From Candidatus Omnitrophota bacterium (lineage in GTDB: Bacteria > Omnitrophota > Gorgyraeia > Zapsychrales > Zapsychraceae), in the NCBI GenBank assembly GCA_018812705.1, contig JAHJCZ010000173.1, positions 1 through 44,510 of the forward strand: a stretch of DNA of 44,510 nucleotides, read 5' to 3'. The notes beneath the pieces are model-generated. The model searched no databases and had not been told where the DNA came from. It saw only the letters and a list, made by a program, of their open reading frames with translations. The translations under genes were made by a program, and so were the position numbers. Below are positions 1 to 44,510 of the stretch, one piece after another. Every line of letters begins with the position of its first letter. Position 1 is the first letter of the stretch.

Positions 1-683
1 AACCTCAGCAATGCATCTTCCTTTTCAGTGATATCATGTTCTTCTTTATCAACATCAAATTCTTTCTTAATTTCATTCTCAAAATCCAAAGTAGAAATTT
101 TTATATTTGCGACAAACTCATCATGCCTTCTTTTTTGCCTGTATTCAGGCATATCTTTAGGAACTAAAAGATATTGCTCGATCTTCTTTATATCAAAATC
201 ATAAAGAATCGTTCCATGATGCAAAATAAAGCTTCTGCCTCTTTTTTGCGCATTGCCTGATATTTTCATCTTTGTTCCTTTGATCGCAATATCAGATATT
301 GGATAAAACTCTGCATCAACATTAAGCCTCTTTAATACATTAATAACTTTACTCAAGATATATTGATATGATCTTTTTAGATCTACCAGATCTTTGCGCT
401 TATCTTTTGACAGGACAAGTGAATAATTCAAACATCCCTTCCCTTGCAAAACCGTGCCACCTCCAGATGACCTTCTAATGACCTTAATACGGTCTTTCTT
501 AACATTTAATGCATTTACATCTTCATCTTCTTTGCTTATCCTGCCTAAAACAACAAAGTAATCAGGCGATTCCCACAGCCTTAAGACTTCTTGAGAATCA
601 TTCTTTTCTGCTAAATGAAAAAGAACATCATCATAAACGATATTTTCTTCTGGAGTTTTAAATGAGATTTTTTTAAAAAGCAT
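1..683 (-). CDS. lplA: Lipoate-protein ligase A family protein (3' end missing)
   Basis: Partial gene; 227 codons are visible and the 3' end lies outside the window. The start is the ATG at 681-683. The visible part shows the lipoyl/biotin ligase core: RRSSGGGTVLQGKGCLNYSL (family consensus RRxSGGGxVxxxxGxxNxS, substrate-pocket loop), then KISGNAQ, then HHGTILYDFD. The family transfers lipoate, or an octanoyl/lipoyl group, to the conserved lysine of GcvH or E2 proteins. It lies 42 bases downstream of gcvPB on the same strand, so it is very probably the last visible gene of the glycine cleavage operon and lipoylates GcvH. Whether it is a true free-lipoate ligase or an octanoyl/lipoyl transferase of the LipM/LipL type cannot be settled without the C-terminal domain. 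Confidence 0.88.
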   Translation of the reverse strand, partial: MLFKKISFKTPEENIVYDDVLFHLAEKNDSQEVLRLWESPDYFVVLGRISKEDEDVNALNVKKDRIKVIRRSSGGGTVLQGKGCLNYSLVLSKDKRKDLVDLKRSYQYILSKVINVLKRLNVDAEFYPISDIAIKGTKMKISGNAQKRGRSFILHHGTILYDFDIKKIEQYLLVPKDMPEYRQKRRHDEFVANIKISTLDFENEIKKEFDVDKEEHDITEKEDALLR

Positions 684-725
684 AAAAAGGTTATTTCTTG
701 ATTAAGTTAAAAAACTTGATCGTTC

Positions 726-2177
726 TTATCCTGCAAAATAATTTGCATTTAACTCACGGGCTGCCTTAACTTCATCTGGCCTTGAAACAGGAGTGGTTTT
801 TGGAAGGTCTGCGAATTCTTTTGGATTAGTTTTAGAAAGTTCATCCGCCTCGATCATTACATCAACAAACTCATCCATTGCTTTTTTAGATTCAGTCTCT
901 GTCGGCTCGATCATGATCGCTTCTTTTACTGTTAACGGAAAATATACTGTAGGTGGATGAAAGCCTTTATCAATAATAAATTTTGCAATGTCAATCGCAT
1001 GAACACCATTCTCAACTTGCCTTGATGCGGAAAAAACTGATTCATGCATACAGACCCTGTCATAAGCCAATTCAAAGCGTTCTTTTAATCTCTCTTTTAA
1101 ATAATTTGCGTTTAAAACTGCATTATTGCTTGTTGCTATAAGCCCTTGCTTTCCTAAATATAAAATGTAAGCATAAGCTCTGAGGATTATTGAAAAATTA
1201 CCATAAAAAGATGCAATATAACCTATAGAATCCGGATAATCATAATTTAGTTCATACTTCCCGACGCTATTTTTTATAACTCTTGAAATAGGCAAAAATG
1301 GGATCAATTTTTCATTTACACCAACAGGTCCAGACCCCGGTCCGCCACCGCCATGAGGAGTTGAGAATGTTTTGTGAAGATTAACGTGCATGACATCAAA
1401 ACCAATATCACCTGGACGGCATCTTCCCAGAACAGCATTCAGGTTTGCGCCATCATAGTACATAAGACCATCGACATCATGTATCATTCCTGAGATCTTC
1501 TTTATATCAGAATTGAATATACCGTGTGTATTTGGACATGTAAGCATTAATCCTGCAACTTCATCAGTTAACTTACTTTTTAATTCTTCAATATCCATAA
1601 CTCCGTTCTTATCAGAGTTAACGGATATTATTTCGTATCCAGCAATTGCAGCTGTTGCAGGATTTGTTCCATGAGATGAATCTGGAACAATAATATATTT
1701 TTTGTTATTACCTTTAGCTTTATGATAGGCCGCCATCATCATAACACCGGTTAATTCACCATGTGCCCCTGCTAAAGGCTGCATAGTAAAGCTGTCCATA
1801 CCAGTGATCTCGCAAAGAAGCCTGTCCATCTCATAAAGGACCTCTAAAGAACCCTGCGTCAATAATTCACCTTTTTTTAACTGCGGCAACAAAGGATGAA
1901 TATCGGTAAATCCCTGCATCTGGGCAATACTTTCAGTAAAACGCGGATTATACTTCATCGTGCAAGAACCTAAAGGATAGAAATTAGTATCAAGAGAATA
2001 ATTCATTTTAGAAAGATTAGTGAAATGACGAACCACATCAAGCTCAGAGACTTCAGGCAATTCACAATCCTTCGCTCTTTTTAAGCTTGAAGGAATACTT
2101 GCTTTTACATCAACATCTGAACAAGGATTCAAAAAACCCCTTCGCCCCTCTACGCTTTTCTCAAAAATTAATTCCAC
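726..2177 (-). CDS. gcvPB: Glycine dehydrogenase (decarboxylating) subunit 2
   Basis: 483 residues, full length for the C-terminal half of the two-subunit P protein of the glycine cleavage system. With GcvPA it decarboxylates glycine on PLP and passes the aminomethyl group to the lipoyl arm of GcvH. The PLP site is plain: HVNLHKTFSTPHGGGGPG with Schiff-base lysine K269, preceded by the substrate-pocket motif DSSHGTNPATA. The start codon is GTG (complement of 2175-2177), directly abutting the TAA of gcvPA (2178-2180). A GAGG Shine-Dalgarno inside the last codons of gcvPA sits 5 bases upstream, so the two subunits are translationally coupled. Identification is secure. Confidence 0.96.
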   Translation of the reverse strand: MELIFEKSVEGRRGFLNPCSDVDVKASIPSSLKRAKDCELPEVSELDVVRHFTNLSKMNYSLDTNFYPLGSCTMKYNPRFTESIAQMQGFTDIHPLLPQLKKGELLTQGSLEVLYEMDRLLCEITGMDSFTMQPLAGAHGELTGVMMMAAYHKAKGNNKKYIIVPDSSHGTNPATAAIAGYEIISVNSDKNGVMDIEELKSKLTDEVAGLMLTCPNTHGIFNSDIKKISGMIHDVDGLMYYDGANLNAVLGRCRPGDIGFDVMHVNLHKTFSTPHGGGGPGSGPVGVNEKLIPFLPISRVIKNSVGKYELNYDYPDSIGYIASFYGNFSIILRAYAYILYLGKQGLIATSNNAVLNANYLKERLKERFELAYDRVCMHESVFSASRQVENGVHAIDIAKFIIDKGFHPPTVYFPLTVKEAIMIEPTETESKKAMDEFVDVMIEADELSKTNPKEFADLPKTTPVSRPDEVKAARELNANYFAG

Positions 2178-3521
2178 TTAAACCTCTTTCAAAACTTCTT
2201 CTAAAGCTTTCGCATAATTTAAGATTTCTTCCCTAGTGCGCTTTTCAGTAACAACAATGATCATATAATTCTCCATACCTTTATAATATCTGCCAAGAGG
2301 AAAACCTGCGGCAAAACCGCGGTCTATCATCTTCCCAACAACTATTGATGCATCAATAGGCAGATGAACAGTAAACTCATTAAATGTAGGAGAACTTCTC
2401 TTTACTTCAACGCCTTCAATTTTATCAATAACACCTTTTGCAAATTCAGCTTTATCCAAATTTAATTGTGCTAATTCCTTGAATCCCTGCTTGCCGATAG
2501 CGGACATATAGATGATCGATTGAAGCGCACAAAGAGCAACATTGGTACAAATATTAGACGTGGCTTTTTCTCTTCTAATATGCTGCTCTCTTGCCTGGAG
2601 AGTATTAACAAAGCATCTCTTTCCATTTTTATCAGTAGTTTGCCCGACTATCCTTCCAGGCATCTTACGAGCATATTTCTTCTTTGTTGCCATAAAGCCA
2701 AGATAAGGCCCGCCAAAATTTAAAGACAGTCCTAAGCTCTGGCCTTCACCTGTAACAATATCAACACCCATTTCTCCGGGTGTTTTTAGCAAACCTAAAG
2801 ATATAGGATAAACACTCTCTATAACAAGAGCACCCACGGCATGTGCCTTTTCAACAATATCGGTATAATCATCAATTGCGCCAAAAAAATTAGGGTTCTG
2901 TACAATGACTGCAGCAGTATCTTTATCAAGCAGCTTATACATCTTTTCTCTGTCAGTAGCCCCGTGAACGACCTCTGTTTCATTAAACTCAAAATCAAGA
3001 TTACTGGTATATGTCTTTAGTATCTTCTTAAAGATCGGATTTACTCCACCGTCTATCAACACTTTTTTTCTTTTCGTTATCCTAAAAGCCATCATTGCAG
3101 CTTCATACAGTGCAGTGCCTCCATCATAGAGAGAGGCATTTGATATCTCCATATTTGTCATTGTACAAATAGCACTTTGATATTCATATAATGCTTGAAG
3201 GGTGCCCTGGGAACATTCTGGCTGGTAAGGCGTGTAGGCGCTAAAGAATTCACCTCTGGACATTAAAGATGTAACAACAGCCGGCACATAGTGGTCATAA
3301 TACCCGCCGCCAATAAAAAAAATAAGTTCTGAAGAATTTTTTAATGCTAATTTTTTTAAATACTCTACAACTTCAAATTCAGACTTTCCGTCAGGCAGAT
3401 CAAACGATTTCGGAGAATGCTCTGGCTTTATATCAGAAAAAAGTTCATCGATAGAATTAACTCCGATGACTTTAAGCATTTCTTCTTGTTCTTTTTTTGT
3501 ATTAGCAATATAAGAAAACAA
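2178..3521 (-). CDS. gcvPA: Glycine dehydrogenase (decarboxylating) subunit 1
   Basis: 447 residues, the usual length of the N-terminal P-protein subunit (GDC-P fold). It forms the heterotetrameric glycine decarboxylase with GcvPB. Family-typical segments include YTPYQPECSQGTLQALYEYQ near residue 95, DGGTALYEAAMMA near 130, and GGPYLGFMA near 270. The start is a TTG (complement of 3519-3521) with AAGGA about 7 bases upstream. The N-terminus FSYIANTKKEQEEMLKVIG matches where the family normally begins, so the rare start is preferred. It follows gcvH after 75 bases that hold no gene. Confidence 0.95.
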   Translation of the reverse strand: MFSYIANTKKEQEEMLKVIGVNSIDELFSDIKPEHSPKSFDLPDGKSEFEVVEYLKKLALKNSSELIFFIGGGYYDHYVPAVVTSLMSRGEFFSAYTPYQPECSQGTLQALYEYQSAICTMTNMEISNASLYDGGTALYEAAMMAFRITKRKKVLIDGGVNPIFKKILKTYTSNLDFEFNETEVVHGATDREKMYKLLDKDTAAVIVQNPNFFGAIDDYTDIVEKAHAVGALVIESVYPISLGLLKTPGEMGVDIVTGEGQSLGLSLNFGGPYLGFMATKKKYARKMPGRIVGQTTDKNGKRCFVNTLQAREQHIRREKATSNICTNVALCALQSIIYMSAIGKQGFKELAQLNLDKAEFAKGVIDKIEGVEVKRSSPTFNEFTVHLPIDASIVVGKMIDRGFAAGFPLGRYYKGMENYMIIVVTEKRTREEILNYAKALEEVLKEV

Positions 3522-3596
3522 CTAATTGTCCTTAATTTCTGAATAAATACTGGTGAGATTGATAGCGGCTTTTATATCTTTCTCTACTCTTTTATT

Positions 3597-3983
3597 CTAG
3601 CCTGAACTCTCAAGAAAATTTTCGTATTCTTCTGCTGTCATAAGGTTTGAAAGCTCTTCTTTATCAGCGATCTCTATTTTTGCGAGCCAACCTTTTTCGT
3701 AAGGTGATTTATTGATAAGCGCTGGATCCGTTTCTAATTCAGTATTGATCTCGATGACCCTTCCTGAAATAGGAGAGAAAATGTCGCTTGCAGCTTTTAC
3801 AGATTCTACAGAAACTATTTCACCAAACTGCTCAGCTTCATCATCAACCGAAGGAAGTTCAATAAAAGTAATATCCCCTAATGAAGACTGCGCGTAATCT
3901 GTAATTCCGATCGTAGCAATATCATCATCTACCAAAACCCACTCGTGCTCTTTTGTGTACATTAAATGTTCAACAATTTCCAT
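3597..3983 (-). CDS. gcvH: Glycine cleavage system H protein
   Basis: 128 residues, standard length. It is the lipoylated shuttle protein that moves the aminomethyl and hydrogen groups between the P, T and L proteins. The lipoylation motif VSVESVKAASDIFSPISG gives lysine K63. The N-terminal YTKEHEWV and C-terminal SAEEYENF-like ends are typical. It ends in TAG at the normal family length, which shows that TAG acts as an ordinary stop in this genome; that bears on the split genes elsewhere in the window. It lies 33 bases downstream of gcvT in the same operon. Confidence 0.97.
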   Translation of the reverse strand: MEIVEHLMYTKEHEWVLVDDDIATIGITDYAQSSLGDITFIELPSVDDEAEQFGEIVSVESVKAASDIFSPISGRVIEINTELETDPALINKSPYEKGWLAKIEIADKEELSNLMTAEEYENFLESSG

Positions 3984-4016
3984 CTTTAGTTTCTCCTTGA
4001 ATAAACCAATTTTAAT

Positions 4017-5117
4017 TTAATCTTTTAATGAACCACCTTTATAAAATATCCTTGAAGTTACACTTGCTTCCGACCTGGCTTTTTCATTTCCAAATAATAC
4101 TTTGTCTTCTTTTTTTACAACACCGTGATCAACAAGCCCCAAACCAATCCCTCTTTGTAACGCAACCGAGAAGGTTCCACTCGTTACAACACCAACTTCT
4201 GTTCCATCCAGAGCATAAATAGCCTGCTCTGCTCTGGGAGAACGCCTATTGTCAGAGACAAAACCAATGATCCGTCTGTCTACTCCTTGTTCCTTTTGCT
4301 TTAAAAGAACTTCTTTTCCAATGAACTCTTTCCCAAAATCAACGAACTTACCTAATCCAGCTTCAATCGGAGTTATGCTCTCGCTCAACTCATGGCCATA
4401 CAAACTGTATCCCATTTCCAACCTTAACACATCCCGAGCTCCTAAGCCAGCTGGCCTCACTCTTTTGTCTTCTAATATCTTATTCCAAAGAACATCGATC
4501 GAATCCCAAGGTAAATAAATCTCATAACCTAACTCCCCAGTATAACCAGTCCTGCTAATAAGAATATTCTTACTTAAATAATTAAAAAAATCAAATGTAT
4601 AATATTCTAATTTTTCGATACCTGGAAAAATAGATTTCAACACATCACGCGATAGCGGCCCCTGCACATCTATCTTGGCTGTTACCGACGATACATCCTC
4701 AATTCTTGCTGACGGATTTAAACTGCTCTTTAAATGTTCCAGATCTTTTTCTGTTGTCGCTCCATTAACAACTAAGAACCATTTATCTTTTTCCATTCTA
4801 AAAATAATAAGGTCATCAATGATGCCGCCATTATCATTAAGCATCATCCCGTATCGCGCAAATTTAACAGGCAGGTCTTCCAACGACATTGTTACAATCC
4901 TGTCTAAACCACTCTCAACACAATCCCCAACAACAACAAACTCTCCCATATGAGAAATATCGAACATGGACACAGCTTCTCTCGTTTGTGTATATTCTGC
5001 AATTACTCCTTCATATTGAACAGGCATATCCCATCCGCCGAACGGAACCATCTTAGCTCCAAGAGCAATATGCTTATCATATAAAGAAGTTTTTTTTAGG
5101 CTTTCTGTTAATGACAT
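4017..5117 (-). CDS. gcvT: Aminomethyltransferase (glycine cleavage T protein)
   Basis: 366 residues, full length. It transfers the methylene group from aminomethyl-lipoyl GcvH to tetrahydrofolate, releasing ammonia. Visible family segments are LYDKHIALGAKMVPFGGWDMPVQY at the N-terminus, FDISHMGE near residue 53, the folate-binding SRTGYTGELGYEIY near 190, and GARDVLRLEMGYSLYGHEL near 229. It is the first protein gene of the operon. The start at 5117 has AGGAG 12 bases upstream, immediately after a folded leader (5135-5230). The L protein (Lpd) is not in this window. Confidence 0.96.
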   Translation of the reverse strand: MSLTESLKKTSLYDKHIALGAKMVPFGGWDMPVQYEGVIAEYTQTREAVSMFDISHMGEFVVVGDCVESGLDRIVTMSLEDLPVKFARYGMMLNDNGGIIDDLIIFRMEKDKWFLVVNGATTEKDLEHLKSSLNPSARIEDVSSVTAKIDVQGPLSRDVLKSIFPGIEKLEYYTFDFFNYLSKNILISRTGYTGELGYEIYLPWDSIDVLWNKILEDKRVRPAGLGARDVLRLEMGYSLYGHELSESITPIEAGLGKFVDFGKEFIGKEVLLKQKEQGVDRRIIGFVSDNRRSPRAEQAIYALDGTEVGVVTSGTFSVALQRGIGLGLVDHGVVKKEDKVLFGNEKARSEASVTSRIFYKGGSLKD

Positions 5118-5134
5118 ATTCTTAATACGCTCCT

Positions 5135-5230
5135 GGCATGATTCCGTTTCGCTCTTTCAGAGCTCACGGGTCACGATCTTTTCTGAATTTCTTGGAGTAG
5201 ATCGTGATCGAACTACGTTCTCATCGTGCC
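5135..5230 (-). ncRNA. Candidate structured leader of the gcv operon (four-way junction)
   Basis: Read on the minus strand, the 96 bases between tRNA-Arg and gcvT fold by eye into a four-way junction. The closing stem is GGCACGAT/ATCATGCC with one mismatch (5223-5230 with 5135-5142). Hairpin 1 is GAAC-GTA-GTTC (5210-5220). Hairpin 2 is a perfect 9-bp stem TCACGATCT/AGATCGTGA with a 19-base loop (5171-5207). Hairpin 3 is CCGT-GA-GCTCT-GAA-AGAGC-GAA-ACGG (5144-5169), with a purine-rich internal loop. The closing stem ends one base before the AGGAG that serves gcvT. I do not recognise the glycine, THF, SAM or ZTP riboswitch consensus. It could be a new regulatory RNA, a processing structure, or a chance fold. 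Confidence 0.45.
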
Positions 5231-5242
5231 TACTTTTTTATA

Positions 5243-5316
5243 CCCGCCCGGCACGATTCGAACGTGCGACACCCAGTTCCGAAGACTGGTGCTCTATCCA
5301 GCTGAGCTACGGGCGG
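5243..5316 (-). tRNA. tRNA-Arg (anticodon UCG)
   Basis: 74 bases, reading on the minus strand. The acceptor stem CCGCCCG/CGGGCGG is perfectly paired. The D-arm is GCTC...GAGC with AGCTGGATA in the loop. The anticodon arm is CCAGT-CTTCGGA-ACTGG with anticodon TCG, and the T-arm is GCACG-TTCGAAT-CGTGC. The discriminator base is G and CCA is not encoded. The anticodon UCG reads the CGA codon family for arginine. Only about 12 bases separate its 3' end from the structured leader of gcvT, so the tRNA may be processed from the same transcript. Confidence 0.96.
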
Positions 5317-5567
5317 TCATTTTTTGCTTTAAAAATTCTTTTTTTGTTCTCTGATATTAAAGCATAAATATAATACATCACTTTTAATACTTCTTCCTAT
5401 CAACAAGAAGGTACCCAGCTTCAGGCCAAAATAGTGTCGAATCCTGAAAAATCAAAATTATTATAACAATTAAAATTAAAATAACAAGCTATCAAAAGAA
5501 ATAATAATACCCTAAATATGTATACAAAATATCAAAAGTGCGTCGCATTTAAAATGAAACCGCCTTC

Positions 5568-6476
5568 CTAAATTAGGGCTTTCAACTTAAAAATAGAAGA
5601 TCTTATCTTTTCAAACGTGGCATATTTTGACTCAATAATATACGGAATATCTTTTTTCATAAAAGGCAAGATTTTATCAAAATCCATATCTCCTGCAAAA
5701 GGAGCAATATGGTCTCTCATTATTTCAACTCCATGGACATGCATACCGATCATTCTATCCTTATAAGTATTCAAGAGCTCGATATGATCAGTTATACCAA
5801 GTCTTTCATTTATCTCTGCATGCCCGACATCATGCCAATAACCCATACCCTGCGTCCCAAACATATTTAAAAACTGCCCGATCTCTTCAAAATTTGGTAT
5901 TTCAATTGGATAAAAACGAGTTTCCAATCCTATTTTAATGCCCTTATCTTCAGCATATGAAACAACATCTTTAAAACTTTTAATTGCAGCTTCAATATAA
6001 GGGCCTTTTATTTCTTGCCTGACCCTCAAAATCCTGGCAAGTTCATCATCATATGCCTGCACCTGCGCCGCTCCATGCTTATGAAGAGAGAACAAATTGT
6101 GACAACGGCCATCTTCAAAGTCTATTGTCCCTGCATGAACAACAACAGTAGCAGCATCTACCTTCGCAGCTGTATCGATCGTATTCTTTGTCCATTTAAC
6201 AGCAAGTAAACGTTCTTTTTCATCTAGTGAAGTTAGCCGATAAAAGTTGGAAGGGTGTCGTGTGCTTTCTCCATTATCAGGTGTCGGGCAAAAATTATGA
6301 ACACTTAATACCTTGATACCAAGGTCTCTTCTCAAAGAATCAATAACATTTATCTGTTCTCTTGTAACCTTATAATCTATCTCTATTGCATTAAGGCCCA
6401 GGTCCTTAACGGATATCAGCCACATGAACATATCAAGATCAGTGTTATAATTCCATACTGTTGAAATACCTAACAT
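5568..6476 (-). CDS. Sugar phosphate isomerase/epimerase-like TIM-barrel protein
   Basis: 302 residues, typical of the AP-endonuclease-2/xylose-isomerase-like family. The protein starts with MLGISTVWNY on the first beta strand, and the metal-ligand strand ends are visible in order: VVVHAGT near residue 113, GLETRF near 180, YWHDVGHAE near 217, GMHVHGV near 245 and YIIESK near 286. Such proteins isomerise or epimerise sugars or inositols, or cleave abasic DNA; this sequence does not tell which. It follows xseB by 25 bases on the same strand, so it is probably cotranscribed with the exonuclease VII genes, although no functional link is obvious. The 251 bases between it and the tRNA hold no gene I can support. 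Confidence 0.8.
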   Translation of the reverse strand: MLGISTVWNYNTDLDMFMWLISVKDLGLNAIEIDYKVTREQINVIDSLRRDLGIKVLSVHNFCPTPDNGESTRHPSNFYRLTSLDEKERLLAVKWTKNTIDTAAKVDAATVVVHAGTIDFEDGRCHNLFSLHKHGAAQVQAYDDELARILRVRQEIKGPYIEAAIKSFKDVVSYAEDKGIKIGLETRFYPIEIPNFEEIGQFLNMFGTQGMGYWHDVGHAEINERLGITDHIELLNTYKDRMIGMHVHGVEIMRDHIAPFAGDMDFDKILPFMKKDIPYIIESKYATFEKIRSSIFKLKALI

Positions 6477-6501
6477 TGTAACCTTTTTATATTATTAATA
6501 A

Positions 6502-6699
6502 TTACTTATAATCAAGGCCATCTACAACTTTCTTTACTTCCAGCTCAGCCTTTTCAATTTTATCTTTGCACGCCTTGATCAAAGAAACCGCCTCTTTAAC
6601 CTTATCAGATAACTCATCGACATCGATCTCTTCATTCTCGATTCTTTCAATAATATCCTCAAGCTTCTTTATTGCTTTACTGTATTTATTTTCTACCAC
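6502..6699 (-). CDS. xseB: Exodeoxyribonuclease VII small subunit
   Basis: 65 residues, the usual length. The helical hairpin YSKAIKKLEDIIERIENEEIDVDEL and the following helix VKEAVSLIKACKDKIEKAELEV are characteristic of XseB. It forms a complex with XseA that degrades single-stranded DNA to short oligonucleotides. The start codon is GTG (6697-6699) with GGAGG 6 bases upstream, which fixes the start. It lies 35 bases downstream of xseA. Confidence 0.93.
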   Translation of the reverse strand: MVENKYSKAIKKLEDIIERIENEEIDVDELSDKVKEAVSLIKACKDKIEKAELEVKKVVDGLDYK

Positions 6700-6734
6700 C
6701 TAATACCTCCACTATATTTATATTATAAAACATT

Positions 6735-8048
6735 CTATATTATTTTATCTACTTTGCTTTCGATTATACCATCACTTACTTCTGTTATTAACTTATCATT
6801 ATTTGAGAGCCCTAAAACACTTTTTATTATTTTTCCGTTTGAACATCTTGTAATGCTAAATCCTCTTTTTAAAGTGTTTTTTGGGCTCACTATTTCAATT
6901 ATCTTACAATAACTCTTCAATCTATCTTTCTCTTTATTTATACGCAGCTTTGCTTTCTCCAACATATCAATGTTCTTTTGATCCAATCTGTTCAGATTGT
7001 CTTTTAAAAAACTTACAGGCCTATATTTTAAGAGTTCAGAAAATCTAACAATTTCTTCATTATGTACTTTTAAAAACCTCATAGTAAAAGACTGCAAACA
7101 AAATGCCTGGTCCTTCAATCTCTGCTTTTCAGATCTGATCCTATCCTGCGCAAGGTCAACAATAAGTTTTAGTTTCTCACTGATTTCACCAAGAAATTCC
7201 TCTACTCTATTAACAAGAAATTGAGCAACAGCTGTCGGCGTCTTAGCATAAGTGTTAGCAACCAGATCCGTTATTGATATGTTTATCTCATGACCGATCC
7301 CGCTAACTACAGGCAAACGCAATGCCGCTATTTTCTCAGCAATAAGTTTGCTATCAAAACAACTAAGATCTGCAATAGATCCTCCACCCCTTGTTATTAC
7401 AACAAGATCAAGATCATCAATTTTTTCGATCTCATCTAAGGCTTTTACAATATCAGATTCAGCATTCTTTCCCTGAACAAGACAATCTCTTAAAAATATT
7501 TTAAAACCAAGACCACTTTTGGTTAATTCCGCAATAAAATCATTATAAGCTGCAGAATCAAAAGCTGTAATAAGGCCAATATTCATAGGTACCCTTGGTA
7601 TCTCTAATTCTTTGTTCTTATCAAACACTCCTTTATTCTTTAGCTCAGCGATCAGTTTTTGTTTCTCTTGAGCTAATTTACCAAGAGTATGAACAGGATC
7701 GATCTCATCAACTATCAAGCGAACAATGCCGTGCGGCGCATAAAAATCAACCTTGCATGCAAACTTCACTTCAATATCATCTTTCAGGGAAAAAGCATTT
7801 TCACTTTTTCTTAAAGTTACCTCAATTTGAGATTTTTTGCCGGCAAATATCACTAAGCCGATCTTTGCAATAATATCCTTGGACTCTGGATCTTTTTCTA
7901 CCAATTCAAAAAAGACATGACTCCTGCTTTTATTGCGGTCATAACCTTGAATTTCTCCGCAAACCCAGATAGTTTGAGGAAAACCTGAAGTGATAACATC
8001 TTTTATGAATTTGTTTAATTGTGAAATTGTGAAGAAATCATCTGACAT
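6735..8048 (-). CDS. xseA: Exodeoxyribonuclease VII large subunit
   Basis: 437 residues, close to the family length. An N-terminal OB fold (about 1-110, with FTISQLNKFIKDVI and VWVCGEIQG-like segments) is followed by the catalytic domain: VGLITAFDSAAYNDF-like start near 156, VVITRGGGSIADL near 216 and PVVSGIGHEINISITDLVANTYAKTPTAVA near 242-275. A long coiled coil precedes the C-terminal LKRGFSI motif. It ends in TAG. No good Shine-Dalgarno is visible before the ATG at 8048. Confidence 0.96.
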   Translation of the reverse strand: MSDDFFTISQLNKFIKDVITSGFPQTIWVCGEIQGYDRNKSRSHVFFELVEKDPESKDIIAKIGLVIFAGKKSQIEVTLRKSENAFSLKDDIEVKFACKVDFYAPHGIVRLIVDEIDPVHTLGKLAQEKQKLIAELKNKGVFDKNKELEIPRVPMNIGLITAFDSAAYNDFIAELTKSGLGFKIFLRDCLVQGKNAESDIVKALDEIEKIDDLDLVVITRGGGSIADLSCFDSKLIAEKIAALRLPVVSGIGHEINISITDLVANTYAKTPTAVAQFLVNRVEEFLGEISEKLKLIVDLAQDRIRSEKQRLKDQAFCLQSFTMRFLKVHNEEIVRFSELLKYRPVSFLKDNLNRLDQKNIDMLEKAKLRINKEKDRLKSYCKIIEIVSPKNTLKRGFSITRCSNGKIIKSVLGLSNNDKLITEVSDGIIESKVDKII

Positions 8049-8125
8049 AATATAATAGTTATATCAAAATTATTGGACTCTCTCTATAAAAAAGGTTCTT
8101 TCTTTGTTAGTTTTTTAAAAACGAC

Positions 8126-8164
8126 AAAAAAAGGGGACAAATACTTAGTTCAGTATTTGTCCCC
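8126..8164 (-). terminator. Rho-independent terminator made from a 13-bp palindrome
   Basis: GGGGACAAATACT (8133-8145) and its exact inverted copy (8152-8164) are separated by 6 bases. On the minus strand the hairpin is followed directly by seven T residues (8126-8132). It lies 20 bases past the stop of the repeat-protein gene (8184-8765), so it should end that transcript. The palindrome type (GGGGACA...) is also seen as a dispersed repeat in other genomes. Confidence 0.9.
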
Positions 8165-8183
8165 ATATCCGTACTTTATATAA

Positions 8184-8765
8184 TTATGTATCTTGCTTAA
8201 CCTGATCTTTATACTTTTGTCTTAATTCTTTCATTTCTGACTTTACTTCTGAACGATATTCCTGATTTTCTTGTTTTCTGTTTTCTCTGTATTCTTTTAT
8301 AGCCTTGTGTTTTTCTTCTCTTTTTATTTGATCATTATTACGAATGCTGCTGACAAAAGCCACATCTTCTTTATGCTTTGCATCTCTGTAAGCGACATGT
8401 TCATTATATTTTTGTTCTGCAATACTAATTATTTCACTTTTCTGAACATCTGTTAATTGATCATTACTTGCTAATTTTTCTTTTAAAATGGATATTCTTT
8501 CTTGATGGAGCTGCTCTCTAAATGCAATATTTTCACTTCTCTTTTTCTGACGATAAGCTTCCATTTCCTGCAGCGCTGGATCCTTATATTTCTCTTTTAA
8601 TGTTTGACGGAAAGCTTGTACGTCCTGTTTTTGCTGCTCTTTGTAGGCTTTTACTCTCTCCTTTAATTCCTTATGATACCCATCACCTTTTACATCTTGG
8701 GCCAAAACTGCTGTTGGAATTACCATTAGGAGGATAACTGCTAGACTGATTAGATTCTTTTTCAT
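8184..8765 (-). CDS. Secreted hendecad-repeat coiled-coil protein, function unknown
   Basis: 193 residues. A clear signal peptide (MKKNLISLAVILLMVIPTAVLAQ, cut after about A22) is followed by a wholly charged, helical mature protein. A pattern of the type AYRxxKxxENxAFRxxL recurs, for example AYKEQQKQDVQAFRQTLKEK, AYRQKKRSENIAFREQLHQE, AYRDAKHKEDVAFVSSI and EYRENRKQENQEYRSEVKSE. Aromatic-Arg pairs are spaced 11 residues apart, which suggests a right-handed hendecad coiled coil. A periplasmic location is inferred. It loosely resembles Spy/CpxP-type periplasmic helical proteins in composition, but no family motif is visible. The start has AAAGGAG 8 bases upstream. It is a single-gene unit with its own terminator. 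Confidence 0.8.
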   Translation of the reverse strand: MKKNLISLAVILLMVIPTAVLAQDVKGDGYHKELKERVKAYKEQQKQDVQAFRQTLKEKYKDPALQEMEAYRQKKRSENIAFREQLHQERISILKEKLASNDQLTDVQKSEIISIAEQKYNEHVAYRDAKHKEDVAFVSSIRNNDQIKREEKHKAIKEYRENRKQENQEYRSEVKSEMKELRQKYKDQVKQDT

Positions 8766-8838
8766 TTTTAAGCTCCTTTCAATTTTACTTCGTTCTTATT
8801 CCCTTTCTTTTAAACATCCGGAAGCTCAAAAAGTTTCG

Positions 8839-8862
8839 AAAAAAAAACAAACATGTTTGTTT
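8839..8862 (-). terminator. Palindrome plus T-run after the hybrid kinase gene
   Basis: AAACAAACATGTTTGTTT (8845-8862) is a perfect 18-base palindrome. On the minus strand it is followed by further T residues, giving a weak AT-rich terminator about 64 bases after the kinase stop at 8926. It could instead be an operator about 80 bases upstream of the repeat-protein start at 8765. Confidence 0.45.
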
Positions 8863-8925
8863 ATCTTGATGTTATTTAAAAACACCGCAATACACAAAAA
8901 TATTTGCTCTTACAATTCTAAGGAT

Positions 8926-11900
8926 CTATGCTTTTCTATATTTTGATATTACTTCTTTTAAAGCAGCCAAGCTGACCGGCTTAGGAATAAAATCGTTCAT
9001 TCCGGCGTCCTTGGCTTTTCGTTGATCCTCATCCAATACTGCAGCAGTTAAAGCAATTATAGGAATATCTTCACTTATATCTTTTCTAATTATTTCAGTG
9101 GCTTCAATACCGCTCATGCCGATCATTTGTATATCCATTAAAATCAGGTCATAATCATTATCCACTCTTAACAGATCAATTGCTTCATAACCACTTACTG
9201 CAAATTCACCGATACATCCTATTTGCTTACAATACTCTCTGATCAACATTTGATTCGTAATACTATCCTCAACAACTAGCACCCTGGCTCCTTTGCAATT
9301 TACTTCCTTAGCCAGATGGCGTGTTATGATCGTTTTATCCTGGCGTTTATCACCAAAAACTGTTCTAATAACATTCTTTAATTCGTCCAAGATAACAGGC
9401 TTTGGCAAATAGCCATTAAAACCTTTTGCTTGCGCATATCCTGCCCCCCCGATCTCCGGCTCAGCAGTAATAGCGATCATTTTCACATCTTTTAATTTTT
9501 CATTAGAACGTATCTCTGATACGAAAGTAAAACCATCCATATCCTCCATTACAAGGTCACAAAGGATCAGATCTGGCACAATGCCCTCTAATTCTAATTC
9601 TTTTATCTTTTCTAAAGCAGCGATCGGTGAATTTTCAACTGATAGTATTTCCAACTCTAATGACTCGCAACATTTTACATGTATCTTTCTTGCAATTTCA
9701 TTATCATCTACAATGATGACTTTTTTATTATTCAGCTCTACATTATTCATTGGAAAAACATCTTCATTTGCCATGGTCTCCCCATCCTCAAAATCCAGCA
9801 CAAAAATGAATTCACTTCCCCTTCCCGCCTTTGATTCAACCCATATCTCTCCACCCATACTCATAATGATCGATCGGCAAATAGTCAATCCTAATCCCGT
9901 CCCGCCGTATTTTCTTGTTGTAGAAGAATCCGCTTGAACGAACGACTCAAAAATCATTTCTTTCTGATCTTGCGCGACTCCAATCCCGGTATCTTTTACA
10001 ATAAAGCGCAATGTCTGCCCGGTTTTCGCGCTGCTTTTTTCTCTCTTAACAATTACACCAATAGACCCTTTACGCGTAAACTTTATGGCATTGCTTAGAA
10101 GATTCAAGAATATTTGTCTTAATCTTGTTGGATCCCCTTTAAGATTAAAATTGACATCCGGGTCTATATCAATATATACCTCAACTGAACTTTTCTTCGT
10201 GCGGAATACAGCTATTTTAAAAACATCGTTCAGCAAATACTGCAAATTAAAATCAACATTTTCCATTTTTGTCATTCCAGAATCAAGCTTGGAAAAATCA
10301 AGGATATCATTAATTATCTTGATTAATATCTCTCCTGAAGAAGAGATCGTGTCAACGTAAGATCTTTGTTGCTCATCTAGATCAAATGTTTTAAGAATAT
10401 CGCTAAACCCCAGGATAGCATTCATAGGAGTTCTCATCTCATGTGACATGTTCGCAAGAAAATCTGATTTCACTTGAGCAGCCTGCTTCGTCTTGATCTG
10501 GGCTTCTTCCAGATCTTCTCTTAATGATTCTGATATCAACAAAGAATCTTCAATTTCCTTATAAAAATCAGCAATCTTCTTTTCTTGTTCGGCTCTCTCC
10601 GTAACATCTTCAAAGCACTCTATCCCCCCTATTATTTCTCCATCATTATTTTTCAAATAATCAATATTCTTGGAAACTTTCAGCACTCTTCCATCTTTAC
10701 AATTGATAGTGCATTTTCTTGAAATTGCGGGTTTTGGGACACCGCGATCAAAAAGACCACAATTTTCACTACACGGAGCAAGTGAAAAGAAGCTACATTC
10801 TTTTCCAATCACTTCCTCTTTAGAATAACCTGTTAATTTTTCAATATAATCATTCCAGCTAGTAACTCTTTTTTCGAGATCTACCGTAAAAATGGCTGAA
10901 GGAACTACTCTTGAAATTAATTCTGCATGATCTTTTGCTGAAACAAGGTCTTTCTGGACATTTTTTCGATATAGTACTTCTCGCTCTAGAGAAGCCTCTT
11001 TATCAAACAATATTATACTTACCATCTTCAGATCAGTTATATTAGCTTTCAATTTTTCAGTAGTCCTTAAAACACTTCTTTCAATTCGCCCTAAGAAAAG
11101 CCATAAAAACACACCCAATAGAATGAAAGCAAAGAGCTCAATTTCAACAACTTGCATTGCCAATTTTATAAAAACTGCATTCTCTGCTTTAAAGTTCTTT
11201 AATATAACAATGCTTCCTACTACTTTTTCTCTTGCATCCTTTAAAGGGAACATAGCTGCAAAATACTTATTATAAGCTATCCTAACAGAGTGTATTTTTG
11301 ATAAATGTTTGTTTACATCATTAGCAAGGACTTCCCTAAGAAAAGAATCCAACGCTGTTGTACTTTTTATAGTAGAGCCAGTTAAAACAACATTTGAAAA
11401 TTTTCCCCGACTAACATGATCGTTAAATGCCTCCTGCCCTGCCAAAAACTGATCCTCATCAAGCATACTCTTATCAATAAAAGACATAATTTCTACATTT
11501 TTCATTCTTGCTATATCTGGATGAATGTAGTCAATTTCTTTTGCAAGTTCAATAAATCCAATAATATCGCCATCCACAACCCACGGCCGCACGACCCTAA
11601 GAGCAAACCTGCCATAAAGGCCTAATTCTATTCCATATTTAGTGATCCCCTTTCGATAGGCTTCGCTCAGTGTGTATCTATCTATAATATCACCAAAATC
11701 ATCAGGCTTATGAACTCGAAGAAAATTCTTTCTTTGGGTATCCTGAAAATTAAAATGAGTTATATTATAGCTCTTGTTCAACTCCCTAAATATCGTTTTA
11801 GAGAAATTATAAAGAGACTCTCTATCCTTTTCAAGGTATGCTCTCTGCAGATTCTTGTTCTTTTCTATAAGATCTATATAGGAAGCGATAATACTTGCCT

Positions 11901-13041
11901 CTTTATCAAGGATCGAGTTATATTCTTTATTAACCTCTTTCAATGTCCTTTTAAATTCTGAGCCTATTTGATTCCTATGATATATGTAGAAAAACCACAT
12001 ACTTGAAAAGCAGATCAAAAATAAAGCAGCACCAACAGGGATGATGATCTTACTTCTTATCTTATTAAAAGAAAATTCCTTTTTATCAAAACTATGAATG
12101 TATATCGAAAAATATGCGATTATCAACATTAAGCAAAACACCAGGATCAACAGGCGAGCTTGATATCCTGTAAGATGCAAGCCAATAATATCCTTCTTTA
12201 ATGAAATGACATCCCACCCTTTAATATAAGTTTCGCCTCTTTCGATAAAATACTTTTCTTTTTTATAAACGATCTCGCCGGATTCTATTGACATTTCCAT
12301 TGGAACTATTTCATTTCCCGCGAATTGCTTTGATCTTCTTATTTCTTTAACAACTTCTTTTGATAATGGCTTTAAAGCCTTGTAAAGGGATTTTTTGTCG
12401 TTTGTTGCAAAAATAATACCTTCCTTTGAAACAAACATTTTAGGGGAATCAAATTTTTCGAGTAATTGGTCAATGTCATCAAGACCTATCTTAAAAACAA
12501 TAACACCAAGGACCTTTCCCTCTTCCATATCGTAGATCCTTGAGCTTATATAAAGTCCTCTCTTATATGTTGTAACACCTACTGCAGGAAAAACGACCAA
12601 GCCACCTTTTAGGGCTTCTGTAAAATATACTCTAAAAGAATAATTATTGCCTGTTAATGATTTTCCGTCCTCATAAATAGTTGAAGCAACTACTGTTCCG
12701 ATAGTGTCCATTATATAAACGATATCTGAACCTGAGTCTAATCTTGCATTTTCGATCAAATTCTTAACAGAATCATCATCTATGGAGGTAGTGTTCTTTA
12801 AAAGAGTCTCGATACTGTTATTTCTTATTAATTGATCAAGCATTAACATTCTCTTTTCAATACTTACGTCAATGTATTCTACGATCTCAGACAATTCATC
12901 ATTATTTTTTTCAATTAAATTACTTCTGGTGAGATTTCTTGCTTCAATATAGAAAGGCCCTATTAAAAGAATTATGATGCATAGAAAAAGCAAATTCTTA
13001 GGGAATATTGATTTCTTTATTTGTTTTAATTTTTCATACAT
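8926..13041 (-). CDS. Hybrid sensor histidine kinase with two extracytoplasmic sensors, PAS, and two receivers
   Basis: 1371 residues. In order: TM near 17-34; first extracytoplasmic region about 35-290 (CACHE-like, with VYIMDTIGTVVAST and GLYISSRIYD); TM about 292-315; TM about 334-354; second extracytoplasmic region about 355-625 (with KYGIELGLYGRFALRVVRPW); TM about 628-652; coiled coil; PAS about 700-820; HisKA with H-box FLANMSHEMRTPMNAILGFS (H867); HATPase with GDPTRLRQIFLNLLSNAIKF, DTGIGV and GGTGLGL; receiver 1 about 1104-1227 (D1162); receiver 2 about 1250-1370 (D1303). No HPt domain is seen, so phosphate must leave through a separate HPt protein or receivers. The sensed ligand is unknown. 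The kinase is transcribed alone; the nearest stand-alone receiver here is at 30156-30530, too far away to be an obvious partner. Confidence 0.93.
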   Translation of the reverse strand: MYEKLKQIKKSIFPKNLLFLCIIILLIGPFYIEARNLTRSNLIEKNNDELSEIVEYIDVSIEKRMLMLDQLIRNNSIETLLKNTTSIDDDSVKNLIENARLDSGSDIVYIMDTIGTVVASTIYEDGKSLTGNNYSFRVYFTEALKGGLVVFPAVGVTTYKRGLYISSRIYDMEEGKVLGVIVFKIGLDDIDQLLEKFDSPKMFVSKEGIIFATNDKKSLYKALKPLSKEVVKEIRRSKQFAGNEIVPMEMSIESGEIVYKKEKYFIERGETYIKGWDVISLKKDIIGLHLTGYQARLLILVFCLMLIIAYFSIYIHSFDKKEFSFNKIRSKIIIPVGAALFLICFSSMWFFYIYHRNQIGSEFKRTLKEVNKEYNSILDKEASIIASYIDLIEKNKNLQRAYLEKDRESLYNFSKTIFRELNKSYNITHFNFQDTQRKNFLRVHKPDDFGDIIDRYTLSEAYRKGITKYGIELGLYGRFALRVVRPWVVDGDIIGFIELAKEIDYIHPDIARMKNVEIMSFIDKSMLDEDQFLAGQEAFNDHVSRGKFSNVVLTGSTIKSTTALDSFLREVLANDVNKHLSKIHSVRIAYNKYFAAMFPLKDAREKVVGSIVILKNFKAENAVFIKLAMQVVEIELFAFILLGVFLWLFLGRIERSVLRTTEKLKANITDLKMVSIILFDKEASLEREVLYRKNVQKDLVSAKDHAELISRVVPSAIFTVDLEKRVTSWNDYIEKLTGYSKEEVIGKECSFFSLAPCSENCGLFDRGVPKPAISRKCTINCKDGRVLKVSKNIDYLKNNDGEIIGGIECFEDVTERAEQEKKIADFYKEIEDSLLISESLREDLEEAQIKTKQAAQVKSDFLANMSHEMRTPMNAILGFSDILKTFDLDEQQRSYVDTISSSGEILIKIINDILDFSKLDSGMTKMENVDFNLQYLLNDVFKIAVFRTKKSSVEVYIDIDPDVNFNLKGDPTRLRQIFLNLLSNAIKFTRKGSIGVIVKREKSSAKTGQTLRFIVKDTGIGVAQDQKEMIFESFVQADSSTTRKYGGTGLGLTICRSIIMSMGGEIWVESKAGRGSEFIFVLDFEDGETMANEDVFPMNNVELNNKKVIIVDDNEIARKIHVKCCESLELEILSVENSPIAALEKIKELELEGIVPDLILCDLVMEDMDGFTFVSEIRSNEKLKDVKMIAITAEPEIGGAGYAQAKGFNGYLPKPVILDELKNVIRTVFGDKRQDKTIITRHLAKEVNCKGARVLVVEDSITNQMLIREYCKQIGCIGEFAVSGYEAIDLLRVDNDYDLILMDIQMIGMSGIEATEIIRKDISEDIPIIALTAAVLDEDQRKAKDAGMNDFIPKPVSLAALKEVISKYRKA

Positions 13042-13141
13042 AAAAGTATAAGTTCAAAAACATTTATACAAAAAAATGATATTCAACGCTATTACAAGAT
13101 TTTTCAGATTTACATCAAAGAGAATCCTTCAAAATAAATAA

Positions 13142-13639
13142 TTACTTTCTAAAATGATCAGACGGCCTTAGGCACTTAGTAAGCTTTCTTATCGCAGCCG
13201 TTCGGAGCTTTTGCTTTTCAAGGTCTTGTTTAGCTTCCTGAAAATCAGATTGTCCTGCAATAATATCATTTACATAAGACTCTCTTTGCTCTTCGGTCAT
13301 AAAATTTTCACGGATCACTTTTAACTCACCCGAATCCAAGAAAAATCCTCCGCATACATAGCATTCATCAACCGTGACTTCTTTAGCAGATTTATATAAA
13401 TGAGCGACCATTGGATTAAAACACTTAGGACATTTGATCTTTCCGCGATCATCATCTTTAGCTCTTGAGCTTTGCAAAGCAGCTGTTAACGCTTTTCCTA
13501 GACCTTCATGCGTTTCATCAAGTTTTTCTAATTCAAACCAGTCAAACCAAATCCCGTTGCAGCCATTACTACAAATATCTATTAAAACTCCCCCAAGATC
13601 TTCCTCTATCATAGCGGTTTCACATACTGGACAATTCAT
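13142..13639 (-). CDS. Duplicated zf-TFIIB zinc-ribbon protein
   Basis: 165 residues with two zinc-ribbon modules. The first is MNCPVCETAM...DICSNGCNGIWFDWFELEKL (residues 1-41); the second is IKCPKCFNPM...DECYVCGGFFLDSGELKVI (about 68-108). Both fit the CPxC...C..C.G.WFD..EL pattern of the zf-TFIIB family. The C-terminal tail is basic and helical. Function is unknown; family members are small cytosolic proteins of unclear role. The start is supported by AAGGAGG 5 bases before the ATG. Confidence 0.85.
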   Translation of the reverse strand: MNCPVCETAMIEEDLGGVLIDICSNGCNGIWFDWFELEKLDETHEGLGKALTAALQSSRAKDDDRGKIKCPKCFNPMVAHLYKSAKEVTVDECYVCGGFFLDSGELKVIRENFMTEEQRESYVNDIIAGQSDFQEAKQDLEKQKLRTAAIRKLTKCLRPSDHFRK

Positions 13640-13706
13640 AAATACCTCCTTGATTACTATTTAAATGAATATTAGTAAAGATATTATACACAAAAAGCAT
13701 ATTTTA

Positions 13707-14471
13707 TTAAATAATATTAGTAGTTTGCTGGATCACACCATCTGGCAAAATATTCCAATGCATATTTTTTGATAGCCAATGATTCAACAGCAAGAGCATG
13801 ACAATAGAAAAAATATTAATAGCCATTCCGACCTTTATCGCCTTTTTGTCTTTATAAGACAAAAAATAAACCAGAATAGCAATCGATAAAAATCCGAATA
13901 TATGTGCAAGATGACTAACTCCATCGGAAGCCTGATTTAAAAAACCCTGTATGTCAGCATAGAAAAACATCCATCCTTTTACCATTGTAGGTATTGGAAG
14001 GATCATTTCATAAGTGACGGTAAAAGGAGCCAACAGCATTGCTCCAGAGATAAGGCCCATAACAGCACCAGAAGCCCCAATAATTGCAACATTCTTATTC
14101 AGCAAAAAGGCATAAACTGCAGTAGAAAATAACATCGAGATAGTTAAAGCCCCGAAATATATAAATAGGGTTTTTCGAACTCCCAGCTTTTTTTCAACGA
14201 TCTTTCCAAAAATAAAAACACCCAGCATATTCCAAAGAAAATGAGATAGGCTCCCATGGATGAATCCAGAAGTTATCACGCACCAGACCTTACCATTAAT
14301 AAGGTTACCAGGATACATAATAAATGGCTGCAAATACTCCCTACCATTAGGAGTGTAATACATAAAATAGAAAACAGCTGTATTCAGAGCAATGATAATA
14401 TCAACCGTCAAGGACCCAAATAAAAATTGAAATAAGCTGAAAGACTCTTTTTTTTCTTTTTTTTTGCCCAT
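13707..14471 (-). CDS. Rhomboid-family intramembrane serine protease
   Basis: 254 residues from the ATG at 14469-14471. An upstream in-frame TTG at 14483 would add four residues and overlap purU by 8 bases. About six hydrophobic helices are present. Rhomboid signatures are SGFIHGSLSHFLWNMLGVFIFG (second helix), the catalytic GASGAVMG with S134, and HLAHIFGF with H190, giving the Ser-His dyad. Rhomboids cut single-pass membrane proteins within the bilayer; the substrate is unknown. It begins 4 bases after the purU stop, with no strong Shine-Dalgarno, so it is probably translated by coupling from purU. Confidence 0.9.
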   Translation of the reverse strand: MGKKKEKKESFSLFQFLFGSLTVDIIIALNTAVFYFMYYTPNGREYLQPFIMYPGNLINGKVWCVITSGFIHGSLSHFLWNMLGVFIFGKIVEKKLGVRKTLFIYFGALTISMLFSTAVYAFLLNKNVAIIGASGAVMGLISGAMLLAPFTVTYEMILPIPTMVKGWMFFYADIQGFLNQASDGVSHLAHIFGFLSIAILVYFLSYKDKKAIKVGMAINIFSIVMLLLLNHWLSKNMHWNILPDGVIQQTTNII

Positions 14472-14475
14472 TAGA

Positions 14476-15327
14476 TCAATCAAATATAACTGTTTTATTG
14501 TTGAATTTCAGGATCTTTCTCTCCAAGTGCCATCTAATTGCACGATTTAGAACGACTTTCTCCAGGTCCTCTCCCTTACGAACAAGGTCCTCTAAAACAT
14601 CCCTGTGACTGATCCTTACTGTGTCCTGTTCGATAATAGGGCCTTCATCAAGATGCTCGGTAACATAGTGACTTGTCGCGCCAATTATCTTCACACCTTT
14701 TCTATAAGCCTGGGCATAGGGGCTCTTTCCTATAAAAGCAGGAAGAAAAGAATGATGTATATTAATGATCCGGTTCTCATATTTATCGACAATTTCAGGC
14801 GTAAGTATCTGATGATAACGCGCAAGGACTATAAGATCGATCTTCTCTTCTTCTAGAATATCAATCTCTTTTTGCTCCTGGTCCTTCTTGTTCTCCTTAG
14901 TAATAGGGACCTCATAGAACTTTATACCAAATTCATCTGCAGCACCTTTAGCGGCAGAGTGATTGCTTATTATCATAGGAATTGAACAGTTAAATTGGCC
15001 TGCCCTGTATCTGTACAAAAGATCGTAAAGACAGTGCAGATGTTGAGAGACAAATAATGCCACTCTATACTTCTTGTCAGTAAAATTAAGCGTCCAATCC
15101 ATTTCAAACCTGCTTGCGACATCAGCAAAACTATTCTTTATTTCATCTCTTTCAATACCAAAACCCTCTAAAGACCACTCTATTCTCATAAAGAATGTAT
15201 TGCTTTGCTCATCAATATGTTGATCTGCATGAATAATATTGCCATTATTCTCATAAACGAAAGTAGTGATAGCAGAAGTTATGCCCTTTTTATCGGGACA
15301 TGAAACCAACAAGATAACATTACTCAT
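14476..15327 (-). CDS. purU: Formyltetrahydrofolate deformylase
   Basis: 283 residues, normal length. An N-terminal ACT domain (about 1-85, VILLVSCPDKKGITSAI) is followed by a formyltransferase fold. The catalytic segment is INIHHSFLPAF near residue 187, with GATSHYVTEHLDEGPIIEQD following, which carries the catalytic aspartate. The enzyme hydrolyses 10-formyl-THF to formate and THF, balancing one-carbon pools; this links it in pathway, though not in operon, with the gcv genes at the left end. A strongly palindromic element lies 20 bases upstream (15347-15451). Rhomboid follows within 4 bases. Confidence 0.95.
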   Translation of the reverse strand: MSNVILLVSCPDKKGITSAITTFVYENNGNIIHADQHIDEQSNTFFMRIEWSLEGFGIERDEIKNSFADVASRFEMDWTLNFTDKKYRVALFVSQHLHCLYDLLYRYRAGQFNCSIPMIISNHSAAKGAADEFGIKFYEVPITKENKKDQEQKEIDILEEEKIDLIVLARYHQILTPEIVDKYENRIINIHHSFLPAFIGKSPYAQAYRKGVKIIGATSHYVTEHLDEGPIIEQDTVRISHRDVLEDLVRKGEDLEKVVLNRAIRWHLERKILKFNNKTVIFD

Positions 15328-15346
15328 TTATTTTCCTCGGTTTATA

Positions 15347-15451
15347 CCCCGCCTTTTCAGTCGGGGATGACATCCTCGGGAATGAAGCCTTTCCTAGATA
15401 CTTAAGTGACTGTCCAGGAACAGTCTCCAGGGGAATTTAGAAGGCTTCATT
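15347..15451. repeat. Palindromic element upstream of purU (leader RNA or IS200/IS605-like remnant)
   Basis: Three nested or adjacent palindromes lie in about 105 bases. An 11-bp perfect stem AATGAAGCCTT (15381-15391) pairs with 15441-15451 and encloses the hairpin GACTGT-6 nt-ACAGTC (15408-15425). Next to it is CCCCG-10 nt-CGGGG (15347-15366). On the minus strand this is the purU leader, ending 8 bases before the GAGGA ribosome site. The combination of a GC hairpin with a long stem and an ACTGTCC/GGAACAGT hairpin also resembles ends of IS200/IS605-type elements, from memory. No transposase is present. Confidence 0.5.
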
Positions 15452-15551
15452 TCTCCATTAATTTATAATCAAGGCGCTTCTATTGTTTTCTTTTATCTTA
15501 TTGTGTTTTGCTGATTTTTAAAGAATTTTTCAACTTAATTAAGTAAGTTCT

Positions 15552-16967
15552 TTAATTTACTGTTTTTTCAACACTGGCGCTCTCATTAACGATATATTTT
15601 TCACATTCTTGCATAAACTCAACAATAGTTTTATCCAGCAAAATATGTTTTCTAAGAATAGGTTTTTTAAGGACTAAGCCCGACAAAGTTACGCAGCGGC
15701 TCAAGGCAACATATATCTGCCCGTGAGAAAATGTGCCATCCCCAATATCTACGATCACTTTAGAAAAAGTCTTGCCCTGGCTTTTATGAATAGTTATCGC
15801 CCAGGCAAGCCTTAAGGGATACTGTCTGAAGGAACCTACAGATTCTGATTCGATCATTTCAGTTTCTTGATTATAAGAGAACTTGAACATCTCCCATTGA
15901 AAAGGAGAGACCTCCACCATTTTCCCGCTAGATAATTCGACAACAACAATTTGATCATACTCAACAAAAGAAACTATCTTTCCTATACTGCCGTTTATCC
16001 ACCTTCCTGAAGGGTCATTATTCAAAAGCATGACCTGTGCATTAACTTTCATTTGGAGCGAGAATTGTGTAGGCAAATTCTTCTGCTCGAATTTCCCTGA
16101 TATCTCACCCTCTGAAAAATAGGCCTGGAAATCTATCCTGTTCAATTGAGCTTCATTGACCTTATCAGCCAAACTGTTCGTGGTTGTTAAATAAATATAG
16201 AAATCATCTCCCTTTGGTTTAAAGTCAGGAAGATATCTTTCATTCAATGCGACAAGTTGTTTATCAGTAATTGACCTGTTCCTTATTGCTCCTAACAATT
16301 CTATAAAGCGCTCTTCTTTCTGTCGGTATATCTTATCTAATTCAAATATCCTTAATCTATCATAAGAAAACTCGAAATTTTCATCACTATCTTTGTAAGA
16401 GCTGTTATTGAATAATTTTCTAAAAACCTTTGAGTCAAAGAAATACGGACTTTTATAGAGGTCTCTAAAGATCGATCTCTCTATGCCGGGCACCACGGGA
16501 GGTAATTGATACATGTCTCCAATAAATATCATCTGAACTCCGCCAAAAGGCTCTCTTGATTCTTTGCCGTGCAATCTCATAAATTCATCTATGCAATCTA
16601 ACAGGTCTGCCCTTACCATTGATACTTCATCAATAATGATGGTATCGATCTTTTTATAGATATCCGTGGCCTGTTTTCTAATTCTTATATTTACAACTGT
16701 TTCAGGGGTAATATCCGGCTTGAACCTAAAGAACGAATGTATCGTCTGGCCCTTTATATTTACCGCAGCCACTCCTGTTGGAGCCAATACCACAACATTC
16801 TTTAGCGTGTTCGACCTGAAGTACTGAAGGATCGTGGATTTGCCTGTTCCCGCCTTTCCGACTATTAAGACATTATGCCAGGAATTTTCAAGCGTATCAT
16901 ATGCTTGAGCAAATTGATCATTGAACTCTAAATTATTATCGTTATTGTTTTCTAGATTTTTTTTCAT
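15552..16967 (-). CDS. PIF1/RecD-like superfamily 1 DNA helicase
   Basis: 471 residues. Motif I is GKAGTGKST (37-45), motif II is IIIDEVSMV near 107, motif III is MIFIGDMYQLPP near 142, and the C-terminal motifs V/VI are LAWAITIHKSQGKTFSKV near 385 and IYVALSRCVTLSGL near 413. This set is typical of bacterial PIF1-like AAA helicases that unwind DNA 5'-3'. It is close to the minimal helicase core, with no added nuclease or HRDC domain seen. It ends 101 bases upstream of the purU element. The upstream 180 bases carry hairpins rather than another gene. Confidence 0.9.
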   Translation of the reverse strand: MKKNLENNNDNNLEFNDQFAQAYDTLENSWHNVLIVGKAGTGKSTILQYFRSNTLKNVVVLAPTGVAAVNIKGQTIHSFFRFKPDITPETVVNIRIRKQATDIYKKIDTIIIDEVSMVRADLLDCIDEFMRLHGKESREPFGGVQMIFIGDMYQLPPVVPGIERSIFRDLYKSPYFFDSKVFRKLFNNSSYKDSDENFEFSYDRLRIFELDKIYRQKEERFIELLGAIRNRSITDKQLVALNERYLPDFKPKGDDFYIYLTTTNSLADKVNEAQLNRIDFQAYFSEGEISGKFEQKNLPTQFSLQMKVNAQVMLLNNDPSGRWINGSIGKIVSFVEYDQIVVVELSSGKMVEVSPFQWEMFKFSYNQETEMIESESVGSFRQYPLRLAWAITIHKSQGKTFSKVIVDIGDGTFSHGQIYVALSRCVTLSGLVLKKPILRKHILLDKTIVEFMQECEKYIVNESASVEKTVN

Positions 16968-16990
16968 TGAGCTTCTGATTTTTCATTCAG

Positions 16991-17053
16991 GCAAGAAAAT
17001 CGCTACGCGATAACTTGCGATTTTAAGCAGCCGGGAAAGTTTTATACTTTCCC
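16991..17053. other. Two hairpins, one with a competing alternative fold, upstream of the helicase
   Basis: GGGAAAGT/ACTTTCCC (17033-17040 and 17046-17053) forms an 8-bp stem with a 5-base loop. Beside it AAAATCGC/GCGATTTT (16996-17003, 17017-17024) forms an 8-bp stem. This second hairpin competes with another fold made of GCAAG/CTTGC (16991-16995, 17014-17018) around ATCGC-TAC-GCGAT (16999-17011). No T-run follows either, so they are not classic terminators. They lie in the 5' leader of the helicase gene (start 16967) and past the 3' end of the CBS gene. Confidence 0.4.
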
Positions 17054-17147
17054 ATGCTGTAAAAAAAACATAATTAAGAAGGGAAAATAATTGAAGAGCT
17101 TCTCTAAAAACAGGAAAGAAAAAGCGGCCTTCCTTATTTTATTGTCT

Positions 17148-17660
17148 TTAAATATCTAAAGACATAACATCTACAAAAAACTTAACTAATATTTGTTCAC
17201 TTATCACTCCAACAACATATTTGTTGTTATCAACTACAGGGACACATCCCAACATTCTTTTTGCCATCAAACTAGCAACATCAAAAACCAATTTATCTGG
17301 CTTAACAGTAAGCGGGCTAGTTTTCATTATTTTTTTAAGCCTGAAAGAATTTAATGCTTCCTTGCTGTAGTAGCTGTCTCCATCTAATAATTTATCAGAA
17401 TCATATTCTAACATAGCTATTATTTTCCTTGGAGCATGTGCTTTATATAAATACTTCTGACTGATTATGCCGGAGATCCTATTTGTCTCATCGACAACAA
17501 TAACATGAGTAAGATGATTTGCAACAAAAGTGTTGTGGACAACACTTAGAGGCTCGTCTTCCCGAACCGTGATCACGTCTCTCTCCATTATCTCTGAAAC
17601 TTTAGTAAGTCTTAAGATCTGAAGAGGCCCTGATTTGTCATTTTTTTGTGGATCTTGCAT
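17148..17660 (-). CDS. CBS-domain pair protein
   Basis: 170 residues from the ATG at 17658-17660, preferred because GAGG lies 9 bases upstream; a TTG at 17675 would add five residues. Two CBS modules fill the protein: about 24-80 (KVSEIMERDVITVREDEPLSVVHN, then THVIVVDETNRISGIISQ) and about 108-168 (LKKIMKTSPLTVKPDKLVFDVA, then GCVPVVDNNKYVVGVISEQ). Bateman pairs usually bind adenosyl nucleotides and regulate partners. No effector domain is fused, so the partner is unknown. It is 11 bases... from the stop of the short downstream order: it directly follows the DUF3313 lipoprotein gene (17687) on the same strand, and so probably shares its transcript. Confidence 0.88.
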   Translation of the reverse strand: MQDPQKNDKSGPLQILRLTKVSEIMERDVITVREDEPLSVVHNTFVANHLTHVIVVDETNRISGIISQKYLYKAHAPRKIIAMLEYDSDKLLDGDSYYSKEALNSFRLKKIMKTSPLTVKPDKLVFDVASLMAKRMLGCVPVVDNNKYVVGVISEQILVKFFVDVMSLDI

Positions 17661-17686
17661 ATTACTTATCCTCAAGATATTATTGT

Positions 17687-18334
17687 TTATTCAACAAGTT
17701 CATAGATTAATTTAGCCCACTTCTTAAAAACATCTTCAGTATGCTTCCATTTACTCCAACCATTAAAGTACTTTGCCCTGTTGCCTTTTCTGGAATCAAC
17801 TATTGCCAATACTCTCTCCTGCGTCATTGAATCCACGAATTCAGCTTCCATCGCAGCTCCGCCTGTTCCAAGTCCGGCCAAAGTAGTATGCCATGCAATA
17901 TTAAGAAGAACTTTACTTGATAAAACATCTGTAAGAGCAGTTCTAAGAAGAAGGACTCCCTCGCCGGGGGCATCAACAATTTCAAATCTTCCTTTTAAAG
18001 CAATACTCAATTGATCGTGAAGAAAACCTGTAAATTCATTAAGTGTCTCAGGTTCAACATCAGCACCTTTTGCGTCTTCGGCAAAATGAACAACAACCGG
18101 CGCAATAATTAACTTTTTATAAGATGCCAAATTCGCTTCTTTTGATCTGTCGATGAATAAGCCGCGTTTTTTTCCATTTTCGACATTAGAATAATCATTC
18201 AAGAAACCGGCAGGCTTTAATTGTTTTGAAGCACAACCAAAAATGATCAACGAGGTTAAAAAGATACTTAACGATAAAAATATCTTTCTATTTTTTGAGA
18301 ACCAAAACATAGAAGAAAAATCCTTTCGATTCAT
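17687..18334 (-). CDS. DUF3313-family outer-surface lipoprotein
   Basis: 215 residues. A basic N-terminus and hydrophobic stretch end in the lipobox LIIFGC, with C34 as the lipidated residue. The mature region begins LKPAGFLNDYSNV and contains YKKLIIAPVVVHF, FLHDQLSIALKGRFEIVD and SKVLLNIAWHTTLAGLGTGGAAMEAEFVDS. This matches the DUF3313 family of bacterial lipoproteins of unknown function. The ATG shares one base with the stop of the upstream 72-residue gene (TAATG), so the two are coupled. An internal ATG at M9 would still give a complete lipoprotein signal. Confidence 0.8.
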   Translation of the reverse strand: MNRKDFSSMFWFSKNRKIFLSLSIFLTSLIIFGCASKQLKPAGFLNDYSNVENGKKRGLFIDRSKEANLASYKKLIIAPVVVHFAEDAKGADVEPETLNEFTGFLHDQLSIALKGRFEIVDAPGEGVLLLRTALTDVLSSKVLLNIAWHTTLAGLGTGGAAMEAEFVDSMTQERVLAIVDSRKGNRAKYFNGWSKWKHTEDVFKKWAKLIYELVE

Positions 18335-18552
18335 TAATAATATGACTTAGCGCGCCTCTTCTTTTTAACTACTGTATCAGCTAGTTCATGATAACTCAGC
18401 CACTCTTCTGAAAAACGGGTTATCCAGTCCTCAGCAGCTTTTTCAAAACCAATATTGACGCTCGATTTCTCACTTTCGATCCATAAGTGACGGTTGATCT
18501 CCTCAACAACTTCAGGAATTTGCAGAAGATCCTTTGTGCTAGTGTTTGTCAT
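18334..18552 (-). CDS. Small hypothetical protein
   Basis: 72 residues from the ATG at 18550-18552, chosen because GGAGG lies 5 bases upstream; a GTG six bases further up would leave too little space. The sequence is acidic in the middle (INRHLWIESEKSSVNIGFEKAAEDWI) and ends in a basic stretch KKKRRAKSYY. No signal peptide or TM segment is present, so it should be cytosolic. I do not recognise the family. It overlaps the lipoprotein gene by one base, which argues that it is a real gene of that operon. Confidence 0.7.
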   Translation of the reverse strand: MTNTSTKDLLQIPEVVEEINRHLWIESEKSSVNIGFEKAAEDWITRFSEEWLSYHELADTVVKKKRRAKSYY

Positions 18553-18634
18553 AAACACCTCCCATAATTATTGTTAACCAAAGTCGTGCGAGTTATTTTC
18601 GCATTCGTCTGCAACAAGGTTCAACATACAACAA

Positions 18635-21109
18635 TTACTTGCTGGGCACTCCCCAAATTTCACTTGCATACTGACGAATAGTTCTGTCGCTTGAAAAATA
18701 TCCAGATCTTGCAACATTTGTTATCGACTTCTTCGTCCACTGCGCTTTATTTTGGTATTCTTTAGATATGACATCTTGCATATTTAAATATGCATCAAAA
18801 TCAGCACAAACTAAAAATGGGTCATGATGGAACAATGAATTAACTAGATCGTTAAAGATCCCGTGCTCATTAGGGCTGAAATAATCGTTCTTCATCATTT
18901 CATATATCTCTTTCAACATTGGAGATCTTTGAATAAAATCCTGAGGATTGTAACCTTTGTTCTTCAGTTCTGTTACTTGCTGCTCTTTAAGCCCAAAAAT
19001 AAAAATATCCTCATTGTTCAGCTGCTCTGCCATCTCGACATTAGCTCCATCTAATGTTCCGACAGTTAAAGCCCCGTTTAACATAAACTTCATATTACCT
19101 GTTCCAGAGGCCTCTGTTCCTGCCAATGATATCTGCTCAGAAAGCTCACTTGCCGGAAAGATCTTCTCGGCTAAAGAGACCCTATAGTTTTCCAGGAAGA
19201 CCATTTTCAACTTGTCTCCAACTGCTCGGTCATTATTGATCATATTGGAAACATTATTGATCAGCTTAATTATCATCTTTGCAGTTGTGTAAGCCGGAGC
19301 GGCTTTTCCTCCAAAAATAAATGTTCTTGGCTGAATGAACTTCTTAGGGGTGTTCTTAATTGTCAGGTATTGCGAAATACCATAAAGACAGAATAAAGCC
19401 TGACGCTTATACTCGTGCATTCTTTTGATCTGAACATCAAAGATCGAATCAAGATTTACATCCACGTTCATACTGGTTTTAATATATGCAGCTAAGTATT
19501 CTTTATTATCAAGCTTTACATCCTGCCACTTTTTAATAAATTTTTTATCTTCTTTAAATTCCAATAATTTATTCAGCTTCTCCAGATCCTTTACCCACTT
19601 ATCTCCTATTGTCTCTGTTATCAGTCCAGAGAGGCCCGGGTTAGATTTCAACAGCCATCTTCTTTGTGTAATACCATTTGTTTTATTGTTGAACTTTTCC
19701 GGATACAGATCATAAAAGTCCTTGAACAAATTTGTCTTTAAAAGGTCTGAATGAAGCCTTGATACTCCATTGGTCGAATGGCTTCCTACTATTGAAAGAT
19801 AAGCCATTCTTGCTTTTTTAGGGAACCCTTCTTCTATAATTGACATTCTGCCGATCCTGTCAGAATCTCCAGGGAATCTCTCGCCAACCTCTTTCAGGAA
19901 CATTGAATTTATCTCATAAATTATCATAAGATGACGAGGCAAAACTCTCTTGAGAAGGTCAACAGACCAGGTCTCTAAAGCCTCCGGCATCAATGTATGG
20001 TTTGTATAAGAAAAAACTTTCTTTGTAATTTTCCATGCATCATCCCACTTGTACCCTTCCTTATCGATCAGGACCCTCATTAGCTCAACAACGCCAATGG
20101 CAGGATGAGTATCATTGAGCTGAATACTGGCTTGCTCGGGCAGTTTGCTAAAATCAGTGTTTTCTGATTTAAACCTTCTGATAATATCTGCAATAGATGC
20201 TGCTGTAAAAAAGTATTCCTGTTTTAAACGAAGCTCTCTTCCGACACTTTGGGAATCATTTGGATAAAGAACTTTTGATATGTTCTCAGAAAAGATCTTC
20301 TGGTAAACAGCTTGTTCGTAATCACCGTGATTAAAATAATCAAAATCAAATTCTTCAGTACTTCTTGCTGACCATAAACGTAGTGTATTGACTACATCGT
20401 TTTTGTAACCTACAACAGGCATATCATATGGGACTGCAAGAACATCTTCAGTGTCCACCCATCTGCATTTTGTCGTTCCAGTCTCATCAGTGTAGCTTTC
20501 TGTACGGCCATATAAGCTGATCTTTATTGTGTATTCCGGCCTGCAGAATTCCCAGGGGCTGCCTAAACGAAGCCATTCATCCGGTATCTCAATTTGATAA
20601 CCATTGTCAATTTTTTGTTTGAAAATACCGTAATCATAGCGAATGCCATAACCGTGAGCAGGAATGCTTAAAGCAGCCATTGAATCAAGAAAACATGCAG
20701 CCAAACGTCCCAAACCGCCATTACCTAAACCGGCATCCATTTCTTGCTCCCTGATCTCATCAATATCAAAGCCAAGTTCTATCAAAGAATCAACAACGCT
20801 CTTTTCAAGGCCTAGATTATAAATATAGTCACCAAGCATTCTCCCAATTAAAAATTCCATTGAAAGATAATAAACTCTTTTTAGATTGCTCTTATGGTAT
20901 CTCTGCTGTGTATTGATCCATCTTTCTACTATCCTGTCCCTAATAGCAACAGAAAGAGAAAGATAATTATCATGAACTGTGGCGGAATACTGATCTTTTG
21001 CCAAGGCATAACATCTGTTATCCAGGAAGGATAATTTAATGCCCTGAGCGGACATGTCTCTATGAATATTTTTCCAGCTTACTTTTGCTTTTTTGCTATG
21101 ATCGTCCAT
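18635..21109 (-). CDS. glgP: Glycogen/starch/alpha-glucan phosphorylase
   Basis: 824 residues, full length (GT35). It phosphorolyses alpha-1,4-glucan to glucose-1-phosphate. The PLP lysine is K674 in EASGTGNMKFMLNGALTVGT. Other family segments are VYYLSMEFLIGRMLGDYIYN near 75, GLGNGGLGRLAACFLDSMA near 118, QLNDTHPAIGVVELMR near 330 and NGITQRRWLLKSNPGLS near 475. The ATG at 21107-21109 has GGGAGAAG just upstream and is preferred over a start 11 codons earlier at 21142. No other glycogen gene is in the window. A 17-base perfect palindrome of A/T (21193-21209) lies in its upstream region. Confidence 0.97.
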   Translation of the reverse strand: MDDHSKKAKVSWKNIHRDMSAQGIKLSFLDNRCYALAKDQYSATVHDNYLSLSVAIRDRIVERWINTQQRYHKSNLKRVYYLSMEFLIGRMLGDYIYNLGLEKSVVDSLIELGFDIDEIREQEMDAGLGNGGLGRLAACFLDSMAALSIPAHGYGIRYDYGIFKQKIDNGYQIEIPDEWLRLGSPWEFCRPEYTIKISLYGRTESYTDETGTTKCRWVDTEDVLAVPYDMPVVGYKNDVVNTLRLWSARSTEEFDFDYFNHGDYEQAVYQKIFSENISKVLYPNDSQSVGRELRLKQEYFFTAASIADIIRRFKSENTDFSKLPEQASIQLNDTHPAIGVVELMRVLIDKEGYKWDDAWKITKKVFSYTNHTLMPEALETWSVDLLKRVLPRHLMIIYEINSMFLKEVGERFPGDSDRIGRMSIIEEGFPKKARMAYLSIVGSHSTNGVSRLHSDLLKTNLFKDFYDLYPEKFNNKTNGITQRRWLLKSNPGLSGLITETIGDKWVKDLEKLNKLLEFKEDKKFIKKWQDVKLDNKEYLAAYIKTSMNVDVNLDSIFDVQIKRMHEYKRQALFCLYGISQYLTIKNTPKKFIQPRTFIFGGKAAPAYTTAKMIIKLINNVSNMINNDRAVGDKLKMVFLENYRVSLAEKIFPASELSEQISLAGTEASGTGNMKFMLNGALTVGTLDGANVEMAEQLNNEDIFIFGLKEQQVTELKNKGYNPQDFIQRSPMLKEIYEMMKNDYFSPNEHGIFNDLVNSLFHHDPFLVCADFDAYLNMQDVISKEYQNKAQWTKKSITNVARSGYFSSDRTIRQYASEIWGVPSK

Positions 21110-21283
21110 TTTCTTCTCCCTATCTGAGCCTTTCAAGCACATAAAAACAAATCATGCTAAATGCTCATAACAGCTTTATGATAAAATTTATAATTTTAAT
21201 AATTAAAATCAAGTTTTATTTCTAAGAACAAATATAGCAGAAAAAACAAAAATGCTAAGCAAAGATTCAAAAAAAATGAACCG

Positions 21284-21415
21284 TTATTTCTTTTTGTTAT
21301 TTAACGATTCAATAATATCCTGTAAATACTTATTATTCATCTGTAATCTCGACCAAATTGCAAAATTAGCTAGCAGGATTAAAAACAATAAAATCTCGAT
21401 CATCGTTATAGGCAT
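21284..21415 (-). CDS. 43-residue single-span membrane protein
   Basis: A short gene with ATG at 21413-21415 and TAA at 21284-21286. It has a near-ideal ribosome site, AGGAGA, 5 bases upstream. The peptide begins MPITMIEILLFLILLANFAIW, a single hydrophobic helix, and ends in a charged helical tail with a KKK terminus (about LQMNNKYLQDIIESLNNKKK). Layout suggests N-out/C-in insertion, with the basic end in the cytosol. It lies between glgP and the PilZ gene, in a 369-base stretch otherwise empty. No family is recognised. Confidence 0.7.
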   Translation of the reverse strand: MPITMIEILLFLILLANFAIWSRLQMNNKYLQDIIESLNNKKK

Positions 21416-21478
21416 ACTTATCTCCTTTTTGAATGTTAAATATTTCTATTGAAATGAATTGAAGGATCAATTTGAGGA

Positions 21479-21934
21479 TCATTCTTTGCTTGGGTTAATA
21501 TTGATTTTAAATTTACCAAACACCGTCTCTAACACTTCGCTCCACTCTATTTGATAAAGATCATCAAAATGAACTGAATCCGCGACCTTCTTTCCTTCGA
21601 CCGTTTCAAGTTCAACACCGGCATCAAATCTGTTGCCGTTCTTTTCTATCCATCTTACTTCGCCTTCCATGTCCACACATTCATCTGTGCCAGGAAAATG
21701 TACTTTAATATAAACATCATCACCATCATGTATCTCGTCATCAGATTCAAAGCACAAACCAACAACGCTAACGTTCTTCATTGTTGCGCAATGTTTTTCG
21801 CTAAGAGAATCTTTATTCTCCTTGCTCCTGATCTGAAAATCCAATTGGGTAGTAACATCATAAGCAAAATGGACCTTTTCTTTTGGCTTTGTTATATACC
21901 GTTTATGATCTCTTTGATTGTTAATATGCTCCAT
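21479..21934 (-). CDS. PilZ-domain protein
   Basis: 151 residues. The c-di-GMP-binding signature is present: RDHKR (R8 and R12, the RxxxR motif), and NVSVVGLCF near 56, which fits the D/NxSxxG motif. EGEVRWIEKNGNRFDAGVELE near 95-115 is the usual PilZ beta strand. The C-terminal 30 residues (ADSVHFDDLYQIEWSEVLETVFG) lie outside the core. It is probably a small c-di-GMP effector; its partner is not evident. The start has AAAGGAAA upstream. Confidence 0.87.
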   Translation of the reverse strand: MEHINNQRDHKRYITKPKEKVHFAYDVTTQLDFQIRSKENKDSLSEKHCATMKNVSVVGLCFESDDEIHDGDDVYIKVHFPGTDECVDMEGEVRWIEKNGNRFDAGVELETVEGKKVADSVHFDDLYQIEWSEVLETVFGKFKININPSKE

Positions 21935-22044
21935 AATATTTCCTTTTATTGTTATTTTTTCTTATTATTAATATTCATATTATACAGCGGACTTTGTTGA
22001 ACTATTCTACATTCAATATCTATTTTGTTCAATAAAATTAACTG

Positions 22045-23118
22045 CTAAACACTAAATCTGAAAAAAACAACATCTCCTTCTTGGATCACGTACTCCTTGC
22101 CTTCCAAAGAGGCCAATCCTTTTGCTTTAAGCTCCTGCTCTGATCCATATTTCACGAGATCATCATACTTATATACCTCAGCCCTTATAAATCCTCTTTC
22201 CATATCCGAATGTATCTTTCCGGCAGCTTTTGGGGCTTTGGTGCCCTTTGGTATAAGCCAGGCACGTGATTCTGTCGGACCAGAAGTGAAGAAGCAGGTC
22301 ATGCCAAGCAACTCTTTTCCTGCTTGTGCCAATTTTGCCAGGCCTGGAGACGTAATGCCCGCTGCATCATAATAAGCAGCTCTTTCCGCCAAAGGAAGCT
22401 CAACGATCTCAGCTTCCATTTTTGTGCACAGAATAACCGTTCTTGCCCCTTCTTCTTGGGCACGTTTCTCTAAAGCCTCGATAACCTCCGGGTGAGTGTT
22501 CTCTTCATCGGTATTTGCTACATAAAGAAGTGGTTTTGATGTTAGGAATTGATATTCATTCAGAATTTCTTCTGAAAGATCCTGAACACGGGCAGACTTG
22601 CCTTGATTAAAACCTTCAATTGCGCTGGTTAAAGCCTCGTACTTAGCCTTCGCATCTTTATCTCCGGCCTTTGCGGGTTTAGCAACTCTTTCAAGTGCTT
22701 TTTCAGCTTGCTGAAGATCCGCCAATAAAAGCTCTGTCTCTATGATATCTGCTGCGTTAATTGGGTCAAGATCACCTAGGACATTAACAACATTATCATC
22801 AGTAAAACATCTAACAACATGAACAATTGCATCAACCGCACGAATGTTGCCAAGAAATTTATTTCCTAGACCTTCTCCTTTGCTGGCTCCTTTAACGATA
22901 CCGGCAATATCAACGAAACGAATACCATCAGGAGTGATCTTCTTGCTTTCATTCTTTTCTGCGAGAACATGAAGACGCACATCTTCAACTGGCACCACAC
23001 CAATGTTCGGTTCAATTGTTGTAAAGGGAAAATTTTCTGCTGCTATGCCTGCACCAGTTAATGCATTAAAAAGAGTGGATTTGCCGACATTAGGCAATCC
23101 TACTATACCTATTTCCAT
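22045..23118 (-). CDS. ychF: Redox-regulated ATPase/GTPase YchF
   Basis: 357 residues, near the usual 363. The G1 loop is GLPNVGKST (6-14), the G3 region is [22 protein letters not shown] near 67-88, and the G4 position reads VANTDEEN instead of NKxD, as usual for the Obg-like ATPase branch that prefers ATP. The C-terminal TGS domain ends in [13 protein letters not shown]. It binds ribosomes and is near universal in bacteria. It ends in TAG. Upstream (23119-23381) I see only a possible imperfect hairpin around GATCCTG/CAGGGATC and no gene. Confidence 0.97.
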
Positions 23119-23381
23119 TTCATACCTTTCTATATTGATCTAATAATAGACTGCTTTAAAAATGAAGTCCTCACAACGATCCTGTCTACCTGCAGCCAGG
23201 GATCCGAGTATCGCTTCTGAAACGGAGTTATTATAGATTATTTCGATGATTAAGCAAACTGTATATTCATTAAATATATATTATATAGTGGAATAATGCA
23301 AAAAAACCTTATATGAATGGGTCAATAGAATAATTAGTAGGAGAAGGAATGAAAAGAAAGTTTAAATTCCAGATAAAAAAG

Positions 23382-24830
23382 TTAAAAACCTTGATCTCTT
23401 GCTGTTTCTCTGGCTCTCTTAAACTCCATTTGTGTTTCAAGCTGTCTTTCTCTTTGATCTATCATATTATCGTTATAGGACCTCTGCGTATCTTGAGTCC
23501 TATTAGACTGCACATTTTGCTGCTTACTATTTTCAATTCTATTAATGATAGCAGGATGCTCCCTGAATAAGCTCCTATTGCCATATTGAATTTTTAGTAT
23601 TTTTCCTTTCTCCTTTTCGGCCAACTCCCACTTATCAAGTAAAAAATCAAGATCAATATCTACGATCTTAGCCATGTCATAAATTGTTTCATCATTTATA
23701 TTTTTCTCTTTGTTCAAAAGGTCATATATCTTTCTCTCATTGGTCATAAATAATAACAATAAATTTTCTCGCTCTATCTTTAACCCCAAATAAATATTGC
23801 TAAGACGCATAAAATTAAACTCGTTCAGATCTGCAATTTCATTTAGTATTTGGGTCGATCTTTTGATCGAGTTCTCTTGAGCCTCAATAAAACGTTTTTT
23901 ATTCATCTCTAAATTCGCCAGGAATTTTCCCTGCTCGCTCTGAACAACTTCATAGCCCTTCATAAAATTCAACAATTGTTCCTCGCTGAGATCAGCCAGA
24001 TCATCGGACAAGGCTTTTATTGCTCCATATGTTTTTTCATCCTTTTCATATAAACTCGCTTCAGTAGCATGAGAATTATTTATCAATAACTTTCCTTCAT
24101 ATTCAAGCTGAGCCGACATTTCTATAAGTTCATTAATATCCCTTGCCGGTTTATTGCTTTTCTTTTCTAATATGCCAAGGAATTCTGCTTCAATATCCTT
24201 GACCATCAAAGCCAAACAATGCCCTTTGTTAAGGCAGCCTTCAAAATAGGTCTCGCCTTCTTCATAAATGATCATGTCAATGCGACTAAAGACCTGCGTC
24301 AGAAAATCAGTATTCCTTTGATAATCATTGTCCACTGTATTGAAAATATTGATCAATTCCCTTTTTACGATCTGATACTGCTGCTGTGTAGCCGGATCAC
24401 TTAAATTTTGCAAAGAGATCAAAATGTTCCCTAATTTTCTCAAAGATGCAAATCTTTCAATAAAGCTGCTACGCTCACGATCAATGACAGCAACGTAATT
24501 CTGGGCTTCAGCTAAAAGCTGTTTATTGATCTCATCGAATCTCGCGATAACTGCATTCCTTTTCTTAACAAGATCCAATCTTTCCTGCTCAATATCCTTC
24601 ATTCTATTGTTCCAGCTATTTAATTTTTCCTGTACAGAAAAATGAAAGCTAACATAATCCTGCTTAACATCTTTTCGCTTGATCTCAACATATTTCGCAA
24701 GCCCGGCATAATCTACCATCTTTTTGATCGGGCTGAATTCTTCCTTCACAACGACCATATATCTATCGTAAGCAACGATCCCGGCCACAATAAAAAACAA
24801 CATAAGAAGCGTCATAGATTTTTCACTCAT
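23382..24830 (-). CDS. Membrane-anchored coiled-coil protein, function unknown
   Basis: 482 residues. One N-terminal TM helix (about 5-21, MTLLMLFFIVAGIVAYDRYM) is followed by a long, mostly helical domain with heptad-like stretches (about 50-370, e.g. RMKDIEQERLDLVKKRNAVIARFDEINKQL split across helices). A segment near 372-405 (INDETIYDMAKIVDIDLDFL) has the look of a LysM-like or HTH-like small fold, but this is not certain. The C-terminus is Gln/Arg-rich (about 430-482). No enzymatic motif is seen. The start has AGGAGAAAA upstream. It is transcribed alone. Confidence 0.75.
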   Translation of the reverse strand: MSEKSMTLLMLFFIVAGIVAYDRYMVVVKEEFSPIKKMVDYAGLAKYVEIKRKDVKQDYVSFHFSVQEKLNSWNNRMKDIEQERLDLVKKRNAVIARFDEINKQLLAEAQNYVAVIDRERSSFIERFASLRKLGNILISLQNLSDPATQQQYQIVKRELINIFNTVDNDYQRNTDFLTQVFSRIDMIIYEEGETYFEGCLNKGHCLALMVKDIEAEFLGILEKKSNKPARDINELIEMSAQLEYEGKLLINNSHATEASLYEKDEKTYGAIKALSDDLADLSEEQLLNFMKGYEVVQSEQGKFLANLEMNKKRFIEAQENSIKRSTQILNEIADLNEFNFMRLSNIYLGLKIERENLLLLFMTNERKIYDLLNKEKNINDETIYDMAKIVDIDLDFLLDKWELAEKEKGKILKIQYGNRSLFREHPAIINRIENSKQQNVQSNRTQDTQRSYNDNMIDQRERQLETQMEFKRARETARDQGF

Positions 24831-24940
24831 GAGCTTTTTCTCCTTTTAGAAAATACTCCTCTTTTGCAAATAATTCTCTATTAAGAGATTACCATAATAT
24901 TCTTATTAATAAAAACCTTATAATGGATAATTGAGGTGTG

Positions 24941-25014
24941 AATAAATGGGGTCAGACCTCAACTTTTCATAATAATTGAATAAGTGAAATAGTTGAGGTC
25001 TGACCCCATTTATT
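24941..25014. repeat. Perfect 24-bp inverted repeat of the GGGGTCAGACCTC type
   Basis: The arm at 24941-24964 has an exact inverted copy at 24991-25014, separated by 26 bases whose ends (TTTCA/TGAAA) can extend the stem. The core is GGGGTCAGACCTCAACT. It lies just past the last codon of the split secreted gene and shares two bases with that gene's TAA. Related copies occur at 26118, 30075 and 30544. Confidence 0.95.
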
Positions 25015-25522
25015 ATATTGATGGACAACCCATTGCGGTTGTGCGCCAAGATAATTTTTCTATAACTATAATTTCTGAATTAGCCACTTCTCTTACATCT
25101 GCCGAGGTTGTGTTGCAGTTATCATTGCTTCTTCCAGAGATCAGCAATCTGTATCTTTCACCTACGGTGATCGCAGAACTTCTTACTTCAATGCTTGAAT
25201 TGATCTACTCAACAGAAAACATGAACTCCTCAGGAACCACTTCACTGTACTCAACACCCGCAGGACAACGAACCTCTTCAGTCTTTGTCTGCATATTGTA
25301 AGAAACTGCGCAAGCGGAGGTTTTCTCGTTCATTTTTAATTGTTCTTCATTCCACAGCCTGACCCGAATGACCGCATCTTGGCTGAACTTCTCAACCGAT
25401 ATTGGCACAACAAAGGTCACGACTTCTTGGGAATAGGCCTGCGGCAATAAGTGATCACAGTCAAGAACCAAGGGAGCTAAAATAAAAAATAGAACGAATA
25501 AACTACATACATATTTTTTCAT
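25013..25522 (-). pseudogene. Secreted protein gene split by an in-frame TAG
   Basis: The first 105 codons (25205-25522) encode a signal peptide (MKKYVCSLFVLFFILAPLVL, cut probably near QAYSQ) and a beta-type region with VVTFVVPISVEKFSQDAVIRV. They end in TAG at 25205-25207. The same frame stays open for 63 more codons to a TAA at 25013-25015. That part reads like protein, with NSSIEVRSSAITVGERYRLL and SNDNCNTTSADVREV. The simplest reading is a single gene of 168 residues carrying a nonsense mutation. A genuine 105-residue protein or an assembly error are alternatives. Readthrough is less likely because gcvH, xseA and ychF end in TAG at normal lengths. The start has AGGAGGAAAA 5 bases before the ATG. 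Function is unknown. Confidence 0.6.
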
Positions 25523-25569
25523 TGCATTTTCCTCCTAGAACCATAATTAATTCGGGTCAAGGTAATCTC

Positions 25570-26100
25570 TTAAAGAACTTCCTTGTTTTTCACAGTATTT
25601 AGCTTTTTCTTTACGTACGGCACCACTTTTCGGGAAATAACCCCGCGTATAACTTGACACAATGCTTTGCGTGTTCTTATAAAGTCCGCTACTGGAGGTG
25701 AAATATAGTAGTAAGTATTTACAAATGCGCGGCCAAATCTATTAGTGAGCAGCACTCGGTCCCGGTATTCTCGAAGAAGCTTCACATCATAAACATCACT
25801 TGAACCATAGCAAGCGGTAGCAATAAAACAACTTTTATCAGTTTTGTTTTGACTGACAATTCGTTGCAACTTATCAAGACTATCAGGCTCATTGAAACCA
25901 TATCCAATGCATCGGATCCTGCCGGGCGGAGTAAAATCCAGGACTTCAACATCCCATTTGCCTCCATATATTTCAGTCTGGGAATATTGCGCGCCACAAT
26001 ACGAGCATGTAGCCGTTCCTATTACAGCCGCAGCCCCTCCTAATCCTTTTTCAAGGATGCCAGTGCATTTTTGACATTGCCAATATTTGCTATTACTCAC
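25570..26100 (-). CDS. CFI-box protein with N-terminal zinc ribbon
   Basis: 176 residues from a GTG at 26098-26100 with AGGAG 6 bases upstream. A longer reading from 26136 would start inside a repeat and is less likely. C9xxC12 and C32xxC35 form a probable zinc ribbon. Near the middle is CFIATACYGS (91-100) followed by LLREYRDRVLLTNRFGRAFV and YYYISPPVADFI, the conserved C-terminal CFI-box arrangement found at the end of many otherwise unrelated bacterial proteins. The role of that box is not established. No signal peptide is seen. Genes on either side encode secreted or membrane proteins on the same strand. Confidence 0.75.
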   Translation of the reverse strand: MSNSKYWQCQKCTGILEKGLGGAAAVIGTATCSYCGAQYSQTEIYGGKWDVEVLDFTPPGRIRCIGYGFNEPDSLDKLQRIVSQNKTDKSCFIATACYGSSDVYDVKLLREYRDRVLLTNRFGRAFVNTYYYISPPVADFIRTRKALCQVIRGVISRKVVPYVKKKLNTVKNKEVL

Positions 26101-26117
26101 ACAATACTCCTTTCGAG

Positions 26118-26141
26118 AATTGAGGTCTGAACCCATTTATT
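26118..26141. repeat. Solitary half of the GGGGTCAGACCTC palindrome
   Basis: Matches the right arm of the repeat at 24991-25014 in 22 of 24 bases, in the same orientation. No inverted partner is visible within 40 bases. It overlaps the stop codon of the membrane-protein gene at 26137 and lies in the leader of the CFI-box gene. Confidence 0.8.
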
Positions 26142-26598
26142 TAAAATATTTTTCAGGATTTTTTTTCATATGTCTTGCTGCCAAAAATATCCAGGGAACA
26201 AAAATTAAGTGCCCAAAAATTACCATTATTACTGCGTTATAAGCATAATCCAAGAACCTATCATTACTTGCACCCCCGTCAACAACAGCCATAGAAACAC
26301 CACCTAAGCTTCCCGCCAAAGTATAGGAAGCAAGAAAAGAAAGGAATAACCACGCCAGGTACATATACACTTTTCTTTTAACCCAAGACTTAGTTTCCCG
26401 ACAAAAAAGGTAACACACATACATGACCGAAATAGGTGCAAGCAGAACAAAACCAATAAGAGAAAGCGAACTACCCAATGAGTCCAAATCGTTCATTAAA
26501 ATACTGTATACGGGAAGCATAATAACCCCCGTACCAAAAATCAGCATAAAAATACATATTGGCAAAAATGCTGTTACTGAAAACATAAATACTTGCAT
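26137..26598 (-). CDS. Small polytopic membrane protein, unknown
   Basis: 153 residues with four predicted TM helices, about 5-26, 37-60, 78-98 and 122-142, and basic loops (RETKSWVKRKVY) on the presumed cytosolic side. The C-terminus AARHMKKNPEKYF is basic. The start has GGAGGG 5 bases before the ATG. I recognise no family. It sits between the CFI-box gene and another four-helix protein, all on one strand, in a stretch with repeats and a split gene that looks accessory. Confidence 0.7.
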   Translation of the reverse strand: MQVFMFSVTAFLPICIFMLIFGTGVIMLPVYSILMNDLDSLGSSLSLIGFVLLAPISVMYVCYLFCRETKSWVKRKVYMYLAWLFLSFLASYTLAGSLGGVSMAVVDGGASNDRFLDYAYNAVIMVIFGHLIFVPWIFLAARHMKKNPEKYFK

Positions 26599-26621
26599 AA
26601 TACCCTCCGCGAGTTTTATAT

Positions 26622-26648
26622 ATGTTTATACAGTGCTAGCTCGACATA
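26622..26648. repeat. Degenerate copy of the ligase gene's 3' end
   Basis: 27 bases match 27132-27158 at 24 positions; the three differences are all transitions. In the matching frame on the minus strand it reads YVELALYKHI, against YVELAPYKHL at the end of the O-antigen-ligase-like protein, and a TAA follows. It lies in the 67-base gap between two small membrane-protein genes, so it is a relic, not a functional end. Confidence 0.75.
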
Positions 26649-26665
26649 AACAAAATGTTTGATTT

Positions 26666-27040
26666 TTATCTTTCCTTCTGCTCAAACTTATAGATTACAT
26701 TTCTTAAGATAGAAGAAAATCCATAAAATACTGCCACTAAGCCGCAACCAGTAAGAGAATATTCACTCCAATTATCTCCATAAATATTCATTTGCGAAAA
26801 TTGTCCTATAAAACTAAAAAGCAAACCAATCACAGTACAAATACTATACCCGATATATGCCTTCATAGATTGCATATCTTCGACCTTATACCACATGTAT
26901 AAAGTTACTAAGCATGCTATAAATGTATCGAGAACAATTAATAATAATTTTTCGCCTCCTGGCCTATCTGGAAAGACAATCAGTAATACAACCATTAACA
27001 AAATTGTAGATATAGCAAGAGAGCTTTTCCTAGCGCCCAT
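26666..27040 (-). CDS. Small membrane protein, unknown
   Basis: 124 residues with four hydrophobic segments, about 8-23, 31-49, 62-80 and 93-110, and a charged C-terminal tail (IYKFEQKER). AAAGGAAA lies upstream of the ATG. No family is recognised. The gene is bracketed by the two copies of the ligase 3' end (26622-26648 and 27132-27158), which suggests that it arrived in, or was created by, a local duplication. Confidence 0.65.
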   Translation of the reverse strand: MGARKSSLAISTILLMVVLLIVFPDRPGGEKLLLIVLDTFIACLVTLYMWYKVEDMQSMKAYIGYSICTVIGLLFSFIGQFSQMNIYGDNWSEYSLTGCGLVAVFYGFSSILRNVIYKFEQKER

Positions 27041-27125
27041 TCGATATTTCCTTTTTCTGTCAGATTCTTGTACAATTAGTACCAGTTCAACAATTCAGTA
27101 CGTATCCAAAAATAATGCTCTTTCG

Positions 27126-28871
27126 TTAAAGATGCTTATACGGTGCTAACTCGACATAGCGGTCAAAAATCTCTTTTGCTTTGACCTTGTCGCCTTTCAG
27201 ATAATATACCCTGCTGAGCATTTGGAAATTCTCAGGTGCCAGCGGCATCATCTTCACTGATCTCTGCAAATAATACTCAGCATCATTAAGGAACTTTATA
27301 TCTCGACTAGATGCGAATCGCTGAAAAGCAACAACTCCAAGCGCAGAAGTAACTTTGCCATTTATCGGATTTTCTTTTTGCGCTCTTATTAAACACTGGA
27401 ACGCTTGATCTATGTCTCCGGCGTTAAAGACCCTCTGCCCTTTATGCAAATAATGATCGCTGACATAAATTCTTTTTGAACATACCATTAAGAGAATGAC
27501 AAAAACAGCCGTTATCAGTATTGGGTTTCTATTGAATTCAAGTCCTTTTGCAACAGCCCGCTCTTGTTTAGAATCCAGGATCTTTATCCACGCTAATAAA
27601 ACCGCTAATTGAACCCACCAGAAAAATGCTATATTTGGCTTCAGGAAAGTAAAGCTGAAAATATTATGTATCATGAATGCCCCAACAGAACATAGCAATC
27701 CCATTAATATCAAACCATCTTCTCCCACCCGTAGCCTTTTGAATAAAAGACAAGAAGATTCAATGACTTTCAATAGGACAAAAATAAAAACTAAAACTCC
27801 AAGTATCCCGACTTCCGACCATATCTGCAGATAGCTATTGTGAACGAACATCGAATAGCCTTCGGTCTTTGAATATATGTACCTGCGATTAGCGACCTGA
27901 AATGAATTAAATCCGCTTCCTCTTATCGGGTGTTCATTTATCACTGAAAGAACCGTGTTCAAATAACTCATTCTGGGGATCAAGTTGCTTGCTCCTCGAT
28001 CTTTAATTCTATTAACAATGACCATTGAGCCAAAAACAGAAAAGAATATAACGCAGATAAGAAGTAATTTATTAAAGCTTATACCGCCGTCATCTGTACC
28101 CACTACTTTTTTATAGAAAAGCATTGAAATGAAAACCGCAATAAAGAAGCATAACCATCCGCCGAGCGAATAGGTCAATAACATCGCAGCTACCATCACA
28201 AAGAAAGCCAATGCAAAAAACACCTTCTGCAGCTTATTCTTTTCAATAAAAAAGAATATGAACGCTAGCGGTATGATAAGCATTAAATAAGCAGCCAGTA
28301 CGTTCGGCCAGCCTAAAAGAGATCCCACCCTTTTTGTCTGGGCCATATAGAACAGGATCTTCTGCGCGGCGTTCAAAAGGTTAGTGTTGATATCAGTGTT
28401 TATATTGCAGTAAAATATATATTCTTTGATCCCCAAGACAGCGACAATAACGCCAGCAAAGATCAGGAACTTGATAAATGCCTTCACTCTCTCTTTAGTA
28501 TTCAGGCATCCGATCAAAACCTTGAAAAGCCCGATCAATGATAACAATACAATATAGCTTCTAAGCGATATGTTCCTGTCTACCGAATACAATACAGACG
28601 CACCGCATATGAGCAGAAAGATATTTATCGGCAGGTCTATAATAGTTCTTGGCAGTGATCCCTTTTCAATGAACAGCTTTATTAAATAGAAAATAATGAT
28701 CGCAAATATAAAAAAACTGATCGCGACATTGGACATATTGACTTTTTCAAGAACGCCGGCATCCTTAAAGAATTTCCAAATAAAAAGCCTCCCGATAACA
28801 ATAAAGCTGATCAAGATCAGTATTATTCTCTCAAAGAGGCTAGACAAACCCTTGTTTTTATTTTTCGTCAT
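27126..28871 (-). CDS. O-antigen ligase-like membrane protein with C-terminal TPRs
   Basis: 581 residues from the ATG at 28869-28871, which has GGAGG about 5 bases upstream; a longer reading to 28934 lies inside the U32 gene and is unlikely. About ten TM helices fill residues 10-460. The Wzy_C/ligase signature region is seen as NEHPIRGSGFNSFQVANRRY near 320 and VHNSYLQIWSEVGILGVLVF near 345. A C-terminal soluble segment (about 480-581) carries two TPR-like helix pairs (HYLHKGQRVFNAGDIDQAFQ, then PENFQMLSRVYYLKGDKVKA). The family joins or polymerises O-antigen, teichuronic-type or glycoprotein glycans at the outer face of the inner membrane; substrate unknown. The start lies 14 bases inside the end of the U32 gene. 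Confidence 0.85.
   Translation of the reverse strand: MTKNKNKGLSSLFERIILILISFIVIGRLFIWKFFKDAGVLEKVNMSNVAISFFIFAIIIFYLIKLFIEKGSLPRTIIDLPINIFLLICGASVLYSVDRNISLRSYIVLLSLIGLFKVLIGCLNTKERVKAFIKFLIFAGVIVAVLGIKEYIFYCNINTDINTNLLNAAQKILFYMAQTKRVGSLLGWPNVLAAYLMLIIPLAFIFFFIEKNKLQKVFFALAFFVMVAAMLLTYSLGGWLCFFIAVFISMLFYKKVVGTDDGGISFNKLLLICVIFFSVFGSMVIVNRIKDRGASNLIPRMSYLNTVLSVINEHPIRGSGFNSFQVANRRYIYSKTEGYSMFVHNSYLQIWSEVGILGVLVFIFVLLKVIESSCLLFKRLRVGEDGLILMGLLCSVGAFMIHNIFSFTFLKPNIAFFWWVQLAVLLAWIKILDSKQERAVAKGLEFNRNPILITAVFVILLMVCSKRIYVSDHYLHKGQRVFNAGDIDQAFQCLIRAQKENPINGKVTSALGVVAFQRFASSRDIKFLNDAEYYLQRSVKMMPLAPENFQMLSRVYYLKGDKVKAKEIFDRYVELAPYKHL
27132..27158. repeat. Master copy of the 27-base 3'-end repeat
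   Basis: Codes for the last residues, YVELAPYKHL, of the ligase-like gene; the degenerate partner is at 26622-26648 in the same orientation, 510 bases away. Confidence 0.75.
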
Positions 28872-30159
28872 CCCGCCTCCTCCAAATAAAGACCTTATCT
28901 TTTGGCTTGACCACGAACGGGAGCTTAACGCCAACCGTTTCGCCTTTCATTGCCGACTTAACAAATTCATTATTGCTTTGTATCTCATCAACCTTTACAG
29001 AATCCGCCGGGGTGCTCTTTCCTATGAACAATATCTGTTCTCCTTTTGATAAAGAGCCGGTTCTAAGACGGATCTCTGCCACGCCTATCTTCTTAAAGAA
29101 CCTCGTTACTTCTCCTAAGAATATCTTCTCGTAAGAATGCTGGAGCCGTCTGCTCTTATCATCATAGGGTTTTCCAAAATAAAAGCCGCTATGAAATCCG
29201 CGGTTGAACACTTTTACCAGTTCTTCTTTGAGCTCGGCTTTAAGCTTCTTTGTATACTTTCCTTTAATACAGGCATCAATGGCTTTTCTGTAACAGCTTG
29301 TTACGACCTTTACATATTCCGCAGAGCGCATTCTTCCCTCTATCTTAAAAGAGGATATGCCTGAGTCAACCAGCTCATCAATAAAATCAATTGAACAGAG
29401 GTCTTTCGGGCTCAATACATAATCTTCCCCTAATATGTATTGGGATTCTCCGTCTTTATCTGTGATCAGGAACTCCCGCCTGCAAGGCTGCAGGCACTGC
29501 CCTTTATTCGCCGACTTGCCAAAAGTATACTGGGACAGAAAACATCTTCCTGAAATGCTCACGCACATCGCTCCGTGAATGAATGTTTCAACAGCGCAAT
29601 CTATTTTCTCCTTCTCGATCCGGCTAATGATCTTTTTTATTTCAGCCAATGAACATTCTCTTGCCAGAACGATCCTTTTTGCACCCAGATCAGAATACAT
29701 TTTCAGGGATTCAAAGTTTGCAACACTTGCCTGAGTTGAAATATGAATGTTAAGTCCCAATTCCTTTGCCATTCTAAGAACAGCCATGTCCCAAAGTATA
29801 ACAGCATCGACTCCCGCTTTTTTTGCAGCTTTTAATATTTTCTCGACTTTTGATAACTCGCTGTTTGAAATGATAGTATTAAGCGTCAGGTATCCTTTAA
29901 CCTTCTTCTTGTGAAGATAGCCCATGATCTTATTTAATTCAAGAAGATCAAAGTTGCTTGCCATGTGCCTCATATTTATGTTCTTAATTCCAAAATAGAC
30001 GCTGTCCGCGCCGTTCTCAACGGCACTATAAAGCGAGGACCAATCTCCTGCGGGACTTAATAACTCGGGCGAATAAAAATTGGGGTCAGGCCTCATTGCT
30101 TCGCGAGGTCTGACCCCAATTTTTCCAATTTTTCCTTCTGACACCGGTTTTTCCTTCAT
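28858..30159 (-). CDS. U32-family peptidase/hydroxylase-like protein
   Basis: 433 residues from the ATG at 30157-30159, whose ATGA overlaps the stop of the response regulator. A GTG at 30183 would add eight residues. The U32 core is clear: PELLSPAGDWSSLYSAVENG at about 31-50, ISTQASVANFES near 147, and the signature ETFIHGAMCVSISGRCFLSQ near 195 followed by NKGQCLQPCRREF, with the conserved cysteines. U32 members act in rRNA/tRNA hydroxylation, ubiquinone synthesis or collagen degradation; the branch is not resolved here. The first 29 residues are unusual because residues 13-29 are encoded by a palindrome (30075-30124). Family members normally begin just before PELLSPAG. Confidence 0.88.
   Translation of the reverse strand: MKEKPVSEGKIGKIGVRPREAMRPDPNFYSPELLSPAGDWSSLYSAVENGADSVYFGIKNINMRHMASNFDLLELNKIMGYLHKKKVKGYLTLNTIISNSELSKVEKILKAAKKAGVDAVILWDMAVLRMAKELGLNIHISTQASVANFESLKMYSDLGAKRIVLARECSLAEIKKIISRIEKEKIDCAVETFIHGAMCVSISGRCFLSQYTFGKSANKGQCLQPCRREFLITDKDGESQYILGEDYVLSPKDLCSIDFIDELVDSGISSFKIEGRMRSAEYVKVVTSCYRKAIDACIKGKYTKKLKAELKEELVKVFNRGFHSGFYFGKPYDDKSRRLQHSYEKIFLGEVTRFFKKIGVAEIRLRTGSLSKGEQILFIGKSTPADSVKVDEIQSNNEFVKSAMKGETVGVKLPFVVKPKDKVFIWRRRDDEK
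30075..30124. repeat. GGGGTCAGACCTC-type palindrome inside the U32 reading frame
   Basis: A 20-base arm (30075-30094) pairs with 30105-30124 with one G-T position and a 10-base loop. It is kept in frame and encodes about residues 13-29 of the U32 protein. One in-frame ATG lies in the loop (codon for the M before RPDPNF) and could serve as an alternative start. Confidence 0.9.
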
Positions 30160-30530
30160 TCCTCTGGATTCTCTCCTATGCACTCCACAATTTTCGAAAC
30201 AAGTTCAGCGATCATGATAGGCTTAACAAAGTAAGCCTTTACACCTTCTAGCTTGAACATATCCTGCATTGTCTCATTAGCAGTAAGCATTATAACCGGG
30301 GTTGTTTGAAAACCCTGCAAAGCTTTTAGTTCACCCATAAATTCATAACCGTTCATGTTCGGCATCATAACATCAAGAATAATAATATCAGGGTTTTCCT
30401 CTTTTACTTTCTGTAAACCTTCAACGCCGTCAACTGCTTCAACAACATGATATCTATTGCTGGCCAAACCAAATTTAATTAATGCAATATTAACTCTTTC
30501 ATCATCAATAAGTAGTATTTTGTGTGCCAT
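30156..30530 (-). CDS. Single-domain response regulator (CheY-like)
   Basis: 124 residues, a receiver domain only. Acid pocket D9-D10, phosphoacceptor D53 in IIILDVMMPNMNGYEFM, switch threonine in VIMLTANETM near 83, and lysine in AYFVKPI near 103. There is no output domain. It precedes the U32 gene with a 4-base ATGA overlap, so the two should be coupled, although the functional link is unclear. A palindrome of the GGTGTCAGACCTC type lies directly upstream (30544-30598). Confidence 0.93.
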   Translation of the reverse strand: MAHKILLIDDERVNIALIKFGLASNRYHVVEAVDGVEGLQKVKEENPDIIILDVMMPNMNGYEFMGELKALQGFQTTPVIMLTANETMQDMFKLEGVKAYFVKPIMIAELVSKIVECIGENPEE

Positions 30531-30543
30531 CTATATTCCTCTA

Positions 30544-30598
30544 AATTGGTGGTGTCAGACCTCGAATATTATTGTTTTTTTGAGGCCTGACACCAATT
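30544..30598. repeat. GGTGTCAGACCTC-type imperfect palindrome
   Basis: GGTGTCAGACCTC (30551-30563) pairs with GAGGCCTGACACC (30582-30594) with one G-T position and an 18-base loop; outer AATT ends continue the stem after a 3-base offset. A T-run follows on the plus strand (30603-30610), but no plus-strand gene precedes it. Confidence 0.8.
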
Positions 30599-30621
30599 CT
30601 TATTTTTTTTAATAATAACTA

Positions 30622-30649
30622 TTGCTTTAGAACAATACTCAAGTAAAAT
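30622..30649 (+). promoter_or_regulatory. Putative sigma-70-type promoter of the plus-strand membrane gene
   Basis: TTGCTT (30622-30627) and TAAAAT (30644-30649) are separated by 16 bases. Eleven bases... short of the ribosome site AAAGGAG at about 30656, which serves the ATG at 30670. Confidence 0.45.
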
Positions 30650-30669
30650 GACTTTAAAGGAGAAAACAA

Positions 30670-31023
30670 ATGTCTTATAAAGATTTCATGAATAGAGTAC
30701 GTTACTGGGACAACCGAACATCCAAATGGATGATGAAGCATTTCTATTTTATGTTCTTTCAAGGCGTCCTGTTAGTTGTTTTTGTTATCTGGTTCATAAA
30801 CACCATCAACACTATAGATACGAACACAAAGGCAGTTAGCTCCTCTATCCTTGAACAACTTCTCATCAATCAATCTGTCAGCATGCTGATCATAGTGCTT
30901 CTTATGCTGCTGAATTCTTTTTGGCTGCTTTACACGTTCAACAGCATCCAGCGGCTTTCAAACCTTCTTAAAGATATAAGCTACAGCATCAATAAACTTC
31001 GATATCAGAACAAGCAACCATGA
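30670..31023 (+). CDS. Small two-helix membrane protein, unknown
   Basis: 117 residues and the only convincing plus-strand gene in the window. AAAGGAG lies 8 bases before the ATG. Two TM helices, about 26-46 and 70-90, flank a short polar loop (NTIDTNTKAVSSSILEQ). The N-terminus is basic and aromatic (NRVRYWDNRTSKWMMKHFYF), and the C-terminal tail RLSNLLKDISYSINKLRYQN is helical. No family is recognised. It ends 4 bases from the stop of ftsA, which runs toward it, so it breaks the place where ftsZ is often found. Confidence 0.75.
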   Translation: MSYKDFMNRVRYWDNRTSKWMMKHFYFMFFQGVLLVVFVIWFINTINTIDTNTKAVSSSILEQLLINQSVSMLIIVLLMLLNSFWLLYTFNSIQRLSNLLKDISYSINKLRYQNKQP

Positions 31024-31027
31024 CCTG

Positions 31028-32269
31028 CTAAAAATATTCTAGATACAACTCTTTTATTTTATTTGATAATACTTTTGGCCAGTGCGCGTGACCATTAGAT
31101 GAGATCGCGTACCTCAATGTCTTTGAATATGCATTATAAGCTAATCCAACCACTGAAATTATCTCGGCAAGATTATTAAATTTCTTTTGCGAAAATACAT
31201 TTAGCTGCCCGAGCTTTACAGGCATCTTTACGCTCTCGCCTATCTTCTCGATCAAGCCAGGCATTAAAGTGCCTCCGCCGATCAATGTAATGCCGCAGTT
31301 GAGGTCCTGATAACTTCCACTATCATTTATTGCGCTGGCTATTTGCTCAATAAAAATATCAGCTTGCGGCTTTACAGCATCATATATTTGGGACCTTCTT
31401 AAGGTAATATAAGCACTCTCATTCTTTACCAATATCTCTTCATCCTCGTAAAGATCATAACTGCTCGCGGCAGCATATGATTTTTTTATCTCTTCAGAAA
31501 GGTCAAAAGTAAGCTTTAGCTCAGAGGCTATGCTCCTTGTAAAGTTATCACCTCCAAAGTTTATCTTTTTCAAGCTCCTAAGGGCTTTATCCCTGAACAT
31601 CAGGATGCTTGTCATTCTTGATCCGATATCTATAAGGATACACCCGTTCTTCTTTTCCTCTTCATCCAAAGTTATGTCGCTTGCAACAAAACTATTAAAG
31701 AATATATTTCCGATATCATACCCTGCATGATTGACGGCCTTTGTTATGTTCCTTATCCTGTTGACGTCAGCGACTATCATCATCATTTGATTCCCGAGCT
31801 TCCTGCCATAAAGCCCTAAAGGATTTATTGCAGAGCGATTGTCGTCAACAGTGAATTCCTGGCAAACATTATGCAGGATCTCCTCGTCCATCTTTGTCCC
31901 GAGTATCCTGGCCTGATCCGTAACGTTCCTGATATCCCTGTTTGTAATGACCTTGCTTCCTTTATCTATCAAAGGAATAACAGTGCTTGTTTCATTTGCG
32001 TCCACCCAGTAACTGCCTATCCCTAAAGCGACTTCCTTGATCTTTATCCCAACCTTTGTCGACAAACCGTCTATCGTGCTATGAACGCATTCTGACAGCT
32101 CGCTTAGATCCTTGACAGAATCATCTTTAAAGCCATGCGTCGGGCTTTCAAAAACATCGACGATCTCTATCTCCATAGGGTTCTTGATCCTAATGACCCC
32201 GGCCCTTGTTTTTTGCGAACCAATATCCAGCCCGCAATAATATTTATCTTTAAACATTTTAAATCCCAT
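31028..32269 (-). CDS. ftsA: Cell division protein FtsA
   Basis: 413 residues, normal length. The actin-like ATP-binding motifs are YYCGLDIGSQKTRAGVIRI near 11, CILIDIGSRMTSILMF near 213 and GITLIGGGTLMPGLIEKIGE near 323. The C-terminal LSNKIKELYLEYF is an amphipathic helix of the kind that anchors FtsA to the membrane. FtsA tethers FtsZ filaments and recruits later division proteins. It follows ftsQ by 6 bases. ftsZ does not follow; a convergent gene occupies the next position. Confidence 0.93.
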   Translation of the reverse strand: MGFKMFKDKYYCGLDIGSQKTRAGVIRIKNPMEIEIVDVFESPTHGFKDDSVKDLSELSECVHSTIDGLSTKVGIKIKEVALGIGSYWVDANETSTVIPLIDKGSKVITNRDIRNVTDQARILGTKMDEEILHNVCQEFTVDDNRSAINPLGLYGRKLGNQMMMIVADVNRIRNITKAVNHAGYDIGNIFFNSFVASDITLDEEEKKNGCILIDIGSRMTSILMFRDKALRSLKKINFGGDNFTRSIASELKLTFDLSEEIKKSYAAASSYDLYEDEEILVKNESAYITLRRSQIYDAVKPQADIFIEQIASAINDSGSYQDLNCGITLIGGGTLMPGLIEKIGESVKMPVKLGQLNVFSQKKFNNLAEIISVVGLAYNAYSKTLRYAISSNGHAHWPKVLSNKIKELYLEYF

Positions 32270-32275
32270 ATTTAG

Positions 32276-33031
32276 TTATTTTTTGCCAATGATAGGTTCT
32301 TTGAATCTAAGGTCCAGGTACTTTACTTCTTTAAAATCGATCTGCCTCTGCGACAATACCAGCGACAATACCCTGATATTTTTAGAGACTTTATCCTTAT
32401 CAACCAGCACTTCCAGTCCATTGTTCAAAAGTATCTTGATCTTTGAAAGATCGGAGACATTTATATCTTCAATCGAATAGGTTATCAGCTCTTTTTGTGA
32501 TTTGAAAACATTCGCTATGTTCAAAGCAATGTTGACCCTTTCCGAGCTTAGAGGCAATCCCAAAACCGGCGTGAACTTTTTAAATTTTGTACCTGATATC
32601 AAAGTTATTTTTTTATCCATTTTATTAATTATCTCCAAGGCCACGCCATTAGAATCCAGAACACAGAATTCATCATCAATGTTCACCTGCACGATCGGCA
32701 ATCTTTTTTTAGCGGCAATAACGATCTGATCAGGAAAGCGTTTAACCAGCTTAAGGTGAGAGACCTGAGGGTATTTTTTATTTAATTTGTTTTCAAAGGC
32801 TTTTAGGTCGATCAGGAATATATTCTTCCCCTTTAAGCGCACAAGATCATCCTTGTTTATGAACTGCAGTGAAGGATCGATGACTATTGTCTTTACTTTA
32901 AAATATTCTGATTTTGTCAAAAGAACTGAAATGCCTTTATAAAGACCAAAACAAACACCCACTATCAGGACAATGAATAAAATATATTTAATAAGTGACG
33001 GCGGTACTTGGAATTTCTTTTTTCTTGCCAT
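32276..33031 (-). CDS. ftsQ: Cell division protein FtsQ (POTRA-containing)
   Basis: 251 residues. A short basic N-terminus (MARKKKFQVPP) and one TM helix (about 14-32) precede a POTRA domain (about 38-105, YFKVKTIVIDPSLQFI, then LKLVKRFPDQIVIAAKKRLP) and the FtsQ beta domain (to about 235). It is a bitopic divisome protein with its bulk in the periplasm. The start lies 44 bases inside the 3' end of murC/ddl, a long but plausible overlap because both frames are well supported. Confidence 0.9.
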   Translation of the reverse strand: MARKKKFQVPPSLIKYILFIVLIVGVCFGLYKGISVLLTKSEYFKVKTIVIDPSLQFINKDDLVRLKGKNIFLIDLKAFENKLNKKYPQVSHLKLVKRFPDQIVIAAKKRLPIVQVNIDDEFCVLDSNGVALEIINKMDKKITLISGTKFKKFTPVLGLPLSSERVNIALNIANVFKSQKELITYSIEDINVSDLSKIKILLNNGLEVLVDKDKVSKNIRVLSLVLSQRQIDFKEVKYLDLRFKEPIIGKK

Positions 33032-35321
33032 TAGTAAGTCCTAAGATCGTTAAACATAATTGATTAAAATTTATACCTATTGCTTCTGCTGCTCTTGGAA
33101 GCAGGCTGGTTTCTGTAAAGCCGGGGATCGTATTGACCTCAAGCACATAAGGAACATTTTTATTGTCCACGATAAAATCAACCCTTGATAAACCTTTGCA
33201 GCCTAAGGCCCTGTGCGCGCGCAAAGCAATATTTTGAAGCCTTAAAGACATATAGTTAGGTATCACTGCCGGAACGATATAATCTGTTTTTCCTTTTTGA
33301 TATTTAGCCTCGAAATCAAAGAACTCATTTTTTGCAATGATCTCAATGACCGGAAGAGGCCTGTCATCAAGAATGCCTACGGTCATTTCACGCCCCTTGA
33401 TGAACTCCTCTATCAATAATTCATCGGAATATTGCCAGGCTATATCCAAGGCTACTTCCAACTCAGATTTATCCCGCGCGATAGTAACGCCAATGCTCGA
33501 ACCTTCAGTTGCAGGCTTGACGACAACCGGGAATTTCGAGAACCTGCTGATCAAATTATCGATGCCTTCATAATGGTTCTTGTTAACTGCTCGATATGAA
33601 GGCACATACAGACCACTGACCTCAAGGCTCTTTTGTGTGTGTATCTTGTTAATGGCAAGTTTGCTGGCTCTTATGCCCGAGCCTGTATAAGGTATCCCGA
33701 TCTTTTCCAGCAATGTTTGTATAACACCATCTTCCCCCAGCTTGCCATGAAGAGCGATAAATGCAGTATCGATCTGTTCAGACAGAATAACGTCCATTAT
33801 CTTGTCAACATCTCTGTCAACGATATCTATCCCGACAGCACGGCACCCTTCGGCCTTGAGAGCTTTAAGTATCGCTTTTCCCGACTTTAAAGATATCTCC
33901 CGCTCATTAGAATATCCTCCCATCAAGACGCCAACCTTGCCAAATTTTTCCACCATAAACCCGTTCTCATTTAAAGCATCAACAAAATTGCTCGCAATTC
34001 CTGTTATATCTCCAGCACCTAACATCATCACAAGGTCACCTGGCTTAGCAAGCTTGAGCAAATTACTGACGATATCCTCTTTTTTCAAACACTCAATTGG
34101 CTTAGTAAAATTATTTTTTATATACTCCGCGAAATTCTCTGCGGTAATACCGTTAACAGGCTTTTCGCTAGCCGGATAGACTTCAGTGACTATCAAGTGA
34201 TCACAGCCGTTAAAACAATTGCTGAACTCGCCCCAAAGCGATTTTAATCTTGTATATCTGTGTGGCTGAAAAGCAACAATGAGCCTTGAATCAGGCTGCC
34301 CTGCCTTAGCTGCTTCAATAACAGCTTTGATCTCAGTCGGGTGATGTGCATAATCATCGATCACCTTGATCTCATCGATATCGCCTAATAGTTGAAAGCG
34401 TCTTTGCGCACCGCTAAAGTTCGCGATACTTTCAAAAATAATATCCTTATCAATTCGCAGCGCTATTCCCAAGCGTATGCACGCAAGCGCATTTAAAATA
34501 TTATATTTTCCGGGTATCTTAAGGCTTACCTGACCTATAGATTCTCCAAAGACAACGCAATCAAAGCTGCTCAAGAATCGATCGAAACGTATATCTTTTG
34601 CGTATATATCATTATCTGAAGAAAACCCGAAAGTAGTGTACTCAACATTGTGGCCCCTTAAAAGATTAACCAGCCTCTCATCGTCGCCATTTGCGATTAT
34701 TAAGCCACCCTCCTGGGTCTTTGAAATGAATTTAGAATACGCGTTCGAAACCCCCTGCCAGTTGCCGTAATAATCCAAATGCTCAAGATCAACATTCGTT
34801 ATGATCGAATACCTAGGCGACAGGTGCAAGAAAGAACCGTCGCTTTCGTCAGCCTCAGAAACAAAAAACTCGCTTGACCCGAATCGTGCGTTCGAGGTCT
34901 CTCCCTGGATTATCCCTCCGATCGCTGCGGTAGGGTTCAATCCTGCATTAACGAGCATTTGAGCAGCCATAGAAGAGGTGGTTGTCTTGCCGTGAGCGCC
35001 GCTTACTGTAATTCCTGTATACCCGTGCATCAATCCCGCCAAAAGCTCTCCCCGGTGTATCACCGGGATCTTCTTTCTACCGGCTTCAAGAAGCTCGGGA
35101 TTCTCTTTATCAATTGCAGTTGAGACAACAACAACATCAGCTTGTTCAACATAAAGGGCAGCATGTCCCTTATGAACTTTTGCCCCTTCTTCTATAAGCC
35201 TTCTTGTTATCTTATTATCCCTAAGGTCCGAACCGGTCACCTTGTTACCTTTTGCCAAAACTATCGACGCCAGTGCGCCCATACCGATACCGCCGATACC
35301 GATAAAATGATAATGTTTCAT
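32988..35321 (-). CDS. murC/ddl: Fused UDP-N-acetylmuramate-L-alanine ligase / D-alanine-D-alanine ligase
   Basis: 777 residues, two complete enzymes in one chain. MurC fills about 1-455: HFIGIGGIGMGALASIVLAKG at the N-terminus, the ATP loop VSGAHGKTTTSSMAA near 105, and YAHHPTEIKAVI near 330. Ddl fills about 462-777: KVGVLMGGYSNEREISLKSG at its start, ALHGKLGEDGVIQTLLE near 533, VVKPATEGSSIGV near 605 and VLEVNTIPGFTETSLLPRAA near 740. The chain would add L-Ala to UDP-MurNAc and make D-Ala-D-Ala. Such fusions are known from Chlamydia. murB, often between the two, is absent here. No frameshift or linker gene is visible at the junction. Confidence 0.96.
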   Translation of the reverse strand: MKHYHFIGIGGIGMGALASIVLAKGNKVTGSDLRDNKITRRLIEEGAKVHKGHAALYVEQADVVVVSTAIDKENPELLEAGRKKIPVIHRGELLAGLMHGYTGITVSGAHGKTTTSSMAAQMLVNAGLNPTAAIGGIIQGETSNARFGSSEFFVSEADESDGSFLHLSPRYSIITNVDLEHLDYYGNWQGVSNAYSKFISKTQEGGLIIANGDDERLVNLLRGHNVEYTTFGFSSDNDIYAKDIRFDRFLSSFDCVVFGESIGQVSLKIPGKYNILNALACIRLGIALRIDKDIIFESIANFSGAQRRFQLLGDIDEIKVIDDYAHHPTEIKAVIEAAKAGQPDSRLIVAFQPHRYTRLKSLWGEFSNCFNGCDHLIVTEVYPASEKPVNGITAENFAEYIKNNFTKPIECLKKEDIVSNLLKLAKPGDLVMMLGAGDITGIASNFVDALNENGFMVEKFGKVGVLMGGYSNEREISLKSGKAILKALKAEGCRAVGIDIVDRDVDKIMDVILSEQIDTAFIALHGKLGEDGVIQTLLEKIGIPYTGSGIRASKLAINKIHTQKSLEVSGLYVPSYRAVNKNHYEGIDNLISRFSKFPVVVKPATEGSSIGVTIARDKSELEVALDIAWQYSDELLIEEFIKGREMTVGILDDRPLPVIEIIAKNEFFDFEAKYQKGKTDYIVPAVIPNYMSLRLQNIALRAHRALGCKGLSRVDFIVDNKNVPYVLEVNTIPGFTETSLLPRAAEAIGINFNQLCLTILGLTNGKKKEIPSTAVTY

Positions 35322-35345
35322 ATTTTAAAGTCCTAATATAAATTT

Positions 35346-36146
35346 TTAACGTTTTAAATAATCGACCCAAGCTTTATTAAGATCATCGTAATTTCTAAAT
35401 CTGACATAAACAGACCTTAAAGAAAGCTCGAATGTCCCGCCTTCCTTTAACTTCCTGCAGAACCTTACAAATTTACTCTGTCCGTGCTCCTTGATCATAA
35501 AATAAACTATACTTGCCGCCTCTGCATAATACAGCTCAACTTTCTCGCGAGAGGTTTTATTGTTAAGAGGAAAAATAAGAAGTCCTTTTATCGAGACAAA
35601 AGTCCCGTCCTCTATAGCCTTTTTAACAATTGCTTCTGAACCAAAACGCTTTGCCTTCTCCTGATACATTGCAACGCCTTCATCGAACCAGCGAGGTATC
35701 TGCGCCCTCGGGCCCACAAATTCAGCGAAGATTATATGCCCGAGTTCATGAGGAAGTAAAGTATCAAAAAAACCGCTGGCTGTCGGATATGTCTTGATCA
35801 ACCGTGTCTTAGCATGGGCAGAACCAGCTGACCAGCTCATCTGATTTGAATTCTTGACATAATCATCCTGGTCATCATAAATATATATTTTAGCCCTGTC
35901 GTCCCAAGTCCAGCTCTTATTCCCGAGGAATCCAAGGTCCTTCACGATCTGTTTATAACAATCTTCCGCCGCTTCCTCAACTGTCTGAACAAAATCCAGA
36001 GGTGCATTCTTATAATAAATAATAAAATGCTGCTTTTTGTATTCTTTCCATTCAACCGCATCCTTCTTTTTCCCGTAAGCAAATGATAAGCTTGCATACA
36101 AAAATGAAATTAACAATAAAAATAAACTGAGCTTAATTTTCTTCAT
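35346..36146 (-). CDS. Secreted gluzincin-type metalloprotease (peptidase MA-like)
   Basis: 266 residues. A signal peptide (MKKIKLSLFLLLISFLYASLSFA) is followed by a domain opening with WKEYKKQHFIIYYKN. The zinc site is HELGH (H133, E134, H137), with a downstream glutamate in PRWFDEGVAMYQEKAK, the gluzincin pattern. A C-terminal helical part (FVRFCRKLKEGGTFELSLRS) completes the MA fold. It is probably a periplasmic protease. The gene overlaps murG by 14 bases and precedes murC/ddl by 24, so it is embedded in the cell-wall operon, an unusual place for it. Confidence 0.85.
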   Translation of the reverse strand: MKKIKLSLFLLLISFLYASLSFAYGKKKDAVEWKEYKKQHFIIYYKNAPLDFVQTVEEAAEDCYKQIVKDLGFLGNKSWTWDDRAKIYIYDDQDDYVKNSNQMSWSAGSAHAKTRLIKTYPTASGFFDTLLPHELGHIIFAEFVGPRAQIPRWFDEGVAMYQEKAKRFGSEAIVKKAIEDGTFVSIKGLLIFPLNNKTSREKVELYYAEAASIVYFMIKEHGQSKFVRFCRKLKEGGTFELSLRSVYVRFRNYDDLNKAWVDYLKR

Positions 36147-37218
36147 TTTTTTTAGTTAGGTCCCTTATCTCTTCAGCAATTTTTTCAGCAGCACTAAAAT
36201 CAACCACATCATCAAAGTCCCCTATAAGAGGATATCCTTTTCGGCTGTTCTCGTGGCCCAATATTATCTGAACGAACTGCTCAAAATTAAAGCTCTTTTG
36301 CTGAATTATAGAGACTATCCTTCTTTTTGTAATAGCCTTGGCATTACTTACCTGATGCTCGCCTGCATAAGGATAAGGTATAAGTATTGAACGCTTTTTC
36401 ATCGAGAATATCTCATGCACTGTCAAGGCGCCTGACCTTGCAATAATAAGGTCAGCTAAAAAATACGCCTCTTCTATCTCTTCTAAGAACTCGAACAGAG
36501 CAACTGTTACGTCGATACTTTTATATCTTTCCCTAAGGTCAACATAGCTGTAATTTCCCGCAAGATGTATAACCTGAAATTTAATGTTCTCTTTTAAAGG
36601 CCCGATAGCCTCAATAAACTTCTCATTGATCATATGGCTTCCCTGGCTCCCGCCAAAAACAAGTATCGTAAAAACATCTTTTTTTAAACCATACTTTTTC
36701 AGCAGTGCGTCCCGGTCATATTCCCTGCCGGAAACCATACACGGGCAACCAGTCAAGACCGTCTTTACCGCAGGGAAATATTTTCGGCTCTCTTTAAAGC
36801 TAATTGCTATCTTATCTGCAAAACCGCTAAGCAACTTATTGGCCTTGCCTGCATCAACATTCTGCTCGTGGATCATGCAAGGGATTCTCAATATCTTGGC
36901 AGCTATCACAACAGGAAAAGCACCGTATCCACCGAATCCACAAACAACATCCGGATCAAAATCCTTAATTATAAATAGACACTTCATGATCGCCTTAAGC
37001 ATCTTAAAGGCTGCAACCATCCACTTAAATTTTGATATATCAGTTAGGCCAGTGGTCCCGAGCTCCTTAAAATCAAAACCCGCTCCTGTGATCCTGTCTG
37101 ATGAGACCCTGAAAGGCCCGACAAAAAGTATATCGGCCTCACTTCTTAACTCTTCTGCAACTTTTAGTGCCGGGAACAAATGTCCTCCGCTTCCACCGGA
37201 AGCAATAACTATCTTCAA
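36133..37218 (-). CDS. murG: UDP-GlcNAc:undecaprenyl-pyrophosphoryl-MurNAc-pentapeptide transferase
   Basis: 361 residues, full length (GT28). The N-terminal glycine-rich loop is IASGGSGGHLFPALKVAEEL; GFGGYGAFPVVIAAKILRIP lies near 95 and HEQNVDAGKANKLL near 119; the donor-binding region includes LVFGGSQGSHMINE near 187 and DLIIARSGALTVHEI near 255. It makes lipid II at the inner membrane. The start codon is TTG (37216-37218) with AGGAG 6 bases upstream. The usual neighbours ftsW and murD are not upstream; a nuclease-like fusion gene is, 14 bases away. Confidence 0.95.
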   Translation of the reverse strand: MKIVIASGGSGGHLFPALKVAEELRSEADILFVGPFRVSSDRITGAGFDFKELGTTGLTDISKFKWMVAAFKMLKAIMKCLFIIKDFDPDVVCGFGGYGAFPVVIAAKILRIPCMIHEQNVDAGKANKLLSGFADKIAISFKESRKYFPAVKTVLTGCPCMVSGREYDRDALLKKYGLKKDVFTILVFGGSQGSHMINEKFIEAIGPLKENIKFQVIHLAGNYSYVDLRERYKSIDVTVALFEFLEEIEEAYFLADLIIARSGALTVHEIFSMKKRSILIPYPYAGEHQVSNAKAITKRRIVSIIQQKSFNFEQFVQIILGHENSRKGYPLIGDFDDVVDFSAAEKIAEEIRDLTKKNEEN

Positions 37219-37232
37219 AATTTTCTCCTTTG

Positions 37233-38297
37233 TTATACCAAATAAAGTTCAGCCATACCTTTATCTAGAAGTTCCTGATTTAAAAATTTACCGTCTTTAG
37301 CAATATACTCGAACTTATTATCCCCGATATCGCTATAAAATATGTCCGTCAAATACCTGTCAAACTTGTCGCTCTTATAGGTCTTTACTACAATAAAATA
37401 TCCAGGCTTTAAACACGACTCTACAAATCTCTTTGCCTTCTGGCCTTCTTTAGTGTCGATCTCAGGGGCATCGATCCCGCGCAACCTTAACTTCTGGTGA
37501 GACCAAAACCCGAACCCGCAATCTATATTGACCCAAAGCGTATCCGCGTCAATCACCTTTTCAACATAAGCCTTGAAAGTATATATCTCGTCATAAGGGA
37601 CATCTGTCAGCTCAAAATTATAACCGCCGGGGACCTTTATTGCCTTTACGACCTGGCCGTCCGAACGTTTTATTCCACCTACCGCCACCTCTTTGAAATT
37701 CCCGAACCCGCAATCGATCCCGTATATCTTCTGGTCCTTATGCTTAAGGTCGATCTCTTTTACTTTGTAATGAAAACCCTTGCCGCGCACAGTTGCAAGA
37801 ACAGGCGCTGGCGCTTTATCTTTTGATTCGACCTTGGCCTTAGCTTGCTTTTTGCTTATAACTTCTTTTTCGACGCCAATTATCGTTCTTAATTCTTCCT
37901 TGCTCAGATTTTCTTTGATCACTTTTTTCTCAAGGCTTTTACGCTTCTTCTCATCATCAACGGACAAAAGCAACTTTTGATGTGACCAGCTCAATTCAGT
38001 ACCCGGGTACTGAATTGGATTTAAAAGGAAATACTTTCTCATAAACCTTAAATTGGTTGGAGAAAAACCACTTCCATGTTTTTCATTTAAATCCCTGGAT
38101 AAATCCTCTATCAAATGCTCGCCGTAAGCCGCGCGCAGCTCGCCTTTCTGCTCATCCTCTACTATCCTTTTACCGATCTCCCAGTTCGCAGCAATAACTA
38201 TCTCGTTTACAGCCTCGACGCTCTTTTTCTTGGCCTTTTCATATATGTTCGAAATATCATTAAATAACTTATTATACTGCGTCTTTGCTACAAGCAT
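37233..38297 (-). CDS. DUF1016 (YhcG-N) fused to staphylococcal-type nuclease
   Basis: 354 residues. The N-terminal part (about 1-125) is a DUF1016 N-terminal domain: NEIVIAANWEIGKRIVEDEQ, YGEHLIEDLSRDLNEKHGSG and FSPTNLRFMRKYFLLNP, then SWSHQKLLL. A middle segment (165-235) has no clear family but contains GIDCGFGNF, echoed by NIDCGFGFW at the nuclease start. The C-terminal part (about 237-354) is an SNase domain with the equivalents of all three catalytic residues: R271 and E279 in RLRGIDAPE and R314 in DKFDRYL. YhcG proteins normally end in their own nuclease domain, so this looks like a domain swap. No signal peptide. Residues 94-102 are encoded by a perfect palindrome. It shares the strand and operon with murG. 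Confidence 0.82.
   Translation of the reverse strand: MLVAKTQYNKLFNDISNIYEKAKKKSVEAVNEIVIAANWEIGKRIVEDEQKGELRAAYGEHLIEDLSRDLNEKHGSGFSPTNLRFMRKYFLLNPIQYPGTELSWSHQKLLLSVDDEKKRKSLEKKVIKENLSKEELRTIIGVEKEVISKKQAKAKVESKDKAPAPVLATVRGKGFHYKVKEIDLKHKDQKIYGIDCGFGNFKEVAVGGIKRSDGQVVKAIKVPGGYNFELTDVPYDEIYTFKAYVEKVIDADTLWVNIDCGFGFWSHQKLRLRGIDAPEIDTKEGQKAKRFVESCLKPGYFIVVKTYKSDKFDRYLTDIFYSDIGDNKFEYIAKDGKFLNQELLDKGMAELYLV
37992..38017. repeat. Perfect 26-bp palindrome inside the DUF1016-SNase gene
   Basis: CAATTCAGTACCC (37992-38004) is followed without a loop by its exact reverse complement (38005-38017). It is in frame and encodes the residues between YFLLNP and SWSHQ, around IQYPGTEL. Confidence 0.95.
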
Positions 38298-38337
38298 TTA
38301 CTCTCCCAAATAATATTAGCTTAAACACAAAAACATA

Positions 38338-38520
38338 TTAAACTGAACCCTTGCTTGCAGTGTAGTCTTCAATAATAATTGAATGACCTTCCTGACGGGC
38401 AACAACCCTCTGACCCTTGTGCCAGTTAAGATTTTTCACCATATTCTTTGGCAAAGTAACATAATATGTCCCCGTGTTACCTGTAGTTGTGATCTTTCTG
38501 ACATTGTTACTATTTTCCAT
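38338..38520 (-). CDS. AbrB/SpoVT-type DNA-binding protein
   Basis: 60 residues, one swapped-hairpin AbrB-like domain: RKITTTGNTGTYYVTLPKNM, then LNWHKGQRVVARQEGHSIII. Proteins of this size act as DNA-binding antitoxins (MazE/VapB type) or as stand-alone regulators. No toxin gene adjoins it; the next gene downstream, 40 bases away, is the DUF1016-SNase fusion, which might be its partner. A 16-bp palindrome beside its putative -10 box suggests autoregulation. Confidence 0.82.
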   Translation of the reverse strand: MENSNNVRKITTTGNTGTYYVTLPKNMVKNLNWHKGQRVVARQEGHSIIIEDYTASKGSV

Positions 38521-38569
38521 TTTAACCCCTGTTTATGGTAAGGAAAAATGCAGTAATACAGTAATCGCT

Positions 38570-38590
38570 TAAAGTACGTACTTTATTATA
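38570..38590 (-). promoter_or_regulatory. Palindromic operator abutting a TATAAT box upstream of the AbrB-like gene
   Basis: TAAAGTACGTACTTTA (38570-38585) is a perfect 16-base palindrome. On the minus strand a consensus -10, TATAAT (38585-38590), sits directly before it, so the palindrome would cover the transcription start. No good -35 is visible. The gene starts 50 bases further on. Confidence 0.55.
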
Positions 38591-38706
38591 CATAATAATA
38601 GTAAGATTAATACGATTTTGTAAAAAAAATTGGTGGATTTTCAATCACTTTTCTACTTTGTGCCTTCAGCAGATAATAAAGCAGTCGCACCCTCTTTAGA
38701 ACTTCC

Positions 38707-40431
38707 CTAGTTTGCACCAGAATCTTCGAGCAATTTAACTGCTGCTATATTATTTATATACTTTGCCGCGGAAAGGGGCGAAATACCATTTTTATCTACA
38801 GCATTAACATCTGCATTATTTTCGATCAAAATTTTCATTATCTCAACTTGATCTGAAAGATGTTCACTTCTATACTCAAGGATAGCTGAATTCAAAAAGG
38901 ATTCTCCGAATTTTGCTGCCTTTATCAAAGGTGTTTCACCTTCTCCATTCTTCTTATTTACATCAGCACCATTAGAAATCAGTAGCTTTACTATTTCAAC
39001 ATTACCCTTTCCATCCGGAGTATTAAATGCAATGTGGTCAGCGCCTAATCCCTCAGAAGCGATCATTAATGCCGTATTACCAGACCTATCGGCAGCGTCT
39101 ACCGTGGCACCTGCGCTAATAAGCACTTTTACAAAATCAGTCTGTCCATTTTCTGATACAAGATTCAGTACATTTCCGATATCAGGATCGGCCTTGTTTT
39201 CTAATAGAAATTTAAAGATCTCCATATCGCTGATCCTTGATGCCCAATGCAATGACGTTTGATTAGTATTTAGTACAGAATTCACGTCTGCACCCGACGC
39301 AATTAAAACTTTCACAGCTTCGAAATGCCCGTTCCCTACAGCCATTATTAATGCAGTATAGTCATTGCTAGAATCCAGCATATTTGTTGTCGGAATGCTG
39401 CCAGGAATCACCCAATGTTTACAATTCAGATCAGCACCTTGGTCAATTGCCGATTTAATGTCCTCAATATTTCCTTTTAAAGAAGCCATTATTAAAGCTG
39501 CATTGGCAGCTTTTATGTTCTCTGTATCTGCTGTGCTATCAAACACCACGACAGGCGGCACTCTTTGCTCGATCAAAGAAGACCCCGCAACCTTCAGCGA
39601 CTGGCTTGCAGCAGATTTTTTTCCGGCAGCTTCGACCATCTTAACAACATCCGTTTTCATTCGTTGTTTTGCTAGATCCAGAGCTGGATTTCCATCATTA
39701 TTCTTTTCATTAAGGTCAGCACCCTTTTCGATCAGCATTTTTACTATATCAGTATCTCCTTGATCTGAAGCAATCAATAAAGCATTCATACCTTTGTTAT
39801 CTTTCAAATTGATATCAGCGCCCTTTTCGATCAGCATTTTCATTATATCCTTACGCCCATTGATCAAAGCAAACATTAATGCCGTCCAACCATCTCCATC
39901 TTTCAAATTTAGGTCAGCATTCTTTTCGATCAACGTTCTTGCTATAGATCTATGTCCATTCTCTGAAGCAGCCATTAATGCGCTAGTACCCAAAGCTGTT
40001 GTTAAATTAATTTCCGCTCCCTTTTCGAGCAGCATTGTTACTATTTCAGAATGACCTTTCCTTGCAGCATAAAACAATGCAAAAACACCATTTGGCGGCT
40101 GAAAATTAACATCAGCTCCACTATTGATCAGCATTTTTACAATTTCAATATTACCATTGCTTGAAGCAATTAATAAAGCGTTTGGCCCGCCATCAATACT
40201 AGCATTCACGTCTATCGAGTTTTGCAAAATCCTCTTAACAGCGTCAATATCTCTTTTCCCGACAGCTTTTAAAAAATCCCCGATCAGAACTTGATCATTA
40301 TCTGTAACCTCGCGTAACGGTTCTCCTTGATCAATAAGAGTAGCATTAGCATTATTCAGAAACGGACTTCCACTCAAAATGATTGCGGCAACAAACAATA
40401 TCAGAAGTAATTTTTTAATGTTTTTATTCAT
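38707..40431 (-). CDS. Secreted ankyrin-repeat protein
   Basis: 574 residues. A signal peptide (MNKNIKKLLLILFVAAIILSGSPFLNNANA) is followed by about 13 ankyrin repeats in two blocks, about 55-270 and 300-574, separated by a linker around KKSAASQSLKVAGSSLIEQR. Typical units read NALLIASSNGNIEIVKMLIN and TALMFALINGRKDIMKMLIE. Part of the array is also repetitive at the DNA level, with a 99-base period around 39710-39950. Ankyrins bind other proteins; an exported one would act in the periplasm or outside the cell. It ends in TAG; the frame stays open for a further 17 codons that look protein-like (GSSKEGATALLSAEGTK), so the original end may have been longer. Confidence 0.88.
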   Translation of the reverse strand: MNKNIKKLLLILFVAAIILSGSPFLNNANATLIDQGEPLREVTDNDQVLIGDFLKAVGKRDIDAVKRILQNSIDVNASIDGGPNALLIASSNGNIEIVKMLINSGADVNFQPPNGVFALFYAARKGHSEIVTMLLEKGAEINLTTALGTSALMAASENGHRSIARTLIEKNADLNLKDGDGWTALMFALINGRKDIMKMLIEKGADINLKDNKGMNALLIASDQGDTDIVKMLIEKGADLNEKNNDGNPALDLAKQRMKTDVVKMVEAAGKKSAASQSLKVAGSSLIEQRVPPVVVFDSTADTENIKAANAALIMASLKGNIEDIKSAIDQGADLNCKHWVIPGSIPTTNMLDSSNDYTALIMAVGNGHFEAVKVLIASGADVNSVLNTNQTSLHWASRISDMEIFKFLLENKADPDIGNVLNLVSENGQTDFVKVLISAGATVDAADRSGNTALMIASEGLGADHIAFNTPDGKGNVEIVKLLISNGADVNKKNGEGETPLIKAAKFGESFLNSAILEYRSEHLSDQVEIMKILIENNADVNAVDKNGISPLSAAKYINNIAAVKLLEDSGAN

Positions 40432-40460
40432 CTAAAAGGGCCCTTTCATTTCATTGGACA

Positions 40461-40507
40461 AAAAAATAGGAACATACCAATCTTTTTAAGAATTGGATAT
40501 GTCCCTA
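40461..40507 (-). terminator. Terminator of the large secreted-protein gene
   Basis: AGGGACATATCCAAT pairs with ATTGGTATGTTCCT (40492-40506 with 40468-40481), with one mismatch and one bulge. On the minus strand TATTTTTTT follows (40461-40467). It lies about 115 bases past the stop at 40622 and before the ankyrin gene. Confidence 0.75.
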
Positions 40508-40548
40508 CTTTACTATATTTAGTGAGCTATTGAAATAAAAACCCGCAT

Positions 40549-40607
40549 AAATTTTTATTGATTTAAACGAACTTGCGCTCGCGCGTGAGAGTAATCAATG
40601 AATATTT
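40549..40607. other. Hairpin just past the large gene's stop
   Basis: 15-base arms (40549-40563 and 40593-40607) pair with three mismatches and enclose a GC-rich inner part (TTGCGCTCGCGCGTGAG). No T-run follows. It lies 15 bases after the stop of the 1199-residue gene and ahead of the terminator at 40461-40507; it may protect the transcript end. Confidence 0.4.
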
Positions 40608-40621
40608 ATGTTCAAATCTAT

Positions 40622-43600
40622 CTATTCAATAGTCGCTTTGGAAAGCTCGATCGATTCCTCGTCCTCTTCCCTCTTAGGCTCAAGCCCCAGCAACATCATA
40701 ATATTATTTATCGGCGTAACATTAATAATAATCGGCACAAACCCATCGATCCCCATCTTCAATAATGGATCAAACGAGTCCGGCGCAAACTGGATCTCAA
40801 CCCCACTGCCGGTACGCTCCACATCAATCCCATTCATGTCAATACCACCGACTTGATCAGAAGAAAGTTTTTCCGCTACCTCTTTCAAAACATCTTCAGG
40901 ATCCTGGTCACCGTTGATCCTTACTACTTTGTCTTCACGTGCCGCAATAACAGCTTTTGTAAGATCATTAAAGATACCCATCCTGGCATCAACCGCATCT
41001 TCATTCTTATCGTCTTGTCTATCCTGCCTGTCAGGATTATTTGCATTTAAACGCATCCTTGAAACCTCTTCGGGAACATCAATAACAAGATAACGGTCAA
41101 TTGCCATATTGTGTATACTTAAGAAGTCCTCAAGCGATTGAGCAGAACTCTCTTCGCGAGGATAACCATCAAGAACAAATCCTTTCTTTGCATCATCCAT
41201 CAACAATCTGTTCTGTATAATTCTATCAATAATCTCATTATCAACTAGTTCACCATTTATTAGTTTTGACTTAACATGCGCTCTTTCTATTTCAGAAGTT
41301 CCATAATCATTGATCCCGTCGTCAACTTCACGCAGCAATTGCCCTGCGCTAATGTGAGGAACCCCGATAACCTTTACGAGCTCTTTAACAACAGTACCCT
41401 TACCGGATGCCGGAAGCCCATGAACAACCAGCCTATTAAAATCAGTTGTGATCTTTATTTCGTTAGTACTAACCGCTTTGTTGGCATCCGATGTATCCTG
41501 ATATTCCCCAGGCTGCGCCTCCTTCTCATCACCCAATATCGCAGCGTCTTTCACATCCGTCTCAACGTGCATATGGATTCGGCCTTTACGTTTTTCGCCC
41601 ACATTTAGCCAGGCTTTGGAGTTGGGGTTGTTGATTCCGTTTGGGGCGTCAGTTAGGAATTCTACGCTGGTGATGTTTGCGTACGAGTCTGTGTTGCCAC
41701 TCCAGATGTGGGGGTGTTGGAACATTTCTCCGTCGACTAAATATGTTCGGCGGATCCTTCTTTCTGCGTCGGTTATTATTGCCTGCCAGCGGCCTTGCTC
41801 GTCTGTTTCTACATCTGTATATGTCCTATCGACTGCGCCTGCTGCTACGATATTTCCTTCATTAAAATTCAGGTGTTCCTGATCCTCTGAATCAAGCGCG
41901 ATACGCTCGCCTGTGGGTATTCCCTTTTCATCTGCGTCTAGAACGCTCCTTGCCTTAAGCTCAAGCGTGGTAAATCTATTTGTGCTTATGCCGTATTCGT
42001 GAAGGCCTACTGCGTTATAAACTTTTTTATCGTCAAGATTTTCCACTTCCACATCATAAAATACATCCTCGCCATCTATATGTATCGTCATTGTTAATTT
42101 TGACCGTCCGAAATGTTCCAAGATATCAGGATGATCTGCAGCGTCAATTGAAGCTCGAATAAAAGCGCCTTCTTCATCGATGCCTGTATCTTCCAAAATC
42201 CATTGCTGATTTCTAACCAAGCCATCCTTAGGATAACCTGTTGCGGCCTCAATCTTGACTGATTCGAGCTCATTAATATCCTGACGCGTTCCATTATATT
42301 CAAACTGTCCATTCTCAAGCCTGCCGACCCAGGGGCTCATTATTACCTGACCGCCGCTGCCGATAACGTCAGACGCCGGCCTGTAGATCGTATATCCATT
42401 TACAATAAGAGAATGTATTTTGAAGCCAAAACCGGGCACAACTGAAAAAGAAGAATCGGTCGTATTATCTTTGATGGTCAATACTTCCTGATGATTATTA
42501 ACCTCTACCGAACCGCTATAAGTGCCGCTTGCCTTGATCGCATCAAACTTTTCACGGAACGCTTCTGAAAGCATCGACGTATCGACTGGATTAACAGCAC
42601 CCTTGAACCTGTTAACAATTTCATCCAATTGTGAATATACATCCAGGTCACTTAGGTCTACGACCTGAATTCCCTGCGTCCTTGCTTGTTCCAGGAATTT
42701 ATCATTCGTATCATCTAAAGAAAGTATCCAGCGAACATTCGCTGAACTATTTTTCGTTAATGTAACAGTTTTGGGACCTAAGGCCCTTGAATTTATAACA
42801 GGACTATCTGATCTTCTTGAGCCAATAAGAGTTTTTCCTCCGTCATTATCAACCCACCTTACGTTTGAGCTGCCTGCAGATAGAACTTTTAAGCCCCGCA
42901 TTTGCTCAAGTAATTTTATAGACAAAGCACTTTTATCCCCGCCATTATCGGCAACCAGCAAAATACCGCCTTCAACATCATCAAACTGAAGGATCTCGCC
43001 CGGCACAAACATTTCTCTTGTTGGATATTCTTCATTCTCAAAAGAAGGCAAATTCACTGCCTGGCCATCTTTCTGCGCAGTTATCCCTAATTCAACATCA
43101 AACGTTTCTCCGACAACAGACATCCTGACCACGTCTTTATTGTAAGTTGTTTCATTCTCTACTGCGTTATCCCTAAAACCTCCTGAAAAATATTTTCTCG
43201 GGATCACTTCCTGGCTTAGCTCGTCATAATCCTCTTTGATAAAATCAAAAACACCCTTTTTATAGGCCTGCATATATTGCTCGTATATCTCTTCCTTAAA
43301 AGCCTTATCATCCAGCTCAACGCCTGCTGTCTTATTTTGGTCAACATAAATTTCTGAGAGTATTGAATTTTTGATCGTTTCCTTGTACCACTTGGCGAGT
43401 ATCAAGGAATGGTATATCTGGCGCAGAGGTGCGAAATTCTTTCCTTCATTTACTTCCTTTTCAATTTCGGGAATGATAAGCTCTCGAATGATCGATTTTC
43501 CCAGCTCCATTGTTGATTGGTCTTCTGTCTCTTGTCTTTTGTCATTGGTCATTGCAATGTAATCGCTATCAAGCATGACCTTCAACTTGCTGTTAACAAC

Positions 43601-44221
43601 GTAAACTGTATTTCCGTTCTCGTAAACGGTCGCCTGGTCAGGAAGTATCCATACCTTATTGAAAGTATCAACAGGTATATCAGTATTTCCATATTCTTCT
43701 TGTGCCTTCTTATATATCCTTGCCCAGAACTCTTTTCCGAGTTCATCTTCGGGGTACATTAATGAGGCGGTCAATTGTTTTAAAATATAATCCTGCGCTA
43801 ACAGGTCGCGTCCGAGCTCGGTCTTGCCTAGCTCTTCAGGGATAATTCGGTCGTCTTCGTAGGGAGAAAGGTTGACCCAAAGGTCATTTTTTGGGACTGT
43901 CATTGAAGCCAGAAAATATTTAATGAGCTTTTGCGATTCCTCTTTGACTTGAGCCTTGTCAAAATCAGTATTCCCGCTATCAACGATAAAGTTGAATTTA
44001 AGAGGGTCATCAGGATTTATTGTCATTCCTTTTAGCAGGACAGGAACAAATGCCGGAGATATTGTTACCATTGCTCCCAGCAGAGGCAAATTCAGCATTG
44101 CAATGCTCTGGGCAAATCCGGGGCTTGGTATCACAGAGCAAAATATAAGCGAAACCGCGATAAAAGACGACAATGCCCGGTAAATAAAACCGGATCGTCT
44201 CTTTTCCATATAAACTATCAT
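40622..44221 (-). CDS. Large secreted modular protein: Omnitrophota-type N-terminus, aldose-epimerase-like and adenylate-kinase-like domains
   Basis: 1199 residues. AGGAG lies 8 bases before the ATG. In order: signal peptide (about 6-38, ending PSPGFAQ); a helical block about 40-370 with WVNLSPYEDDRIIPEELG at 115 and DLLAQDYILKQLTASLMYPE shortly after; a mixed region about 395-560; an aldose-1-epimerase/galactose-mutarotase-like domain about 590-887 (IMSPWVGRLENGQFEYNG, TGYPKDGLVRNQQW); an adenylate-kinase-like domain about 929-1120 with P-loop GLPASGKGT (935-943), ISAGQLLRE, FVLDGYPRE and a short lid RQDDKNEDAVDARM; and a C-terminal block from GGIDMN (1125) through GFVPIIINVTPINN. The nucleotide-kinase fold is normally cytosolic, so its presence behind a signal peptide is odd. 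Function is unknown. Confidence 0.85.
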   Translation of the reverse strand: MIVYMEKRRSGFIYRALSSFIAVSLIFCSVIPSPGFAQSIAMLNLPLLGAMVTISPAFVPVLLKGMTINPDDPLKFNFIVDSGNTDFDKAQVKEESQKLIKYFLASMTVPKNDLWVNLSPYEDDRIIPEELGKTELGRDLLAQDYILKQLTASLMYPEDELGKEFWARIYKKAQEEYGNTDIPVDTFNKVWILPDQATVYENGNTVYVVNSKLKVMLDSDYIAMTNDKRQETEDQSTMELGKSIIRELIIPEIEKEVNEGKNFAPLRQIYHSLILAKWYKETIKNSILSEIYVDQNKTAGVELDDKAFKEEIYEQYMQAYKKGVFDFIKEDYDELSQEVIPRKYFSGGFRDNAVENETTYNKDVVRMSVVGETFDVELGITAQKDGQAVNLPSFENEEYPTREMFVPGEILQFDDVEGGILLVADNGGDKSALSIKLLEQMRGLKVLSAGSSNVRWVDNDGGKTLIGSRRSDSPVINSRALGPKTVTLTKNSSANVRWILSLDDTNDKFLEQARTQGIQVVDLSDLDVYSQLDEIVNRFKGAVNPVDTSMLSEAFREKFDAIKASGTYSGSVEVNNHQEVLTIKDNTTDSSFSVVPGFGFKIHSLIVNGYTIYRPASDVIGSGGQVIMSPWVGRLENGQFEYNGTRQDINELESVKIEAATGYPKDGLVRNQQWILEDTGIDEEGAFIRASIDAADHPDILEHFGRSKLTMTIHIDGEDVFYDVEVENLDDKKVYNAVGLHEYGISTNRFTTLELKARSVLDADEKGIPTGERIALDSEDQEHLNFNEGNIVAAGAVDRTYTDVETDEQGRWQAIITDAERRIRRTYLVDGEMFQHPHIWSGNTDSYANITSVEFLTDAPNGINNPNSKAWLNVGEKRKGRIHMHVETDVKDAAILGDEKEAQPGEYQDTSDANKAVSTNEIKITTDFNRLVVHGLPASGKGTVVKELVKVIGVPHISAGQLLREVDDGINDYGTSEIERAHVKSKLINGELVDNEIIDRIIQNRLLMDDAKKGFVLDGYPREESSAQSLEDFLSIHNMAIDRYLVIDVPEEVSRMRLNANNPDRQDRQDDKNEDAVDARMGIFNDLTKAVIAAREDKVVRINGDQDPEDVLKEVAEKLSSDQVGGIDMNGIDVERTGSGVEIQFAPDSFDPLLKMGIDGFVPIIINVTPINNIMMLLGLEPKREEDEESIELSKATIE

Positions 44222-44262
44222 CTCAACTTCTCCTTTTAAAAACTTTCAGATATTGTAAGAAA

Positions 44263-44362
44263 TTAATTAAAAGGCCAGCGGTAAAAACATTCGGCTCAAC
44301 GAACGATCCCTTCGGGCTGCGTCCAAATTTCGCCTCATGTTTTTACCGCTGGCCTTAATTAA
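44263..44362. repeat. Long inverted repeat upstream of the large secreted-protein gene
   Basis: GGCCAGCGGTAAAAACAT (44273-44290) has an exact inverted copy at 44337-44354. Outside these arms TTAATTAA continues on both sides with a two-base offset, giving arms of about 26 bases around a 46-base centre that has its own small hairpin (CGAA-7 nt-TTCG). It lies 42 bases upstream of the start at 44221. In the rest of 44222-44510 I see no gene I can support; a plus-strand frame is open from 44411 to the window edge but has no ribosome site. Confidence 0.85.
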
Positions 44363-44510
44363 ATTATCAAATGAGAACAAGAGGACCAAATTAAGATCCT
44401 GTATATGTAGAACTTCACGTATATTCTAAAGAAGCTCGCCGTGGATGAAAATTACCCCAAAAAAAGAGATCTTGCAAAAGATAATTTGCGAGGCCAAAAA
44501 GAACATAACT

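What the first reader, a model, noticed from the sequence alone, without database searches (positions are those of the whole stretch)
40622..44221. Exported chain joining a sugar-mutarotase-like and an adenylate-kinase-like domain
Directly seen: a signal peptide at the N-terminus and, 900 residues later, an intact P-loop (GLPASGKGT), an LDGYPR motif and a short lid typical of adenylate kinases, preceded by an aldose-epimerase-like domain. Nucleotide kinases need ATP and are cytosolic as a rule, so either the chain is not exported, or it works at a place with nucleotides (for instance inside a host or prey cell, or on a scavenged nucleotide pool), or the kinase fold has lost its activity. It might belong to an unrecognised Omnitrophota secretion or predation system.
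Basis: partly seen in the sequence, partly recalled or inferred. Interest (0 to 1): 0.75.

Follow-up and report, generated by a model that had tools for sequence, protein, structure and literature searches.

The report
Exported cysteine-free multi-enzyme carrier proteins
The odd exported protein belongs to a large, undescribed bacterial family in which a shared head and tail carry interchangeable enzymes of central metabolism, almost free of cysteine, out of the cell, which suggests that these uncultured bacteria run sugar and nucleotide chemistry outside their own cytoplasm.

Summary
Observation confirmed: window 40622-44221(-) encodes 1199 aa with a signal peptide, a mutarotase-like domain (Pfam E 2e-14) and an adenylate kinase domain (E 2e-27; fold confirmed). 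Residues 1-348 and the last ~65 residues are conserved modules that recur in 11 other proteins of this genome and in hundreds across one Omnitrophota order (12 to about 80 loci per genome in the six carriers recounted). 138 of 144 complete members have both, around interchangeable cargo: PGI, PFK, aldolase, TIM, GAPDH, PGK, iPGM, enolase, glycogen enzymes, kinases, methyltransferases. The head has a confident predicted fold without a PDB match. Cargo modules are separated by a recurrent D-x-[A/S]-M motif (280 seen, 42 expected; 64 of 65 outside Pfam domains). Mature chains are purged of cysteine (0.06% versus 1.1% in neighbouring cytosolic-type ORFs, 0.5% in other exported ones), yet GAPDH cargo keeps its catalytic cysteine: evidence of export plus selected catalysis. 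In the window protein the kinase site is mostly intact; the mutarotase has lost two of three catalytic residues. Best reading: a Sec-exported, polyprotein-like enzyme carrier family. Destination and motif cleavage are inferred.

The parts
40622..44221 (-). whole gene, 1199 aa exported modular protein
44222..44245 (-). Shine-Dalgarno region AAAGGAG about 8 nt before the ATG
44111..44221 (-). Sec-type signal peptide, residues 1-37, predicted cleavage A37|Q38
   Evidence: (helix 12-30, low confidence 35-39)
43178..44110 (-). conserved N-module (residues 38-348, ends RKYFSGG); confident fold, no PDB or viral match, no Pfam or NCBIfam model
42584..43177 (-). unassigned region, residues 349-546
   Evidence: no Pfam hit
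42566..42583 (-). linker motif DTSMLS (residues 547-552) before the mutarotase-like domain
41570..42439 (-). aldose 1-epimerase (galactose mutarotase)-like domain 595-884, two of three catalytic residues lost
41531..41548 (-). degenerate linker motif DAAILG (residues 892-897) between mutarotase and kinase
40862..41434 (-). short-lid adenylate kinase domain 930-1120, active site mostly intact, no cysteine
40661..40855 (-). conserved C-tail 1123-1187 (QVGGIDMN...GFVPIIINVTPINNIMMLLGLEP)

Best explanation
The gene is one member of an Omnitrophota family of exported enzyme carriers. Shown by sequence: a Sec-type signal peptide, a conserved ~310-residue N-module of a fold not found in the PDB, one or more interchangeable cargo enzymes of a normally cytosolic kind, and a conserved ~65-residue C-tail; cargo modules are often separated by a D-x-[A/S]-M-L-[S/A/G] motif, and the mature chain is purged of cysteine except, often, at catalytic sites. 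Inferred mechanism: Sec moves the chain out of the cytoplasm; the N-module and C-tail are read by a dedicated, still unknown surface or outer-membrane machinery; absence of cysteine prevents disulfide knots during periplasmic transit and outer-membrane passage; cargo folds outside, where the D-x-A-M sites may be cleaved to release single enzymes. In this member the cargo is an adenylate kinase that is probably active and a mutarotase-fold module that probably only binds sugar. The family as a whole carries glycolysis and glycogen enzymes, which makes sense where another organism's metabolites and nucleotides are available (prey or host contents, lysate, or a prey-facing compartment).
For: N-module in 12 proteins of this genome, 12 to about 80 loci in other carriers recounted; 137 of 384 Omnitrophota genomes sampled match. 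C-tail in 138 of 144 complete members. Signal peptide core in 170 of 176. D.[SA]M 280 observed versus 42 shuffled; D at that offset 280 versus 36-66 at other offsets; 64 of 65 sites outside Pfam domains at 28% coverage, p 2e-8; in L062 the sites lie between GAPDH, PGK, enolase, the aldolase region and the C-tail. Cysteine 159 in 255,983 aa versus 1.14% cytosolic-type and 0.50% other exported controls; own genome 2 in 13,344 aa versus 127 in 11,178 aa. Five large GAPDH-bearing ORFs hold 12 mature cysteines in 14,304 aa, 7 of them the GAPDH catalytic one. dN/dS of cargo 0.10-0.19 in four ortholog pairs. Housekeeping PGK, GAPDH and adk genes exist separately. Cargo census.
Against: No export, cleavage or activity has been measured. 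No dedicated secretion machinery was identified. Many members have no D.[SA]M site (65 of 176), so cleavage there cannot be universal. Some cargo is degenerate (mutarotase here; PGK in L188, L276, L278; ADK in L177). Nucleotides and NAD are not expected in a normal periplasm. Two genomes of the order (G107, G207) lack the family.
Confidence: 0.68

Rival explanations
1. Periplasmic or surface metabolic enzymes: the chains stay in the Omnitrophota cell envelope (perhaps an enlarged periplasm-like compartment of PVC bacteria) and carry out part of glycolysis and glycogen metabolism there for the cell itself, without any prey.
For: Signal peptide, catalytic cysteines kept, nearly all glycolytic steps from PGI to enolase found among family cargo.
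Against: Needs ATP, NAD and sugar phosphates in the envelope; housekeeping copies exist in the cytoplasm; cysteine depletion is about eightfold beyond other exported proteins.
Confidence: 0.2
2. Delivered effectors: the enzymes act inside a prey or host cell to redirect its sugar and nucleotide pools, as part of predation or parasitism.
For: Cytosolic-type enzymes that need nucleotides, cysteine purge and conserved C-tail compatible with passage beyond the periplasm, predatory or parasitic lifestyle proposed for Omnitrophota (PMC10066038).
Against: No injection apparatus tied to the family; no ATP/ADP translocase found in the order (control silent); lifestyle of these species unknown.
Confidence: 0.3
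3. Structural or adhesive use: dead copies of cytosolic enzymes are used as folded bricks or ligand-binding modules of a surface coat.
For: The mutarotase here and several PGK copies have lost catalytic residues.
Against: GAPDH catalytic cysteine kept in all seven domains despite a family-wide cysteine purge; near-intact PGK sites in L062, L252, L275; radical-SAM-like CxxxCxxC kept in L065 and L105.
Confidence: 0.15
4. The chain is not exported: the N-terminal helix is only a membrane anchor or the real start lies downstream, and the fusion is an ordinary cytosolic multi-enzyme protein.
For: Cargo is of cytosolic type.
Against: Strong Shine-Dalgarno at the upstream ATG and conserved signal peptide with AQ junction; the positively charged N-region places the body outside; the cysteine purge is unexplained by it.
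Confidence: 0.06

Closest known systems
Giant ORFs of Omnitrophota (Velamenicoccus coat protein and others; PMC10066038)
   Same: Same phylum, very large predicted surface or secreted proteins, proposed role in predation or parasitism.
   Different: The giant ORFs are described as having few annotated domains and being poorly conserved; here head and tail modules are strongly conserved and the cargo is recognisable central metabolism. The passages read do not describe this module family.
Type V (autotransporter, two-partner) secreted proteins
   Same: Sec signal, large passenger, low cysteine content compatible with outer-membrane passage (PMC8151025).
   Different: No beta-barrel or TPS domain found by Pfam; C-tail is only about 65 aa; cargo is cytosolic-type enzymes.
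Type IX secretion cargo with C-terminal sorting domain
   Same: N-terminal Sec signal plus a conserved C-terminal domain on unrelated cargo.
   Different: No type IX model hit on the C-tail; SprA_N not found in 81 genomes of the order (control silent); an N-module is present as well.
Adenylate kinase family (PF00406), short-lid type
   Same: P-loop, DGxPR, lid arginines, fold.
   Different: Exported, cysteine-free, embedded in a 1199-aa chain; T and D of STGD replaced.
Aldose 1-epimerase (GalM) family (PF01263)
   Same: Sequence profile match over nearly the full domain; one catalytic His kept.
   Different: First catalytic His replaced by Asp666 and catalytic Glu by Thr851.

Membership tests
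Adenylate kinase (PF00406) | profile match above cut-off | tested here: met
   96.7 bits versus 26.8
Adenylate kinase (PF00406) | fold | tested here: met
   AF2 pLDDT 88-96; Foldseek 2cdn TMt 0.88
Adenylate kinase (PF00406) | catalytic and nucleotide-binding residues | tested here: inconclusive
   P-loop, LLRE Arg, DGYPR, lid Arg and DD, ARM Arg kept; STGD is SAGQ, the Gln after DGxPR changed
Adenylate kinase (PF00406) | phosphotransfer activity | not testable with these tools
   needs an assay
Aldose 1-epimerase (PF01263) | profile match above cut-off | tested here: met
   54 bits versus 27
Aldose 1-epimerase (PF01263) | two catalytic His and catalytic Glu | tested here: not met
   His to D666, Glu to T851, only H741 kept
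Aldose 1-epimerase (PF01263) | fold | tested here: inconclusive
   low-confidence model, no homologues for the alignment
Omnitrophota N-module/C-tail carrier family (defined here) | signal peptide plus N-module | tested here: met
   E 9.5e-170 to the N-module profile; the window protein is one of the 12 sequences of that profile, independent support is its 47-56% identity to the paralogues
Omnitrophota N-module/C-tail carrier family (defined here) | C-tail GGID...GFxPVIINITPI | tested here: met
Omnitrophota N-module/C-tail carrier family (defined here) | cysteine purge | tested here: met
   no Cys after the signal peptide
Type IX secretion cargo | T9SS machinery in the genome | tested here: inconclusive
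   SprA_N 0 of 81, but no control genome rang
Type V secretion | beta-barrel translocator or TPS domain | tested here: not met
   no such Pfam hit in the window protein or above cut-off in the cargo tables shown

The most novel reading that the evidence does not exclude
A dedicated export route of Omnitrophota places a working glycolysis, glycogen and nucleotide enzyme set outside the cytoplasm as cysteine-free polyproteins that are cut at D-x-A-M sites, so that the bacterium processes the metabolites of other cells in place before uptake.
Probability: 0.35. Interest if true: 0.95.

Novelty: categorically new. Interest (0 to 1): 0.86.

Why it matters
Sec export of most of a glycolytic pathway as modular, cysteine-purged chains has, to my knowledge, no described parallel. 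It gives a concrete, testable handle on how uncultured Omnitrophota interact with other cells, defines an N-module with a fold unmatched in the PDB and a C-tail that should lead to an unknown secretion or anchoring machinery, and offers natural cysteine-free versions of well-studied enzymes.

Tried and rejected
ATP/ADP translocase link (PF03219): 0 of 81, control silent. Type IX secretion via SprA_N: 0 of 81, control silent. Exact epimerase plus kinase architecture elsewhere in the order: not found, but in the sister genome the orthologue is cut by a contig end (L033, 83% identical over the N-module), so uniqueness is not shown. DNA-level recombination site as the origin of the D-x-A-M motif: codons vary, with only a mild GAC/GCG/CTG bias, so the conservation is mainly in the protein, though copying of linkers is possible. 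Alignment A4 (kinases plus C-tails) misaligned and was discarded. L176 (2419 aa with ADK) is a cysteine-rich housekeeping-type adk at a contig edge, not a family member. Anti-phage models: only marginal hits. Literature searches for exported glycolytic enzymes, polyproteins or related terms in Omnitrophota found nothing relevant; most subscription journals and preprints are not covered.

Full report
Observation. The ORF at 40622-44221(-) codes for 1199 residues. Its ATG is preceded by AAAGGAG at about 8 nt, and its N-terminus is a standard Sec signal peptide ending ...GFA|Q. Pfam gives aldose 1-epimerase at 595-884 (E 2e-14) and adenylate kinase at 934-1093 (E 2e-27). The kinase part was modelled with pLDDT 88-96 and matches solved adenylate kinases (2cdn, TM 0.88 by target length). 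The mutarotase part could not be modelled well for lack of homologues, so it rests on the profile match.

The rest of the chain is the real finding. A search of the same genome shows that residues 1-350 recur in 11 other proteins at 47-56% identity, and that the last ~65 residues recur in at least eight of those; the aligned set is. These proteins share head and tail and differ in the middle: UDP-sugar pyrophosphorylase, starch-synthase-like glycosyltransferases, histidine-kinase-type ATPases and unassigned domains. No Pfam or NCBIfam model covers the head. It has no PDB relative by sequence. Its AlphaFold2 model from 111 sequences is confident (pLDDT 88.8, pTM 0.84), yet has no match in the PDB (best E 0.48) or among viral models.

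Distribution. The 80 best relatives in 84,980 species genomes come from Omnitrophota assemblies, apart from four loci whose records bear other names (two Planctomycetales, one Elulimicrobium, one plain bacterium) and may be misnamed. In 384 sampled Omnitrophota genomes 137 match: nearly all genomes of this order strongly, other families of the class mostly more weakly. Copy number: 12 here, 12, 14 and 17 in three relatives, 58 and 81 matches in two others (some of them fragments), none in G107 and G207. Of 144 complete members gathered, 138 carry the C-tail.

Cargo. Across the members scanned, Pfam finds PGI (E down to 3e-198), PFK, FBPase, class II aldolase, TIM, GAPDH, PGK, iPGM, enolase, phosphoglucomutase, phosphomannose isomerase, amylomaltase, debranching enzyme, starch synthase, UDP-glucose pyrophosphorylase, adenylate kinase, NDK, Maf, LpxC, methyltransferases and others. 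The clearest case is L062:10001-18973 of Candidatus Zapsychrus exili: 2991 residues with signal peptide, N-module, two GAPDH, PGK, enolase, aldolase and C-tail. Divergent PGK copies inside large ORFs occur in about 12 genomes of the order, next to ordinary stand-alone PGK genes; nine of the large PGK ORFs fetched with both ends in hand have both modules. GAPDH shows the same pattern.

Linker motif. D-x-[A/S]-M is found 280 times in 201,770 residues of cargo against 42 in shuffles, and D at that exact distance from [A/S]M is at least four times commoner than at any other distance tested; L and then S/A/G follow preferentially. Of 65 motifs in proteins with annotated domains, 64 lie outside the domains, which cover 28% of the sequence (p 2e-8); other [SA]M pairs are inside in 17 of 54 cases. 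In L062 and L275 motifs sit between consecutive enzymes and just before the C-tail. In the window protein DTSMLS (547) precedes the mutarotase and a degenerate DAAILG (892) separates it from the kinase. A protease site is the simplest reading, but this is inference: 65 of 176 members have none.

Cysteine purge. Mature chains of 176 members hold 159 cysteines in 255,983 residues (0.06%); 97 have none. In the same loci cytosolic-type ORFs have 1.14% and other soluble ORFs with signal peptides 0.50% (the signal-peptide filter is a simple home-made one). In this genome 12 members hold 2 cysteines in 13,344 residues, against 127 in 11,178 for 27 other genes of the window. The same enzymes differ by location: PGK 0.66% stand-alone versus 0.03% as cargo; adk 1.98% stand-alone versus none in this chain. 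Tryptophan is hardly changed, so this is specific. The cysteines that remain are often catalytic: in five large GAPDH-bearing ORFs (14,304 residues; four with the N-module, the fifth cut at its 5' end but with the C-tail) 12 mature cysteines remain, seven of them the GAPDH catalytic one, and two members keep a radical-SAM-like CxxxCxxC. This combination is hard to explain unless the proteins leave the cytoplasm and the enzymes work. Low cysteine content is described for type V secreted proteins, where large disulfide loops would interfere with outer-membrane passage (PMC8151025).

Function in this member. Kinase: P-loop, LLRE arginine, DGYPR, lid arginines and Asp pair are kept, with changes at STGD (SAGQ) and at the AMP-site Gln. 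It lacks the cysteine-bearing long lid of the order's housekeeping enzyme. Mutarotase: first catalytic His is Asp666 and the catalytic Glu is Thr851, only His741 remains (identity of the catalytic residues from general knowledge of GalM), so it is probably a sugar-binding or structural module. Purifying selection is shown for four full-length ortholog pairs of sister paralogues (cargo dN/dS 0.10-0.19) and for the N-module of this gene (0.07); cargo of this gene itself could not be tested because its orthologue is cut by a contig end.

What is shown and what is inferred. Shown: family, head, tail, motif, cysteine purge, cargo identity, active-site retention in GAPDH and several PGK. Inferred: actual export, the machinery, crossing of the outer membrane, cleavage at the motif, and place of action. 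The Omnitrophota are proposed predators or parasites (PMC10066038), and giant ORFs of the phylum are known, but the passages read do not describe this module family or its metabolic cargo, and no other paper found here does. The library is incomplete, so prior description elsewhere cannot be excluded.

Noticed in passing
window 38707-40431 (-): Neighbouring 574-aa ankyrin-repeat protein with a signal peptide and only one cysteine; exported ankyrin proteins are often host-interaction factors.
   Followed up: no
window 37233-38297 (-): 354-aa ORF that appears, by eye, to join a DUF1016-like nuclease N-terminus to a staphylococcal-nuclease-like C-terminus.
   Followed up: no
window 32988-35321 (-): 777-aa ORF that appears, by eye, to fuse MurC and D-Ala-D-Ala ligase.
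   Followed up: no
L279 1-10000, L175, L281: ORFs of 8413 and 8222 aa in two genomes of another family of the order (G396, G395) are also cysteine-poor (0.09-0.18%) and carry ADK twice or PGK, but no N-module was detected in the parts read and the D-x-A-M motif is nearly absent; possibly a second, related design.
   Followed up: partly
L065 4252-8835 and L105 2339-6646: Family members with radical-SAM-like CxxxCxxC motifs that keep their cysteines.
   Followed up: partly
G107, G207: Two near-complete genomes of the same order lack the family entirely; comparing them with carriers could reveal the export machinery.
   Followed up: no
G114, G087: 81 and 58 N-module matches in genomes of 2.6 and 2.2 Mb, an unusually large share of the genome.
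   Followed up: partly
L062:10001-18973: Two different GAPDH-like domains in tandem in the same chain, each with the catalytic cysteine.
   Followed up: partly
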